Part shown: positions 1 through 64,000 of the stretch, piece after piece
Numbering within the stretch: the first letter of the stretch is position 1
Layout: every line of letters begins with the position of its first letter
Source: an uncultured Bacilli bacterium
GTDB lineage: Bacteria > Bacillota_I > Bacilli_A > RFN20 > CAG-826
Direction of reading: 5' to 3'
NCBI GenBank assembly: GCA_905236715.1
Contig: CAJOMQ010000002.1
Span: forward strand, 1-64,000
Length of the DNA: 64,000 nucleotides
Position numbers and translations under genes: made by a program
Notes under the pieces: model-generated
What the model saw: only the letters and a program-made list of their open reading frames with translations
Databases searched by the model: none
What the model was told of the DNA's origin: nothing

Positions 1-21
1 ATGTCTAACTACTACGAGAAT

Positions 22-80
22 GATACCAGGAACCGATTTTCCTTAAGTGGAACCGATTTTTGAAAGTCGGAACCGCTCCC
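22..80. repeat. Three direct repeats GGAACCG(ATTTT) spaced exactly 20 bp; IS21-family-like terminal repeats
   Basis: GGAACCGATTTT at 29-40 and 49-60, GGAACCG at 69-75, period 20 bp. Confidence 0.5.
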
Positions 81-99
81 TTTTTAACTGCAATTTTTA

Positions 100-609
100 T
101 TAACGTTTTTTGATAATTGGAGTTACTCGATAAATTGGTTTACTCTCATCTAGGTGATTGTTGGCCAAGATTGTTTTTGGTCTTAAATAGTATTTAGCAT
201 CCACGAATCCTAAAGTGCATTTGCCATCACTTGTTGCAATTTTGCAAACAATTTGATTTTTTATAAAATTTTCTTGCACCATTACTTCATTTTTGAAGAA
301 ATCTCCCATACTTATCAAATTCTTAAGTTTTCTTTTGACTGTTTTCCTATCATTATTAGGTCCAAGCGAATAATCTGATTCAGCAATTGTTCCTTCATAA
401 CACTTTAGGAAAAAATCTTCAGTAGACAAACGTGTTTTTAACCCGGTCAAATGAAGAAAATTAGTTTTAAAGAATTTAAGAATATAACTGTTTGATTGAA
501 CAAAATTGGTTGATTTGATGATAATGTCGCAATTAAGCAATTTAAAATAAGATTGAGCGGAATCAATTAGTGCTTGCTTGATGTTAAATTGTTCTTGATT
601 GATTGCCAT
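100..609 (-). CDS. PBECR4-like (BECR-fold) nuclease domain protein, putative
   Basis: 169 aa; motif layout FLHLTG(L) ... FFxxCYEG..I.ESDY ... MGDFFKNEVMV resembles PBECR4 proteins from memory. Confidence 0.5.
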   Translation of the reverse strand: MAINQEQFNIKQALIDSAQSYFKLLNCDIIIKSTNFVQSNSYILKFFKTNFLHLTGLKTRLSTEDFFLKCYEGTIAESDYSLGPNNDRKTVKRKLKNLISMGDFFKNEVMVQENFIKNQIVCKIATSDGKCTLGFVDAKYYLRPKTILANNHLDESKPIYRVTPIIKKR

Positions 610-615
610 ATTACG

Positions 616-717
616 AAAAAAAGCGTTTTAAGGTGCGCCACCACGTCTATGTCAGTATTTTAGATCGCTGACCCGATGTATAGGGTGGTCTTTTAACGTC
701 TCCCATCCCTCTTGACA
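616..717 (-). ncRNA. Putative structured ncRNA directly upstream of the PBECR4-like CDS
   Basis: Starts downstream of a near-consensus promoter; internal pairings CCACC/GGUGG and GUCAG/CUGAC; ends in U7 tract 7 nt before the CDS ATG. Confidence 0.5.
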
Positions 718-722
718 CTTAT

Positions 723-752
723 ATTATCATTTGGCCAATATGCATCTGTCAA
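723..752 (-). promoter_or_regulatory. Promoter TTGACA-N18-GATAAT
   Basis: Minus strand TTGACA (747-752), 18 bp spacer, GATAAT (723-728). Confidence 0.6.
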
Positions 753-844
753 GAAAAACCATCCTATTTCTTTATAAAGAAAACGAGACCATCACTTGCT
801 TAGATGCCTCATTTTAGCACTTAGAACATTTTGATAAAATAATT

Positions 845-1741
845 CTAATTAAGTAATGGCGGCTTAATCATAACAGCAATGTCGGTTGGATTATCGACTT
901 CTTTTTCTAATTTTTCTATTCTTCGTTTGAGATGATTGGCAAACTTACTTTTAAGTTCCGCAGGCATATTTTTTAATCGATATTCAGTATTAAGCAACCG
1001 ATTTTTGCATAAAGAATAGCCATTTGGTATAAAAGTAAAATCTTCTCCCTTTTCTCCAAAGCCATTATAACTAATGAAGCAGAAACAATTTTTGCAAATA
1101 TAATTATTTAGTTGATAGTATTTCTCTTTTTGTTTTTGCATATCCCCTATTGGTTTAGAAGCATCAACAAAAGTCGTAAACGCAAGGTCTTTAAATTTAT
1201 TGCGGATTTCTAACATTGATAAAGGTGTCTTATTTTCATCAATAAAATATCCATTAGTGGTTAGATCAAGCATTATCCATTTATTCATCTTTCGATCAAA
1301 GATTTCCGTGACTACGTGGTTATCAAAATCATATGGTGAATATGGTAAGATAATCACTCTTCTAGCATAAATCCCTAAAGCAAGGCAACATTCTGTCAAG
1401 ATCTTGGATTTGTTTAAACAGTTAATTCCTTGTTTTGGATTATTAAGACTGTATTCTAATAATTTCAAAGAATTGCATTCAATGTGGTTATCGTAATTAC
1501 TTTCATGAGTCAATCTAGGGGCAAGATAATTTAACAATCTTTTAGCGCGCACAAAATCACTGCCTTTTCCCGCGATTTCATCGATATGATATCTATTAAT
1601 TAATTCTTGATATTGAGGACAGGAGAAATCATAAACTATATCTTTGATATCTCCATGTTGAAAATCTGGGTAATTTGCTAAGATACCACAGTAGATATCA
1701 TTAAGTGCTTTATATATTTCTTTAGCTTCTTTATTTGTCAT
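845..1741 (-). CDS. Transglutaminase-like domain protein
   Basis: C-K..LTECCLALGIYARRV ... NHVVTEIFD ... WIMLDLTTNGYF resembles transglutaminase-like Cys-His-Asp layout. Confidence 0.6.
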   Translation of the reverse strand: MTNKEAKEIYKALNDIYCGILANYPDFQHGDIKDIVYDFSCPQYQELINRYHIDEIAGKGSDFVRAKRLLNYLAPRLTHESNYDNHIECNSLKLLEYSLNNPKQGINCLNKSKILTECCLALGIYARRVIILPYSPYDFDNHVVTEIFDRKMNKWIMLDLTTNGYFIDENKTPLSMLEIRNKFKDLAFTTFVDASKPIGDMQKQKEKYYQLNNYICKNCFCFISYNGFGEKGEDFTFIPNGYSLCKNRLLNTEYRLKNMPAELKSKFANHLKRRIEKLEKEVDNPTDIAVMIKPPLLN

Positions 1742-1991
1742 GATCTAACGCCTCCCAATAGCCAGTTTTGTTTGATTCATTTCTTTTGAGGATGCCAATT
1801 TGTTGCAGCAGTTTTAAGTCTCTTACAACCGTTGGCTTTGAAATGTTTAATAATTGCGCTATCTCTTTTCTTGTTATCGAAGGGACTTTTTTAATTAGGC
1901 CAATAATCTCGTTTTGACGATTTTTTATTGTATCATTTGTTGTATCATTTATTGTATCATCAAACAATATTTTGATACAAAAAAACCTCAA
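1731..1991 (-). pseudogene. Winged-HTH C-terminal fragment, like the C-terminus of AlbA_2/ATP-binding (schlafen-type) proteins
   Basis: IKKVPSITRKEIAQLLNISKPTVVRDLKLLQQIGILKR; no Met; the only start is a TTG inside the tRNA-Thr terminator. Confidence 0.55.
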
Positions 1992-2008
1992 TACGAATTG
2001 TATTAAGG
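1984..2008 (-). terminator. Rho-independent terminator of tRNA-Thr
   Basis: Minus strand CCTTAATAC-aattc-GTATTGAGG-TTTTTTT. Confidence 0.7.
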
Positions 2009-2022
2009 ACTAAGTACTTAGA

Positions 2023-2096
2023 TGGTGCCTCCTGCCAGAATCGAACTAGCAATAGATCCTTACCATGGATCCGTTATACCACTTAACTAAGGAGGC
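2023..2096 (-). tRNA. tRNA-Thr(GGT)
   Basis: Cloverleaf GCCTCCT/AGGAGGC, anticodon loop ATGGTAA, encoded CCA. Confidence 0.9.
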
Positions 2097-2148
2097 ATAA
2101 TTTACGTTGCAAATAAGATTTAACCATATTGCATGATTGATATCAAGA

Positions 2149-3453
2149 TTAATCTTGTATTTTTTCTTCTATATATGAACCCATTAAATCATAGACAAAA
2201 GCATCTTCTATCTTTACAGTGACTTTATTTCCTTCTTTTAATGTTTTATCCGCTTTAAAGAAGATTTTACCATCGACATCATCAGGAGCGTTCCAATAGC
2301 TTCTTAAGAGATAATAACCATTTTCTTGTCCGACGATTAATCCTTCCATTATTTCCCCAATATGTTTTTTATTTTGTTGATAAGAAATCTTTTGTTGCGC
2401 TTGCATGACGCGTTTAAGTCTTTGTTTTTTGACTTTTTCGCTTATCTGTGGCTTAAAATGATACGCTCTAGTTCCTTCTTCGCGTGAATAGGTAAAAGCC
2501 CCGACATGGTCGAATTTGATATCTTGTAAAAAGGTAATAAGATTATCAACATCTTCTTCCGTTTCACCCGGGAAACCCACCATGACAGTGGTTCTTAAAA
2601 TAGCGGTTGATACTTTATTTCTAATTTTGGTGAATAAATCTTTTAAAAACTCTTTGTTCCCACGACGATTCATGTCTTTGAGGATATGGTCTTCACTATG
2701 TTGAATCGGGACATCAAAATAAGGTGTTAATCTCTTTTCACTCGCGATTAAATCAATTAATTCATCACTGATTTCATCGGGATATAAATATAATAGACGA
2801 ATATAAGCAAACTCTTTGATGGCTAATAATCCTTTTAACAAAGAGACAATATTATGACCATCTTGTTTCCGGTCGATACCATATTTGGTGGTATCTTGTT
2901 GTAAAACAATGATTTCTTTAATACCGGAATCGGCAAGTTTATGGGCTTCTTCCATAATATCTTCATAAGGACGAGAAACAAAACCACCACGGATGATGGG
3001 TATAGCGCAATATGAGCAGCGGTTATCGCATCCTTCACCAATCTTCAAATAAGCGGAATATGAACCAGTAGAAATTAAACGATAATGATCATCAATACCA
3101 TCGCATCGAGATAAAGATGGGTCCACTTTTTGTAAGAATTTATTAAATTCATTATATGAACGAATCGGAATAAAAGTGGCTTCTGGTATTTCTTTGGTTA
3201 ATTCTTTTTCATATCTTTGCGCCAAACAACCGGTGACCACCACTTGTTTGCCTTTATCAATCATCTCAAATATCGTGGTGATTGATTCTTTTTTACTCGC
3301 ATCGATAAAGCCACATGTATTGACGATGACAATATCACTATCACGGACATTGTTCACGATTGTGTAACCATCATCTTGGAGCAACCCTAAAATATTCTCA
3401 CTATCGACGAGATTTTTCGCACATCCTAAAGAAATTAAGCCAATTTTTTTCAT
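2149..3453 (-). CDS. rimO: Ribosomal protein S12 methylthiotransferase RimO
   Basis: MKKIGLISLGCAKNLVDSE; radical SAM CDNRCSYCAIP. Confidence 0.93.
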   Translation of the reverse strand: MKKIGLISLGCAKNLVDSENILGLLQDDGYTIVNNVRDSDIVIVNTCGFIDASKKESITTIFEMIDKGKQVVVTGCLAQRYEKELTKEIPEATFIPIRSYNEFNKFLQKVDPSLSRCDGIDDHYRLISTGSYSAYLKIGEGCDNRCSYCAIPIIRGGFVSRPYEDIMEEAHKLADSGIKEIIVLQQDTTKYGIDRKQDGHNIVSLLKGLLAIKEFAYIRLLYLYPDEISDELIDLIASEKRLTPYFDVPIQHSEDHILKDMNRRGNKEFLKDLFTKIRNKVSTAILRTTVMVGFPGETEEDVDNLITFLQDIKFDHVGAFTYSREEGTRAYHFKPQISEKVKKQRLKRVMQAQQKISYQQNKKHIGEIMEGLIVGQENGYYLLRSYWNAPDDVDGKIFFKADKTLKEGNKVTVKIEDAFVYDLMGSYIEEKIQD

Positions 3454-3454
3454 T

Positions 3455-6400
3455 TTATTCGGTTCTTAGCGCGACCACGGGGTCTTGTTTAGAAGCTTTC
3501 ATCGAAGGAATTAAACCAGAGATGACATTTAAGAAGATGGATAAGGCCACCATCACAAGGGCCATCCAAATTGGTAAGGCGGCAATGCCATATACGCCGA
3601 GGTGCATGACTGATAAATTCAAAATGAGTTGTAATAAATAAGTCACCAAGACACCAATAACACCACTAGCTAGGCCAATGATAAGGGTTTCGGCAATAAA
3701 TAGACGTGAAACATCTTTCTTTCTGCCGCCCAAAGAACGAATAACGCCGATTTCCTTGACCCTTTCCATCGTGGAAATATAAGTAATAACAGCGATCATA
3801 AAGCAAGAAACCACTAATGATAATGAAGTGAAAACAATCAAAGATATGGTCACCGCTAAAATGAGAGAATTCACAATTTCAATAATTAATTCAATGGTAT
3901 CAATATAGGTGAGTTCATCTCTTTCAGCACCAGTACGAGTAACATCACTACCATCGATATTAACGGTGATATCTTTTTTGGTATCATTCCATTCATCAAG
4001 ATATTTGGTAATTTTATTTTTTTCTGCAAAATTTTTAGGATAAATAAATATATCTTGCGGTAAATCTTCAAAATCATAACCGACGATTATGTCATCATCG
4101 TTAGTGAGATATTTAGTGGCTTGACCGCATAATTGACGTAAAGCAATTTTATCGGTATCAAAAGCACTAGAAGAGGAAAAGGAAATTAAATTAGATAAAT
4201 CAGAACCGGTATTTAACGCATTTGCGTAACCATTGATGCCATATTGTATTTCATCATCCTTATCACCTTTACGAAAAGATGTATATTGGTATTCCACGAA
4301 TGCTTCAAATGGTTCACCATCGTTTTCATCTTCCCCACCGATATAATTCTTCAATCCATATAAGGGATGAGAAACAATGTTGCTATCTTTTGCATCTTTC
4401 ATCAATTTCTTGGTTAAAGCGGGGGTGTAATAAGCACCACTACTTAAAGTACCAAACATATGGCCTTCTTTTTTCTTTAATAAACCAACAATTTTCATTT
4501 CTTGGCCATCTTCCCAATGAATACCATCTGGGGTACCAGCCATTGCATCATAATAATAGGTGTTTTTATTTTCTTCTTTCACAGTGTAAACGCCAACAGG
4601 ACCTAAAACAGTAGGAGGTAATAAAGAACCACCATATTCGCTTGTTAAATAGATTGTGCCGTCAGGATTTACCACTAAAATAAGACTCATTGTGTTGTCT
4701 TCATTGACGGGATAATTGAAGAGCACCCAGCGACCAGCATAATCTTTTTCACTATCTTTTCCATTTTCGTCATAACGTGGCATTTGCACATCAAAAGTTA
4801 AACCATTATAGAATTCACTAGAACTTGCGGTGCCTTCTAAAATATCTTCTCCTTCGTTATAGGAAACATTAATTTTAATATCAAAAGGATCCTTTGTGGG
4901 ATCTGGCGCAAATGTCGCGGGATCTAATTGATACATTTGCACAGTGCTACGCACACTTTGAATACTCTTTTCTTTATATGTCCAAATGGAATCATGAGGA
5001 TAATAGGTGAATTTTTTATTGAGAATATCGGTCATTTTATATTCGTGAGGATAGGGATATTTTTTATAAAGTTCATCACGTTCTTGCTCATATTCTTCTT
5101 CGGTGATTTCACCTTTATTTTTCATATCGCGTTTTTCATGTAATTTAATTGCACATTTAGCGATATTTAAGAATTCGTTTTCTTGGAAATAACCTAATTG
5201 AGCAAACAAGAAATCAGTCATCGTTTGATCATCATCAAGAACGAGTAACATTTCATTTTCATTGGTGGGGAAGTGAGCCTTTTCTCCTAATAAGTCGTAT
5301 TGACTTAAAATATAGTCTTCACCAGCAGGTAATTCCTTTAAGAAATTGGTGAAATAACGAACAAATTGTGCATATTGAGAAAAACCTGATACAGTCTTTA
5401 ATTCGGAAATATACATTTGGGTCAAGCCATTAAGAGAAATGTCATAATGAGCGGTTTTATCTCCTTCGGTTTTTCCGGCACCTCTCACCCAATCAGTAAA
5501 GATATTGTTCGTAGGGTCTAAACCATAATTATAAGATAAGGCCGCTACACTTTCTTTTGGAGCGCCTTCAACATAGGCCATTAAGAAATCATCGATTTCG
5601 TTAGTTTTAACGGAAGTGAAATCTTGATATTTATCCATAAGATAATTAATCATGGAATCAACACCAACTTCGGTTTTTAAATCAAAATTACTTAATTCCT
5701 TTTTATCCCAAGAAGATAATCCGTTAATTAAAGATGTGTAATCAACTGCGGTTTCACTAATTTGAATGGGATATTCGGAAAGCATATCATCTTGCATGTT
5801 ATCGATATAATTTTGAACACCAAAAGAAACCGCTAAAACGGAAGAGACACCAATAATGCCAATACTTCCCGCTACCGCGATTAATATGGTTCTTTTTAAT
5901 TTGGAAACGAGATTAGCGAAAGATAAACCAGTGGCGGTAAAGAAAGACATCGATGATTGTTTTTTATTACCTTTTGCAGCAATAATCTCCGCTTTTTTGG
6001 CTAAAGCGGCATCTAAATCGGCTTTACTTTCTCCACCATAGGGATTGCTATCATCAAGCAATAAACCATCGCTCATACGGACAATACGGTTCGCATATTG
6101 ATATGCTAAATCTGGATTATGCGTCACCATGATGACCAAGCGATCTTTAGCGACATCTTTTAATAAATCCATAATTTGGACACTGGTTTCACTATCAAGA
6201 GCGCCTGTGGGTTCATCCGCTAAAAGGATTTCGGGATTATTGACCAATGCACGGGCAATCGCCACTCTTTGCATTTGCCCACCACTTAATTGGTTGGGTT
6301 TTTTCCTTTCCATGCCTTCTAAGCCGACCCTTTGCAAAGCATCAAGAGCTCTTTGTTTTCTTTCTTCTTTGCTGACGCCAGATATAGTTAAAGCTAATTC

Positions 6401-6715
6401 GACATTTTTTAATAAAGATTGGTGCATGATGAGATTATAGGATTGGAAAACAAAACCAATGGAATGGTTACGATAAGTATCCCAATCACCATCTTGATAA
6501 TCTCTAGTGGATTTACCTTCGATGATTAAATCACCATCGCTGTAGCGGTCTAAACCACCGATGATGTTTAACAATGTGGTTTTACCACATCCAGAGGCAC
6601 CGAGTATGGCGACAAATTCATTACGTCGGAAATTAATTGTTAAACCTTTTAAAGCGTGTACAGTTGGTACGCCTTTAGTGACATAATCTTTTTTGATATC
6701 TACTAATTTCAACAT
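3455..6715 (-). CDS. ABC transporter fused ATP-binding/FtsX-type permease (MacB-like)
   Basis: Walker A GASGCGKTT, LSGGQMQR, FtsX C-terminus; SD-preceded start at 6715. Confidence 0.88.
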   Translation of the reverse strand: MLKLVDIKKDYVTKGVPTVHALKGLTINFRRNEFVAILGASGCGKTTLLNIIGGLDRYSDGDLIIEGKSTRDYQDGDWDTYRNHSIGFVFQSYNLIMHQSLLKNVELALTISGVSKEERKQRALDALQRVGLEGMERKKPNQLSGGQMQRVAIARALVNNPEILLADEPTGALDSETSVQIMDLLKDVAKDRLVIMVTHNPDLAYQYANRIVRMSDGLLLDDSNPYGGESKADLDAALAKKAEIIAAKGNKKQSSMSFFTATGLSFANLVSKLKRTILIAVAGSIGIIGVSSVLAVSFGVQNYIDNMQDDMLSEYPIQISETAVDYTSLINGLSSWDKKELSNFDLKTEVGVDSMINYLMDKYQDFTSVKTNEIDDFLMAYVEGAPKESVAALSYNYGLDPTNNIFTDWVRGAGKTEGDKTAHYDISLNGLTQMYISELKTVSGFSQYAQFVRYFTNFLKELPAGEDYILSQYDLLGEKAHFPTNENEMLLVLDDDQTMTDFLFAQLGYFQENEFLNIAKCAIKLHEKRDMKNKGEITEEEYEQERDELYKKYPYPHEYKMTDILNKKFTYYPHDSIWTYKEKSIQSVRSTVQMYQLDPATFAPDPTKDPFDIKINVSYNEGEDILEGTASSSEFYNGLTFDVQMPRYDENGKDSEKDYAGRWVLFNYPVNEDNTMSLILVVNPDGTIYLTSEYGGSLLPPTVLGPVGVYTVKEENKNTYYYDAMAGTPDGIHWEDGQEMKIVGLLKKKEGHMFGTLSSGAYYTPALTKKLMKDAKDSNIVSHPLYGLKNYIGGEDENDGEPFEAFVEYQYTSFRKGDKDDEIQYGINGYANALNTGSDLSNLISFSSSSAFDTDKIALRQLCGQATKYLTNDDDIIVGYDFEDLPQDIFIYPKNFAEKNKITKYLDEWNDTKKDITVNIDGSDVTRTGAERDELTYIDTIELIIEIVNSLILAVTISLIVFTSLSLVVSCFMIAVITYISTMERVKEIGVIRSLGGRKKDVSRLFIAETLIIGLASGVIGVLVTYLLQLILNLSVMHLGVYGIAALPIWMALVMVALSIFLNVISGLIPSMKASKQDPVVALRTE

Positions 6716-6817
6716 ATTCACTTGTCCCCCTTTTTTTAGCATTAAAAAATATCTTGCATTACACTAGCACTTTTTTTAGTCTCTTGTAAACAAGAATGCA
6801 TTAATTAAACAAAAAAG

Positions 6818-7258
6818 TTATTCTTTGTTACGAACTTTATTGATTTTGTTTAAAAATTCAGCGTCGGTCTTAGGCTTTTCATTGATGATTTTGCTGAAAG
6901 TTCTCATTCTCAAATATGTAAAAAGCACAGTGATGATAAGAAATATTCCTGCGGGTAAAATAAAGGCCCACCAATAGGTCTTAGCTAATTCTTTGTTTAC
7001 CAAAAACATGATGAGCATCACAGTGACTAATAAGAACGCTACTATCGATGTAATAACAAATAAGATAACGGATGGGTATTGATAATTAGGATATTGTTTC
7101 TCTAATTTGACTAATTCGGAATAATAGGTAGTTTGATTATCTCTTTGGAAAAATAATTTATTATTTTCTTCTTTGACTAATTGCCATTCGAAAAGTTTGT
7201 ATTTTTCTTTGATGACAGTTTTATTTTCTTTATTTGTACGAACAATCTTTTCTTCCAT
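6818..7258 (-). CDS. Two-TM membrane protein, unknown function
   Basis: ORF with two hydrophobic segments; likely start MEEKIV. Confidence 0.6.
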   Translation of the reverse strand: MEEKIVRTNKENKTVIKEKYKLFEWQLVKEENNKLFFQRDNQTTYYSELVKLEKQYPNYQYPSVILFVITSIVAFLLVTVMLIMFLVNKELAKTYWWAFILPAGIFLIITVLFTYLRMRTFSKIINEKPKTDAEFLNKINKVRNKE

Positions 7259-7336
7259 AACCACTATTTTATAGAGGGGATTAAAGATTGACAAGCGGTG
7301 ATGAAAAGGGAAAAATAAAGTTACTAGTGTCACAAA

Positions 7337-7894
7337 ATGAAAACACAAAAGACTATTAATCATACAAAAAATCTCATTTCTTTTGCTTTAGTGCAACTAA
7401 TGTGGAAGAAAGATTATGAAAATATTACCATCAAAGAATTATGCGAAAAAGCGGGTGTTTCTCGTATGTCTTTTTATCGATATTACGATAACAAGGAAGA
7501 TATATTTATCGATTTTTGTGATGAGAGATTTGAAGAATTTTATGAAACCTACCTCAATACAACCTCGATTCGTTTTGAAGATTTTATCTTAAATCTATTT
7601 ACCTTTTTCAAAAAATATAATCGTCATTTGATTATTTTACGGAGAGCAGGAAAACAACAAATTTTATTAGCCCAATTTAATAATTACTTTAAATATTTGG
7701 TCTCTAAATCTAATTCTACGGTTATTCTCATGCAATCGAAAAATCCTGTTTTAGGTCCCTTATTAGCGGGTGGTATTTATAATGTTTTGATGGATTGGCT
7801 TGATGATGGCATGGAAAAAACACCAGAAGAGATGACAAAACTCATCTTATCGGTGCCATATATGATTTATGAAGAAATAATCCGCACAAACTAG
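7337..7894 (+). CDS. TetR/AcrR family regulator
   Basis: N-terminal HTH ITIKELCEKAGVSRMSFYRYYDNKEDIF. Confidence 0.85.
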   Translation: MKTQKTINHTKNLISFALVQLMWKKDYENITIKELCEKAGVSRMSFYRYYDNKEDIFIDFCDERFEEFYETYLNTTSIRFEDFILNLFTFFKKYNRHLIILRRAGKQQILLAQFNNYFKYLVSKSNSTVILMQSKNPVLGPLLAGGIYNVLMDWLDDGMEKTPEEMTKLILSVPYMIYEEIIRTN

Positions 7895-8697
7895 GGGTTA
7901 TTTTCTTGGTTATTATCTTCTAGCGCTTTATTAAGCGCTTTTTTCTTTAAATACAAACTCAAATGTTTATCTATTACGCGAGCAATGATAAGAACAGTGA
8001 CTACACAAAGGGCCAAAGCAAAGAATAATTCGAAATATTGATAAAAATGATTACCGATAAATCCCCAATCAAATTTCTTGAGAGGTTCTAAAAGATTTTC
8101 TGGCAAGATATTGATGCCAAAGACAATGGTCGCGCATCCTACACCACGACATAAAATAATTTCAATAAGGTGGGTGATGAATTTCATCTTAGTAGCTCCC
8201 ACTACCATGCATATCGCATCATCTGGGAAAACGGGTAATAGATACATGACTGGTACATACACCATTCCTTTTTCCTGCACCAGCACCATCGCGGATTCAT
8301 AATCTTCTTTCCCAATGAGGGCTTTAATTAATTTTGATCCACCAAAACGACCAATTAAATCCATGACTACGCTAGCTAAAACAACGCCTGAAAAGCAAAT
8401 AAGGAAAGTTTTCCAATTAGCCCCAAACATCGCTACTGCAATCAAAATAAAAGTCATGCTAGCCCCAGGAACAAAGGATAAAAGTGTCGTAAATGCAATA
8501 TAAACTAATAGGTAAACAACAACAGACCAGGCACCAGTTGATTGAATAAATGACTGTAATTTATCAACATTAGTAATCCCAGTCGCGCGAAAAACAAAAT
8601 ATAGACTGACAGAAATAGCAATAATAACCAAAAGGGCAATCAAAACGCGTAACAATTTGATCTTTTTCTCTTTTGACCATTTTGGTTTATTTTTCAT
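7891..8697 (-). CDS. TVP38/TMEM64 (DedA/SNARE-associated) family membrane protein
   Basis: Hydrophobic; FVPGASMTFI ... GRFGGSKLIK ... LPVFPDDAICMVVGATKM. Confidence 0.8.
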   Translation of the reverse strand: MKNKPKWSKEKKIKLLRVLIALLVIIAISVSLYFVFRATGITNVDKLQSFIQSTGAWSVVVYLLVYIAFTTLLSFVPGASMTFILIAVAMFGANWKTFLICFSGVVLASVVMDLIGRFGGSKLIKALIGKEDYESAMVLVQEKGMVYVPVMYLLPVFPDDAICMVVGATKMKFITHLIEIILCRGVGCATIVFGINILPENLLEPLKKFDWGFIGNHFYQYFELFFALALCVVTVLIIARVIDKHLSLYLKKKALNKALEDNNQENNP

Positions 8698-8810
8698 ATC
8701 GGAAATATTATAACAATTGATTGTTATTGGGTAAATTATAAATCTTCGTGTCGAGGCCTTGCCACCGACATAAAAAAAGATATTCATAGCGAATATCATT
8801 TTGTGTAATG

Positions 8811-8886
8811 TGGTGGCTCAGGCCGGGAGCGCGCCGGCGACACTCAGATTTTCAGTCTGATGCTCTACTAACTGAGCTACCGAGCC
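8811..8886 (-). tRNA. tRNA-Phe(GAA), atypical T-loop
   Basis: GGCTCGG..CTGAGCC ACCA, anticodon loop CTGAAAA; T-arm GCCGG-CGCGCTC-CCGGC. Confidence 0.85.
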
Positions 8887-8951
8887 ACGATGAGTTTGTC
8901 GAAGTAGAGCAGACTGATAATCTTTGTTAACCCTCTTCTTTAAAAAAATGC

Positions 8952-9027
8952 TGGCGGGTCATACGGGAATCGAACCCGTGATCTTCTCCGTGACAGGGAG
9001 ACATGTTAACCGCTACACCAATGGCCC
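8952..9027 (-). tRNA. tRNA-Asp(GTC)
   Basis: TCTCC-CTGTCAC-GGAGA anticodon arm, canonical T-arm, CCA. Confidence 0.88.
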
Positions 9028-9136
9028 AGCAATCCAGCGAGAATTATTATAACAAAACGCTATAAAGTTGCAAGAATTATTTCAAGCAAGATTTTCTCGC
9101 TGGTTTATTTCGGTGTTTTTTTACTCGTTAATATAA

Positions 9137-9676
9137 TTAATAATTAGCGACTGATAATTCAAAATAGCTCTTCGCGTGGTTGCAGACAGGGCACACTTCT
9201 GGGGCTTGTTTACCGATGACGATGTGGCCACAGTTACGGCATTTCCAAACGACAACATCTTCGGAAATGAAGACTTTACCTTCTTTGACATTCTCTAATA
9301 ATTTGAGATATCTCTTTTCGTGTTCAGCTTCAATCTTACCCACTAATTCAAATTTAGCAGCGATTTCTAAGAAACCCTCTTCACGAGCTTCTTGGGCCAT
9401 TTTTTTATACATGTCGGTATATTCGTAATTTTCTCCGGCAGCAGCATCCGCTAAATTTTCTAAAGTGGTTGGTACTTTTCCACCATGGAGATATTTGAAC
9501 CAAATTTCCGCGTGTTCTTTTTCATTACCTGCGGTTTCTTCGAAAATAGCTGCGATTTGTTCATAACCTTCTTTTCTGGCTTTGCTAGCAAAGTAGGTAT
9601 ATTTATTTCTCGCTTGGCTTTCACCGGCAAAGGCGATTTGTAAATTCTTTTCGGTTTTACTACCTTTTAATTCCAT
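9137..9676 (-). CDS. Rubrerythrin
   Basis: MELKGSKTEKNLQIAFAGESQARNKY; C-terminal CRNCGHI...CPVC rubredoxin-like site. Confidence 0.93.
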   Translation of the reverse strand: MELKGSKTEKNLQIAFAGESQARNKYTYFASKARKEGYEQIAAIFEETAGNEKEHAEIWFKYLHGGKVPTTLENLADAAAGENYEYTDMYKKMAQEAREEGFLEIAAKFELVGKIEAEHEKRYLKLLENVKEGKVFISEDVVVWKCRNCGHIVIGKQAPEVCPVCNHAKSYFELSVANY

Positions 9677-9740
9677 AATTGTTGTTCTCCTATGTGTTTT
9701 TATTGTGTTTGATTTGCTTCTTAAAAGCAAGAAAAATGCA

Positions 9741-10772
9741 TTATTCAGTCAATAACTTTTTGATAGAAGCATCAGATAAGAAATCATAAAGGCTTTCATA
9801 AGAAGTAAAATTCATATCTTTCGTCAAAAAATATAATTTATTGATGATTTTATCATATGTATTTTTGGCCTTTTGATAATCTTTGTCCTGATAACCTTGA
9901 ATAGATTCCTCGACAAGTGTTAAAAGGCATCTTCTTCCCATCGCAAGAAGTGATTTTTCTAACCAATAATAACATTTCCCTTTAAATTGCTTAGTGGAAT
10001 GTAAGAACATCCAATAAAGAGGAAAACCATCTTCGGGATTATGCCATATATCCATAAACATGCAATCAAAATCATTTTGCGGGTGGTTTTCCAAATAATG
10101 AAAAGCGTCATCATAGACAATTTCAAAAGGAATTTTATTATCCAATTTGGATGCAATGAATTCTTTAAAGAAATTGATAATGTCCATGTTATTTTCCACT
10201 ATCACTATTTTTTCTACTTTGTTATTAAGGCTAGCCATATAGGGAAAATAGCCCATACCAAGACCAAAAATTAGTATTTTTCCATGCATTTGTTCAATGA
10301 TTGGAGCCATTGTATTTATTTCATCAGGATCTAAAGACATCCAAACCGTATCGTTTTCTAATAAAGCGGGATAAGTAAAATCATCAAGAAAATAACCTTG
10401 TGAACTTTTTTCTAAATATAAATCCTCAATTTGAATATCATCATAGGGAAGAGGACGATATTTCTTAATCGTTAATTCTTTTAACTGATATTTCCCTTTC
10501 TTTGCGGAAACCCCTTTTAACTTTTTCGCATAGGGGTTGTTGATATATTTTTCTTTATCTAAAGAAATAAAAACATTAGAGAAATATTTTTCAAAGAAAA
10601 ATTCTTCTTCGAAATTAGATAAATCTAAATCAAGAAAATTATCAATTTGATCATACGCTAAATCGGCATAAGAAAAAGAAAACAAAGCTTCCGCAGAAGC
10701 GATGTTATATTCTTTTATTTTTAATAATTCCTGCACTTTGGCAAAGTCTTTTTGACTAATATTGAGATGCAT
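9741..10772 (-). CDS. SAM-methyltransferase-like / spermidine-synthase-like protein
   Basis: ILIFGLGMGYFPYMASL...IVIVENN...FDCMFMDIW. Confidence 0.5.
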   Translation of the reverse strand: MHLNISQKDFAKVQELLKIKEYNIASAEALFSFSYADLAYDQIDNFLDLDLSNFEEEFFFEKYFSNVFISLDKEKYINNPYAKKLKGVSAKKGKYQLKELTIKKYRPLPYDDIQIEDLYLEKSSQGYFLDDFTYPALLENDTVWMSLDPDEINTMAPIIEQMHGKILIFGLGMGYFPYMASLNNKVEKIVIVENNMDIINFFKEFIASKLDNKIPFEIVYDDAFHYLENHPQNDFDCMFMDIWHNPEDGFPLYWMFLHSTKQFKGKCYYWLEKSLLAMGRRCLLTLVEESIQGYQDKDYQKAKNTYDKIINKLYFLTKDMNFTSYESLYDFLSDASIKKLLTE

Positions 10773-11100
10773 ATTTGATAATACCCAAAATAGCAAAGAC
10801 AATGCCGGTGATGACAAGAGCGGTTGTTACAACCGCACCAACGGCAATCGCCACAATGCTAAATGGTTTAGAAATATTTTTAAAAGCGGAAAAAGGCCTT
10901 CTAGTCACGGATTTAGCACCGTTATGCAACGATAAACCGACAATACCTAGTACCACTGCGGGAAGGCTTAAAACACCAGTAATAGAGAAAAATAAACCGA
11001 TAGTTGAGACAATAAAAGCGGATAAGGCTTTACCAATCGGCTGTCCTTCTTCTTTTTTGGGTTCTTCTTCGACGACAACAGGGAGTTCCTTTTCTTCCAT
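10756..11100 (-). CDS. DUF4190-like small membrane protein
   Basis: AFIVSTIGLFFSITGVLSLPAVVLGIVGLSL plus second TM. Confidence 0.55.
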   Translation of the reverse strand: MEEKELPVVVEEEPKKEEGQPIGKALSAFIVSTIGLFFSITGVLSLPAVVLGIVGLSLHNGAKSVTRRPFSAFKNISKPFSIVAIAVGAVVTTALVITGIVFAILGIIKYASQY

Positions 11101-11158
11101 GGCTAAAATGATAGAACATTGTGAAGCAAAATAAAAGGAGTCAAGTTGACTCCATATA

Positions 11159-11425
11159 TTATTTGTGAAAGATTTTTGCCCAGAATCCTTTTTTCTTTTC
11201 TACTTGTGTCCTAACAATTTCCTCGACGATATAACCGGTTGCACCGATTTTATCCTTTAAAAATTGTTCATCGATTTCCTTTTCAGAGTAGATAATAGTT
11301 TGATTTTTGTGAAAGGAAGAAGAGACATTTTTAATACGGAAATTTTGCCGAATGACATCATTGATATGTGCTTCGCACATTCCACACATCATCCCATTGA
11401 TTTTTAAGACATATTTATAGTCCAT
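11159..11425 (-). CDS. Heavy-metal-associated (HMA) domain protein
   Basis: LKINGMMCGMCEAHINDVI. Confidence 0.8.
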   Translation of the reverse strand: MDYKYVLKINGMMCGMCEAHINDVIRQNFRIKNVSSSFHKNQTIIYSEKEIDEQFLKDKIGATGYIVEEIVRTQVEKKKGFWAKIFHK

Positions 11426-11430
11426 AATTT

Positions 11431-11682
11431 TTATGACAAGGTGATTGGTCTTTCTCCTTTTGACGGATTTTTGATCTCTTCTTTTTTGCCATATTTTTTA
11501 TGGTAGGCTCTTAAAAGCCTTTTCCCACTGCCACTATGATGACAAGAACAGGTTTCTAAAAAGATGGAAACTTGGCCTTTTTTCTTTCGTCTAGCATCAT
11601 AAACAAATATACCAATGACATATAAGACAATGATGGTCAATAACACAACGGTAGTAATGATTCCAAGGACATCTTTTGGCAT
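11431..11682 (-). CDS. FeoB-associated Cys-rich membrane protein
   Basis: Single TM plus CSCHHSGSGKRLLRAYHKKYG; downstream of feoB. Confidence 0.7.
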   Translation of the reverse strand: MPKDVLGIITTVVLLTIIVLYVIGIFVYDARRKKKGQVSIFLETCSCHHSGSGKRLLRAYHKKYGKKEEIKNPSKGERPITLS

Positions 11683-11683
11683 A

Positions 11684-13918
11684 TTATGCTCCTAATAATG
11701 ACATTTCTTCCTTTTTGCAAGCGTGGCGATACCACAAATAGGCAGCGACAAAGATAGCGGCAATAACAGCGACGACAATGAAGGTGGTCCACCACCAATC
11801 AAACATCAAGCGCACCATTAAAGCGACGACATAAGAGGTGCCAAGCCAGAAGAGAATGGTCCATTTTAATTGGCCTTTTGGCAATTCCGCTTTCGCGGTG
11901 GCTACCGCGGCAAAGCAAGGAACAGTTAATAAATTAAAGACTAAGAACGCTAGTAAACCACCTAAGGAAATATTTGTGGCCAACACAAGCGCTTCCACTG
12001 CTTCTTCGCCACCAGCAATCGTGATGAGTGTATCAGCGACGACTTCTTTTGCAACTAAACCAGTAATAGAAGCTAAGGTTAAAGCCCATCCTTCACCTGC
12101 TAAATTGTTACCAAATCCTAAGGGGAAGAAAATTGGCGAAATAAATTGACATAATCCTTTTAAGATTGATCCTTCAAAATCAGCCACTGGTTCGCCAAAT
12201 TCATCAACCAAATCGGGGATATATTGCCATGTGGGTGTGAAATTGGAGAATAGCCAAATAATCAAAGCGGCTAAAATAATAATGGTGGCGGCTTTTTTAA
12301 TAAATCCTTTAGTTTTATCCCAAATGTGGATGCCTAAAGCTCGCCATTGGGGCGCATGATAGGCTGGTAATTCCATAATAAAAGGTGGAACTTTTTCTCT
12401 TTGTGTGGTCCAATGCATTAAAATGACCATCGCAATAGCAACAATTAAACCTAATAAATACATCGAAAAGCCCACTAAAGCGGCATTCCAACCAAAGGCT
12501 TCACTGGCTAAAATAGCGGCCACAGCATCCACAGCGGCTACTTTGGCGCCACAGCAGAAGAAAGCGATAACACGAATAGTTTGAATTCTCTCTTTATCGG
12601 TATTTAAGGTACGCGTATTAATCATCGCGGGAACCCCACAACCATATCCCATTAACATTGGGATAAAAGCTCTTCCGGATAAACCAGCACGACGGAAGAT
12701 ACGATCAAAGACAAAGGCAACACGGGCCATATATCCAGAATCTTCCATGAGTGAGAAGAAGAAGAATAAACAGAGAATTTGTGGTAAAAAGCCAATTACC
12801 GCAAAGAAACCATCGGCAATGACAGACATTAACAAACCAATCAACCAATCTGGGGCATGCATAGCGCCTAATCCCATTTCAATTAAACTAGCTAGCCAAC
12901 CGGTAATGCCATTGGTTAAATTAGCTAAGATAACACCTGGCGAATTAATACCGGCATCAGTCCAGAATAATCCTTCAAAGAATTCATTTCCTTCAAAATT
13001 CATGCTAAATGGCACACCCAATCTTCCTAAGAAGAATAAATCTTCCGAGAAAGTGAGAGCGAAAACGATTAATAAAGCCACTAAAAAGATAGGAATAGCG
13101 GCCCAACGATTGGTTAAAACTTTATCGATCTTATCGGAAAGAGTTAATTTATCTTTCGATTTTTCTTCCTTGACACCCAATTTAAATTGGGATAATTCAT
13201 CAGTGATAAATTTATATCTTTCATCTGCGGAAACCGCATCAAATTCCACACCTTCCACGATGGAATTAACTTTCTCGCAAACTTTTTTGTTAGTTTCTGC
13301 TTCTAATTCATCATTTTCCAAAGCTTTAATCGCGTGGAATAAAGGATTTTCAATGCTTTCATCTTGATATATTTTATGTGCCTCTTCGACATATTTGTCT
13401 TTTAAGACAGTACGTCCTTCTCTTTTGCTTTCGCAAGCGGCGCTAGCCATTTCCATCAAATGATGAATACCACGATTTTTTAAAGCGGATATTTCAATGA
13501 CGGGGACACCTAATTTTTTGCTTAGTCCCGCAACATCGATTCCTTGATTTTGTTTTTCCAAAACATCGGACATATTTAACGCCACAACGATCGGAACATC
13601 CATTTCTAAAAGTTGGGTGGTTAAATATAAATTACGTTCTAAATTAGTGGCATCGATAATATTAATTATCGCATCTGGCTTTTCATTTAAAATGAAATTA
13701 CGAGAAATAACTTCCTCTGGTGTATATGGAGAAAGAGAATAAATACCCGGCAAATCAACGATTGACGCTTCAATACCACTTTTTTTGTAGGTACCTTTTC
13801 TTTGTTCAACGGTGACACCAGGCCAGTTTCCAACATATGCGGTAGCGCCTGTTAAACCATTAAATAAAGTGGTTTTACCACTATTGGGGTTACCAGCAAG
13901 GGCAATAACTTTACTCAT
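11684..13918 (-). CDS. feoB: Ferrous iron transport protein B
   Basis: ALAGNPNSGKTTLFNGLTGATAYVGNWPGVTVE; FeoB membrane core. Confidence 0.96.
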   Translation of the reverse strand: MSKVIALAGNPNSGKTTLFNGLTGATAYVGNWPGVTVEQRKGTYKKSGIEASIVDLPGIYSLSPYTPEEVISRNFILNEKPDAIINIIDATNLERNLYLTTQLLEMDVPIVVALNMSDVLEKQNQGIDVAGLSKKLGVPVIEISALKNRGIHHLMEMASAACESKREGRTVLKDKYVEEAHKIYQDESIENPLFHAIKALENDELEAETNKKVCEKVNSIVEGVEFDAVSADERYKFITDELSQFKLGVKEEKSKDKLTLSDKIDKVLTNRWAAIPIFLVALLIVFALTFSEDLFFLGRLGVPFSMNFEGNEFFEGLFWTDAGINSPGVILANLTNGITGWLASLIEMGLGAMHAPDWLIGLLMSVIADGFFAVIGFLPQILCLFFFFSLMEDSGYMARVAFVFDRIFRRAGLSGRAFIPMLMGYGCGVPAMINTRTLNTDKERIQTIRVIAFFCCGAKVAAVDAVAAILASEAFGWNAALVGFSMYLLGLIVAIAMVILMHWTTQREKVPPFIMELPAYHAPQWRALGIHIWDKTKGFIKKAATIIILAALIIWLFSNFTPTWQYIPDLVDEFGEPVADFEGSILKGLCQFISPIFFPLGFGNNLAGEGWALTLASITGLVAKEVVADTLITIAGGEEAVEALVLATNISLGGLLAFLVFNLLTVPCFAAVATAKAELPKGQLKWTILFWLGTSYVVALMVRLMFDWWWTTFIVVAVIAAIFVAAYLWYRHACKKEEMSLLGA

Positions 13919-13920
13919 GA

Positions 13921-14166
13921 TTATTTTTCCTCGCTTTCTTTAAGTTCGCATTCAACCCATTGGGCTTCATCTTTACGAAGAGATAATTCATATCCGCGTA
14001 AAGTAATTTCAATTGGATCGCCCATCGGTGCGACTTTGCGGAGATAAACTTCCGCTCCTGGGGTGAGGCCCATATCAAAAAGTCTTCTTCTGACTCGTCC
14101 TTCACCACCGACTTTGATAATGAATCCTGATTCACCAATCTTAAATTCATCAAGTGTTTTTGTCAT
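13921..14166 (-). CDS. FeoA family protein
   Basis: RLFDMGLTPGAEVYLRKVAPMGDPIEI. Confidence 0.9.
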   Translation of the reverse strand: MTKTLDEFKIGESGFIIKVGGEGRVRRRLFDMGLTPGAEVYLRKVAPMGDPIEITLRGYELSLRKDEAQWVECELKESEEK

Positions 14167-14181
14167 ATTCTTTGAACCTTT

Positions 14182-14394
14182 CTATGAGACCATAATGGCT
14201 CTTGCTGTATCTATATCGAGAGCTAGTTTGGAACCAAAAACATATAAAATTAAGGCGCCTTTATCCTTTGATATTACTCTCACTTTAGCGCCCACAGTTA
14301 AACCAAGGTCTTGGAGATGCTTAGATGTTTTTCCATCCCCATGAATATGTGTGATGGTTATTTCCTCATTTAAGGGTGCTAAGAATATCGGCAT
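14182..14394 (-). CDS. FeoA family protein (second copy)
   Basis: KHLQDLGLTVGAKVRVISKDKGALIL. Confidence 0.85.
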   Translation of the reverse strand: MPIFLAPLNEEITITHIHGDGKTSKHLQDLGLTVGAKVRVISKDKGALILYVFGSKLALDIDTARAIMVS

Positions 14395-14403
14395 AATTCT
14401 ATT

Positions 14404-14419
14404 GTTAGTGGTGACTAAC
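14404..14419 (-). promoter_or_regulatory. Palindromic operator candidate GTTAGT-CACC-ACTAAC in the feo promoter
   Basis: Perfect 6-4-6 palindrome 13 bp downstream of a -10 TATAAT. Confidence 0.5.
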
Positions 14420-14432
14420 CCTCCCGAACATT

Positions 14433-14460
14433 ATTATAGGCGCATTCAAAAATATAGCAA
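14433..14460 (-). promoter_or_regulatory. feo promoter TTGCTA-N16-TATAAT
   Basis: -10 TATAAT (14433-14438), -35 TTGCTA (14455-14460). Confidence 0.55.
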
Positions 14461-14536
14461 TAAAAAAATTAGTTATGGCTAACTTTTCTTATAATCGACA
14501 ATAATTGAATAAAAATTTATTAACCTATTTTATTAT

Positions 14537-15070
14537 TTAGAATTTATATTTGATTCTTTGCTTTTTGATGATTCCAGTGCGGATAATAATTTGTGAGACA
14601 ATGCCAACAAAAATACCAGTTATGATGGAAGAAATCATGATAAATGGAAGATATAAAATAACAACAGAACTTCCTAAATATAACATCGCAATTAATAACT
14701 GTGCGGTGACATGGGCAATTGATCCTAAAACACTGACACCGATAATAGAAAATTTACGAATACACAAATAGAACAAAAGCATTACTAGGTAAGATAATAT
14801 AGCCCCGCTTAATGACATCAAAAATCCCATGCCAAGAATCGTCCCTCTTAATAAATTGGCTAAATAGACACGTGATAAATCGATGAATAAAGCTTCTTTA
14901 GGACCAATCTCATACATCGCCACTAATATTAGAATATTAGCTAATCCTAGTTTGATGCCTGGAATACCAAAACTTGGGATAAATCCTTCCACGATAGAAA
15001 GGATAATCGCGCCAGCGGTTAAAACGGCTAATAATGATACTTTGTGAGCGTTCTTAAACATCTTAACCAA
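14537..15070 (-). CDS. Gx transporter family protein (heptaprenyl diphosphate synthase component I-like)
   Basis: IVEGFIPSFGIPGIKLGLANI. Confidence 0.8.
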   Translation of the reverse strand: MVKMFKNAHKVSLLAVLTAGAIILSIVEGFIPSFGIPGIKLGLANILILVAMYEIGPKEALFIDLSRVYLANLLRGTILGMGFLMSLSGAILSYLVMLLFYLCIRKFSIIGVSVLGSIAHVTAQLLIAMLYLGSSVVILYLPFIMISSIITGIFVGIVSQIIIRTGIIKKQRIKYKF

Positions 15071-15446
15071 CCTCTACATCGCTATAGGAAGAGCCCACGA
15101 TTTCAATATAAACAGCGTTATAGGCACAGACTATTGGTCTATTCGTGGTATTTACATAGCCCATTTTTTCACAATCATGATGAGGACAATTTCCTTCAAG
15201 TACCGCAATAGCACCATCATGAGTGTGAATGCGTAATCTCGTATGAGTGCCATTGACGTAATAATATTTATCTTCTTTTTTACTTAAATCGATGGTTTCT
15301 ACTAAATCATTTTGTACATAAATCTTCGCGGTTAAATTATCCTTTTTTTGTAAAAGTAAAAGAGGAATTAATCCACCGATGGCGATAAATAATAAAATGG
15401 CAATCAGGATGATATCATTACGGATTTTTTTCTTATCCATTACCAC
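15063..15446 (-). CDS. NusG domain II-containing protein
   Basis: TM plus DGAIAVLEGNCPHHDCEKMGYVN. Confidence 0.8.
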   Translation of the reverse strand: MVMDKKKIRNDIILIAILLFIAIGGLIPLLLLQKKDNLTAKIYVQNDLVETIDLSKKEDKYYYVNGTHTRLRIHTHDGAIAVLEGNCPHHDCEKMGYVNTTNRPIVCAYNAVYIEIVGSSYSDVEVG

Positions 15447-16393
15447 TGTTTCACCTCAATATTTGCGCTTTTATAAATTTGCTTTTTTTCTTTATAAATT
15501 AAAACAGAGACATTTTGTTCTTGTTCTATCTTTTGAATGTCAGAAATATCAAGCATCATAAATGTGGTGGCTAAAACATCACTTAATGCCCCATTATTGG
15601 CTAAAACAAGAGTGAAATCATAATTATTAATGACGGAACCATTGAAAGGATTAACAATATGGGAATATGTTATTCCATCAATTTCCACACCTTGTTCACT
15701 CACCCCAGATGCTCCTAAAAAGCAATTTTTGGTTTGAATATAATATTTACTTTCTAATCCAGGTATATTCAAAGTCACATTAAATAAACCATCTTTTGTG
15801 GGCTTTTCGCCAAACAATAAAGAAGAAGATCCAGCGTCAATTAAATATTGGTTGATTTCATTTTGGTCTAAATAATCTTTGATTAAGTCTAAAGAATAAC
15901 CTTTAGCAATAGCACCAAAATCTAAAGTGGCGTCCCCCACTTTTAGAGCTTTATTATCTTCTTTTAATTCAATAGAGGAATGGGCTATTTTATTTAATTC
16001 TTCTTCGATTATTTCGGAAGATAATATTACTTCATTATCTAAAGATTCTTTCCATTTCTTACTCAAGGAACCGACAAGCGGTTGAAAATACCCATTTGTG
16101 ATTGGGACCATTTTTAAAGAACAATCGATTAAATCATAAAGTGTGGAAGAAATTGTAACTTCTTCTCCACTATTATTGAGTTGGTATAAATCATTTTTCG
16201 TCAAATAATTATCGCTATGTTCATCTACTTCCGCAAAAATATTATCAATATCCAAGATATTATTTTTATTTCCTTCATATAAACGAATGGATGTAAAAGT
16301 ATCAAAATAATAACCATAAAAATCATCCATATAACTATTGTTACAAGATGTCAGAGCTAATATTGGTAATAATAAGAGGAAATATTTTTTCAT
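15440..16393 (-). CDS. apbE: FAD:protein FMN transferase (ApbE), lipoprotein
   Basis: Lipobox LTSC; LDFGAIAKGYSLD; SHIVNPF. Confidence 0.9.
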   Translation of the reverse strand: MKKYFLLLLPILALTSCNNSYMDDFYGYYFDTFTSIRLYEGNKNNILDIDNIFAEVDEHSDNYLTKNDLYQLNNSGEEVTISSTLYDLIDCSLKMVPITNGYFQPLVGSLSKKWKESLDNEVILSSEIIEEELNKIAHSSIELKEDNKALKVGDATLDFGAIAKGYSLDLIKDYLDQNEINQYLIDAGSSSLLFGEKPTKDGLFNVTLNIPGLESKYYIQTKNCFLGASGVSEQGVEIDGITYSHIVNPFNGSVINNYDFTLVLANNGALSDVLATTFMMLDISDIQKIEQEQNVSVLIYKEKKQIYKSANIEVKQW

Positions 16394-16420
16394 ATAAGAA
16401 AAATAAGGAACTAGTCCTTA

Positions 16421-16738
16421 TTATAGATGAACTTTAACTTTGCTGCCATCTTCGTTAGGATGAGCATCTAAATATTCGATAATTGGTTTGAAATTCGTTT
16501 CTTCTTTGCCGGGCTTACATTTACGGAGGTTTTCTTCTTTGCCGGTGACAATCGCTTCCGCGAGAGATTTACAGCCAGCATAACCACAACTACCACAATT
16601 ATAATTGGGTAATTTTTTCGCTACTTCTTCAATTCTTTCATCTTCTTTGACATGCAAAACTTTGGCCGCAATCGCTAAACCAAGGCCTAATAATATACCT
16701 AAGCCTAATAAGATAAGAACACCCCATAAAATTTCCAT
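16421..16738 (-). CDS. Short RnfB-like protein: TM plus one 4Fe-4S motif, no C-terminal ferredoxin domain
   Basis: YNCGSCGYAGCKSLAEAIVTGKEENLRKCKPG; 105 aa. Confidence 0.8.
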   Translation of the reverse strand: MEILWGVLILLGLGILLGLGLAIAAKVLHVKEDERIEEVAKKLPNYNCGSCGYAGCKSLAEAIVTGKEENLRKCKPGKEETNFKPIIEYLDAHPNEDGSKVKVHL

Positions 16739-16941
16739 TATTGTTGTTCCTCCTTATCTTTTCCTTGATAATTAGCGCATTCACTATGGCCACACATTGA
16801 GCAATGTTCATCATTAATTTGGATATCTTCGCATCCTTTTGGGACAGGTGTTTTCCGATATAAAACAAAAGATATGATAAAAACCGCTAATAAAACAATG
16901 AGGATTGATATTGCAATGATTAAATAACCCGTTGTTGTCAT
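16738..16941 (-). CDS. Small TM protein with CxxCxxxxC motif, in Rnf operon
   Basis: 67 aa; HCSMCGHSECANY; 1-nt and 4-nt overlaps with neighbours. Confidence 0.7.
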   Translation of the reverse strand: MTTTGYLIIAISILIVLLAVFIISFVLYRKTPVPKGCEDIQINDEHCSMCGHSECANYQGKDKEEQQ

Positions 16942-17546
16942 AAAGTAATACCTGAGAATAATCCTTGTAACCCCATAAATGCCATCGCCATGATAGCAGC
17001 GGTAATTAAGGCAATGGGTAAGCCTTTAAACGCTTTTGGTGTATTAGCGGATTCTAAACGAACGCGGATACAACTAAAGACGACAATAATTAATAAGAAA
17101 CCTAAGGAAGTACCAAGCCCATTAGCAAGAGCTTGTAAAAAGGTATAACCTTGATCAGTATTACCTTGCGCGACACCTAATACCGCACAGTTAGTGGTAA
17201 TTAAAGGGAGATAAATACCAAGGCTCTTATATAAAGAAGGGGAATATTTTTTGATAAATAAACCCACTAATTGGACTAAAGAAGCAATGACTAAAATATA
17301 AGCGGCGGTATCCATAAAGGGAATACCAGCGGGAACCAAAATGTAATTATATAAAGGCCAACAAATAATTGTCGCTAAAACAATGACAAAGACTACCGCA
17401 ATACCCATGCCAGTCGCTGATTTAACTTTTTTCGAAACGCCTAAGAAAGGACAAATGCCATAAAAGCGCGATAAAACGACATTATCAATGAGCATTGAAG
17501 AGACAATGGCTAATAAGAAAGTAATCATTCCTTGTAAAAAGACCAT
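16938..17546 (-). CDS. rnfA: Rnf electron transport complex subunit A
   Basis: VLSRFYGICPFLGVSKK; position in operon. Confidence 0.92.
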   Translation of the reverse strand: MVFLQGMITFLLAIVSSMLIDNVVLSRFYGICPFLGVSKKVKSATGMGIAVVFVIVLATIICWPLYNYILVPAGIPFMDTAAYILVIASLVQLVGLFIKKYSPSLYKSLGIYLPLITTNCAVLGVAQGNTDQGYTFLQALANGLGTSLGFLLIIVVFSCIRVRLESANTPKAFKGLPIALITAAIMAMAFMGLQGLFSGITL

Positions 17547-18292
17547 TATTTATTACCTCCTTCAACTGCGTTTGCTTTACTAGCTTCTAAAGCGGCTTTG
17601 GCTTCTGCGGCTTTACGAATTTTTTCTTGTTTTTCCATATAGGCTTTCTTTTCGGCTTTACGATTTTTAATAAAGGTAATGACCGCTAAGATGATACCGA
17701 AAACGAGGAATGCCCCAACAGGATTTTGGAACATGTTGATCGCGTAATTTTTCGGAATAATTTGTAATGTGGCTTTCGGAATGAAGGTAAAAATATTGCC
17801 AATAGTAAAGCCACCAGTGCCGAGGAATTCTCTAAAGAATGCCATGATACATAAGGCCATCGTATAACCGATACCCATACCAACAGCGTCAATAAAGGAA
17901 TCAAAGACATTGTTTTTTGAAGCATATGCTTCTGCACGACCTAAGACAATACAGTTAACCACAATTAAGGAAATGAAAACTCCTAATGTGGAATATAATT
18001 CCGGCAAGAAGGCATTGGTGAACATTTTCACAATGGTCACAAATGTGGCAATAATCACGATATAAGCGGGTGTTCTTATTTCTTCCGCAATAATTTTTCT
18101 TAGTAAAGAAACAATGACATTAGAACAAATTAAAACGATGGTAAATAATAACCCCATACCAATTGCGGCTTCAATGGATTTCGTGGTGGCTAAAGCTGGG
18201 CATGTACCTAAAACAGACACAAATAAAGGATTTTCCGCGATAATGCCTTTTAAAAAGTTATTCTTCGTGTAACCTTTTTCTCTTTTTGCCAT
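17546..18292 (-). CDS. rnfE: Rnf electron transport complex subunit E
   Basis: FLKGIIAENPLFVSVLGTCPALATT. Confidence 0.93.
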   Translation of the reverse strand: MAKREKGYTKNNFLKGIIAENPLFVSVLGTCPALATTKSIEAAIGMGLLFTIVLICSNVIVSLLRKIIAEEIRTPAYIVIIATFVTIVKMFTNAFLPELYSTLGVFISLIVVNCIVLGRAEAYASKNNVFDSFIDAVGMGIGYTMALCIMAFFREFLGTGGFTIGNIFTFIPKATLQIIPKNYAINMFQNPVGAFLVFGIILAVITFIKNRKAEKKAYMEKQEKIRKAAEAKAALEASKANAVEGGNK

Positions 18293-18296
18293 GTTA

Positions 18297-18839
18297 TTAA
18301 CCTTTCAAATTGGCGCTGGCCCAGGATTGTGCTTCTTCCGCCATCGCTTTGATTAATTTTCCACCAAATGTCGCCCCACATCTCACATCTTGATCATTCA
18401 TTTTTTTATCACCGTTGTTATAAGGGGTGACAAATTCATCAACGAGAGTTTGGGCATATGTTTGTTCATTGACAATCAAATATATTTTGCCAATATCAAA
18501 TTCTGTATTAATGCCAACAAGCATGGAAATTTGGCCATACATATTGCTACCAGTCACTTTAAAAGCGTAGCCTAGTAATTCTTCTTCCTTATTCGCGGTA
18601 TAATAGCAATCTAAATAATCACCATCATCAATATCAATAGCTTCGCTAAAAGTGGCATCATTACCATAAATTTCCACTAAACCGAGTTCAATTTTCTTAG
18701 TCGCGTTAGCGGCAATACGTTCTTTGGTAATGAAATTAGATAAACCAATCAAAGCGGCACTACCAGCGGCAATAACCCCTAATGTTAAAGCGGTAACGAC
18801 ATATTTTTTGACATTTTTAGACATGATAAATACCTCCAT
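18297..18839 (-). CDS. rnfG: Rnf electron transport complex subunit G (FMN-binding)
   Basis: TM plus FMN-binding domain with RCGATFGG; SD-proximal start is MSKN. Confidence 0.85.
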   Translation of the reverse strand: MEVFIMSKNVKKYVVTALTLGVIAAGSAALIGLSNFITKERIAANATKKIELGLVEIYGNDATFSEAIDIDDGDYLDCYYTANKEEELLGYAFKVTGSNMYGQISMLVGINTEFDIGKIYLIVNEQTYAQTLVDEFVTPYNNGDKKMNDQDVRCGATFGGKLIKAMAEEAQSWASANLKG

Positions 18840-19938
18840 AACTGAGGGCTAACCAAATAATTAACGCGGGTATGACAATCAATAATCCCATCGCTAAGAA
18901 TTTTTTCCATGTATAACGAGGATTGCTCCATTCGTAGTGGTCTAAAACCACCGCAAACATATTGGCAATAAGGATGGAGAATCCAACACCTTCTGGTAAA
19001 GCGGCAAATAAACGAATGAAAATTGTACAAATAGCAGCCACAATGCCATACATATAACGAGATGGAGAATTAATTGGGGAAGTGACGGGATCAGTCAACA
19101 TAAAGACACCACCAAATAAAACACCACCACTTAATAAACTATAGGCTGTGAAATAGAATGGGTTAATGGATTTATCTAAACCCCATAAACTCAATCCAGC
19201 GATAAGAGCAAATAAAGTGAAGGAGCCAAGATAACCAACCACAATTCGATAATCAATACTTCTTCTAATTAATAAGTATATTAATCCGATAAGAATTGTT
19301 ATCGAATATACTTCACCTAAAGTGCCAGGAATACGGCCTAAAAACATATCTAATAAATTGTATTGGCCAAGGGCGTTAAATCCACCATTATTGATAACCG
19401 CTAAAGGAGTCGCCCCAGCGGCCGCATCAGGAATGGAATAATACCAAGTTGAGGTCACGGTTTGATATTGACTACCAAAACATAATTTGGCAAAAATCAT
19501 GCCAACGGCAGCGGGATTAAAAATATTACTTCCTAATCCACCAAATAACAATTTGCCAAAAACAATTCCCGCTAAAGCGCCGATAGCAACAGCATATAAC
19601 GGAGCACCAGCAGGCATAATAAGAGTGTATATGACAGCGGTAACCGCGCAAGATAAGAAAGTATTTTGGTTAAAATGACCTTTATAAGCGTAGATAAATT
19701 TTTCTTTAAAACGATGCTTTTGATCATCTTTTGGCATCATGTTTTTTAAACCAATATAGATAAATTCACAAGCTAACATGATGGAAACAGAAATTAAATA
19801 AACATATAAAGTGTTCAAAGGAAACACAACAAAAGCAAAAATCAGTGTTGGTGCTAAAGCAATCAACACATCCACCATCATTCTCGTGACCGTGGCTTTT
19901 CTTCTTAAATGTGGAGCGGTTTCTTTGACAATATTCAT
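18817..19938 (-). CDS. rnfD: Rnf electron transport complex subunit D
   Basis: APHLRRKATVTRMMVDVLIALAP; AGATPLA; GGVFMLTDPVTSP. Confidence 0.93.
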   Translation of the reverse strand: MNIVKETAPHLRRKATVTRMMVDVLIALAPTLIFAFVVFPLNTLYVYLISVSIMLACEFIYIGLKNMMPKDDQKHRFKEKFIYAYKGHFNQNTFLSCAVTAVIYTLIMPAGAPLYAVAIGALAGIVFGKLLFGGLGSNIFNPAAVGMIFAKLCFGSQYQTVTSTWYYSIPDAAAGATPLAVINNGGFNALGQYNLLDMFLGRIPGTLGEVYSITILIGLIYLLIRRSIDYRIVVGYLGSFTLFALIAGLSLWGLDKSINPFYFTAYSLLSGGVLFGGVFMLTDPVTSPINSPSRYMYGIVAAICTIFIRLFAALPEGVGFSILIANMFAVVLDHYEWSNPRYTWKKFLAMGLLIVIPALIIWLALSYGGIYHV

Positions 19939-21242
19939 AATTTAGCAATTAATTTGGCTTTTCTAATATAATCGGTGACTTGAATTTTGGAAGTACACGA
20001 ATAGGCACATAGACCACATTCAATGCATTTTAAAGGATTCAAGGCTTTAATTCTTTCTTTATCTAATGTTTTGACCGCGTTCATAATTTGCACCGGTTCT
20101 AGATGAACAGGACAAGATAAAACGCAGCTTCCGCATCTAATACAAGGTTCTTCTTTTTCGTTTACTTTGTCTAAAACAATAATAGAGGTCACGGTTTTGG
20201 TGATAATACAATCATCACTTGGTACAGATGCACCCATCATCGGACCACCTAAAATAAAGACTTTTTCTTTATCGGGATTTTTATATCCACCACATAAGGG
20301 GATTAAATCACGAATAGAGGTGCCGACACGGACACGGAAATTTTTCGGAAACATAATCCCATCACCCGTGACAGTGATATCTCTTTTGACAACGGGCATA
20401 TTATATTTCACCGCTTTATAAATACCCACCATCGTGGAGACATTGAAGTTCATAATGCCACGATTTGAAGGTAATTCGCCGGAATTTAATTGAATACCGG
20501 TCGCGGATTTAATCATTTCTACTTCCCAACCTTGGGGGTAATAATTACCAACGCAACAAAGTTCAATGCCAGAACCAGCATATTCTTTTAAGACTTGGGT
20601 ATAGACCGCTTTGATATCTTTATATTTAGATTTGATACAAATTTTCGCGTGTTGACATTTAAATGTCTTCATCACATAAGTAATCGCATCCATAATGCGG
20701 TAAGGAAATTCCAACATTAAGCGGTGATCCGCGGTGATATATGGTTCGCATTCAATACCATTAATCAAAATCATATTGATGGGTTTATCGGTTTTGAATT
20801 TGATATATGTGGGGAAAGAAGAACCTCCTAATCCCACCATCGCACAATTTTTCATTAATTCGGTCATCTTTTCTTTATCGTTGACCAATTCTTCAATTTC
20901 TTCGGGGGTGCGAATAATCGCGGAAGGATCTAATGTGTCTAAAAAATCATTTTCAATTTTGATGAAATCCGTCAATTTGCCGTTGCGGTGATAATGCTTT
21001 TCATAGCCGACAAAAGTGCCAGAACATGTGGCGTGGATGGGTTGTTCAAAAAAGGGACCATAACGCATGCCGATGACTTGACAGACATTGACGTGTTCGC
21101 CTTCTTTGACAAAAACTTCCGCTTTTGGACAACGGGCATTGGCGGTTGCTAAATAAATATATTTGGGATTAGTATATCTAATAGCAGGCAAAGAACTCGT
21201 GAGATTTTTAGTATCGTGAATCTTGGTAGTTTTTGCAATCAT
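19935..21242 (-). CDS. rnfC: Rnf electron transport complex subunit C
   Basis: ILINGIECEPYITADHRLM; two 4Fe-4S motifs CIRCGSCVLSCP and CIECGLCAYSC. Confidence 0.95.
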   Translation of the reverse strand: MIAKTTKIHDTKNLTSSLPAIRYTNPKYIYLATANARCPKAEVFVKEGEHVNVCQVIGMRYGPFFEQPIHATCSGTFVGYEKHYHRNGKLTDFIKIENDFLDTLDPSAIIRTPEEIEELVNDKEKMTELMKNCAMVGLGGSSFPTYIKFKTDKPINMILINGIECEPYITADHRLMLEFPYRIMDAITYVMKTFKCQHAKICIKSKYKDIKAVYTQVLKEYAGSGIELCCVGNYYPQGWEVEMIKSATGIQLNSGELPSNRGIMNFNVSTMVGIYKAVKYNMPVVKRDITVTGDGIMFPKNFRVRVGTSIRDLIPLCGGYKNPDKEKVFILGGPMMGASVPSDDCIITKTVTSIIVLDKVNEKEEPCIRCGSCVLSCPVHLEPVQIMNAVKTLDKERIKALNPLKCIECGLCAYSCTSKIQVTDYIRKAKLIAKL

Positions 21243-21388
21243 ACTTAATAAGTATAAACTACTTTTTTTCTATTTCCAATAAGTAAAAACGAGGGGCAAT
21301 AAGTAAATTTTATAATGGGAAGCAAAAATCAAAGACTAGTCAAGATAACGAATTGTGTTAAAATGAGAATTAATCCGAGGAAATTATT

Positions 21389-21913
21389 ATGTTTGGAAAA
21401 GAATTAGCGCATGATGAAACCTATTACAAAGAATATGGTGAATACAAAGTGAGCAGCAGTTTTACTGTCTACGAAGCTTTTATTGAGGTCTTAAGAGATA
21501 AAGATGGTCAAGTGATGACTAATAAAGATGGCAGTGAAAGATATCGTATCATCGATGAAAAAGATGTCGTCACTTTATCAGAACAAAAAAGAGTCAAAGA
21601 AATTCGTGAAGGACTATATAAAGATGTCTTTGATGTTAACGGCGATGTTGTGGAACTCAATGAAAGAGATGGCAAAAGGGCCTACTTTGTGGTCGCGCCA
21701 GAAAAAATTAAAATTCTTGAAGAAGGCACCAGCGTTGTCTTTAGAAACGGTTTATATCGTCTAGCGAAAGAAATCGGTTATGTTCTTGTCGATGATGTAG
21801 AAATTGAAAAACCCAAGATTCTTACCGTGCGTAAATTCAAAACTGATGACCATCAAAAAGAAGCGGAAGAAATCATTAAAGCCCGTACAAGAAAATTTCG
21901 TCAAGAAGACTAA
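21389..21913 (+). CDS. Hypothetical protein
   Basis: ORF 174 aa with RBS GAGGAAA upstream and terminator downstream. Confidence 0.6.
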   Translation: MFGKELAHDETYYKEYGEYKVSSSFTVYEAFIEVLRDKDGQVMTNKDGSERYRIIDEKDVVTLSEQKRVKEIREGLYKDVFDVNGDVVELNERDGKRAYFVVAPEKIKILEEGTSVVFRNGLYRLAKEIGYVLVDDVEIEKPKILTVRKFKTDDHQKEAEEIIKARTRKFRQED

Positions 21914-21930
21914 AATATTTATATTTTAAA

Positions 21931-21952
21931 GGCCTCGAATTGAGGCCTTTTT
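21931..21952. terminator. Bidirectional terminator between convergent genes
   Basis: GGCCTC-GAATT-GAGGCC-TTTTT. Confidence 0.75.
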
Positions 21953-21953
21953 C

Positions 21954-22856
21954 TTATTTCAAGATGAAGTCGAGAATGTCTTGATAAACTTCTTCACGAA
22001 TGTCTTCGTTATGAATTTCGTGACGAGCGTGTGGATATAGTTTTAAAGTGACATCTTTAACACCAAGAGAGTCATATTTTTTCTTCAACCACTTGGGACC
22101 TTTACCGTTTTGTCCAACCGGGTCTTCTTCACCAGAAATAATGAAAATCTTTTCTTCTGGTGAGACCTTTTTCATGTTTTTCTTGTCCCAAAGATGGGCC
22201 ATTTCCTTAAGAAATTCTTTCCAGAAACCACCGGTATTATAATGGCCGCAATAGGGATCAGCGATATATTTTTGCACATTTTCTTCATTATAAGATAACC
22301 AGTCGAGGTCCGTTTTGCGGTCTTTAATAGCTTTGGCGTAACCACCTAAACCGAGATTTTGTAACATTGGGCATTCTAAGTCCCAATTCTTTTTGTGAAC
22401 TTTCATCTTCGCTAAGGTATAGCCGATTTTCATTAGGCCACCTTGTCCACCATTACTGCCACAAATGATAACTTTATCAGTGAAATGAGGGTAATTTTGG
22501 ATGAGAGATTGCGTCATAAAAGAGCCCATTGAATGTCCCATTGTCGCTAATGGCACCCCTTTAACTCTACTCATCTCATTCATTAAATGAATACCTTCAA
22601 CATTTTTCTTAAAAGCGTCAACCGGCCATTTCCCTTGATCATCTGGGTTTGGGGCGTTTAAACCTTGACCGAAAGCATCTAAAACATATAAAGAGACATT
22701 TCTTTCGTTTAGCCATTTACCAAAATCAGCATATCTTTTAGCATATTCCGCCATACCAGTTTGAATATTTAAAACCGCGACAGGGTGTTCCACGACCATC
22801 GCAAAACCTTTTAATTCTTCTTGGCTCGATAAAACCACTTTAAATTCTTTTTCCAT
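21954..22856 (-). CDS. Alpha/beta hydrolase (serine aminopeptidase S33-like)
   Basis: GHSMGSFMTQ; YPHARHEI. Confidence 0.85.
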   Translation of the reverse strand: MEKEFKVVLSSQEELKGFAMVVEHPVAVLNIQTGMAEYAKRYADFGKWLNERNVSLYVLDAFGQGLNAPNPDDQGKWPVDAFKKNVEGIHLMNEMSRVKGVPLATMGHSMGSFMTQSLIQNYPHFTDKVIICGSNGGQGGLMKIGYTLAKMKVHKKNWDLECPMLQNLGLGGYAKAIKDRKTDLDWLSYNEENVQKYIADPYCGHYNTGGFWKEFLKEMAHLWDKKNMKKVSPEEKIFIISGEEDPVGQNGKGPKWLKKKYDSLGVKDVTLKLYPHARHEIHNEDIREEVYQDILDFILK

Positions 22857-23015
22857 AATTATGATTCCTTTGTGCTAAAAATATTTTAAAACAATTAACC
22901 TTTTTGCAAAACAACAATCTCCATTTATGGATTGAAAACAATTTTGTTTTTGTTAAAATGTTTGCGTAATTAAGTAAACATTATTAATGCGTTTTATCAA
23001 AAAAAGAGGATAGAT

Positions 23016-24008
23016 ATGGACAGAAAATATCGCATTGTTATTGACACCTTGGGTGCCGATGCTGGCCCTTTAGAAGTTTTAAAAGGTGCTAACATGATAT
23101 TAGAACAACATCCTGAGGTTGTTTTAACGATTGTCGGAGATAAAGCGACGATTGAAGAAAATATGACATCCTTAGATCGGGTGGAAATTATTGACACTGA
23201 TGTCTATTTTTCTAATGACGAAAACATCATGGAAGCATTAGCGAAAAAACCTAATGCCTCAATTTTATTAGCGGCGAAAGCCTGTAAAGAAAAAGAAGAT
23301 TGCATTGGTTTATTGACCGCGGGAAATAGCGGATCTGTTTTGGTGAGTTGTGTGAAATATCTTTTAACTCCGGAAATGACGCGTCCTTGTATCGCGGGAA
23401 TTTTACCAAATGAAAAGGATTTTTATACTTGTTTAGTGGATTGCGGGGCTAATATCGATTGCACCGCGAGTCAATTGCATCAATTTGCGAGATTAGGTCG
23501 TGATTTTATGCAAAATCTCTATGGTTTAGAATCACCTAAGATTGGTTTACTTTCTAATGGTGTGGAATCCCATAAAGGTAATAAATTAGTGAAAGAAACT
23601 TATCCAATTCTAAAAGAAGATAAGACACTTAATTTTGTCGGCAATATCGAAGGTAATCGCGCTTTATCGGGTGATTGTGATGTCTTAGTAGCGGATGGTT
23701 TTGCGGCTAATCAAGTGTTAAAAGTCACCGAAGGCACCGCGACCAGAATGATTAAAGATATGGTTAAATATAGTCAAAAACACCAACAACCAGAAATTAT
23801 GGAATTGGTGAATTATTTAATGATGACTTATGACCTATCTGCTTTAGGTGGAGGTGTCGTTTTAGGAGTGAGTAAACCCGTGATTAAATCACGTGGAAAT
23901 AGCAAAGCTATTACATTCTTTAATACTGCGGATATGCTCATCAATATCGCTAATAACAAAACGATTTTTAATAATCGAGATGTGAGGCTAGCCAATGATC
24001 GAAATTAA
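23016..24008 (+). CDS. plsX: Phosphate acyltransferase PlsX
   Basis: DTLGADAGPLEVLKGA; GLLTAGNSGSVL; GEN-type core VGNIEGN. Confidence 0.92.
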   Translation: MDRKYRIVIDTLGADAGPLEVLKGANMILEQHPEVVLTIVGDKATIEENMTSLDRVEIIDTDVYFSNDENIMEALAKKPNASILLAAKACKEKEDCIGLLTAGNSGSVLVSCVKYLLTPEMTRPCIAGILPNEKDFYTCLVDCGANIDCTASQLHQFARLGRDFMQNLYGLESPKIGLLSNGVESHKGNKLVKETYPILKEDKTLNFVGNIEGNRALSGDCDVLVADGFAANQVLKVTEGTATRMIKDMVKYSQKHQQPEIMELVNYLMMTYDLSALGGGVVLGVSKPVIKSRGNSKAITFFNTADMLINIANNKTIFNNRDVRLANDRN

Positions 24009-25125
24009 AGAAGTAAAAACCAAGAAACAAATCCGTGATTTCATATTATTTCCCGTTAAATTATATAAAGGAAATGATTATTATGTCCCGGAATTATATG
24101 GGGATGTCAAAAAGCTTTTCACGGCGAAAAATTTTAATGACAAAATCTCCAAAACCGTCTTCTATCTTGCCTATAAAAATGGCAAGGTCGTAGGCCGTAT
24201 TCAAGGAATTATTCAATTTCAGGCTAATGAAAAAAATAGCGAAAAGAAAGCGCGTTTCACACGTGTTCATTTTATCGATGACAAAGAAGTTGTTTCTGCG
24301 CTTTTTAACGCGATAGAAAATTGGGCCAAACAAGAAGGGATGACCGCGATTGTGGGTCCATTAGGATATGATGATTTACAAAGAGAAGGGTTATTAATTG
24401 AGGGTTTTGACCAATTATCAACTTTCGAAGAAGAATATAATTACCCCTACTACCAACAAAGAATTGAAGAATTAGGATATAGCAAAGATGCCGACTGGTT
24501 TGAATTTAAATTAAAATATCCCAAACAAGTTGATACAAGATTACAACAATTAACTGATTATTCGATGAAGATGAATAAATTACATATCGCGGATACAGAA
24601 TCAGTGACTAAAAAGCAATATATCAATAAATATCGCGATGGCTTTTTCCATGTTTTAGATGAAGCTTATTCAAAACTTTATGGAACCGTACCTATTAGTA
24701 AAGAAGCCCAAGATGGCTTAGCCAAACAATTTATGCAAATCGTGAACAAAAAATATTTATTATTTGTTTGTGATGAAAAAGATAATGTTGTCGCCTTTGC
24801 TTTATGTTTCCCGTCATTATCCAAAGCGATGCTAAAATCAAATGGTAAATTAACGTTAGTAAGATTATTAAAAATCTTCCATGCGGTTAATCACCCCACC
24901 ACGATTGATCTCGGTTTAGTGGGCATATTGCCCGAATATCAAAAAAGAGGGGTCAATGCGGTGGTCATTAATGGCTTATTAGAAATCTTAAAAGATAAAA
25001 AGATTACTCACGCGGAAACAAATTTAAATCTAGAAACTAATGTCGCCGTGATGAGCCAATGGAAATTCTTTGATGCAGAAAATCATAAAAAGAGAAGATG
25101 TTTTATTAAACAGTTAGGAGAATAG
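23995..25125 (+). CDS. GNAT-like acyltransferase family protein
   Basis: GPLGYDDLQREGLL; GILPEYQKRGVNAVV; overlaps plsX by 14 bp. Confidence 0.65.
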   Translation: MIEIKEVKTKKQIRDFILFPVKLYKGNDYYVPELYGDVKKLFTAKNFNDKISKTVFYLAYKNGKVVGRIQGIIQFQANEKNSEKKARFTRVHFIDDKEVVSALFNAIENWAKQEGMTAIVGPLGYDDLQREGLLIEGFDQLSTFEEEYNYPYYQQRIEELGYSKDADWFEFKLKYPKQVDTRLQQLTDYSMKMNKLHIADTESVTKKQYINKYRDGFFHVLDEAYSKLYGTVPISKEAQDGLAKQFMQIVNKKYLLFVCDEKDNVVAFALCFPSLSKAMLKSNGKLTLVRLLKIFHAVNHPTTIDLGLVGILPEYQKRGVNAVVINGLLEILKDKKITHAETNLNLETNVAVMSQWKFFDAENHKKRRCFIKQLGE

Positions 25126-25128
25126 AAA

Positions 25129-25353
25129 ATGTTTGAACAATTAAAAAAATTAATTAAAAGAAGCATGCCAGATATCGATATTGAAAAAGCCACACTCGAT
25201 TCGCGTTTAGTGGAAGATTTGGGTTTTGATTCTTTAGGCATGATGCTATTGGCCATGACCGTTGAAAATGAAATGGGAATTCAATTTTCGGAAGAAACCC
25301 TTAATTTTGTCACTGTTGGTGATGTCGTCAAATATTTAGAAGAACATCAATAA
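25129..25353 (+). CDS. acpP: Acyl carrier protein
   Basis: LVEDLGFDSLGMMLLAM phosphopantetheine site. Confidence 0.92.
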   Translation: MFEQLKKLIKRSMPDIDIEKATLDSRLVEDLGFDSLGMMLLAMTVENEMGIQFSEETLNFVTVGDVVKYLEEHQ

Positions 25354-25373
25354 TATTTTAAAGATAAGAAAAT

Positions 25374-25396
25374 AGCCACCTTAAGGTGGCTTTTTT
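25374..25396. terminator. Terminator after acpP
   Basis: GCCACC-TTAA-GGTGGC-TTTTTT. Confidence 0.75.
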
Positions 25397-25410
25397 CGTT
25401 AGTGAATATT

Positions 25411-25989
25411 CTACGCTTTTTTATGGAAATTAATGCTTTTAAATCTCTTAGCGAGGCTCTTCATATAATTTCTTCTTTCGCTATGTTCCACGATGAAGAT
25501 ATCAAGAGCTTCCCAAATGGTGACCCAAGAAGCAATTTCAATAATCGCAACAATGATTTCTTTTAACGCTCTTTCTTCTTGCCATAAAGCCGCGACTAAT
25601 ATCATCGCAACGAGGAAAATAATACCAGTAGCAAATAAACTTAAGGCGATTTTTGATTTATATTTTTGATTTCTTTGTGAAACTTTTAATTCAAGGGCGG
25701 CATTTTTGATGAATATTTCTTTTAATTGTTCTTCGCTATATTCACCTAAATCATCAAAAGTAATATCTAAATCGATTTTATATCCCTTGGGGGCATATGC
25801 AAAAGCGGACTTTAACCATTCGGAAAATTCATCATTAAAAATAGGAATTTTGGTAATGGAATTTTTATCAAACACTTCATCAGTATTAGCGAATTCCAAT
25901 TTCATAAAAGCGATTTTATTTTCTTTATCTAATTGAAAAAATTCTTCTTCAATATTCGCTAATTCTTTAATCTTTTCATTCATCTTCAA
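25411..25989 (-). CDS. Membrane protein, unknown function
   Basis: Two TM segments, 192 aa. Confidence 0.6.
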   Translation of the reverse strand: MKMNEKIKELANIEEEFFQLDKENKIAFMKLEFANTDEVFDKNSITKIPIFNDEFSEWLKSAFAYAPKGYKIDLDITFDDLGEYSEEQLKEIFIKNAALELKVSQRNQKYKSKIALSLFATGIIFLVAMILVAALWQEERALKEIIVAIIEIASWVTIWEALDIFIVEHSERRNYMKSLAKRFKSINFHKKA

Positions 25990-26125
25990 ATCCTCGCGGG
26001 TTTAATTTTAACAAATATTACCTCAATTGACATATATGAGAAACAAAACAGTCTATTTCGTAACATCAGGTAGAAAGAAAAGCCGCTTAAAAGCGGCCTA
26101 ACTTATATTTTTAATATATTTTTTC

Positions 26126-26887
26126 CTACATTTTGCAGGTTTGCCCACCATCGACATAGATAACTTGGCCAGTGCAAAAACTAGAAGCGTCTGAGGCTAA
26201 ATAGATCAATATGCCATCAAGTTCGCCTTCTTTACCAAAACGACGCATCGGTAAAGTGGCTTTTTGCGCTTCCGCCATTGGGCTATCAAGAGAAGATTCG
26301 GTGAGTTCAGTAGCAAAAACACCAGGAGCGATGGCATTAACGTTAATGCCTAAAGGTGATAATTCACAAGCTAAGGCTCTCGTTAAATTAGCAATAGCGG
26401 CTTTGCTGGCATAATAAGAAGGTGATCCAGCTTCACCACCGTGGGAAGCGATGGATGCTGTATTAATAATTCTCCCACTACCTTGTTTAACCATAAATTT
26501 AGCCGCTTCTCTAGAGGCAATATAGGCGCCAGTCACATTCGTGGACATCGCTCTATTCCAACCTTCGGTTGTGGAATCAAGTAATCCATCCCAGACGATG
26601 ATGCCAGCGTTATTAACTAAAATATCTAATTTACCGAATTTATTAATTACTTCATTGATACACGCAATAATGGATGCTTCATCATTGACATCACATCTAA
26701 CGGTGATACAAGTTCCACCTATTTCTTCCACTAATCTTTTGGTTTCTTCTAATTTTTCTATTCTTCTAGCGGCAACAGCAACCTTGGCGCCTTGATTGGC
26801 TAACGCTTTGGCAAATTGACGGCCTAAGCCTGATGATGCGCCAATAACTAACGCTACTTTACCGGTTAAATCAAAATAATTAATCAT
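26126..26887 (-). CDS. SDR family oxidoreductase
   Basis: GASSGLGRQFA; NNAG; YYASKAA. Confidence 0.92.
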   Translation of the reverse strand: MINYFDLTGKVALVIGASSGLGRQFAKALANQGAKVAVAARRIEKLEETKRLVEEIGGTCITVRCDVNDEASIIACINEVINKFGKLDILVNNAGIIVWDGLLDSTTEGWNRAMSTNVTGAYIASREAAKFMVKQGSGRIINTASIASHGGEAGSPSYYASKAAIANLTRALACELSPLGINVNAIAPGVFATELTESSLDSPMAEAQKATLPMRRFGKEGELDGILIYLASDASSFCTGQVIYVDGGQTCKM

Positions 26888-27040
26888 GATATTCTCCTTA
26901 AACTTTATACATTTCTTTTATCATATATCGGAAATAATGTCCACATATGTGCAGTAAAATTCTAATCTAAAATTATAGTTTCTGAAGTTTTGCTCGCTAG
27001 CCATAACCTTGGAGGTCGTGTTATCCACCTCCTAACCACA

Positions 27041-27067
27041 AAAAAAGACCCATAGGGTCTATTTTTT
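27041..27067. terminator. Bidirectional terminator
   Basis: AAAAAAAGACCC-ATA-GGGTCTATTTTTTT. Confidence 0.7.
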
Positions 27068-27147
27068 TCGTTTGGGGGCAGAATACTAAAGTGGTACTTT
27101 TTGCCCTAAAAAGTTGGGGTGTATACATCTTAAGTGATACACTTTAA

Positions 27148-28485
27148 TTAATCAAACAAATTTGAGAAATCTTGAGCAGATACCACTTTATACATTTTGC
27201 TATTGTATGAGAATCTATTTGATGTAAAAACCTCAATATCAGCAATATAACCAGTTATTTCGTAAGTGGCTTCAAGTGTTTCATCATAAGTTTCTTCATT
27301 TGGCCATTCAACAAATTCTAAATTATATAAGTAAGAAATAGGATATCTAGATAGAGTAGGCTTTTTAACCGCTTCAATATTGTTTCCGTATTGATTAATC
27401 ATATAACGATGCTCTGTATATTGAAGGGGCTCAGCAAATATTTTTTCAATCAAATATCTCGTGCCAGACACAGCCGTATTGAGACTTTTTCCTGTGATTG
27501 AAATGCTTTTGCTTGGTATGTTGTTAAAGTTGTATTCTAAAACGCTAGTGCCTGCACCAGAAACGTTTAAATCTTTATTTGTCTTATAAATGTTGTTTTC
27601 TAAGAAATCATATGCAACATCAATATCAGTTTCTCCGCTAGAATAATAAATGTTTCTAAAATAATCAGGTCCTAAACTACTATTTGAATATTCATATCTT
27701 AAGCTTTGAATATTTGATTTAGTAACTTCATTTATCCAAGGGCAAACGTCTTTTAAAGTAGCTTTGTAATTATTCCAAGTACTATTGCTATTATCGATTA
27801 TGAAATTTAGATGATTTTTATACGAATCAAAAGAATAGTTAAGGGTGTATGTGCCCTCTTTTTTAAATTCAATTCGATATCTTGGTTTTTCGCCATATTG
27901 ATTTCCGACATAATATGAATTTGAGAAAGAATGATCATGGTTAAAAATCGCGTGATCACCAGTAAAAACAACATCTTTGCTTCCGATATGAAGCGGGTAG
28001 ATACCAATTTCAAAGTCCAAGAAAGTATTTACGTAATAATATATTTCTTTTGTGTCTTGGTCCTTATAAGTGCTGACTAACTCAGCTGAATTGCTTATTG
28101 CGACATAGGCATCCACTCCAGTGATAATTGCTTTGCCGCCACCAGGAAGGCCACCATGATTATTATCGCTTTTATTAAGACCAATTATTCCGAGAGTTAT
28201 TCCAGTAGCGGTCCCACCTATAAGCAGAACTGCCAAAGCAATAATTCCAGCTTTAATTAAAAACTTATTCTTTTTATTCTTTTTTATAATGTTATCGCTT
28301 CTAAGTTCATCAACTTCCACACCAAAATAAACCGCTAATGCCTTTAGGGTTTCTTCACTTGGGTTGCCATTGCCGTTTTCATATTTCGCAATTGCAGATC
28401 TCGAAATATGAACGGCTTCAGCTAATGCTTCTTGTGATAATCCGTTTTCCTTTCTTAACTTTTTTAGTTTGTCTTTAAAATCCAT
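27148..28485 (-). CDS. Membrane-anchored XRE-family HTH protein with large extracytoplasmic domain
   Basis: LRKENGLSQEALAEAVHISRSAIAKYENG; TM at about 75-100 aa. Confidence 0.8.
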   Translation of the reverse strand: MDFKDKLKKLRKENGLSQEALAEAVHISRSAIAKYENGNGNPSEETLKALAVYFGVEVDELRSDNIIKKNKKNKFLIKAGIIALAVLLIGGTATGITLGIIGLNKSDNNHGGLPGGGKAIITGVDAYVAISNSAELVSTYKDQDTKEIYYYVNTFLDFEIGIYPLHIGSKDVVFTGDHAIFNHDHSFSNSYYVGNQYGEKPRYRIEFKKEGTYTLNYSFDSYKNHLNFIIDNSNSTWNNYKATLKDVCPWINEVTKSNIQSLRYEYSNSSLGPDYFRNIYYSSGETDIDVAYDFLENNIYKTNKDLNVSGAGTSVLEYNFNNIPSKSISITGKSLNTAVSGTRYLIEKIFAEPLQYTEHRYMINQYGNNIEAVKKPTLSRYPISYLYNLEFVEWPNEETYDETLEATYEITGYIADIEVFTSNRFSYNSKMYKVVSAQDFSNLFD

Positions 28486-28577
28486 AAATCAACTCATATA
28501 TATTTTAACTTTTTTTCATAGAAATGTTTGTTACTTATTGTTACTTTTATTGATTATCGTTGTTACTTTGTTTTAAG

Positions 28578-29587
28578 GTGGAAGAAAAAATGATTAGAAA
28601 GTCGCAATTAACAGAAGAAAACAAGAAATTGAAAAGAAAATTATTTATTTGGAACATATCGGGGTAAGCATTAATTCTTCAGTTAAAGAAAAAGAAATCG
28701 CTGCGGAAAAGTTTTTAAATGAACATCCTGATTACAATCTTTATGAAGTTAGTGACACCATCAAAATCAATAGAGGAACCTTATACCACCACCTTTATAC
28801 AAGAGTGGAAAAACCTTGGTATGTTGAAAAGATGGAAACTTTATCAAAAGAGGTAATTGAAGTGTTTGAAGAATCTAAAAGACTATATGGTGCAGAAAAG
28901 ATAGTCCTCGCTCTGAAAAGAAAAGGGATTACAACTGACAAAAAAATGGTTCTAAAGATAATGAGGGAAAATAAGCTAGAGAAAGCCATCGTCGTTAAAA
29001 AGAAGAAACCCACTATTAATTCTTGGAAATATAAAAATTTTAAGGATTTAGTGAATAGAGATTTTAAACAAGAAGCACCAAATAAAGTTTGGACCAGCGA
29101 CTTTGCCGAAATAAAAGTTAGAGGAGTTAAATTCTATCTATGTATCATCTTGGATTTATATGCAAGAATGGTCGTTGGGTGGCGATTATCTCATAATAAA
29201 AACGAGAATTTAGCCATCAATACATTCAAGGATGCATTTGAAAAACGAAACGAACCTAGGGATTTGATTTTTCACTCGGATAGAGGAGCGGAATATACTT
29301 CCAATAATTTTAGAAAACTATTAGAAATGCTGGGTGTCCAACAATCATTTTCTAGGCCTGCTTCTCCAAATGATAATGCCTGTACCGAAGGTTTTATTTC
29401 TAGACTAAGAAGAGAAGAAATCAATGTCATCATTGAAAGATATGAAAATTCTATGGTGATGCGAGAGTATTTAAGTCAATATTTCAATTTCTATAACAAT
29501 AAAAGAATTCATACATTTAATAATGGTCTAACCCCAAAAGAAAAAGAGGATGAATATTACCAAAATCACCCTCAAAAACAGCCATAA
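28578..29587 (+). mobile_element. IS3-family element, 5'-truncated
   Basis: Only an orfA tail (VEEKMIRKSQLTEENKKLKRK) plus full-length orfB. Confidence 0.7.
28649..29587 (+). CDS. IS3-family transposase OrfB
   Basis: rve DDE: TSDFAE, FHSDRGAEYTS, DNACTEGFISRLRREE. Confidence 0.9.
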   Translation: MEHIGVSINSSVKEKEIAAEKFLNEHPDYNLYEVSDTIKINRGTLYHHLYTRVEKPWYVEKMETLSKEVIEVFEESKRLYGAEKIVLALKRKGITTDKKMVLKIMRENKLEKAIVVKKKKPTINSWKYKNFKDLVNRDFKQEAPNKVWTSDFAEIKVRGVKFYLCIILDLYARMVVGWRLSHNKNENLAINTFKDAFEKRNEPRDLIFHSDRGAEYTSNNFRKLLEMLGVQQSFSRPASPNDNACTEGFISRLRREEINVIIERYENSMVMREYLSQYFNFYNNKRIHTFNNGLTPKEKEDEYYQNHPQKQP

Positions 29588-29691
29588 TTTTTTATTTATC
29601 TATAAATAAAGCCGGAATCTATGTTCAATTCCGGCATACTGTACGTTTGGAAATGAGCGAAAGAAATAATACAATTTTCGTTTTCTTTGAA

Positions 29692-29723
29692 AAAATGGTA
29701 CAACACCAGGCAAAATGGTACAA
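29692..29723. repeat. Two AAAATGGTACAA repeats with exact 20-bp period
   Basis: AAAATGGTACAA at 29692-29703 and 29712-29723. Confidence 0.55.
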
Positions 29724-29724
29724 A

Positions 29725-30204
29725 CTAATTCTTAAAATTAGTTGTTGATAAAGGATAAAGTTTCTTAAAGATATCTATGTATTTATCTTCTTTTGAAGTC
29801 ATAGCCATGAATGTGCTATCAAATGCATCAATTTCCAAAACGGCTAGTGGGTGTTGTATTGTTGACTTATTATCGTCAAATAAATGCGGCCTAGGATGCT
29901 CATCGCCAATTCCCGGTAATTCTTCAACTAAAATCTTATCTAATGATATGGTTGAATAAAATAATGAAAATACGGCCCAAATCCATTGAACATCGTCTTT
30001 TTCCAGCCATGTCATGAGTTCTTTGTGAGTACAAATGAAGCATTCGGAGTTATTTGCAAGAAACAAATCAAATTCTTGATCAATGCTATAAGCTTCGATG
30101 TCTGTAACTAACCATTTATAATCATCTGGTATTTGAAGTTCTTTAAATAGCGACCTTAAATGAGTATAAGATTTACAATCATTAATAGAAATTAAACGTT
30201 TCAT
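29725..30204 (-). CDS. Hypothetical protein
   Basis: 159 aa ORF starting MKRLISINDCKSY. Confidence 0.55.
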   Translation of the reverse strand: MKRLISINDCKSYTHLRSLFKELQIPDDYKWLVTDIEAYSIDQEFDLFLANNSECFICTHKELMTWLEKDDVQWIWAVFSLFYSTISLDKILVEELPGIGDEHPRPHLFDDNKSTIQHPLAVLEIDAFDSTFMAMTSKEDKYIDIFKKLYPLSTTNFKN

Positions 30205-30283
30205 GTTTAAATCATATCATCTACTTTGATGATGAGTGAAATAAAAACAGTACTGACATTGTATCAATACTGTTGTTTGCATT

Positions 30284-30359
30284 TGGTTGCGGAGGGTGGA
30301 TTTGAACACACCGACCTCCAGGTTATGGGCCTGACGAGCTACCACTGCTCTACTCCGCG
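30284..30359 (-). tRNA. tRNA-fMet(CAT), initiator
   Basis: C1-A72 mismatch, CCCATAA loop, CCA end. Confidence 0.88.
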
Positions 30360-30377
30360 AGATTGTGGTAGCTCGTC
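30333..30377. repeat. 13-bp perfect inverted repeat GACGAGCTACCAC / GTGGTAGCTCGTC
   Basis: 30333-30345 (tRNA-fMet D-arm) and 30365-30377 (tRNA 5' leader). Confidence 0.85.
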
Positions 30378-30404
30378 GGCCACCAACACTGGAGTTAACA
30401 ATTT

Positions 30405-30581
30405 TTATTTGCGGTTTTTGCGTCGAGCGTTTTCACTCTTCACTTTTCTCTTAAGAGATTTCTTTAAGAAAAATTCTCTTTTACGAGCTTCTTGGATAGT
30501 TCCAGCTTTGTTAACTTGACGTTTAAATCTGCGTAATGCATCATCTAAACTTTCGTTTTCACGAACTACAGTCTTTGGCAT
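30405..30581 (-). CDS. rpsU: 30S ribosomal protein S21
   Basis: [31 protein letters not shown]. Confidence 0.95.
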
Positions 30582-30688
30582 TGCTGTCACCACCTTTCCG
30601 CTTACTAAAAAGCGCCTTGTATATTAAAACACAGAGCGCCTTTTTATGTCAACCTTAATTATTAAATAATTCTCGGTTATTTATATGT

Positions 30689-31324
30689 TTATAAGATTTT
30701 TGTGCCGTTAGAAGTACCGATACGATTAGCGCCAGCTTCCACCATCGCTAATAGATCTTCATGGGTTCTCACTCCACCTGAGGCTTTCACGCCCATTTCT
30801 GGTCCGACAGTCTGACGCATTAGGGCCACATCGTGCACAGTGGCGCCTCCTGTAGAAAAGCCTGTACTTGTTTTGACAAAATCAGCACCTGCTTTTTTCG
30901 CGGCTAAACACGCTCTTACTTTTTCTTCATCGGTTAATAAGCAAGTCTCGATAATTACTTTAAGAATTCTGGAACCGGCGACTGATTTTAATTCACGAAT
31001 TTCTTCTTGTACATAATCATCATGTCCGGCTTTTAACATACCGACATTAATAACCATATCAATTTCATCGGCTCCTTCTTTGATGGCTAATTGGGCTTCT
31101 TCAATTTTGGTTTTTGTTAAATTCATTCCCAAAGGGAATCCAATGACCGTGCAGACTTTGACATCACTATCTTTTAAGCATTGTGCCGCTAAAGGGACAT
31201 AGGCAGGATTTACACAGACCGACATAAAAGAAAATTGTTTGGCTTCTTCACAAAGTTTGACAATTTGTTCTGGTGTGGCATCTTGTTTTAAAAGGGTATG
31301 ATCAATTAATTTGTTATATTGCAT
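30689..31324 (-). CDS. deoC: Deoxyribose-phosphate aldolase
   Basis: [29 protein letters not shown]. Confidence 0.95.
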
Positions 31325-31379
31325 AAAATTATCCTCTTTCCCATTATAACAAAAAAGAAAAGGTCTAACGACCTAATCT

Positions 31380-31637
31380 TTATTCTTGCTCGGCTTTTTT
31401 GCTGGCTTTCTTGGCTGGCGCTTTTTTCGCGGGAGCTTTTTTGGGTTCTTCTTTAACAACTTTACCGTTTAAATAAACAGGTTTGCCATTATAATAACCA
31501 CATTTTGGACATACTTGGTGAGATTTAATCATTTCACCACAATGTGAACAGGTCACAAGACCAGTAACATTTAATTTGAAATGGGTACGTCTTAATCTTT
31601 TTCTTGTTTTGCTAATTCGTCTTTGTGGGACTGCCAT
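31380..31637 (-). CDS. rpmF: 50S ribosomal protein L32 with Lys/Ala-rich C-terminal extension
   Basis: [26 protein letters not shown]...CPKC. Confidence 0.92.
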
Positions 31638-31730
31638 AGGGGTTTCCTCCTTGTTTACAACGCTACTAATTATATTAGTTGGTCAAGACTAGTGTCAATA
31701 CTTTTTAGACAAGTTATAAATAAACGCAAT

Positions 31731-33008
31731 TTATTTAGATATAATCATACTTTTTTGTAGTTTGATTTTTATTTTTTGGCCAATTTTTTGTTCATTATCC
31801 GCGATTTTAACATCAATATAGTTGCTTGTGTGGCCAATGTTATAACCACCATCGTATTTCTCAATTAATACTTCAACTTCTTTATCAATGAATTTATCAG
31901 TGTAATTGTTCCATAATTCCTGACTGAGCTTAAGTAATGTGTCCACGCGTTGAGCTTTAATTTCTGGTTTAATTTGATCAGGCATATAAAATGCTTTGGT
32001 ATTTTCTCTTGCGGAAAAAGGGAAAACATGAAGCATATGGAAGCCACATTGTTTGATGAAAGTCACGGTTTCATTAAATTCTTCTTCTGTTTCACCGGGG
32101 AAACCGACAATAACGTCTGTCGTTAAAGCAATATCGGGATTTGCTTGTTTGATTTTATCAATTTTATTTAAAAATTCTTCGGGATTATATTTTCTATTCA
32201 TTCTTTCTAAGACGGTTTTTGAACCCGATTGAATAGGAATATGGAGATGTTTTGCTAAACAATCATTATCTTTTATTAATTGAATTAATTTGTCATCAAT
32301 TTCACTTTCTTCTATAGAAGATATTCTTAATCCTTGGATATGAGGAATTTGGCATAATTCTTCCACTAAGTCAGAAAAAGAAGTGTTTTGTAAATCTTGT
32401 CCATAGCCACCGACATGAATACCGGTTAAAACAATTTCTGGATATCCTTTTTCCACTAAATAGGTGGCTTCTTTGATGACGTCTTCTTTATTTCTACTAC
32501 GCATTTTTCCTCTTCTTAAAGGAATCAAACAATATGAGCAAAAATTATCACAGCCATCTTGAATTTTTAAATAAGCACGGACATTTTCACAAAAAGAAGT
32601 GATGCCCATCTCTTCGTATTGAAAACGACGGGTGTTTTGGTCCACTTTTATTATTTGTTTTCCATTGGTTTTAAATTCATTAATAAGAGACACTATTTCA
32701 TTGCGATGATTAGTGCCTATGATGATGTTGGCCTGAATATCATTAACAATATAAGAAGCATTTCCTTGTGAATAACAGCCCATCACCACACTGATAGCGT
32801 GGGGGTTTTGTTTCATCATTTTACGAATGTGTTGGCGGGATTTTTGATCTGCAGTCGCAGTAACACTACAAGTGTTAATAACCACCACATCCGCTTCCTC
32901 TTTGTTACATTCTTCCCATCCTTGACGATTAAAAGCATCTCGCAAAGAGGCACATTCATAAGAATTAACCTTGCATCCTAAAGAAATAATTTTATATTTC
33001 ATATTCAT
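31731..33008 (-). CDS. mtaB: tRNA t6A37 methylthiotransferase MtaB
   Basis: KIISLGCKVNSYE; CDNFCSYCLIP. Confidence 0.93.
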   Translation of the reverse strand: MNMKYKIISLGCKVNSYECASLRDAFNRQGWEECNKEEADVVVINTCSVTATADQKSRQHIRKMMKQNPHAISVVMGCYSQGNASYIVNDIQANIIIGTNHRNEIVSLINEFKTNGKQIIKVDQNTRRFQYEEMGITSFCENVRAYLKIQDGCDNFCSYCLIPLRRGKMRSRNKEDVIKEATYLVEKGYPEIVLTGIHVGGYGQDLQNTSFSDLVEELCQIPHIQGLRISSIEESEIDDKLIQLIKDNDCLAKHLHIPIQSGSKTVLERMNRKYNPEEFLNKIDKIKQANPDIALTTDVIVGFPGETEEEFNETVTFIKQCGFHMLHVFPFSARENTKAFYMPDQIKPEIKAQRVDTLLKLSQELWNNYTDKFIDKEVEVLIEKYDGGYNIGHTSNYIDVKIADNEQKIGQKIKIKLQKSMIISK

Positions 33009-33763
33009 TTATTTTTCTTGATTAAATCCAACATTTTGGATGAAATAAAGCCATTATCATATAAAGATTGAATAAAACCTTCTCTATCATTAGCGAAAAA
33101 TTTATCAATGACAGGTGTGATTCTTTCTAACATATGACTTGTCGTTGGACGTTTTAGATATTTATCAAATAAAACAATTTTAATATCGAGTCTACCTTGG
33201 GCATTGACGATATAAATCGTATTTGTGTCGTAATGGAAATAAGCTACTTCTTTACCATTGGTTCCCACTTTGACGAGGTGAGTGAAAAACGAATTAAATA
33301 AATCTGGACCATATAAATCAAAAGGATCAATACATGAATTGACAAAATTATCCTGCAAATTACTATATGGCTCGCTTAAAAGTTTTAATGGTTCGTTCGT
33401 GTAAATTTGATTTAAAGCACGTGGAAAAAACGGGATATAAATCTTCATGTTATTACTGGAAAAGTATGGTAAATCAACAAGTCTTTCTTTTAATGAATCA
33501 AGGAAGGCTGGAACATCTTGTTTTTGTTGATATTCATCAAGTGATTTAACTTCCGCTTCGATGGTTTGTTTGTTTAATAAACCAGTAATAATAATATTGG
33601 CCCGCATAATATTAAAATCATTGCCTTCACTATCGTATAAGAAAGAGAATTTGTTTATTTTACCGAGCTCATGACGGTGTTCCATGAAAAAAGAAAATTC
33701 TTCGGTATTTTCAATACCTTTTCTTTCTTTTTGTTTGGCTTCTAATAATTCAAATAAGTTCAT
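33005..33763 (-). CDS. Hypothetical protein
   Basis: 252 aa, tightly linked to mtaB/rsmE. Confidence 0.6.
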   Translation of the reverse strand: MNLFELLEAKQKERKGIENTEEFSFFMEHRHELGKINKFSFLYDSEGNDFNIMRANIIITGLLNKQTIEAEVKSLDEYQQKQDVPAFLDSLKERLVDLPYFSSNNMKIYIPFFPRALNQIYTNEPLKLLSEPYSNLQDNFVNSCIDPFDLYGPDLFNSFFTHLVKVGTNGKEVAYFHYDTNTIYIVNAQGRLDIKIVLFDKYLKRPTTSHMLERITPVIDKFFANDREGFIQSLYDNGFISSKMLDLIKKNK

Positions 33764-33764
33764 A

Positions 33765-34481
33765 TTATTTTTCTAACATAAATCCGGCAACGCTTAAAGC
33801 ATATATTGCCGCGGTTTCACTTCTTAAAATACGTTTTCCTAACGAAACAGGTTTAAATTTTAGAATATTTCCAATATATTCGGCTTCAGAAGGAGAAAAT
33901 CCTCCTTCGGGACCCACTAAAAAGGAAACGCTTTTATGACAATCTAACAATGCATCAAAAAGGTTTGTAGTATTTCCAGCTTCTTTTTCATATGCAAAAA
34001 GATTTAAATCACATAATAATTCTGGTTTAATTTCTTTTATTGTATAAACACCGATGATTTCTGGAATGACAGAGCGATGAGATTGTTCGCTAGCTTCTTT
34101 AGCAATCTTTTGAAATCTTTCCAATTTGCGATTAATTTCTTTTTCATCCCATTTCACCACACAGCGTTCTGTAGATAATAAAACAATCCGTTTTACTCCT
34201 AATTCAGTGGCTTTTTGGACCACTAAATCAATCTTATCTCCTTTCGCAAGGGCATAAAATAATGTCACATCATAAGGTATTTCACTATTTGTGGATAAGG
34301 GATGATTTATTTTTATATCAAAAGAAGAAAAAGAAATGATGGAAGCATTATAAACGATGCCGTTAATAACGACTTCGATTTTATCACCAATTTTCATTCT
34401 CATTACATGAGATATATGATGTATATCCTCATCACTAAGAATTATTTTTTGATCATTTAATTGTGCAAAATATCTTTGCAT
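33765..34481 (-). CDS. rsmE: 16S rRNA m3U1498 methyltransferase RsmE
   Basis: HVMRMKIGD; LVGPEGGFS; LGKRILRSETA. Confidence 0.93.
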   Translation of the reverse strand: MQRYFAQLNDQKIILSDEDIHHISHVMRMKIGDKIEVVINGIVYNASIISFSSFDIKINHPLSTNSEIPYDVTLFYALAKGDKIDLVVQKATELGVKRIVLLSTERCVVKWDEKEINRKLERFQKIAKEASEQSHRSVIPEIIGVYTIKEIKPELLCDLNLFAYEKEAGNTTNLFDALLDCHKSVSFLVGPEGGFSPSEAEYIGNILKFKPVSLGKRILRSETAAIYALSVAGFMLEK

Positions 34482-34921
34482 TAACGGACAAATTCTCCTT
34501 TACCATCTTTTAGATTTGGCAAGAATAAAGCAATAACACCAAATAAAATATTGATGAAATATGAGATAAATAAGGGGATTAAAAAGCTCCATAAAGCCGG
34601 CATCTTAGCGGCAAAAAATAAAATACATCCTAATCCACCGATAAAAAGAAGATTAGAAATTAACCAAATAAATCCCGCTCTTAAATATTTCATATAGAAA
34701 AATTGGATGCCAAAAGGACCTAACAAGCTGGAAAATAGACAAATAAGTGATCTTCTAACTGGTTTAAATTCCTTAAATTCGGGATTTTTTAAATCTATTT
34801 CGCTAGTAATTTCAACGGTTTCACTACTGACACCTTCTAGTGGTTTTAAAGTCCCACAAATAGGACACATATCTTTATCAAATTTAGTAATTCTGGCTCC
34901 ACAATTTTTACAATTTGGCAT
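34481..34921 (-). CDS. Zinc-ribbon TM2-like membrane protein
   Basis: MPNCKNCGARITKFDKDMCPICG; TM segments. Confidence 0.65.
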   Translation of the reverse strand: MPNCKNCGARITKFDKDMCPICGTLKPLEGVSSETVEITSEIDLKNPEFKEFKPVRRSLICLFSSLLGPFGIQFFYMKYLRAGFIWLISNLLFIGGLGCILFFAAKMPALWSFLIPLFISYFINILFGVIALFLPNLKDGKGEFVR

Positions 34922-35043
34922 ATGATACCTCAAACTTTCATTGTTGCTGTTATTTAATATTTTACCCAATTATCCTTTAAAAGGATAGAAAAACAAAATT
35001 AAAAAAATAATATCGGGAAATAATTAAATAAAAATAGGTTAAT

Positions 35044-35718
35044 TTATTTTTTCAGAGATTTGAAAAGAATTAAATCTTCCATTGTGGTAATTTTAAAGTT
35101 TCTTTTTGATCCTTTTACCAAGTGAATATCAAACCCACTTTCGAAAACTAATTTACAATCATCAGTGATTTCAAAATCCTGATTTTTTAACGATTGTGCA
35201 TGTTTGATGATGTCATATTTAAATGTCTGTGGGGTTTGTTCTAAAAACATTTCACTACGATTGGGAATATCATTGATAAAGTCGTTGACCGAATGCACCA
35301 CGGTATCAACTGACGGAATCGCTGTCACTACTGCACCATATTTTTGACATTCAAGAATATTATCAGTAATGATTTCTTCACTCACTAATGGGCGAGCACT
35401 ATCGTGAATGATAATAACATCATTGGGATTAGCACTAATAGCGTGCAGCCCATTTTCCACCGATTCACTACGCGTAGCTCCACCAGGAACAATATCAATG
35501 ACTTTATCAAATGATTCTTCTAAACACCACTGTCTAACAAAATCGACATAATCTTTATTGGTGACGATATAGATTTGATCAACTAAATTATGTTCTTGAA
35601 AAGTTCTCACAGAATAAAACATTAATGGGGTTCCATCGACATCCAAAAATTGTTTTGGGACATCCGTTTTTCCCATTCTGGTTCCATTTCCACTAGCAAG
35701 AATAAGAGCGATATTCAT
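35044..35718 (-). CDS. ispD: 2-C-methyl-D-erythritol 4-phosphate cytidylyltransferase
   Basis: ALILASGNGTRMGKTDVPKQF; HDSARPLV. Confidence 0.92.
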   Translation of the reverse strand: MNIALILASGNGTRMGKTDVPKQFLDVDGTPLMFYSVRTFQEHNLVDQIYIVTNKDYVDFVRQWCLEESFDKVIDIVPGGATRSESVENGLHAISANPNDVIIIHDSARPLVSEEIITDNILECQKYGAVVTAIPSVDTVVHSVNDFINDIPNRSEMFLEQTPQTFKYDIIKHAQSLKNQDFEITDDCKLVFESGFDIHLVKGSKRNFKITTMEDLILFKSLKK

Positions 35719-35877
35719 TTTCTTCTTTTCAATAAATTTTCTATTTCTTAAATCATAATACAATTTTATTGAAGGACATAAAACTTTATTTTTGGACGCC
35801 GGACACTTCTAACCAATTGAGTATTTATTTTAAGAAATAATCGTGTATAATATTGCAAGTGTCGCAAAACACCAGGT

Positions 35878-35954
35878 GGACCGCTAACTCAATTGGTTAG
35901 AGTGGTCGGCCCATAACCGATATGTTTCGGGTTCAAGTCCTGAGCGGTCCACCA
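35878..35954 (+). tRNA. tRNA with CAT anticodon (likely tRNA-Ile2, lysidine type)
   Basis: GGACCGC/GCGGTCC, loop CCCATAA, CCA. Confidence 0.8.
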
Positions 35955-35966
35955 AACCATTTAAAA

Positions 35967-36057
35967 GGAGAATTACCCAAGCGGTTGAAGGGGTCGGTCT
36001 TGAAAACCGATAGGGGATGCAAGTCCCGCTGGAGTTCGAATCTCCAATTCTCCGCCA
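35967..36057 (+). tRNA. tRNA-Ser(TGA)
   Basis: Class II tRNA with variable arm, loop CTTGAAA. Confidence 0.88.
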
Positions 36058-36071
36058 AAAACGAAAAAAAA

Positions 36072-36104
36072 ACACCTTAATGGTGTTTATTTTTATATTT
36101 TTTT
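36072..36104 (+). terminator. Terminator after tRNA-Ser
   Basis: ACACC-TTAAT-GGTGT followed by T-rich run. Confidence 0.6.
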
Positions 36105-36111
36105 GAATTAA

Positions 36112-36393
36112 TTAAACATCAATCGCGTTATCTTTATCGATTTTGGTTTCTTTCTTTTCATCTTCTTCATCTTTGAAAGTATCACAAGCGGCTTTACCAA
36201 GGGATTGGCCAGCGGATCCAAAAGATTTACCGGTTTCACTCCAAACTTCTTTTAATTTGGAATTACCATTCTCATCCACTTTTTCTTCGTCATCAAAAGT
36301 GACTTTTCCAGTTGTCCAAAGGGCTTTACCAAAATTTTTAAAAGCACGTCCTGTTTTTTTACCAAAATCTTTCCAACTATCTTTCTTTGACAT
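36112..36393 (-). CDS. Small charged hypothetical protein
   Basis: MSKKDSWKDFGKKTGRAFKNFGKALW; SD GGGAG. Confidence 0.6.
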   Translation of the reverse strand: MSKKDSWKDFGKKTGRAFKNFGKALWTTGKVTFDDEEKVDENGNSKLKEVWSETGKSFGSAGQSLGKAACDTFKDEEDEKKETKIDKDNAIDV

Positions 36394-37264
36394 TTTCATT
36401 CTCCCAATATAAGGCGCCATTTATAAAATGTTTACTCCAAGCCTTTTCACTATGTCCCATATTATTATCCACCACTAATTTGATATGGTTATCATCATAT
36501 CCAATATCTTTGAGATAATTATACATTTTGATTGTACCGGGTAATATCTTTATGTCTAAATCTTTATTTCCGGAATAAAAATAGAATTTTTGTTCATTAA
36601 TGGTAAATGGGCGATTTTTAATTTCATCTCGATATTCTCTTTGTTTTAAAACAAAGAATGCAGGTGAAAACACGAGAGCGAAAGAGAAAATCTCGGGATG
36701 TAAAGAGACAATGTCAAAGGAACATAAACCACCCATTGAACTACCTCCAAAGGCGGTATGATTTCTATCTGGCAAAGTTTTGAAATATTTATCCACAAGT
36801 GGTTTTAAAGTATTGATGATAAAATCGGCATATTGTTCACCATGTGTTTCAAAACTGACATTTCTTCTCGTTTTAATATGCGCTTTTGTTATCGTATATT
36901 CTTTCATGCGGTTATAGGGATTTTTGGGGCAATCAATACCCGCGATAATGAAAGATTGATGACCACTTTTAATTAGTGCATGCATATGTTCATCAATATC
37001 CCATTCACCATAGGCGGTCAGATATTTATCAACAGCGTTTTGTACATCGCTCATATACATAACAGGAAAAGACTTTTGCCCATCATAATCTTCTGGTAAA
37101 TAAACACGGGCCATCCGCTTTGTTTCAAAAGGGAGTCCAGTGTCAATTTCAAAATTATACAAAGCCCCATATTTAATAGCGTTTGGGACACCAGTGTATT
37201 TGACAAAAGGACCAATTTGCGATGGATATGAGTTTGTTTTCACATAAAAAGTATAACTTTTCAT
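36377..37264 (-). CDS. Putative esterase (esterase D/Fes-like)
   Basis: FGGSSMGGLCSF; MGHSEKAW. Confidence 0.8.
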   Translation of the reverse strand: MKSYTFYVKTNSYPSQIGPFVKYTGVPNAIKYGALYNFEIDTGLPFETKRMARVYLPEDYDGQKSFPVMYMSDVQNAVDKYLTAYGEWDIDEHMHALIKSGHQSFIIAGIDCPKNPYNRMKEYTITKAHIKTRRNVSFETHGEQYADFIINTLKPLVDKYFKTLPDRNHTAFGGSSMGGLCSFDIVSLHPEIFSFALVFSPAFFVLKQREYRDEIKNRPFTINEQKFYFYSGNKDLDIKILPGTIKMYNYLKDIGYDDNHIKLVVDNNMGHSEKAWSKHFINGALYWENENVKER

Positions 37265-37337
37265 ATTGTAATTCAAAATAAAAATGTGTATTCTTTTTTA
37301 TGCCGCGTTTGAATAATATGAAAGACAAGGCACAAAT

Positions 37338-37413
37338 GGGTCTGTAACTCAGCTGGGAGAGTACCTGATTTGCATTCAGGAAGTCGAGAGTTCGAGCCTC
37401 TTCAGATCCACCA
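37338..37413 (+). tRNA. tRNA-Ala(TGC)
   Basis: G3-U70, loop TTTGCAT, CCA. Confidence 0.88.
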
Positions 37414-37416
37414 CTT

Positions 37417-37493
37417 GGCTGAGTAGCTCAGTTGGCTAGAGCAGGAAGTTCATACCTTCAAGGTCGCTGGTTCAAGTCCGGCCTCAGCTACCA
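37417..37493 (+). tRNA. tRNA-Met(CAT), elongator-like
   Basis: loop TTCATAC, CCA. Confidence 0.82.
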
Positions 37494-37527
37494 AATTGAA
37501 TATTAGGATTGATTAAATCAATCCTTT

Positions 37528-38301
37528 TTATTTTGCTTTCCCTTTCTTAAAAACGACATAATGCTGCTCGATGTATGTTAAATCAGAAAATAAACGGCTC
37601 CACCATATGGAAATACGTTTTCTGTTGAATTCATAATTCTTGGATTCTTTACGAACAGTTTTTGGAGCGAATTGCAAAGGTCCGATATGTGGATTATCTA
37701 AAAAATCCCATTCCTTCGTTTGAATGTATCGTAAAACTTGTTCACGCGATACCACAGTCGCCACTTTGTTTGGTTCGTAATGGAAAATATAATCCGCGAC
37801 AATGCCATCTGTGGCTTTGCCATCAAAGGTGACCTTTTCAATGACTTTTTGGATGATTGTTTTATCGGCGTTCATCTTTTCGTTGAATTTTTTCACGATT
37901 TCTGGGCAATATTCCACTGCGGTACTTTGACGGAACACTCTTTCACCGCTTCCATCTAAGGTATTGTCACCCCAGAATAGATAGCGCATTAAATTGAGTG
38001 CTTCATTATCAACTCCAAGTGAAGATAGAAAAGCGATAAAACTTTCTAAATTTTCTTCGTGTAAGGTGTGGGAATCACCGGTTTTCATTGAAATGAATTT
38101 CTTTTCACCTTTATAAATGACATAGAAATCGGGTTTACGAAAATCGTTGATAATCTCACTCCTTACTATTTCTTCATCGTCTAATTCGCCGTAGATCGCT
38201 CTCATAAAAGCGCGAGCGTCTTTGTGCATATCTTTTATTTTGGTGCCATCAAGAAGATAGACGAATGTTTTTTCTTGATAACGTCCTAAATTGTAACCCA
38301 T
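37528..38301 (-). CDS. Hypothetical protein, possible PD-(D/E)xK-like fold
   Basis: RKPDFYVIYKGEKKFISMKTGDS. Confidence 0.45.
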   Translation of the reverse strand: MGYNLGRYQEKTFVYLLDGTKIKDMHKDARAFMRAIYGELDDEEIVRSEIINDFRKPDFYVIYKGEKKFISMKTGDSHTLHEENLESFIAFLSSLGVDNEALNLMRYLFWGDNTLDGSGERVFRQSTAVEYCPEIVKKFNEKMNADKTIIQKVIEKVTFDGKATDGIVADYIFHYEPNKVATVVSREQVLRYIQTKEWDFLDNPHIGPLQFAPKTVRKESKNYEFNRKRISIWWSRLFSDLTYIEQHYVVFKKGKAK

Positions 38302-38460
38302 AATTTTTTACCTCCTTTTGGGTTTTCTCTACTAATTTAATAGGGAGGAAAATGGCAAATTTACCAAAAATTTTTTTATTTTTTTATTTTTTTAATGAGT
38401 TACAACAAAGTTGTAAAAAAAATCGAGATTTTTCTCGATTCTTCTTTTCTTAAAGATTAA

Positions 38461-39204
38461 TTATTTGGCTTTTCCTTGATTAGCGACAGCGGTCATTTTC
38501 GCTTTTAGGGCTTCTTGATCACCTAAATAATATTTCCTGAGGAATTTACCATTATCATCTAATTCATAGACAAGTGGTACACCAGTAGGAATATTAACTC
38601 CGATAATTTCTTCATCACTTAAATTTTCAAAATATTTCACTAAAGCACGTAAGGAATTACCGTGCGCGGCGATGATGACTCTTTTACCCGCTAAGATGTT
38701 AGGTAAAATTTCTTGTTCATAATATGGAACCGCACGGGCAATAGTATCTTTTAAAGATTCCGTCAAAGGTAATTCTTCTTTGACATCACGATAGGGAGTT
38801 TGTCTCGCGGGGTTTCTTTCATCTTTTGGTTCTAAGGCTGGTGGTTGTACATCAAAACTACGACGCCAAATTTTTACTTGTTCTTCACCAAACTTAACCG
38901 CGGTTTCTGCTTTGTTTAAACCTTGTAGAGCACCATAATGACGTTCATTTAAACGCCAAGTCTTAATAACAGGAAGCCATTCTCTATCTAAACCTTGTAA
39001 AGTGTAATTTAAGGTATGAATCGCTCTTTTTAAATAAGAGGTATAGCAAAGATCAAAATCATATCCTTCTTCTTTTAATAAAATGCCAGCGGCTTTGGCT
39101 TCTTCAACGCCTTTGGGGGATAAATCAACATCGGTCCAACCAGTGAAACGATTTTCTAAATTCCATTCCGATTCCCCGTGGCGTAATAACACTAATTTTT
39201 TCAT
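38461..39204 (-). CDS. gpmA: 2,3-bisphosphoglycerate-dependent phosphoglycerate mutase
   Basis: [26 protein letters not shown]. Confidence 0.95.
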
Positions 39205-39278
39205 TTTTTTACCTTCCTAATGTAATCACTTCGTCTATTATTCTATTGAGCAAAGATAACTTTTTCAACAAAAAGCAC

Positions 39279-39953
39279 CTAAAGGTGAAATTTAAAATCG
39301 CATTTACGACACGAAAAGTGGTTATTTGTAGTTTCGATTATTGCTCCACCACATTTAGGACATTTCCGATTTTCAATTGCATAGCGGATGTCATCGTGCC
39401 TATCGTTTCTTTCTTGTTTTATTTTTTCAATGTTTGCGAGATGACTTTCCATAGAAGCATCACTTTCTTTATAGAGAAGACACTTATAAATGGAATCAAT
39501 TTCATCATTAGTTAAATTCCTTTGATTTGGATATTCATTAACAAAAAGAGATAAATCAGAAATGTTAATAACATTTTCATCGGGAAAATATGGAGCGTTA
39601 TCTAAGGTGAAAATAACACCAGATATTATTTCTACATTGGGGCCTAATATTTTTCTGACAATCCGGACATGACTATTATTTTGTAAAAGAGGGTTATGGA
39701 TATTAATTTTCTTGCCTTTGATGATTTTATACCAAATGGTATCGTGAGCATCGCCATGAATCTCACCATAAAGGGATTTACTTTCCAAAATAAAAACACC
39801 ATGTCGATTGATAAAGATATGGTCTATTTGGTGTGTCATACCATTATTACCTTCTAGAGTGAGATTATTAATAAGACGAAAATAATCTTTTTCTTTCTCT
39901 AGTAAGGCAATAACTTTTTGTTCGCCTTTATCTCCACGTGATTTTTTTGACAT
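39279..39953 (-). CDS. NERD domain protein with C-terminal zinc ribbon
   Basis: GEQKVIALL...HQIDHIFINRHGVFILESKSL; CPKCGGAIIE...CRKC. Confidence 0.8.
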   Translation of the reverse strand: MSKKSRGDKGEQKVIALLEKEKDYFRLINNLTLEGNNGMTHQIDHIFINRHGVFILESKSLYGEIHGDAHDTIWYKIIKGKKINIHNPLLQNNSHVRIVRKILGPNVEIISGVIFTLDNAPYFPDENVINISDLSLFVNEYPNQRNLTNDEIDSIYKCLLYKESDASMESHLANIEKIKQERNDRHDDIRYAIENRKCPKCGGAIIETTNNHFSCRKCDFKFHL

Positions 39954-39968
39954 AATTTAATTATAAGG

Positions 39969-41060
39969 GTGAAAAAAACTATGGATAAGAGATATCAAGT
40001 AATCTATCAAATATTTGTCAGAAATTATTCTAAAAAAGGGACACTAGAAAAAGTTCGTCAAGATTTAAAAAGAATCAAAGATTTAGGTGTTGATATTATC
40101 TATTTAACGCCCATTCATGAAATAGGCTTTAAGAAAAGGAAAGGCAAATGGGGCTCACCATATGCGATAAAAGATTATTTTTCTATCTCTTCTGATTTAG
40201 GAACATTTGAAGATTTCAATAATTTGGTAAACGAAGTCCATCACTTAGGAATGAAAATTATTTTAGACATGGTTTTTAATCACACTTCTCCGGATAATGT
40301 ATTGGTCAAAGAGCATCCAGAATATTATTTTTATAAAAACGGAAAAAGAGGAAATCGCGTCGGTGATTGGTCCGATATTGTTGATTTAGCCACGGATAGA
40401 GAAGATGTTCAACAATATTTAATTAATGTTTTGTCTTTTTGGCGGCAAAAAGGGGTTGATGGCTTCCGTTTTGATGTCGCTAGCACAATTCCCTTATCTT
40501 TCTTTTTAAAAGCCCGTGAAGCGCTTGGAAACGATGTCTTTTTGCTTGGTGAATCGGTGGATAAAGGTTTTGGAAGATATTTGCAAAGCATCAACGCGAC
40601 ATATGTTGATGATGAATCATTAGGCCAAGTAATGGATTGTTTATACAATTATAACTACCTCAATGAAATGATTAGCTATCTACATAAAGAAATACCATTA
40701 GATGATGTCGTTGATAAAATCGAAGATGATGGAACGCAAATTGTGCGCGTTAATTGTTTAGAAAATCACGATAAAGAGAGATTTGCGTCTTATTTTGATG
40801 ATGAAAACAAGATGTGGGAATGGGTGGAATTTATATATCGATTAAATGGACACGCATTCATCTATATGGGACAAGAATATGGTTTAACACATCGGCCCGA
40901 TCTTTTTGAAAAAGACCCTGTGATATGGGATAAAAATGAAGAATGTTATCAAAAATATCAAAAATTAAATGAATGGAAGCATCATCAGGATGATTCTAAA
41001 GCCACGATAAAAAGAGAAAATAATTTCATATTTATTGACGGAAAGGGCTATAAATTATAA
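39969..41060 (+). CDS. GH13 alpha-amylase family protein (cytoplasmic)
   Basis: DMVFNHTS; GFRFDVAS; LENHDKERFAS. Confidence 0.88.
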   Translation: MKKTMDKRYQVIYQIFVRNYSKKGTLEKVRQDLKRIKDLGVDIIYLTPIHEIGFKKRKGKWGSPYAIKDYFSISSDLGTFEDFNNLVNEVHHLGMKIILDMVFNHTSPDNVLVKEHPEYYFYKNGKRGNRVGDWSDIVDLATDREDVQQYLINVLSFWRQKGVDGFRFDVASTIPLSFFLKAREALGNDVFLLGESVDKGFGRYLQSINATYVDDESLGQVMDCLYNYNYLNEMISYLHKEIPLDDVVDKIEDDGTQIVRVNCLENHDKERFASYFDDENKMWEWVEFIYRLNGHAFIYMGQEYGLTHRPDLFEKDPVIWDKNEECYQKYQKLNEWKHHQDDSKATIKRENNFIFIDGKGYKL

Positions 41061-41152
41061 GAAAAATGGACGTGATTTGATTCACCAATAAATGCAAACT
41101 TTTTCTCTTGCTACTATTTTATAGTGAGTGCTATAATAACATGCGCTGTGAT

Positions 41153-41227
41153 GGTTCCTTAGCCAAGTTGGTAAGGCAATTGACTGCAACTCAATGATCG
41201 CTGGTTCGAATCCGGCAGGAACCTCCA
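41153..41227 (+). tRNA. tRNA-Cys(GCA)
   Basis: GGTTCCT/AGGAACC, loop CTGCAAC. Confidence 0.9.
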
Positions 41228-41273
41228 ATCGAAGGTTTCAAACTTGGCTGCAAGAAAAATCTTCACATAATGC

Positions 41274-41350
41274 GCGCCTCTAGCTCAACTGGATAGAGTG
41301 TCAGACTACGAATCTGGAGGTTACGAGTTCGATTCTTGTGAGGCGCGCCA
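41274..41350 (+). tRNA. tRNA-Arg(ACG)
   Basis: GCGCCTC/GAGGCGC, loop CTACGAA, CCA. Confidence 0.9.
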
Positions 41351-41419
41351 AAAAGAAAAAATTCCCTTGGCTTTCAAGGGTTTTATTTTATAGTCACGAA
41401 GAGTCTTTGTTTCAAATCC

Positions 41420-41496
41420 TGGTCGGGACGACAGGATTTGAACCTGCGACCTTCTGCTCCCAAAGCAGACGCGATACCAAGCTACGCTACGTCCCG
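41420..41496 (-). tRNA. tRNA-Pro(TGG)
   Basis: CGGGACG/CGTCCCG, loop TTTGGGA, CCA. Confidence 0.9.
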
Positions 41497-41792
41497 AGAT
41501 ATTCCCCTATATCTAATAAGTATTTGCGAGTTTTTATGATTACGATATAGGTTTATGGTGTTTCAAGCCTTTTCAATGGGGCTTAAAATCACGCTTAAAT
41601 AATATAAACTTTATCAATTTAGATTGCAACATTGATTTTATTTATAAAAACCCGTCCCACAAGCATGACAGGTTTTTATGGTTTTAAAATAACTTGCTGT
41701 CTATATTTCTTGTTTATTAATCCCACTATGCCTTCCTATTTTTTCAAAATATATTGCCATTTTTAAAGTGGCAGTTTATAGTGTTTTCAAAT

Positions 41793-42854
41793 ATGAAAAA
41801 CAAAGCATTATTTACGAGTATTTTAGTAGGAATTTCCTTATCTACATTAGTCGGTTGCCAACAAAAAGATAATCGCATCCGTTTATCTTTTGGTTCACCA
41901 CTGGCGACTGAAGCGACGGAATTAACATATGCCGAATTAGTGGCCCGTATGGATAATGGGGAAAATATGATCGTTGTCACCTATGATTCCATTTATTCCG
42001 CGGATTGCTCTTGCTGGACCAATTTTAAGAAAATTGTCGATAAATATGTCGATGATAACGACACAATTATTTATCAAATTGACCGTAACGAATTTGAGGG
42101 ACATGAAGAAAATTATGGCCTCACCTTATTAAAAGAAAATAGCAACCCCACTTGTTTTATTGCTAGCCACGGGGAAGTGAAAAATGAATATCGTGCGGGT
42201 AGCAAAAATAATGAAGCTATTTTTAAAACCGAAGACGGTTTCTCTTCCATTATTAAAAAAGTGACAAAACCCGCACAAATAATGCTCGTAAATAGAGATT
42301 ATTTAAGAAACGCGATTGATTCTGGTGATAAATTAATTGTTTATCAAGCCAGAAATGCTTGTGGTGATTGCAATTATTGCACACCTAATTTCCTTTTACC
42401 TTATAGTGATAACAATGAATTAAAAACCAAAATCTTTTTAATGGATTTACAAGTTCCTGGTATCTATTATGATGCGGAAATGAATATGGATACTGAAACA
42501 TATGCCGCTTATAAAAATGAATATCAAATGACAGAAGCCACAAATGCGAAATATGGTTATATCACGGGTGTGGTTCCTACTTTCCAAGTTTGGGAAAATA
42601 AAGAATTAAAAGATGCTTGTGTTTATTTTAATGATTCATTAACAAAAGTCGATGATAAATGGGTTGTTGATACCACTTATTACACTAGTGAACGCGTTGG
42701 TAATTTAGCTTATACCAACACCGTTTTAAAAGGAAAAGTAGTCGCTGATGAAGATGTCTTTATTTGGGGCGATAATGGTTATTGGAACCAAGACGCCGCG
42801 GCCAAAGAACATAACCCCATCTTAGAAAGTTTCTTAAATTATTACGCTAAATAA
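41793..42854 (+). CDS. Lipoprotein with thioredoxin-like Cys motifs
   Basis: Lipobox LVGC; CSCW and CGDCNYC motifs. Confidence 0.6.
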   Translation: MKNKALFTSILVGISLSTLVGCQQKDNRIRLSFGSPLATEATELTYAELVARMDNGENMIVVTYDSIYSADCSCWTNFKKIVDKYVDDNDTIIYQIDRNEFEGHEENYGLTLLKENSNPTCFIASHGEVKNEYRAGSKNNEAIFKTEDGFSSIIKKVTKPAQIMLVNRDYLRNAIDSGDKLIVYQARNACGDCNYCTPNFLLPYSDNNELKTKIFLMDLQVPGIYYDAEMNMDTETYAAYKNEYQMTEATNAKYGYITGVVPTFQVWENKELKDACVYFNDSLTKVDDKWVVDTTYYTSERVGNLAYTNTVLKGKVVADEDVFIWGDNGYWNQDAAAKEHNPILESFLNYYAK

Positions 42855-43842
42855 TTTTTTGATAAAATTTAAAAATTTTATTTTTAAGAAGAGATAACAA
42901 CTCTTCTTTTTTATTTTCATCAGTAAAAGAATATTTAATGGAATTGGTTAATAATTGTTCCACTTCTTTTTGGGATAGTTGAAAAGTTTCTACCATATAT
43001 TGAAATTCTTTTATGACATCCGTTTGTGAGACAGTCATATTATCACTATTGATGGTCACTGGTATTCCTAATTCCATGAATTTTCTTAATGGAACATCTT
43101 GATAACATTTAAGTGATTTAGTTTGTAAATTACTGGTGGGACAAAATTCAAAACAAATGTTGTTCTTTTTCACAAAATCCACGGTTTGATTGTCCAAAGA
43201 TAAATGGACTCCGTGTCCAATTCTTTGTGCACCATTAGCAATCGCCATCATAATTTCATCACTGCCAGTGGCTTCGCCAGCGTGGATGGTAATATTTAGT
43301 CCATATTCCTGGGCTTTTTGGAAAATACGAGAATAAAAAGATGAAGGATGTAATCGTTCTGCGCCCGCTAAATCAACCGCCACTACTTTGCTACCTTTTA
43401 ATTTATGGGCAACTTCAATAGTTTCTAAATTAGTTTGTTCATCGGCGTGACGCATGCAACACAAAATGATATTAGCGTCAAAACCCGGACAATCTTTTAA
43501 GGCTTTATTTAATCCCTTTAAAACCGCTTCCACAACTTGTAGTTGTTTGAGACCTTTTTGTAGATGTAATAAAGGAGCGAAACGGATTTCGGCATAAATA
43601 TAACCCAATTTATATAATCTATGGACAAGAGAAGAAGTTGCATATTCTAAAGATTCGGCATCTTGTAAGAGCAAAAGAGGAAAATCAAACCTCTCTAAAT
43701 ATTCTTCTAAAGAAGAACAATCTTTTGCAACATATATATTTCTTGGAAATTCTTTTCCTAAATCAATATTATTTTTCTTTCCTAGATAAAGGAAATCTTC
43801 TTCACTTAAAGAACCATCAAGATGGAGATGAATATCAATCAT
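42847..43842 (-). CDS. add: Adenosine deaminase family protein
   Basis: MIDIHLHLDGSL; HAGEATGSDEI; RIGHGVHL; CPTSNLQT. Confidence 0.9.
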   Translation of the reverse strand: MIDIHLHLDGSLSEEDFLYLGKKNNIDLGKEFPRNIYVAKDCSSLEEYLERFDFPLLLLQDAESLEYATSSLVHRLYKLGYIYAEIRFAPLLHLQKGLKQLQVVEAVLKGLNKALKDCPGFDANIILCCMRHADEQTNLETIEVAHKLKGSKVVAVDLAGAERLHPSSFYSRIFQKAQEYGLNITIHAGEATGSDEIMMAIANGAQRIGHGVHLSLDNQTVDFVKKNNICFEFCPTSNLQTKSLKCYQDVPLRKFMELGIPVTINSDNMTVSQTDVIKEFQYMVETFQLSQKEVEQLLTNSIKYSFTDENKKEELLSLLKNKIFKFYQKII

Positions 43843-44464
43843 GATAATCCCCTTCACTACTTAATAATATTAATGATGGTTTTGCAAAAATAGATTCGTC
43901 CACAACAAAGGAAGATTCGTTGATTTCTTGATAATCAAAGATTCTTTTGAAAATATCTATTTGGTTACCATCAAAATATCCTGATTTATTTTCTTTGCGG
44001 TAATAATGCATTGGCACCACTAATCGTGGTTTGATGAGATCCGCTAATTGTCTTAATTCTTCTGCGGAAATGGTATAAAAACCATTTATCGGAGCAAAAA
44101 CGATATCTAATCCTTTTAATTTCTCGAGAATTTCTTCTTTGGGAATGCAGCCAATATCACCCAAATGGGCAATTTTATATCCTTCCAACGTAAAAATATG
44201 GATGGTATTTAAGCCACGTTTCTCACCATTATGGTGATCATGAGGAACAATGATTTTTTCCACTTCTATTTGTTCTTGGCAAGGAAAAACTTTGATAAAT
44301 TCAACGGCGTCGTGATCAGCGTGATGATGCGAACAAAAACAATAATTTGTATTTACCATCGGCATTTGTAAGTTATCTACACCACGATAAGGATCAAAAA
44401 TAACTGAGATTTTATCAGCAATAAATTGAAAACATGAATGTCCGTAATTAATAACTTTTAACAT
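43835..44464 (-). CDS. MBL-fold metal-dependent hydrolase (UlaG-like)
   Basis: SHHHADHDAVEF; AHLGDIG; VVPMHYY. Confidence 0.85.
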   Translation of the reverse strand: MLKVINYGHSCFQFIADKISVIFDPYRGVDNLQMPMVNTNYCFCSHHHADHDAVEFIKVFPCQEQIEVEKIIVPHDHHNGEKRGLNTIHIFTLEGYKIAHLGDIGCIPKEEILEKLKGLDIVFAPINGFYTISAEELRQLADLIKPRLVVPMHYYRKENKSGYFDGNQIDIFKRIFDYQEINESSFVVDESIFAKPSLILLSSEGDYHD

Positions 44465-44584
44465 AACACCACTATTGTAACAAAAATCAGCCACCATAAA
44501 TACTTCAATTTGATTTTTAATAAATAAATTTATTTTTTAGCGGGATTGCTATAAAATACAGGTTAGAAAGGAAATCATAGTATT

Positions 44585-45265
44585 ATGGCAAAAAAGGAAA
44601 AGAAGGCAAAAAAAGGAAAAGGTTTGTGGGCTGAATTTAAAGAATTCATCAACAAAGGTAATGCATTCATGCTTGCTGTTGGCGTCGTTATCGGCGGTGC
44701 GTTCTCTGCGATTGTTAACGCGTTCGTCAATATCTTGATGTCATTAGCTACATGGGCAGTCCCTGGAGGCTTAGCAGGATTGGTTACCGTTTTGCCAGCC
44801 TTAAATGATGCACAAAGAGGTTTAAATGAAAGTTTAGGTTTAGGCGGCTCCTTTGCAAAAGGTGAATTACAAACTTTAGCTACTGCATTAGCCAACGACA
44901 CATATGGTGAAGCTGTTGTTGCCGCTAACCCCAACTTAATCGAAAGTGTTAAAGGCACTATTACTGCTAATTACACCTTACACGGAACAACCTACACATA
45001 TAATATGCGTGCTGTTATTGACTGGGGTGCGTTAATCAACGCCGTTATTGCTTTCATTATTATTGCTATCGTTTTGTTCATCATCGTTAAAGTTGTTAAC
45101 ACAGTACAACGCAAAAACGAAGAAATTAAAGCGAAAGCTCAAGAAGCTTATTACGAAAAACATCCTGAAGAAAGACCAGTTCCACCAGAACCAGGCAAAC
45201 CTGCTCCAACCGATGTTGAATTATTAGCAGAAATTCGTGATTTGCTAAAAGCGCAAGCAAAATAA
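44585..45265 (+). CDS. mscL: Large-conductance mechanosensitive channel MscL with long periplasmic insertion
   Basis: EFINKGNAFMLAVGVVIGGAFSAIVNAFVNILM; second TM; EIRDLLKAQ. Confidence 0.9.
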   Translation: MAKKEKKAKKGKGLWAEFKEFINKGNAFMLAVGVVIGGAFSAIVNAFVNILMSLATWAVPGGLAGLVTVLPALNDAQRGLNESLGLGGSFAKGELQTLATALANDTYGEAVVAANPNLIESVKGTITANYTLHGTTYTYNMRAVIDWGALINAVIAFIIIAIVLFIIVKVVNTVQRKNEEIKAKAQEAYYEKHPEERPVPPEPGKPAPTDVELLAEIRDLLKAQAK

Positions 45266-45282
45266 CAAATTTATGATGATTA

Positions 45283-45306
45283 AGGCTGTGAATTTCACAG
45301 TCTTTT
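45283..45306 (+). terminator. Terminator after mscL
   Basis: GGCTGTGAA-TTTCACAGTC-TTTTT. Confidence 0.7.
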
Positions 45307-45366
45307 TCTTTGCTTGGTAAAAGAAAATCCCCTTTATTAAGGGGATGTTTTCAATTTGAGGATTAA

Positions 45367-46347
45367 TTAGATTTTATCGTTAGAACCTAAGACATCAATA
45401 ATCTTATGTTTGACGATGGCTTTGACATATTCTCTACCTTGTCCAACATATTGACGAGGATCAAAGTGATCTGGATGTTCTTCAAAATGTTGTCTGATAC
45501 CAGCGGTCATCGCTAAACGAAGGTCACTATCGATGTTGATTTTACAAACGGATAATTGCGCAGCGTGACGTAATTGTTCTTCGGGAACACCAACCGCGTC
45601 CACTAATTTGCCACCATGTTCGTTGATTATTTTCACATATTCTTGGTTAACAGAAGAAGAACCATGGAGGACAATGGGGAAGCCTGGTAATCTCTTGCTC
45701 ACTTCTTCTAAGATGTCAAATCTTAATGGAGGAGGTAATAAGATACCGGTTTTGGGATCTCTTGTACATTGTTCTGGTTTGAATTTATAAGCACCGTGAG
45801 AAGTACCAATAGCAATAGCTAAGGAGTCGCAACCTGTGCGTTTAACAAATTCTTCAACGTCTTCTGGACGTGTATATGATTCGTTTCCGTGTTCCACTTT
45901 TACTTCATCTTCAATACCGGCCAAAGTACCTAATTCAGCTTCAACGGTCACATATGGGTGTTTAGATGTATCGTGAGCGTATTCCACGACTTTTTTGGTT
46001 AAAGCGATGTTTTCTTCAAAAGATTTGCTGGAAGCATCAATCATGACGGAGGTGAATCCACCATCGATGCAATCTTTACAAAGTTCAAATGTATCACCGT
46101 GGTCTAAATGTAAGACAATGGGGATACCGGTATCTTCAACAGCGGCTTCCACTAAATGTTTGAGATAACCCGCTTTGGCGTAATTTCTCGCCCCTTTACT
46201 ACATTGAAGAATGACGGGGGAATTACATTCTTTCGCCGCTTCGGTAATGGCTTGGACGATTTCCATATTGTTGCAATTAAAAGCACCAATTGCATAGCCA
46301 CCATCATAAGCTTTTTTAAACATTTCAATTGTGTTAACTAATGGCAT
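45367..46347 (-). CDS. fba: Class II fructose-bisphosphate aldolase
   Basis: YAIGAFNCNNMEI; LHLDHGDTFE; VLHGSSSV. Confidence 0.95.
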   Translation of the reverse strand: MPLVNTIEMFKKAYDGGYAIGAFNCNNMEIVQAITEAAKECNSPVILQCSKGARNYAKAGYLKHLVEAAVEDTGIPIVLHLDHGDTFELCKDCIDGGFTSVMIDASSKSFEENIALTKKVVEYAHDTSKHPYVTVEAELGTLAGIEDEVKVEHGNESYTRPEDVEEFVKRTGCDSLAIAIGTSHGAYKFKPEQCTRDPKTGILLPPPLRFDILEEVSKRLPGFPIVLHGSSSVNQEYVKIINEHGGKLVDAVGVPEEQLRHAAQLSVCKINIDSDLRLAMTAGIRQHFEEHPDHFDPRQYVGQGREYVKAIVKHKIIDVLGSNDKI

Positions 46348-46445
46348 AATTTTTCTTCCTTATTCGTTTTTATAGTAATACTTTTAAGTATTGCCAAACA
46401 ATATGATAATATTTTTTCTTCCTTTTAGCAAAATAAATTATCTAT

Positions 46446-47159
46446 CTATTTTTGGACCTTTTTGGTTAAATCATCATAAATTTTTTCATTGAAATAAGAT
46501 TTATTTAAAGGAACGATAGAAACAATACCATGTTCGACTTGATAACAATCACTATCAGGGTGGCTATCATAACCTTTTTCTAATTTCCGATAGGCAAAGT
46601 AACCATCGCCTTCTTTTTCCATATATTGATAATCGTTTCGATAATATAAAGTACCAAGAGACAAACCTTTATATTCTTTAAAAGGGAAATTGACATTTAA
46701 AAGATATTCTTTACTGATTAATTCATTTTTCAAAATGAAAGCAAATACTTCATCAAATTTTTCTTCAATGACCGAAAAATCATCATATGGGGTAGAAAAA
46801 GCAATTGAAGGAACTCCAAACATCAAAGCTTGTTGAGCGGCGCCTATGGTACCACTATACATCGTGTCATAAGAGATATTTAAACCGTTATTACAACCAG
46901 AAATAACTAAGTCAAAATCAATATTTAAAAGCGATAATCCCATTGATACACAATCAACAGGTGTAGCATCACAGGAAAAGACATTTTTTTCTTCTTCTTT
47001 AATATGGATGGGATGACCAATAGTTAAAGAACATGATTTAGCGCTCATTGGGGAATCAGGTGCCACAATCACCACTGTGCCATATTTTTCTAATTTATCT
47101 TTTAATAGACGAATGCCATATGAATTATAGCCATCATCATTCGTTAATAATATCTTCAT
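46446..47159 (-). CDS. surE: 5'/3'-nucleotidase SurE
   Basis: MKILLTNDDGYNSYGIRLL; VAPDSPMSAKS; SGCNNGLNI. Confidence 0.93.
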   Translation of the reverse strand: MKILLTNDDGYNSYGIRLLKDKLEKYGTVVIVAPDSPMSAKSCSLTIGHPIHIKEEEKNVFSCDATPVDCVSMGLSLLNIDFDLVISGCNNGLNISYDTMYSGTIGAAQQALMFGVPSIAFSTPYDDFSVIEEKFDEVFAFILKNELISKEYLLNVNFPFKEYKGLSLGTLYYRNDYQYMEKEGDGYFAYRKLEKGYDSHPDSDCYQVEHGIVSIVPLNKSYFNEKIYDDLTKKVQK

Positions 47160-47662
47160 AATAATTTCTTCGCTTTCTTTAAGATGGGAATTTCTCTTTG
47201 CATCACTAATCTAGCCACGGGAGAGACATCCATATTTTCCATTAAGGCAATAGCCTTATCAATTGGTACCCAGATTAATTTTTCAATCATTGTCTTTTCA
47301 TAATTATCGAGATTTTTACCAACATAAACCACCGTTTTGCATAGATAATAGAAATTTTTATTATGCCGATGAATGAGATTATAATAATCATCCACAATGC
47401 CAATCGGACAAATAATTTCACATTGATAGCCGGTTTCTTCTTTTAATTCGCGCAAAACGGCTTGTTTTGATGTTTCATTTTTATGAAAACCACCACCGGG
47501 CGTCTCATAATAATTACGGGATCCAAACATATCTTCCCCGTGTAATTTATTAAGAGCAATTTCGCCTTTTTCATTTATCAAAATGGCTCTTGCTACTTTA
47601 CGAGTGTGGTCGATATATGTATAGGGAAATTCATTATCTTTGAAGTGCAAAATAGTTTTCAT
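47156..47662 (-). CDS. NUDIX hydrolase
   Basis: Nudix box GGGFHKNETSKQAVLRELKEETGYQ. Confidence 0.92.
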   Translation of the reverse strand: MKTILHFKDNEFPYTYIDHTRKVARAILINEKGEIALNKLHGEDMFGSRNYYETPGGGFHKNETSKQAVLRELKEETGYQCEIICPIGIVDDYYNLIHRHNKNFYYLCKTVVYVGKNLDNYEKTMIEKLIWVPIDKAIALMENMDVSPVARLVMQREIPILKKAKKLL

Positions 47663-47722
47663 GTTTCTATTTTCTCTTATTTTCCTATAAAAGAAAAGAC
47701 CTCATTAGAGGTCTAATCGGTT

Positions 47723-49774
47723 TTATTGACTGATTTTATTTTCCTTAATGACTTTGTCTTTTAAGAATTCGGGAACTTCTTCATAATCGACAAATTCTCT
47801 GTTAAAGAAGCCAGAAGCTTGGGTCAATGATTTTAATTGAGTGGCATAATCAATGATTTCCGCTTCAGGAATGAGAGCTTCGATTTCTTGACCATGTTCT
47901 CTTTCTTCGATGTTTTGAATACGAGCACGTCTAGTATTTAAATCACTTAAGACATCACCAGTATATTTACTTTCCACATTCACCTTAATGCGCATAATGG
48001 GCTCTAAGATGATGGGGTTACATCTCGCATAAGCATCTTTAAAGGCTAAGATACCCGCCATTTTGAAAGCTTGTTCATTACTATCGACGGGGTGATATTT
48101 ACCATCAACTAAAACACCTTTCACACCGATAACAGGGAAACCGGCTAATAAGCCAGAATTGAGGGCTTCAAAGAAACCTTTTTCCACGGCAGGAAAATAG
48201 TTCTTTGGAACGGCACCACCGAATACTTCTTCGGCAAAGACATTTTCTTCGGATGGTTCAAAACGCATTTTGACCACGCCATAGAAACCACTACCACCAG
48301 ATTGTTTGACATAACGGCCATCACCTTCGGCGGTCTTTTTAATGGATTCACGATAGACAATTTTCATTTGTTCGGTAGTCACTACGATTTTATAGACGGT
48401 TTTTAATTTGTCGATGACAAATTGGATGTGCGATTGAGAAACACCACCTAATAATAATTGTTTGGTTTCAATGTTACGTTTGACTTCCACACATGGATCT
48501 TCTAATTGGATTTTCGCTAAAGCGGGACCCATTTTCGCTTCATCATTTTTATTGGCCATGACAATGGCTTTAAAAATAACCGCGGTTGGATAATGGACTG
48601 GTTTATATACACAAGTGGCTTTGGGGTTAGATAATGTATCACCAGATTTCACTTTTTCTAAACGTGTAACTGCGGCAATATCACCAGCATGGACTTCGGT
48701 AATGGTATTAAGAGTTTTACCACACATTGAATAGAGCATGGAAATTCTTTGGGTACTACCATTGACAAAGACATCATCACCAGCGCGTAAGACACCAGAA
48801 TTCACTTTAATTAAATTAATCGTGCCAGAATATGGATCAACGATGGTCTTAAAGACATAAGCTGAGAATGGTTCATCATCATTAGTGTCACGGGTGATGG
48901 GATTACCTAAATCATCAGTAGCTTCAAATGGTTTTAAATCCGCGGGGCTTGGTAAATAATCAACCAGCATTTCTAATAAGACTTCCACACCGATATTTTT
49001 GGTGATAGAGCCCACTAAAACGGGAACAATTTCACCAGATAATACTTCTTTTCTTAAAGCATCTTTAATTTCTTCTTTGGTGAATTCTTCACCCATAAAG
49101 AATTTTTCCAATAAAGCATCATCGGCTTTCGCCACTTCTTCCATTAAAGCGTTGTGTAATTCATCCGCTTTCGCTTTTTTATCAGGATAGACTTCCGCTT
49201 CTACCATCTTTTTGCCATCAAATTTATAGGCTTTGCAATCAACTAAATTGACAAATCCATCAAAGCCAGCATCATGACCTAATGGGAAACAGAATGGGAT
49301 GGCTTGTTTACCTAATTGGGCGTGAATATCATCTAATACTTCGTCAAATTTGACATTTTCTTTATCCATCTTATTTAAGAAGATGAATGTGGGAACACCT
49401 CTTCTTCTTAAATTATTCCAGTGTTTGACAGTACCGACTTGGACACCGACAGAAGCATCTAATAATAAGACCGCACCTTTAACAATACGTGTGGCACCCA
49501 TATATTCGGAAATAAAGTCATCATTTCCCGGAACATCGATGAGGTTGATTTTATATCCATTTCTTTCAATGGGGATAATCGCGGTTTGAATAGAAGCACC
49601 ACGGGCTTTTTCCGCATCGGTATAATCGGATAAAGTATTTTTCTTTTCGACTTCTCCTTTATTAGGAATAAGTCCTGAAATAAAGGCTAAAGATTCCACC
49701 ATACTGGTTTTACCAGAAGATTGGTGACCTAATAAAACAACGTTTCTAATTTTTGTAGCATCATAATTTGCCAT
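47723..49774 (-). CDS. Elongation factor G-like GTPase
   Basis: GHQSSGKTS, DVPGNDDF, NKMD plus EF-G domains II-V. Confidence 0.9.
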   Translation of the reverse strand: MANYDATKIRNVVLLGHQSSGKTSMVESLAFISGLIPNKGEVEKKNTLSDYTDAEKARGASIQTAIIPIERNGYKINLIDVPGNDDFISEYMGATRIVKGAVLLLDASVGVQVGTVKHWNNLRRRGVPTFIFLNKMDKENVKFDEVLDDIHAQLGKQAIPFCFPLGHDAGFDGFVNLVDCKAYKFDGKKMVEAEVYPDKKAKADELHNALMEEVAKADDALLEKFFMGEEFTKEEIKDALRKEVLSGEIVPVLVGSITKNIGVEVLLEMLVDYLPSPADLKPFEATDDLGNPITRDTNDDEPFSAYVFKTIVDPYSGTINLIKVNSGVLRAGDDVFVNGSTQRISMLYSMCGKTLNTITEVHAGDIAAVTRLEKVKSGDTLSNPKATCVYKPVHYPTAVIFKAIVMANKNDEAKMGPALAKIQLEDPCVEVKRNIETKQLLLGGVSQSHIQFVIDKLKTVYKIVVTTEQMKIVYRESIKKTAEGDGRYVKQSGGSGFYGVVKMRFEPSEENVFAEEVFGGAVPKNYFPAVEKGFFEALNSGLLAGFPVIGVKGVLVDGKYHPVDSNEQAFKMAGILAFKDAYARCNPIILEPIMRIKVNVESKYTGDVLSDLNTRRARIQNIEEREHGQEIEALIPEAEIIDYATQLKSLTQASGFFNREFVDYEEVPEFLKDKVIKENKISQ

Positions 49775-49805
49775 AATTTATTCTCCTTAATTATTGTTAT
49801 TTGTT

Positions 49806-50843
49806 TTATGTACGGAAATATTTTGAATAACGGCCTTTGGTAATCAGTTGAATACGGCCATCTTTTAATAAACGGGCTAAAGATTTTTCAATCGTCGCTT
49901 TGGAAGTGCTATATAAGACATTATTAACCACACTTTTACCAATCGGTGTGGAGCTATCCATGACAATTTTATAGACTTTTTCGTCGATATCGGCATCCAT
50001 ATTATTAATTTCCATAATATAATCCAATTTGCGATAAGCTTCTAAAATTCTCTTTAAGACGAAAGTCACAAAGGCGGTGTAATTATTTTCATTATCCGCC
50101 CAGCCCTTGGAAGAGGCTTCAAAAGCATCGATATATTCGTTGATGTGTTGTCTCATCAAATATGGAATCGCGAAATAATTATCGATATCATAACCAAATT
50201 TCTTTAATAAGAAATCAAGAATTAAACGTGAGACACGACCATTCCCATGGTTATAGGGGTGAATGCACATGAAATCGAGCATAAATGCCGCGATAAGAAT
50301 GAGTTTATTACATTCTTCATCTTGTGCACATTGATTGAATTGATAAATTAAATTTTCTAATAAAGGCAAAACTTCTTCGGGAGCCGCGGACACAAAAATT
50401 GTACGGAATGTGCCGTCGGGTCTAGCTTCTTGAATATAGTTTTGTGAATCTTTAAATTGTCCACCAAATTCCGGATTGTAATCGCGGTAAATGTAATAAT
50501 GAAGAGTGGAAATAAAACTACGATCAAATGGTTGATATTTATACACTTCATCGATTAAATCAAGAGCATTGTTATAACCACGAATCATATATTCTTGGAG
50601 GGTTTCCGCTGGTTCTTCACGATTGAAAATAGCCTCTAATCGACTTTCATCGGCATAAACAGAGCCGATAGCGTTAGATGCTAAAACATGTGATTGGCGG
50701 GCAATCTCTTTCAATTGATCCACTTTTTTCATTTTTTCAATGCCAAAGGTCTTACCCTTGTACATTTCAATGTAATTGAGCAAAGAAATAATGCTTGGCG
50801 TGGACATAGCCAAAACAGTTCCTTTTAAGTCAAACATTTTCAT
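49806..50843 (-). CDS. Fic family protein
   Basis: HPYNHGNGRVSRLILDFLL. Confidence 0.93.
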   Translation of the reverse strand: MKMFDLKGTVLAMSTPSIISLLNYIEMYKGKTFGIEKMKKVDQLKEIARQSHVLASNAIGSVYADESRLEAIFNREEPAETLQEYMIRGYNNALDLIDEVYKYQPFDRSFISTLHYYIYRDYNPEFGGQFKDSQNYIQEARPDGTFRTIFVSAAPEEVLPLLENLIYQFNQCAQDEECNKLILIAAFMLDFMCIHPYNHGNGRVSRLILDFLLKKFGYDIDNYFAIPYLMRQHINEYIDAFEASSKGWADNENNYTAFVTFVLKRILEAYRKLDYIMEINNMDADIDEKVYKIVMDSSTPIGKSVVNNVLYSTSKATIEKSLARLLKDGRIQLITKGRYSKYFRT

Positions 50844-51043
50844 AAAGTATGAACCTCACTGAGTATATTATCTAGCAAAGGAAATATCATTGCAACTTAA
50901 TTCGGTATTTTTTTAATTTTTTTACCGAGTTATTTTTCTAAAGCGTGATAATTACCGAAATAATTACCTATTTTTTAAATATTTATAAGGAATAATATGT
51001 TTTTCTTGTTTTTAAATAACGGTAATTGCACTATAAAAGAAAT

Positions 51044-51568
51044 ATGGATAAAGATGAATTAAGAAAAATAATCCTCCAGGAAAGAAAGAATATTGAAGAT
51101 AAAGAGAATAAAGATGCTTACATCTGTCAAAAGATTATTTCTTCCATTCATTTTATGAATAGTAAAACGATTGCTTTTTATATGGCAAAAGATGGGGAAG
51201 CTGATATCATCACTGCAACTATAGAGGCCTGGAAATCAGGAAAAACCGTGGTTTTACCAAAAATTATCAATAACGAATTAAATTTTGTACTCTATCAACA
51301 AGGAGATACCTTATTAAGAGGGAAATTCAATATCTTGGAGCCAAAAGAAAATATCATTGTTCCTCCCGGAGATATCGATTTATTTATTATTCCTGGTCTG
51401 GCCTTTGATGAAAAATATCATCGCTTAGGGTATGGAAAAGGTTATTACGATCGATATTTAAAAAATGTTAATGCTTATAAAATTGGTGTTTGCTATAAAA
51501 AATTTCTTTTTAAAGAAATACCCTATAATCAAAACGATGTATTAATGGATGAAATATTAACAGAATAA
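51044..51568 (+). CDS. 5-formyltetrahydrofolate cyclo-ligase
   Basis: IIPGLAFDEKYHRLGYGKGYYDRYL. Confidence 0.93.
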   Translation: MDKDELRKIILQERKNIEDKENKDAYICQKIISSIHFMNSKTIAFYMAKDGEADIITATIEAWKSGKTVVLPKIINNELNFVLYQQGDTLLRGKFNILEPKENIIVPPGDIDLFIIPGLAFDEKYHRLGYGKGYYDRYLKNVNAYKIGVCYKKFLFKEIPYNQNDVLMDEILTE

Positions 51569-51597
51569 AAAAGACTAGTTTTACCTAGTCTATTCCA

Positions 51598-51822
51598 CTA
51601 CTTTTGGATTTTGCCTTTGTTTTTGCCTTTAGAAGCGTGAACAAGAACGGTTCTTCCGGTGGATTCCGCTTTATCATTCACCCAAGCTTCAGCTTCCGCT
51701 TTGGTGGCGAATAATTTAATAACTTTATCACTGCCCGCTAAGAAGACTTGCCATTTGCCATCTTCTTTTCTTTTGCTCACGTGATAAGCTGCGTTCGCGG
51801 CTGGTCCTTTTTTCTCTGCCAT
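51598..51822 (-). CDS. DUF2188 domain protein
   Basis: AYHVSKRKEDGKWQVFLAGSDKVIKLFATKAEAEAW. Confidence 0.85.
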   Translation of the reverse strand: MAEKKGPAANAAYHVSKRKEDGKWQVFLAGSDKVIKLFATKAEAEAWVNDKAESTGRTVLVHASKGKNKGKIQK

Positions 51823-51951
51823 ATTAAAACTCTCCTATTTGTTTATTATTTTATAACAATAATCACAAAAATAAATACTTTTTCTTTCTATAATTAAAAA
51901 TATTTTTCCATATAAAAAGACCCATTAAGGGTCTTATATATTTAATATGTT

Positions 51952-54900
51952 TTAAGATGCGGGGGAAATATAGCAGGAATAAGTGTGATTAGAATAAACT
52001 TTGTAATAAATGTCATAATTACCAGTTTTTACGACTTCGACATTATTACCGCCATATCCATCACTAACTAATTTCATATCACCATTAGCGAGGCCACCAG
52101 CGCTAGTTTCCCAACCGCTACTAATCCAGTCGGTGCCATTAGTTAATTTCCAGACATCACCTTTAGTGAAATGAACGTTTGTCACATAATATTCGGTGCC
52201 GTCACCACTATAGGCGCTATTGACGGACATAGCAACGCCAGAAGAAGTTGTCCAAGCACTACCACTAACGAATGATCCTTCACCAACAATATACCAAATA
52301 TCACTGCTAATCGGGGCATCACCACCAGTTGTGCCACCAAATTGCGCGACAATATTGCCGTTATTATCCACTAAAACAGCGCTACGAGCACCAATCTTAC
52401 TAATTTTTTCGTTATAAACATTCAATTCAGTATTGCCAAAATTGACATAGAAACGATAAGTTGTGGAGCCTAATGTACGATAAATCACCGCCGCATTATG
52501 ACCAGTTTCACTACCAGCTTCAATAGGGAGAACTTGATAATTACCTCTAATTAAAGCGGGGGTTGTGGATTTGATTTTGGCGAATGCGGAGATATTTTTA
52601 TAATGCGAACCTTCAGTAGCGGTTTGTTCAGAGGCGGATTTCACCACATTTGTGCTATTGATATCATCCCAAGAGACACTTGTGCCACTACCAGTGATTG
52701 AATAACCAGTTGTCATAGAACCATCACCGACTTGTCCATCCGCGGTCCATTTCATTGGTTGACGATAAACCAAATCAGCATAGCCGTCAGTCGCGGTTTT
52801 GCCTTGTAAATTACCAGTCATACCTAATTCATCACCATAATAAATCCAAGTACAACCAGGTAACATTAATTCGGTTAATTCCACTAAAGTGGACATCGTG
52901 TCTAATGTTTCATAATTAGAAGAAGTAACTTCGCCTTGGGCTTCTAAGCCATTAAGAGACCAAGTATTACCAGCAATACGGTTAATACATCTAGCAATAT
53001 CATGGTTAGAAGTAAAGGCACCATTAATCATTGAATAGCCAGAACTAGAGGCACCAGTACCACTAGTACGATATTTGTTGTTGGTGTTTAAAACACCACG
53101 TAATGTCCAATTATCGCCATATTTAATGCTGCTACTAGAGCCAGATAAATCAGTATCAGAAGAAGCACTATATGGTGTGAGGCCACCTTCCCAGTTGATA
53201 TCTTTATTAAGAGAACCATCAACGCCTAAATAGGAACATAATAATCCCCAATATCCACTCGTGGAATCGCCACCACTATAGCCGTGCCAGGCACGAGAAG
53301 CGATAGAAGTTAAATTGAAATAAGAATAAAAATCAAATAAAGAATCAAATCCTTCATAATATGGAGCAACGTGATAGGCGTGACCATCGAAATTCTCACC
53401 CACAATAAAGGCGTTAGGATAATCTTGCTTGATGGAATAATTTAATTCTTTCCAGAAATTCAAATTTTTCGTTAAATCGGAAGAATAATCACCACTAGCG
53501 GAAACATCGGAAATAACTGTATCTGTGGAGGCTACATCAATTTCATCTTTTAAGAAGATGTGTTTAACAGCGTCCATTCTGAAGCCATCAACACCAAATT
53601 CTAACCAGTTCTTCGCCATGAGTTCGACAGCAGTTCTGGTACCGACATAGGCATAATTTAATTCAGGCATTGAAGAACCAAATTTCGCGTAATAACTATA
53701 AACATGGTCGCCATATGGATACCAATATTTCGTTTCATTAATATCGGTGGCTTGTGTTTGATTATTACCCCATTGATAATAACCACGGTAATTTTCTTCT
53801 AATTGGGCAGAAGAAATGAACCAGTTATTAGAGGTAGAAGTATGATTAAGCACTAAATCCATGATAACCGCCATATGTTTTTCATGAGCGGCATCAATTA
53901 AAGATTTATAATCCGCTTTGGCGGTTTTACTATTGACCTTGCCTTCCTTAATAGCAGCAGGAGAAACACTACTACCGAATTTAGGATCAACAGCAAGATA
54001 ATCGGAAATATCATATCCATGATATGAATCGGATAATTGAATTGGTGTGAGCCATAAGACATTAACACCTAATTCTTGTAAATAATCTAATTTTTGTTCA
54101 ATGCCGTAGATATCACCAAAGCCATCACCATCGCTATCAGCGAAAGAAGACACCATGATTTGATAACCGACACCAGCACCATTAGTTAAGATATCTCCAC
54201 CAGTTAAAAATTCAGGAGAAGTGGCTTGCACTGGTTTATCGTTCCAATCCGCATTGTTGTAATCATTTTTACCATATGTCACATTAGTGCCGTCATCATT
54301 GATAAATGGATCAACAATATCACCATTAACAGGAGGTGTTTTTGTCGGTTTTTGTCCATGGTCTTGTAAAAGGAAGACATGGTAAGAAGTCGTATTATCT
54401 TTATTCTTTAAAGAATAATCTTCTAAAGAAATATAAATATTGGAACTATCATTTTTCCAGAATCCGGAAGAAGAAGTACGGGATGCTGATTGAACAATTT
54501 GAATGCCAACTTCACTATCTAATGTAGTTTTTGCTTCATCAGCATAGAAATTAGTGGCTTTTCCACCCATGGTCTTGCTGCTAGCGTTCCAACCACCATC
54601 GTAATCTTTGGTTAAATCAATATCAGCGCAGACATAATTTAAATTATCAATTGTGGCGTTTCCAGTCGCACTCATGCGATCTGCGGAAGAAGTTCTTCCT
54701 TGCCAATCAAAACGATAACCTTCCCCTTCTTTGGGTTTATAAGGCCATGCCCAAACATCCCATTGGTCATAATAAGCATTAGAGGGATTAAAGCCAAGAT
54801 AATGGACATATAAATGGTCTTTGACGGAAGTTTTGGCTAATTCTTCCATATATTCTCTTACTTCATCCGCATCATAGGTGGACGTAGAGGAAGAACTGCT

Positions 54901-55011
54901 GTTATTGGAACTTTGGGAAGAATTTTCACCACTACTGGAGGCAGGTGTTCTAGCACAACCAATAAGCAAAAAAGCACTACTCAGCAAAGCAAATAAAGTC
55001 GATTTTTTCAT
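51952..55011 (-). CDS. Secreted GH13 alpha-amylase lipoprotein with C-terminal carbohydrate-binding-like region
   Basis: Lipobox LIGC; DLVLNHTS; GFRMDAVKHIF; SNHDIARC. Confidence 0.92.
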   Translation of the reverse strand: MKKSTLFALLSSAFLLIGCARTPASSSGENSSQSSNNSSSSSTSTYDADEVREYMEELAKTSVKDHLYVHYLGFNPSNAYYDQWDVWAWPYKPKEGEGYRFDWQGRTSSADRMSATGNATIDNLNYVCADIDLTKDYDGGWNASSKTMGGKATNFYADEAKTTLDSEVGIQIVQSASRTSSSGFWKNDSSNIYISLEDYSLKNKDNTTSYHVFLLQDHGQKPTKTPPVNGDIVDPFINDDGTNVTYGKNDYNNADWNDKPVQATSPEFLTGGDILTNGAGVGYQIMVSSFADSDGDGFGDIYGIEQKLDYLQELGVNVLWLTPIQLSDSYHGYDISDYLAVDPKFGSSVSPAAIKEGKVNSKTAKADYKSLIDAAHEKHMAVIMDLVLNHTSTSNNWFISSAQLEENYRGYYQWGNNQTQATDINETKYWYPYGDHVYSYYAKFGSSMPELNYAYVGTRTAVELMAKNWLEFGVDGFRMDAVKHIFLKDEIDVASTDTVISDVSASGDYSSDLTKNLNFWKELNYSIKQDYPNAFIVGENFDGHAYHVAPYYEGFDSLFDFYSYFNLTSIASRAWHGYSGGDSTSGYWGLLCSYLGVDGSLNKDINWEGGLTPYSASSDTDLSGSSSSIKYGDNWTLRGVLNTNNKYRTSGTGASSSGYSMINGAFTSNHDIARCINRIAGNTWSLNGLEAQGEVTSSNYETLDTMSTLVELTELMLPGCTWIYYGDELGMTGNLQGKTATDGYADLVYRQPMKWTADGQVGDGSMTTGYSITGSGTSVSWDDINSTNVVKSASEQTATEGSHYKNISAFAKIKSTTPALIRGNYQVLPIEAGSETGHNAAVIYRTLGSTTYRFYVNFGNTELNVYNEKISKIGARSAVLVDNNGNIVAQFGGTTGGDAPISSDIWYIVGEGSFVSGSAWTTSSGVAMSVNSAYSGDGTEYYVTNVHFTKGDVWKLTNGTDWISSGWETSAGGLANGDMKLVSDGYGGNNVEVVKTGNYDIYYKVYSNHTYSCYISPAS

Positions 55012-55210
55012 AAATCTTCTCCTCGCTAGAAAAAGACATTAATAACTAATAGCCTTTTCTATTTTTTGTCAATCTTCTTAATTATAAATTAATAAAGAAA
55101 AAATCCATAGTTTTTTTGTTTGTGGAAAGAAATTATTTCCTGAATTGCACTAATTTTCTATCACAATATAAAATTTGTGATAAAATGCTAGCGGAAAAGG
55201 AAGTAACATT

Positions 55211-56437
55211 ATGTCAACATTTCAAACTGTTCCTATTACCTTAATTACTGGATATTTAGGAAGTGGTAAAACCACTTTAATCAATCATATTTTAAAAAAT
55301 AGCAAAGGCCACAAGATGGCAGTTATCGTTAATGATATTGGTGAAGTGAATATCGACGCCGATTTAATTCAAGCGGGTGGTATCGTCAATTCCAAAGATG
55401 ATAATTTAGTCGCCTTATCTAATGGTTGTATTTGCTGTACATTAAAGAAAGATTTAATTAACCAATTAGCGGAATTAGTCAATTCTGGTAAATTTGATCA
55501 CATTTTAATTGAAGCATCCGGCATTTGTGAGCCTGTTCCTATCGCGCAAACTATTACCTATATGCAAGATGAATTCAAAAAACAAAAATTACCAGAATTT
55601 TATAAATTGGATGCGATTATTTCCGTCACCGATGCTTTACGTTTAAAAGATGAATTTGGCTGTGGGGAATCCCTAGAAAAAGCTCACCGTGGAGAAGAAG
55701 ATTTGGAAAATCTTGTTATCCAACAAATTGAATTTTGCGATATCGTCTTATTAAATAAGGCTAGTGAATTGACAAAAGAAGAATTAAAACGAGTGAAAAT
55801 GACCGTGAAAGCCATTCAAGAAACCGCGAAAATTGTGGAAACGGATTATTGTCAAATTGATGTGGATGAATTATTAGATACTAACCTATTTGATTTTGAA
55901 AAAGCTTCCACCAGTGCGGCGTGGGTCAGAGAATTTGAAGACTGGGACACCGATGTGGAAATTCACGAAGATGATGACGATGATGAAGAAGATGAACACG
56001 AGCATGAACATGAACATCACCATCATCACCATCATCACGAAGGTGTGGAAAATGAAGATGAAGGCACCGCTTTAGAATACGACATCAATACCTTTGTTTA
56101 TTATCGTCGTAAAGGTTTTGATGAAAAGAAATTTAACGAGTGGGTGGAAAATAATGATAAACACAGAATTATCCGCGCTAAAGGTATTTTGTATTTTGAA
56201 AATAAACCCGATTATGTCTATATTTATGAATCCGCTGGAAGACAAAAAACATTAGGTGTCCAAGGCAAATGGTATAGTGCGCAATTAAGCAAAAAGCAAC
56301 TACAAAAAATGGTTGAAAATGATGTCGGATTTGCCCATGACTGGGATGATAAATATCAAGATAAACTAATAAAATTAGTTTTCATCGGACAAAACCTCGA
56401 TGAAAAAGCCATTAGGCAAGAATTAGATAGAATTTAA
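55211..56437 (+). CDS. CobW/COG0523 family GTPase with His-rich segment
   Basis: ITGYLGSGKTTLINH; NGCICCTLKKDL; HEHEHEHHHHHHHH. Confidence 0.93.
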   Translation: MSTFQTVPITLITGYLGSGKTTLINHILKNSKGHKMAVIVNDIGEVNIDADLIQAGGIVNSKDDNLVALSNGCICCTLKKDLINQLAELVNSGKFDHILIEASGICEPVPIAQTITYMQDEFKKQKLPEFYKLDAIISVTDALRLKDEFGCGESLEKAHRGEEDLENLVIQQIEFCDIVLLNKASELTKEELKRVKMTVKAIQETAKIVETDYCQIDVDELLDTNLFDFEKASTSAAWVREFEDWDTDVEIHEDDDDDEEDEHEHEHEHHHHHHHHEGVENEDEGTALEYDINTFVYYRRKGFDEKKFNEWVENNDKHRIIRAKGILYFENKPDYVYIYESAGRQKTLGVQGKWYSAQLSKKQLQKMVENDVGFAHDWDDKYQDKLIKLVFIGQNLDEKAIRQELDRI

Positions 56438-56494
56438 AAATTTTTATATATCACTTTTTCCTAATCGAAAATGATATTATTTCAATATAAAAAT

Positions 56495-57682
56495 ATGAAA
56501 GTATTATTCGTTATTAATGGATTCTACACCAAGGGAAATGGTTTAGCGGGATCGGCAAGAAGAACGGTGAAAAAATTAATCGAAGCGGGCATTGATGTCC
56601 GTGTTTTATCTGGCGCTAATCCTGACCCCACAGGTCCACAACCGGAATATTGTTTGGAAGATTTCCATATTCCGTTTTTTGATGTGTTAATTCAAAAGCA
56701 AGGTTATAGTTTTTCCAAAACCGATAAATTAATAATGGAAGCAGCGATTGCCTGGGCGGATATTGTCCACATGGAAGAGCCTTTTACGTTACAAATGGAA
56801 GCCTGCAAAATCGCTAATAGATTGAATAAGCCTATCACTGGCACCTATCACCTGCATCCGGAAAACTTATTTGCCTCCGTGGGCTTACAAAAAAGTCGTC
56901 TTTTTAACGATACGACCATGCGTTTATGGAAAAAATGGGTCTTTGATAAATGTTTAATCCTTCAATGCCCCACAGAAAACGTTAAAGAAAGATTAATGAG
57001 ATGGAAATTTAAATCCGAATTAAGAGTGATTTCTAATGGTTTAGTCATGGAAGAATTAATGACCAAAACGGATGAAGAAGCCGCGAAACAAATTTCTGAT
57101 GCTAAATATCGTATTATCACTATTGGGCGTTTCTCCAAAGAAAAAGACTTAAAAACGCTTTTGAATGCGATGAAATATTCCAAACACGCCAAAGATATCC
57201 GTTTAATTTTTGCGGGACGGGGTCCACAAAAAGAAAAATTAGAAAAAATGGCTAACCAATTAGTGGAAAAAGGCGTTCTTAAATATCCACCGATTTTTGG
57301 ATTTTATTCATTACAAGAACTGCAAAGAATTTCTTGCACGGTTGATCTATACATCCATTGTGCCTATATCGAAGTGGAAGGCTTATCTTGTATGGAAGCC
57401 ATTCAAGTTGGTATTGTTCCTATTATTGCCAAAGGTCAATATACCGCGACTAGTCAGTTCGCTCTTTCTAAACAAAGTGTATTTAATGCGAGAAGCCCCA
57501 TTGATTTGGCTAAAAAAATTGATTATTGGTTAGGACATGAGAAAAGAAGAAAAGAAGAAGCCAAAAAATATATTGGCTTAGGGAATAAATACAATATTGA
57601 ATATTCCATCGAGAAATTAATAGAGATGTTTGATGATGCGATAAAAAAGCATAACGAGCAACAAAAAACCACCAAGAAGTAA
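56495..57682 (+). CDS. Glycosyltransferase family 4 protein
   Basis: VISNGL; IITIGRFSKEKDLKTLL; EVEGLSCMEAIQVGIVPI. Confidence 0.88.
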   Translation: MKVLFVINGFYTKGNGLAGSARRTVKKLIEAGIDVRVLSGANPDPTGPQPEYCLEDFHIPFFDVLIQKQGYSFSKTDKLIMEAAIAWADIVHMEEPFTLQMEACKIANRLNKPITGTYHLHPENLFASVGLQKSRLFNDTTMRLWKKWVFDKCLILQCPTENVKERLMRWKFKSELRVISNGLVMEELMTKTDEEAAKQISDAKYRIITIGRFSKEKDLKTLLNAMKYSKHAKDIRLIFAGRGPQKEKLEKMANQLVEKGVLKYPPIFGFYSLQELQRISCTVDLYIHCAYIEVEGLSCMEAIQVGIVPIIAKGQYTATSQFALSKQSVFNARSPIDLAKKIDYWLGHEKRRKEEAKKYIGLGNKYNIEYSIEKLIEMFDDAIKKHNEQQKTTKK

Positions 57683-57702
57683 GAAACTTGGTGGTTTTAA
57701 TT
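57662..57702 (+). terminator. Terminator overlapping glycosyltransferase stop codon
   Basis: ACCACCAAG...CTTGGTGGT followed by TTTTAATTTCTTT. Confidence 0.65.
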
Positions 57703-57712
57703 TCTTTAGAAA

Positions 57713-58732
57713 TTATTTCTTTTCTTCGAGGTCTTTGGATAAACCTTTTTGTTCTTCGACGAAATTACGAGCGGCGTCTTTCACTTTTTCGCTCACCTTG
57801 CGGTCATTACCTTCATCATAAGAAACAGTGACTTGTGGGAAGGGGATATTGATGCCATTATCGTCAAATAAGATTTTGATTTCACGATTTAAATCACGTT
57901 GTACTTGATAAATATCTTCTTCTTTACATTTCGCTAAGAACAATAAGACAACTGCACTATCGGCTAATTCGCTGACACCTTTATAGAAAGGACCATCGAT
58001 AATCGCAGGGATTTTTTCTTTCATCTTACCGATATTATCCGCGATGATTTTTTCCACAAATTCAATACGTTCGCCATAAGAAATGCTCACATAGCAAACG
58101 GCCACCGAATATTCTTTGGTTTGGTTAATGATAGAACGAATATCACTATTATTAACGATTTTGATATTGCCACCCCAGTCAATTAATTTAGTGGTACGGA
58201 TACCAATGGAGACAACTTCACCTCTCCAACCATCGATGATGATAATATCACCAACTTGGAAATCGCTTTCAAAGACGATAAATAAGCCCGCTAAAATATC
58301 CGCGACAATCGCTTGTGAACCAAGGCCAATGATAAGAGTTAAGACACCAGCACTAGCCAGCATCATGGTCGTATTAGCGCCCCAAGCCGCGAGGATGAAG
58401 AAGAAGGCAATAATCGCGATTAACCATTTAATTAAATTGAGTAACAATTTAGAAATCGTAATAGCGCGTTTGGAATGGAAGGTAATTTTCGCTAATAATT
58501 TCAATAAATAATGGAATAAGATAGCAATTACCACTATTTCTACGGTTCGAATAAGTGCAGGAATAGCTCTACCAAATAAATATTGCACTACTTGGTTATC
58601 ACTAACAGTTTGCTTAAATACCGCACCATCACCAAATATTTGTTCGTTAAAAACAAAGGCGACGACTGTGCCAACGGTCAGTAGGCATAATATGACCCAC
58701 CAAATAATGTCATTTTTCGTGATTTTTTTCAT
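57713..58732 (-). CDS. MscS-type mechanosensitive ion channel
   Basis: GLGSQAIVADILAGLFIVFESDFQVGDII. Confidence 0.92.
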   Translation of the reverse strand: MKKITKNDIIWWVILCLLTVGTVVAFVFNEQIFGDGAVFKQTVSDNQVVQYLFGRAIPALIRTVEIVVIAILFHYLLKLLAKITFHSKRAITISKLLLNLIKWLIAIIAFFFILAAWGANTTMMLASAGVLTLIIGLGSQAIVADILAGLFIVFESDFQVGDIIIIDGWRGEVVSIGIRTTKLIDWGGNIKIVNNSDIRSIINQTKEYSVAVCYVSISYGERIEFVEKIIADNIGKMKEKIPAIIDGPFYKGVSELADSAVVLLFLAKCKEEDIYQVQRDLNREIKILFDDNGINIPFPQVTVSYDEGNDRKVSEKVKDAARNFVEEQKGLSKDLEEKK

Positions 58733-58750
58733 TGTGAATTCCTCCTTGAA

Positions 58751-60997
58751 TTAATCAGCGAATGTAAATGTAATATTTTTCATAATGGTAAATTCTCTCG
58801 TCCAAGGCATATCACTATCATAAAAACTAGCGGCAATGACGATATCAAGTGGATGAGAATCGTGTTCGATAATATCTATTATTTCTTCAGGAATATGGAC
58901 TCCTTCGTTTTCCGTATAATAAAGCGGGAAACTGATGAGATTAGTGTCATCTACGACAGTACGCGTACTAATACTAGAAGAATAGAGTAAAGTATCGGAA
59001 GAATAATCAAAATTATAGCGTGTTGTCATGTAATACAATCTGATGGACATATCAGTGATATTAGAAACGTTATGATTTGAAAGCATATATAAATTGATAG
59101 TTGGTTCGGATCTATCTAAAACATAAGAATCGATAACCGCACCAAAGGGATTAAAATCATCATCATTTGCTATTGAAAATAATGGCAATGAATATTCGTC
59201 ATAATATTGTTCAAAGATAATGTCGTTATTATATTTGATGCCAACATAGGTGAAAGAAATTAAGCTATCATCCACAATTGAAGAGTCAACTTCTATAAGC
59301 CAACTTCTATTTAGGCCATTTGGATGCTCAGCGTCCGCTAAAGTGATGGGTGTTGGCGATTCATACAATGTGTCATCATTTTCTACTTTATAGACAAAAG
59401 AAGCGGAAGATGCGGAATAATCCACTGTCTGTGAATCTAAAACCACATAGACAGGAATATATATCTCACCATCATTATCGTAATAGAACCCATCTCCATC
59501 AAAACCACCGATAACAAGACCCATAAATTTATTTTTTTGTCTAAAATAAGGGGCCACAGAACCACTATAAATAGGATCGTTACTGCCACTTATATAGATT
59601 TCATAATCATAGACATAGGTAAAAAATTCCGAGAAAAATGGCGTGTCTGAAGTTAAAGACCCAGATGTCAAGGCGGGATCAATATCTAATGAACAAGACA
59701 CTAATTCTTCGTCATCACTATAAATAAATTTAATTGAGAAATCTTTATCGACAAATTTTTCTTCTTTTCCGCTTGTCGTATATGAATAATCAGCGGTAAA
59801 GAAATCATTATCAATCACAAAATTAGTAAATGCAAAATTGCTTATTGATGGATCAGAATTGGTAAATTTCACCTTGCCAGTTTCCACCACTATGTTATTT
59901 TCTCGATTTCTACTATAAGTGAAGGAATAATCATACGTTTCATCAAAAGACATAGTTTGCAAATTCAAAATCACTGTTTGTGTGCCTTCGGCAATATTCA
60001 GTTGATAAGTTTCTTCACTTGGTCCACCAGTGGGGCTTTCTTCACTAGTTAAAGTTAAAGCAAAATTGCTCAAAGAACCATCATCACGATAATTAATGGA
60101 ATATTCCATTTCACCAGTAGAAGCACTATAGGATTTATCCCAAGTGATGCCATAAATACCTGGTTCATCAAGAACAAAGCTTGCATATAGATTCAAATTA
60201 GAAGTAACGGGGGTATCAAAATCATATGGTGTATATGTGTCGGGATTAGTGGACCATCCTTTAAATATATATCCCACTTTTTTCGGATCTTCTGGACGCG
60301 TTACATAGCCATTTTCTTCCACATTTTGTACGGTGTAATCATCATCGATATAAAATCTTACTTCGTAAGTAACAACATTTCTTGATAAAGTAGTCACTAC
60401 TTCTTTATAGACGGGATAATTATCTCTTGTTTGATTGATGATTGATAAATTATATTCAGTATCGGGAATTAAATCCTCAAAAGAGCCTTCGTTATTGCCT
60501 TCGATTAATTCTTGATAAGAATCATAGGCAAAGTCTTCATTTTCTAATTTAATGACATAGTCATCATCAAAAGTATCAGTGATATCTAGGTTATATATTA
60601 ATTCAACAGGGGTCAGGGAAAGATCGTTCATCTTTACTTTTGCCCATACATAAGCATTAATACCCACTAAAACAGATATGGTGGTCACACTTACCACGAC
60701 TGTACCGACTACGGTAGCGGCGACCGAACCAGAAGTAGAAACACCAGAAGAAGTCATTTTACCTTTTGATGAATTATCGCTAGAAAATTGACGTTTATTT
60801 TCTTCTTGATGGCGCATTTGCTCATCCTTTTTACGATAAGCGTTTTGCGCATAATTATCGTTTATTTCACATTTATTAGTGTTTTTATTGGCTTTATATG
60901 AGGTGAATTCATGCGATTGACGATAACCAAATTCGGAAAAAGAAGCGTTATTTTTTCCGTTATTTACCTGATTGTCGTTAAATTCGTTTTTTCTCAT
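58751..60997 (-). CDS. Large surface protein with InlB B-type repeat and internal TM anchor
   Basis: ENGYVTRPEDPKKVGYIFKGWSTNPDTYTPYDFDTPVTSNLNLYASF. Confidence 0.75.
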   Translation of the reverse strand: MRKNEFNDNQVNNGKNNASFSEFGYRQSHEFTSYKANKNTNKCEINDNYAQNAYRKKDEQMRHQEENKRQFSSDNSSKGKMTSSGVSTSGSVAATVVGTVVVSVTTISVLVGINAYVWAKVKMNDLSLTPVELIYNLDITDTFDDDYVIKLENEDFAYDSYQELIEGNNEGSFEDLIPDTEYNLSIINQTRDNYPVYKEVVTTLSRNVVTYEVRFYIDDDYTVQNVEENGYVTRPEDPKKVGYIFKGWSTNPDTYTPYDFDTPVTSNLNLYASFVLDEPGIYGITWDKSYSASTGEMEYSINYRDDGSLSNFALTLTSEESPTGGPSEETYQLNIAEGTQTVILNLQTMSFDETYDYSFTYSRNRENNIVVETGKVKFTNSDPSISNFAFTNFVIDNDFFTADYSYTTSGKEEKFVDKDFSIKFIYSDDEELVSCSLDIDPALTSGSLTSDTPFFSEFFTYVYDYEIYISGSNDPIYSGSVAPYFRQKNKFMGLVIGGFDGDGFYYDNDGEIYIPVYVVLDSQTVDYSASSASFVYKVENDDTLYESPTPITLADAEHPNGLNRSWLIEVDSSIVDDSLISFTYVGIKYNNDIIFEQYYDEYSLPLFSIANDDDFNPFGAVIDSYVLDRSEPTINLYMLSNHNVSNITDMSIRLYYMTTRYNFDYSSDTLLYSSSISTRTVVDDTNLISFPLYYTENEGVHIPEEIIDIIEHDSHPLDIVIAASFYDSDMPWTREFTIMKNITFTFAD

Positions 60998-61109
60998 ATG
61001 ATTCTATGAAAAGAAAAATAATTATTTCTTGTTTTTATCTTATTATATTGAATATTTTTATTCAATCATTTCCCTTGTTTTATAATAGATAACCTCAAAA
61101 TTCTTTTTA

Positions 61110-61140
61110 AATAACAAAAAGAGGGACGAATCCCTCTTAT
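61110..61140. terminator. Terminator-like hairpin
   Basis: AAAAAGAGGGA-CGAA-TCCCTCTTAT. Confidence 0.5.
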
Positions 61141-61200
61141 GTGATTCTCTATCTATAGTTGCGATTTTACTAGATAGAGATTTTGATAAGTCGTTAATGA

Positions 61201-63024
61201 TTATTTTGGTTGGAAATCATCACTAACTTTAATGAGATGGAAATCAATATTTTGGTTGTTAATAAGTCTATTATCAAAGGCCACGATGATGCCTTTACTA
61301 GCATTATAATAAGCGGTATCACGTCTGGCAATTCTTAAAGAGATTGGATCATATTGGACGAAGCCATTCGCTAATAAGGTATCAATATAACTACTGGCAT
61401 AGGTTTCACGTTCATCAACCGTGAAGAATTCTAAATCGATGGATAAGATATCTTTTTGATAAATACCAGCATCATACATGTAATATAATGTCGCATCTTT
61501 GATTAATGATTCATGATTAGTGACATCAATAAGGGGGAATTGATAAGAATTCATCCAATCAATAGCATATTCATCACTATAATATTCGACATACCAGAAG
61601 ACCATATGGATATTTTCACCATCAAGACCAACACTCAAACGTGAGGAATATTGTTCACCGGTGGTTTTGGAAATATAAGAATTTTTACGATTGAATCCTT
61701 GCTCTTCTAAGGCGGTATAATAGGCTTCTAAATAGGCTTCAGCTTGTGCTTCATTAGTGTATTTAATGGTGACATTAAGCGCTTTCTTATAAGTGGTTAA
61801 GAACATGTAACTTTCATTTTGAATGAAGGTTTCATCATAGAATTCATAATTGGTTAAATAATCCGATTGTGGTAATGGTAAGAACTTCATATCTTTTAAG
61901 AAGTAATTCAAAGATCCACGACCTTGATATTTAATTTGGTTATAACTTTGTTCCAGAAGGAGTTCTACACCATCTTCTTCCGTGTAACTGATATAGATAG
62001 AAGAATAAGCGTGATAGATGTCCTCATAGTCATATAAGAATTTATCGTAACGATCCACAATGACACCATCGATTAATTCACTATGTTTTTCATAACCATA
62101 ATCTTTGATTAATTTCGATGTATATTTATCAACATCTTCTTTTTTCGCTAAAGTATCGGTCGCGTAGAAATTCATCACAAACGTTTCATTTGGATAGCGA
62201 TAGAAGGTTCTACTGGCAAATTCACTGGGGAAAGGAATAACATCATCCATCTTATCGGAACGAATACGATAGAAGACACTATTGAAGGCAAATTCATCAT
62301 TGTCATCCCAAGATGTTTTACTTTTTGGATAAGTTCTATTGGGATCTTCAAGCCAGGAATCAACGATGGTCTTTTCGCGTTTGATACCAAAATTAATGGT
62401 GGTGACAAGTGGACCTTTGATGTCTTCTACTTCTTCATCGAAATTAATTTCAATGTTGGCTTTCGTCGGAACAGGATTATCCATCACGACATCAATTGTG
62501 GTGACATCCGCTTTAAATTCATGCGGAACATTACCTAAATTTCCTAATACTTGGGCAAAGATATTGCTGTCATTAACAAGTGAGAAACGGAGTTCATCAT
62601 CAGGATGATTGGTGAAAACTTCCCAAATGTTATCCTGACATTGTTCTTTCCAATGACTAATGAGATATTCACTAGGTGCGGCTTCAAGAGCTTTTTGCTT
62701 TCCTCTAAAGGAAATTTTAGAGATATCTAATTCCGTATCATCTTCATACGCTTTAGCGTAATATAGTTCTTGCGGGTTAGTGTTCATATAATAATAGACA
62801 CTACCGAGAAGACTTATACGAATAAATTCATCGGAATAAACATCGGTGTGTAGATAATCAGGACTATCGATTGAATAATTGTTTTCATCTATTTTATTTA
62901 AGAAATTATTCAATATTTGTTCTGGAGTATATTGTGTTGGAGTATTAGATCCATGGGAGTTTTGACCACAAGCAGTCAATAGACCGAAGGAAGATAAGAG
63001 TAATAACAAATTTAATTTTTTCAT
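61201..63024 (-). CDS. Large lipoprotein, unknown function
   Basis: Lipobox LLTACG after signal peptide. Confidence 0.75.
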   Translation of the reverse strand: MKKLNLLLLLSSFGLLTACGQNSHGSNTPTQYTPEQILNNFLNKIDENNYSIDSPDYLHTDVYSDEFIRISLLGSVYYYMNTNPQELYYAKAYEDDTELDISKISFRGKQKALEAAPSEYLISHWKEQCQDNIWEVFTNHPDDELRFSLVNDSNIFAQVLGNLGNVPHEFKADVTTIDVVMDNPVPTKANIEINFDEEVEDIKGPLVTTINFGIKREKTIVDSWLEDPNRTYPKSKTSWDDNDEFAFNSVFYRIRSDKMDDVIPFPSEFASRTFYRYPNETFVMNFYATDTLAKKEDVDKYTSKLIKDYGYEKHSELIDGVIVDRYDKFLYDYEDIYHAYSSIYISYTEEDGVELLLEQSYNQIKYQGRGSLNYFLKDMKFLPLPQSDYLTNYEFYDETFIQNESYMFLTTYKKALNVTIKYTNEAQAEAYLEAYYTALEEQGFNRKNSYISKTTGEQYSSRLSVGLDGENIHMVFWYVEYYSDEYAIDWMNSYQFPLIDVTNHESLIKDATLYYMYDAGIYQKDILSIDLEFFTVDERETYASSYIDTLLANGFVQYDPISLRIARRDTAYYNASKGIIVAFDNRLINNQNIDFHLIKVSDDFQPK

Positions 63025-63360
63025 AATTTTTCCCTTTCGATACCTCTATCATAGAACAAATTAAAACATTGTCAACTACTTTATTACTTAAATAGTTAAC
63101 CATAGAGCAAGAAAAGTAAAGCATAGCAAAGCTATGATGATTTAAATATAATTGTGGATTTTTTAAATATTGCCAAAATAACCAAGTAACGCAAAAAAGT
63201 TCCACTACTTCAACTAGGTGTTATTAGAAAGATATTATAATAGTAAAGGTGAAGTTTATCTTAATATTTACTATACCTGTCACGGCAACCCCAAGACACA
63301 TTCATTGGTTCAAAGATAAAATGGCGGTTTAAAGCCAGGAAAATGGGAGGATTTCCAATA

Positions 63361-63606
63361 ATGACATCTGAGCGTATTGAAACATTAATTGATGAAAATA
63401 GAGAAATAGAATTTATTTATAAAGGAACACGTTATTCCATTACCTATTACAACGACAACAGGGAAAAATACATCTCGGTTTGCGAATTTTATAAAGAACC
63501 AATCGATGTAAAAAATGTAGATGAATTACTTAAACTTAAGATTGGTAAATACACATTGAAAGAGATATTTGAATCCCTACCAGATTCTGCGTTTGATATT
63601 TATTAA
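63361..63606 (+). CDS. Small hypothetical protein
   Basis: 82 aa; MTSERIETLIDENREIEFIYKGTRYSITYY; SD GGGAGG. Confidence 0.6.
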   Translation: MTSERIETLIDENREIEFIYKGTRYSITYYNDNREKYISVCEFYKEPIDVKNVDELLKLKIGKYTLKEIFESLPDSAFDIY

Positions 63607-63618
63607 CAAAAATTATTT

Positions 63619-64000
63619 TTATAAATCGACATTTGCGAAGGCTTTTGCACCACTTCTATATCCAATATAGGAGAACAAAATAAAGAATATAATTCCCCCT
63701 ATCAGTGTGCTGATTTGGGTAATTAAACCTATTTGATCATATTCTCTAAACGCGGGAACAAAAGCGATTAAGAAACTTCCAATAGCTAAAATTATTATAC
63801 AAACAAATAAAGAGATTAAATTAGGTCCAGTTAACCGTTTATAGGGATTACGATAATATAAACCAACAAGAACCGCGTTCATCACCCCAAAAGATAAAAA
63901 GGCAAATCCCAATAAAGAAACGGTGGGTTTAGTCGAAGAAAAATATTGTAATTCATCGGTATTGACCGGTTCTTTATATAAGAATATTCTGATAATTCCT
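63619..64000 (-). CDS. Membrane protein, partial (runs off window end)
   Basis: Frame stays open from 63912 to 64000 upstream; several TM segments. Confidence 0.55.
   Translation of the reverse strand, partial: GIIRIFLYKEPVNTDELQYFSSTKPTVSLLGFAFLSFGVMNAVLVGLYYRNPYKRLTGPNLISLFVCIIILAIGSFLIAFVPAFREYDQIGLITQISTLIGGIIFFILFSYIGYRSGAKAFANVDL

Follow-up and report, generated by a model that had tools for sequence, protein, structure and literature searches.

A candidate mobile type III-like toxin–antitoxin module in which tandem RNA pseudoknots precede a PBECR4 gene

Close to the end of contig C2 of a 1.29 Mb genome in 25 contigs, a short RNA is placed immediately before the gene of a PBECR4 protein, which raises the question of what such an RNA does there. 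The stretch of DNA that was analysed comprises bases 1–64000 of this contig (64,000 nucleotides) and is called the window here. We will argue, with a probability of roughly 0.8, that the locus is a mobile type III-like toxin–antitoxin module, in which a pseudoknotted RNA would inhibit a PBECR4 RNase toxin that is freed when the RNA level falls.

The module is read from the minus strand, in the order promoter, RNA of about 100 nt, U7 tract and PBECR4 coding sequence (Table 1). The candidate antitoxin RNA lies directly upstream of the gene in the same orientation and shares one promoter with it. A sequence-only reading of this DNA had recognized in it the layout of type III systems, and this is indeed what we find: a promoter, a pseudoknotted repeat RNA, a U-tract and an RNase-like gene. 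The TTGACA-N18-GATAAT promoter that it had pointed out is the top match of the region, and both hexamers are conserved in the copies of SIG217 and RUG11348, with a diverged spacer sequence. Its RNA sequence, U7 tract and ATG (609) are correct as well, except that the gap between tract and start codon is 6 nt and not 7 nt.

Table 1. Features of the module in the window.
Feature	Position	Strand	Details
Sigma-70-type promoter	723..752	-	TTGACA 752-747, 18-nt spacer, GATAAT 728-723; 11/12 consensus matches
Candidate antitoxin RNA, ~100 nt, three tandem H-type pseudoknots	616..718	-	U7 end 622-616
Pseudoknot 1	683..716	-	S1 GUC 716-714/GAC 700-698; S2 GGGAUGG 709-703/CCACCC 688-683; loop 3 GUUAAAAGA
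Pseudoknot 2	651..677	-	S1 AUCG 677-674/CGAU 667-664; S2 GUCAG 672-668/CUGAC 655-651; loop 3 CUAAAAUA
Pseudoknot 3	622..644	-	S1 GUG 644-642/CAC 635-633; S2 GGCG 639-636/CGCU 625-622; loop 3 CUUAAAA
PBECR4 candidate toxin, 169 aa	100..609	-	PF18813, E 6.5e-19
Module extent, candidate mobile unit	23..800	.	blastn vs SIG217 MAG (L013)

No Shine-Dalgarno (SD) sequence was found between U7 and the ATG, which confirms the earlier observation, and no classical terminator hairpin was found before the gene; the U7 follows directly on pseudoknot 3. A hairpin with a T-run is present in relatives outside the window's clade (L052, L070, L133, L138). As for the missing SD in the window's clade, one can speculate that the toxin is translated very weakly or in a leaderless manner, perhaps after processing of the transcript.

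The protein matches the PBECR4 profile PF18813 with 69.5 bits, compared to a cut-off of 27, and has both the catalytic His and the C-terminal Ser/Thr of the family, to which it can be assigned on these grounds. The conserved residues are His53, Lys89, Pro144 and Ser/Thr146; His53 is invariant, L54 and G56 are invariant or nearly so, and Ser/Thr146 is found in all close members. In PMC5512222, His and Ser/Thr are said to define the PBECR RNases. From its sequence, the window protein is predicted to be a metal-independent endoribonuclease of the BECR fold; the fold rests on the Pfam assignment, because the only structure model, calculated from the single sequence, is unusable (pLDDT 35). A comparison of the PBECR4 profile with the PDB gave no sequence relative, and PBECR4 was not found by name in the literature searched, which consisted of open papers. 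According to the searched passages of PMC5512222, phage-BECR domains occur within injected polyvalent phage proteins and as solo phage genes; an RNA partner is not mentioned in these passages.

We now turn to the fold of the RNA. Conventional minimum-free-energy folding does not set it apart from shuffles (z 0.18), but this measure is uninformative here because the fold is pseudoknotted. A descriptor of H-type pseudoknots was employed, with the order S1, loop 1, S2, S1', A-rich loop 3 and S2'. The three-pseudoknot score of the window RNA was reached by none of 2000 dinucleotide shuffles (0/40 in an earlier run), and by none of 1500 random pieces of the window. The linear order is GUC ... GGGAUGG ... 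GAC-GUUAAAAGA-CCACCC for unit 1, AUCG-G-GUCAG-CGAU-CUAAAAUA-CUGAC for unit 2 and GUG-GU-GGCG-CAC-CUUAAAA-CGCU for unit 3, which continues into the U-tract. The number of units varies among relatives: L031 has four, L052 and L070 (Clostridium estertheticum) have two each. The tandem pseudoknot repeats that characterize type III antitoxins are accordingly present, as three degenerate units in the window and as 2–4 in relatives.

The pseudoknots are supported by covariation. In unit 2, for which the stems were excised according to the model, 7 of the 10 pairs are changed on both sides, in 33 cells (18 distinct sequences), and 92.8% of the cells pair, values that were reached by none of 500 shuffles. 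Sliding the partner by one base lowers the pairing to 34–59%. This unit contains the GUCAG/CUGAC helix (672–668/655–651) of the sequence-only reading, which is hence confirmed and covaries. For unit 3, 4 of 8 pairs are changed on both sides (0/500 shuffles for both the cells changed and the covariation score), and for units 2 and 3 jointly 8 of 18 (12 sequences), the alignments in these two cases consisting of whole units with hand-trimmed sequences; slid partners collapse the signal of both knots. Alignments were made unit by unit because a full-length MAFFT alignment misplaces the gaps of loop 3. As far as can be judged from the sequences, the covariation shows that the RNA structure is under selection.

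The S2 helix of pseudoknot 1 is swapped in relatives, to GAAGAA/UUCUUC in L018 and to GGGAU/AUCCC in L032, while L019 has GAGGA/UCCUC together with GCC/GGC. The other helix suggested earlier, CCACC/GGUGG (688–684/642–638), had to be rejected because relatives alter one side only: CCACC becomes UUCUUC, UCCUC and AUCCC in L018, L019 and L032, respectively, and GGUGG is unchanged. It is replaced by the pairing of CCACCC with GGGAUGG (709–703), and of GUG (644–642) with CAC (635–633).

The linkage between RNA and gene was followed by a PF18813 profile search that covered 281 genomes of the order together with class and phylum samples, and the upstream regions were read. In the window's clade, the RNA stands upstream of all 17 full-length toxins, and no toxin without RNA was seen. 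The distance from RNA to start codon is 4–21 nt, except in L016, where a further promoter-like stretch and an SD separate the gene from the RNA. A covariance model of units 2–3 was also run over 276 genomes and gave 56 strong RNA sites (E<1e-9). Downstream of these lie ca 16 intact PBECR4 genes and ca 17 recognizable remnants, a few of which, such as L016 and the contig-cut L083, are in fact intact genes that the classification rule did not recognize; at 18 sites tblastn finds no PBECR4, although several have a short N-terminal stub, and five sites are cut by contig ends. No alternative effector recurs at the 56 sites, where only intact, decayed or missing PBECR4 is seen.

An intact toxin is absent at about two thirds of the 56 sites, and some of the toxin-less "orphan" RNAs may be assembly effects, because many toxins are decayed and most of the genomes are fragmented MAGs. 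Unit 2 is kept equally well without and with the toxin (a mean of 8.7 and 8.8 of 10 pairs, respectively). Such an asymmetry, with the toxin lost and the RNA kept, would be expected of a toxin and its antidote, and is an indirect indication from sequence comparison. One example of toxin decay is L003 (1319–1594), where an internal deletion has joined an incomplete RNA to the last third of PBECR4. The sequence-only reading had named three outcomes that would speak against it, namely an RNA confined to its own genome, an RNA region that is a degraded gene, and a lack of covariation. None of these was observed: many genomes have a conserved copy of the RNA, its region is not a degraded gene, and the changes in its stems are compensatory, beyond all 500 shuffles.

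The module appears to move. It is absent from genus-mates and differs between close relatives, and window positions 23–800 match the Erysipelotrichaceae MAG SIG217 (L013), which belongs to another genus, over 778 nt with 95.2% identity (blastn). Among named records, Erysipelotrichaceae MAGs are family-level relatives of the source genome. In L013 (2122–2208), L015, L022, L023, L027, L028, L033 and L038, the module comes directly after a tRNA gene (for Leu, Arg or Met), and in L013 a tRNA-trailer-like sequence of ca 45 bp flanks it on both sides, like the duplicate of an attachment site. This pattern fits a selfish or defence module.

Some further observations concern the surroundings. At the contig end (window 23–100), and likewise after the toxin gene in L013, there are repeated GGAACCGATTTT motifs, which look like remnants of insertion-sequence ends. 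Between the module and a tRNA-Thr, the window has a transglutaminase-like gene (PF01841) and a regulator of the DeoR/HTH_11 type (845–1991). The matching region of SIG217 is without these two genes.

More distant PBECR4 genes are also preceded by structured RNAs. In L052 and in the C. estertheticum plasmid locus L070, two pseudoknots, a terminator and an SD come before the gene. On plasmids and phages, two or three tandem repeats of 52–57 nt are followed by terminator, SD and gene, as seen on plasmids of Enterococcus faecium (L133) and Pediococcus (L138), in Macrococcoides (L134) and Avibacterium (L142), and in Streptococcus phage Javan100 (L139); the repeats are near-perfect in the more distant members. 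L133 (NZ_OR234015.1, 11377–11919) is on a vanA plasmid, and a nearly identical gene with two 55-nt repeats is present in ca 77 Enterococcus plasmid records, where it is possibly a plasmid-maintenance module. In eight arrays (L133, L134, L138, L139, L140, L142, L143 and L045) with segments picked by eye, the loop of hairpin i and the linker n-i have complementary segments in 24 of 25 pairs, compared to 13 of 54 other combinations. With such pairing the loop helices would nest, and the array would be closed from one end to the other. To our knowledge, a nested loop–linker plan of this kind has not been described for a type III antitoxin.

The window's own genome contains two further PBECR4 loci, L041 and L068 (contigs C8 and C1), which together with L026 and L036 form a second clade. 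Upstream of these genes lies a different conserved RNA of ca 200 nt, with the motif GUCAAA...GGACCUGAC...GGAGUUC...AGAAGAUAUUC, and a terminator; its covariation, from four sequences, is only modest. An RNA of the tandem type is absent before L055, L135 and the large multidomain PBECR4 proteins. In L135 and L149, from Ligilactobacillus salivarius plasmids, PBECR4 begins 4 nt after the gene of a 166-aa protein and RNA repeats are not seen; a protein partner may take the place of the RNA antidote here. We consider it fairly probable that the stand-alone PBECR4 genes make up a large, previously unrecognized type III superfamily in Bacillota, their plasmids (including E. faecium vanA plasmids) and phages, with ToxI-like pseudoknot antitoxins coupled to an unrelated RNase. 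The RNAs would be of three architectures or more, among them local pseudoknots in tandem, as in the window, nested loop–linker arrays and a single structured RNA of ca 200 nt.

For the module in the window, the following mechanism can be proposed. A single promoter would give the ca 100-nt RNA with its three tandem H-type pseudoknots. Most of the transcription would stop at the U-tract, into which the third knot runs, such that the RNA accumulates, and occasional read-through of this leaky terminator would yield the mRNA of the PBECR4 protein. The excess of pseudoknot RNA would bind and inhibit the toxin. When transcription or RNA stability decreases, as upon phage infection or loss of the plasmid or island, the stable toxin would be freed and would cut RNA, which would correspond to a role in defence or addiction.

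An alternative to this mechanism is that the RNA is a cis-acting leader, similar to an attenuator or riboswitch, that controls only the transcription or translation of PBECR4 and does not bind the protein. The close spacing to the start codon (4–21 nt), the U-tract, the lack of an SD and the fusion to the start region in clade A would all agree with this. However, an RNA built of 2–4 repeated pseudoknot units is unlike most leaders, and its knots stay intact at sites that have lost the gene. In addition, terminator and SD are separate elements in distant relatives, and the same arrangement defines the ToxIN loci, which are found by the same descriptor. We consequently regard a mere leader as improbable.

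Another option considered was that the RNA activates or aims the nuclease as a guide or scaffold, in a ribonucleoprotein of the AbiF/Cas13 kind, instead of inhibiting it. Although gene order and size are similar in AbiF-associated RNAs (PMC12373285), the RNA has no variable, spacer-like segment, its variable positions being those of the covarying stems. Also, Rfam gives no AbiF match, the protein is PBECR4 and not Abi_2/HEPN, and the loss of toxin with retention of RNA suits an inhibitor better than a cofactor. This makes a guide very unlikely. Equally hard to credit is that the association is a hitch-hiking remnant and the RNA a transposition or integration element of a mobile cassette. The unit is compact, often lies beside tRNA genes and has IS-like ends nearby, but in different families, and on chromosomes, plasmids and phages alike, the RNA keeps its place at the PBECR4 start codon, with differing sequences and a common pseudoknot logic, and its covariation speaks for selection on RNA structure.

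Close in architecture is ToxIN/AbiQ (PF13958), where a promoter and tandem H-type pseudoknot repeats likewise precede a toxin gene. As controls, six ToxN loci from the same bacterial class were subjected to the same descriptor and showed three pseudoknots each, with two in one locus. Their S1 is typically GGUG/CACC and their loop 3 AUUAAGA, which is close to GUG/CAC and the A-rich CUUAAAA of unit 3 in the window. The toxins, on the other hand, are unrelated in sequence (hhalign probability 0.2%), the window protein matching PF18813 only and not PF13958. Pseudoknot 3 of the window continues into the U-tract and the gene is without an SD, different from ToxIN. Textbook type III loci have a separate terminator hairpin and an SD, both absent in the window's clade. 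The window module is not assigned to ToxIN, because homology of its toxin to ToxN was tested for and not found. With the phage-BECR RNases (PF18813), it shares the family, the invariant His and the C-terminal Ser/Thr.

Concerning AbiF, the sequence-only reading had suggested a resemblance to its leader RNAs, which is not supported. An Rfam search with the window RNA gave no match even at E<=10, including the AbiF RNA, which Rfam contains as RF03085 (PMC12373285), and the RNA resembles the ToxI pseudoknots instead. Neither RF03085 nor Abi_2 is matched, the protein being PBECR4, and the module is for this reason not assigned to AbiF. The related suggestion, of an RNA from a known class that is combined here with a different, BECR-fold effector, agrees well with the ToxI-like pseudoknots and the PBECR4 domain.

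CptIN and TenpIN have about two repeats of 45–50 nt (PMC12373285), similar to the 52–57-nt repeats of the PBECR4 plasmid loci, and the core fold of CptN is that of ToxN (PMC5086642). No match to any type III toxin was found in PDB sequences or NCBIfam, libraries that may lack TenpN. PADLOC includes ToxN (as AbiQ) and not PBECR4. The module is a candidate for a previously undescribed type III family, in which the toxin would be of a new type and the RNAs are outside Rfam. If this is true, the RNA-antidote principle has been assembled again with a nuclease unrelated to ToxN, an uncharacterized Pfam family on resistance plasmids and phages obtains a function, and there are new RNA families to add to Rfam and PADLOC, from which they are absent.

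Type III systems have been described as pseudoknot RNAs with toxins of the ToxN fold (PMC5086642), with AvcID (PMC10511110) and AbiF (PMC12373285) as exceptions. In AvcID the toxin is a deaminase and in AbiF an Abi_2/HEPN protein, compared to PBECR4 in the window. These two systems demonstrate that type III-like neutralization by RNA is not bound to one toxin fold (PMC10511110, PMC12373285).
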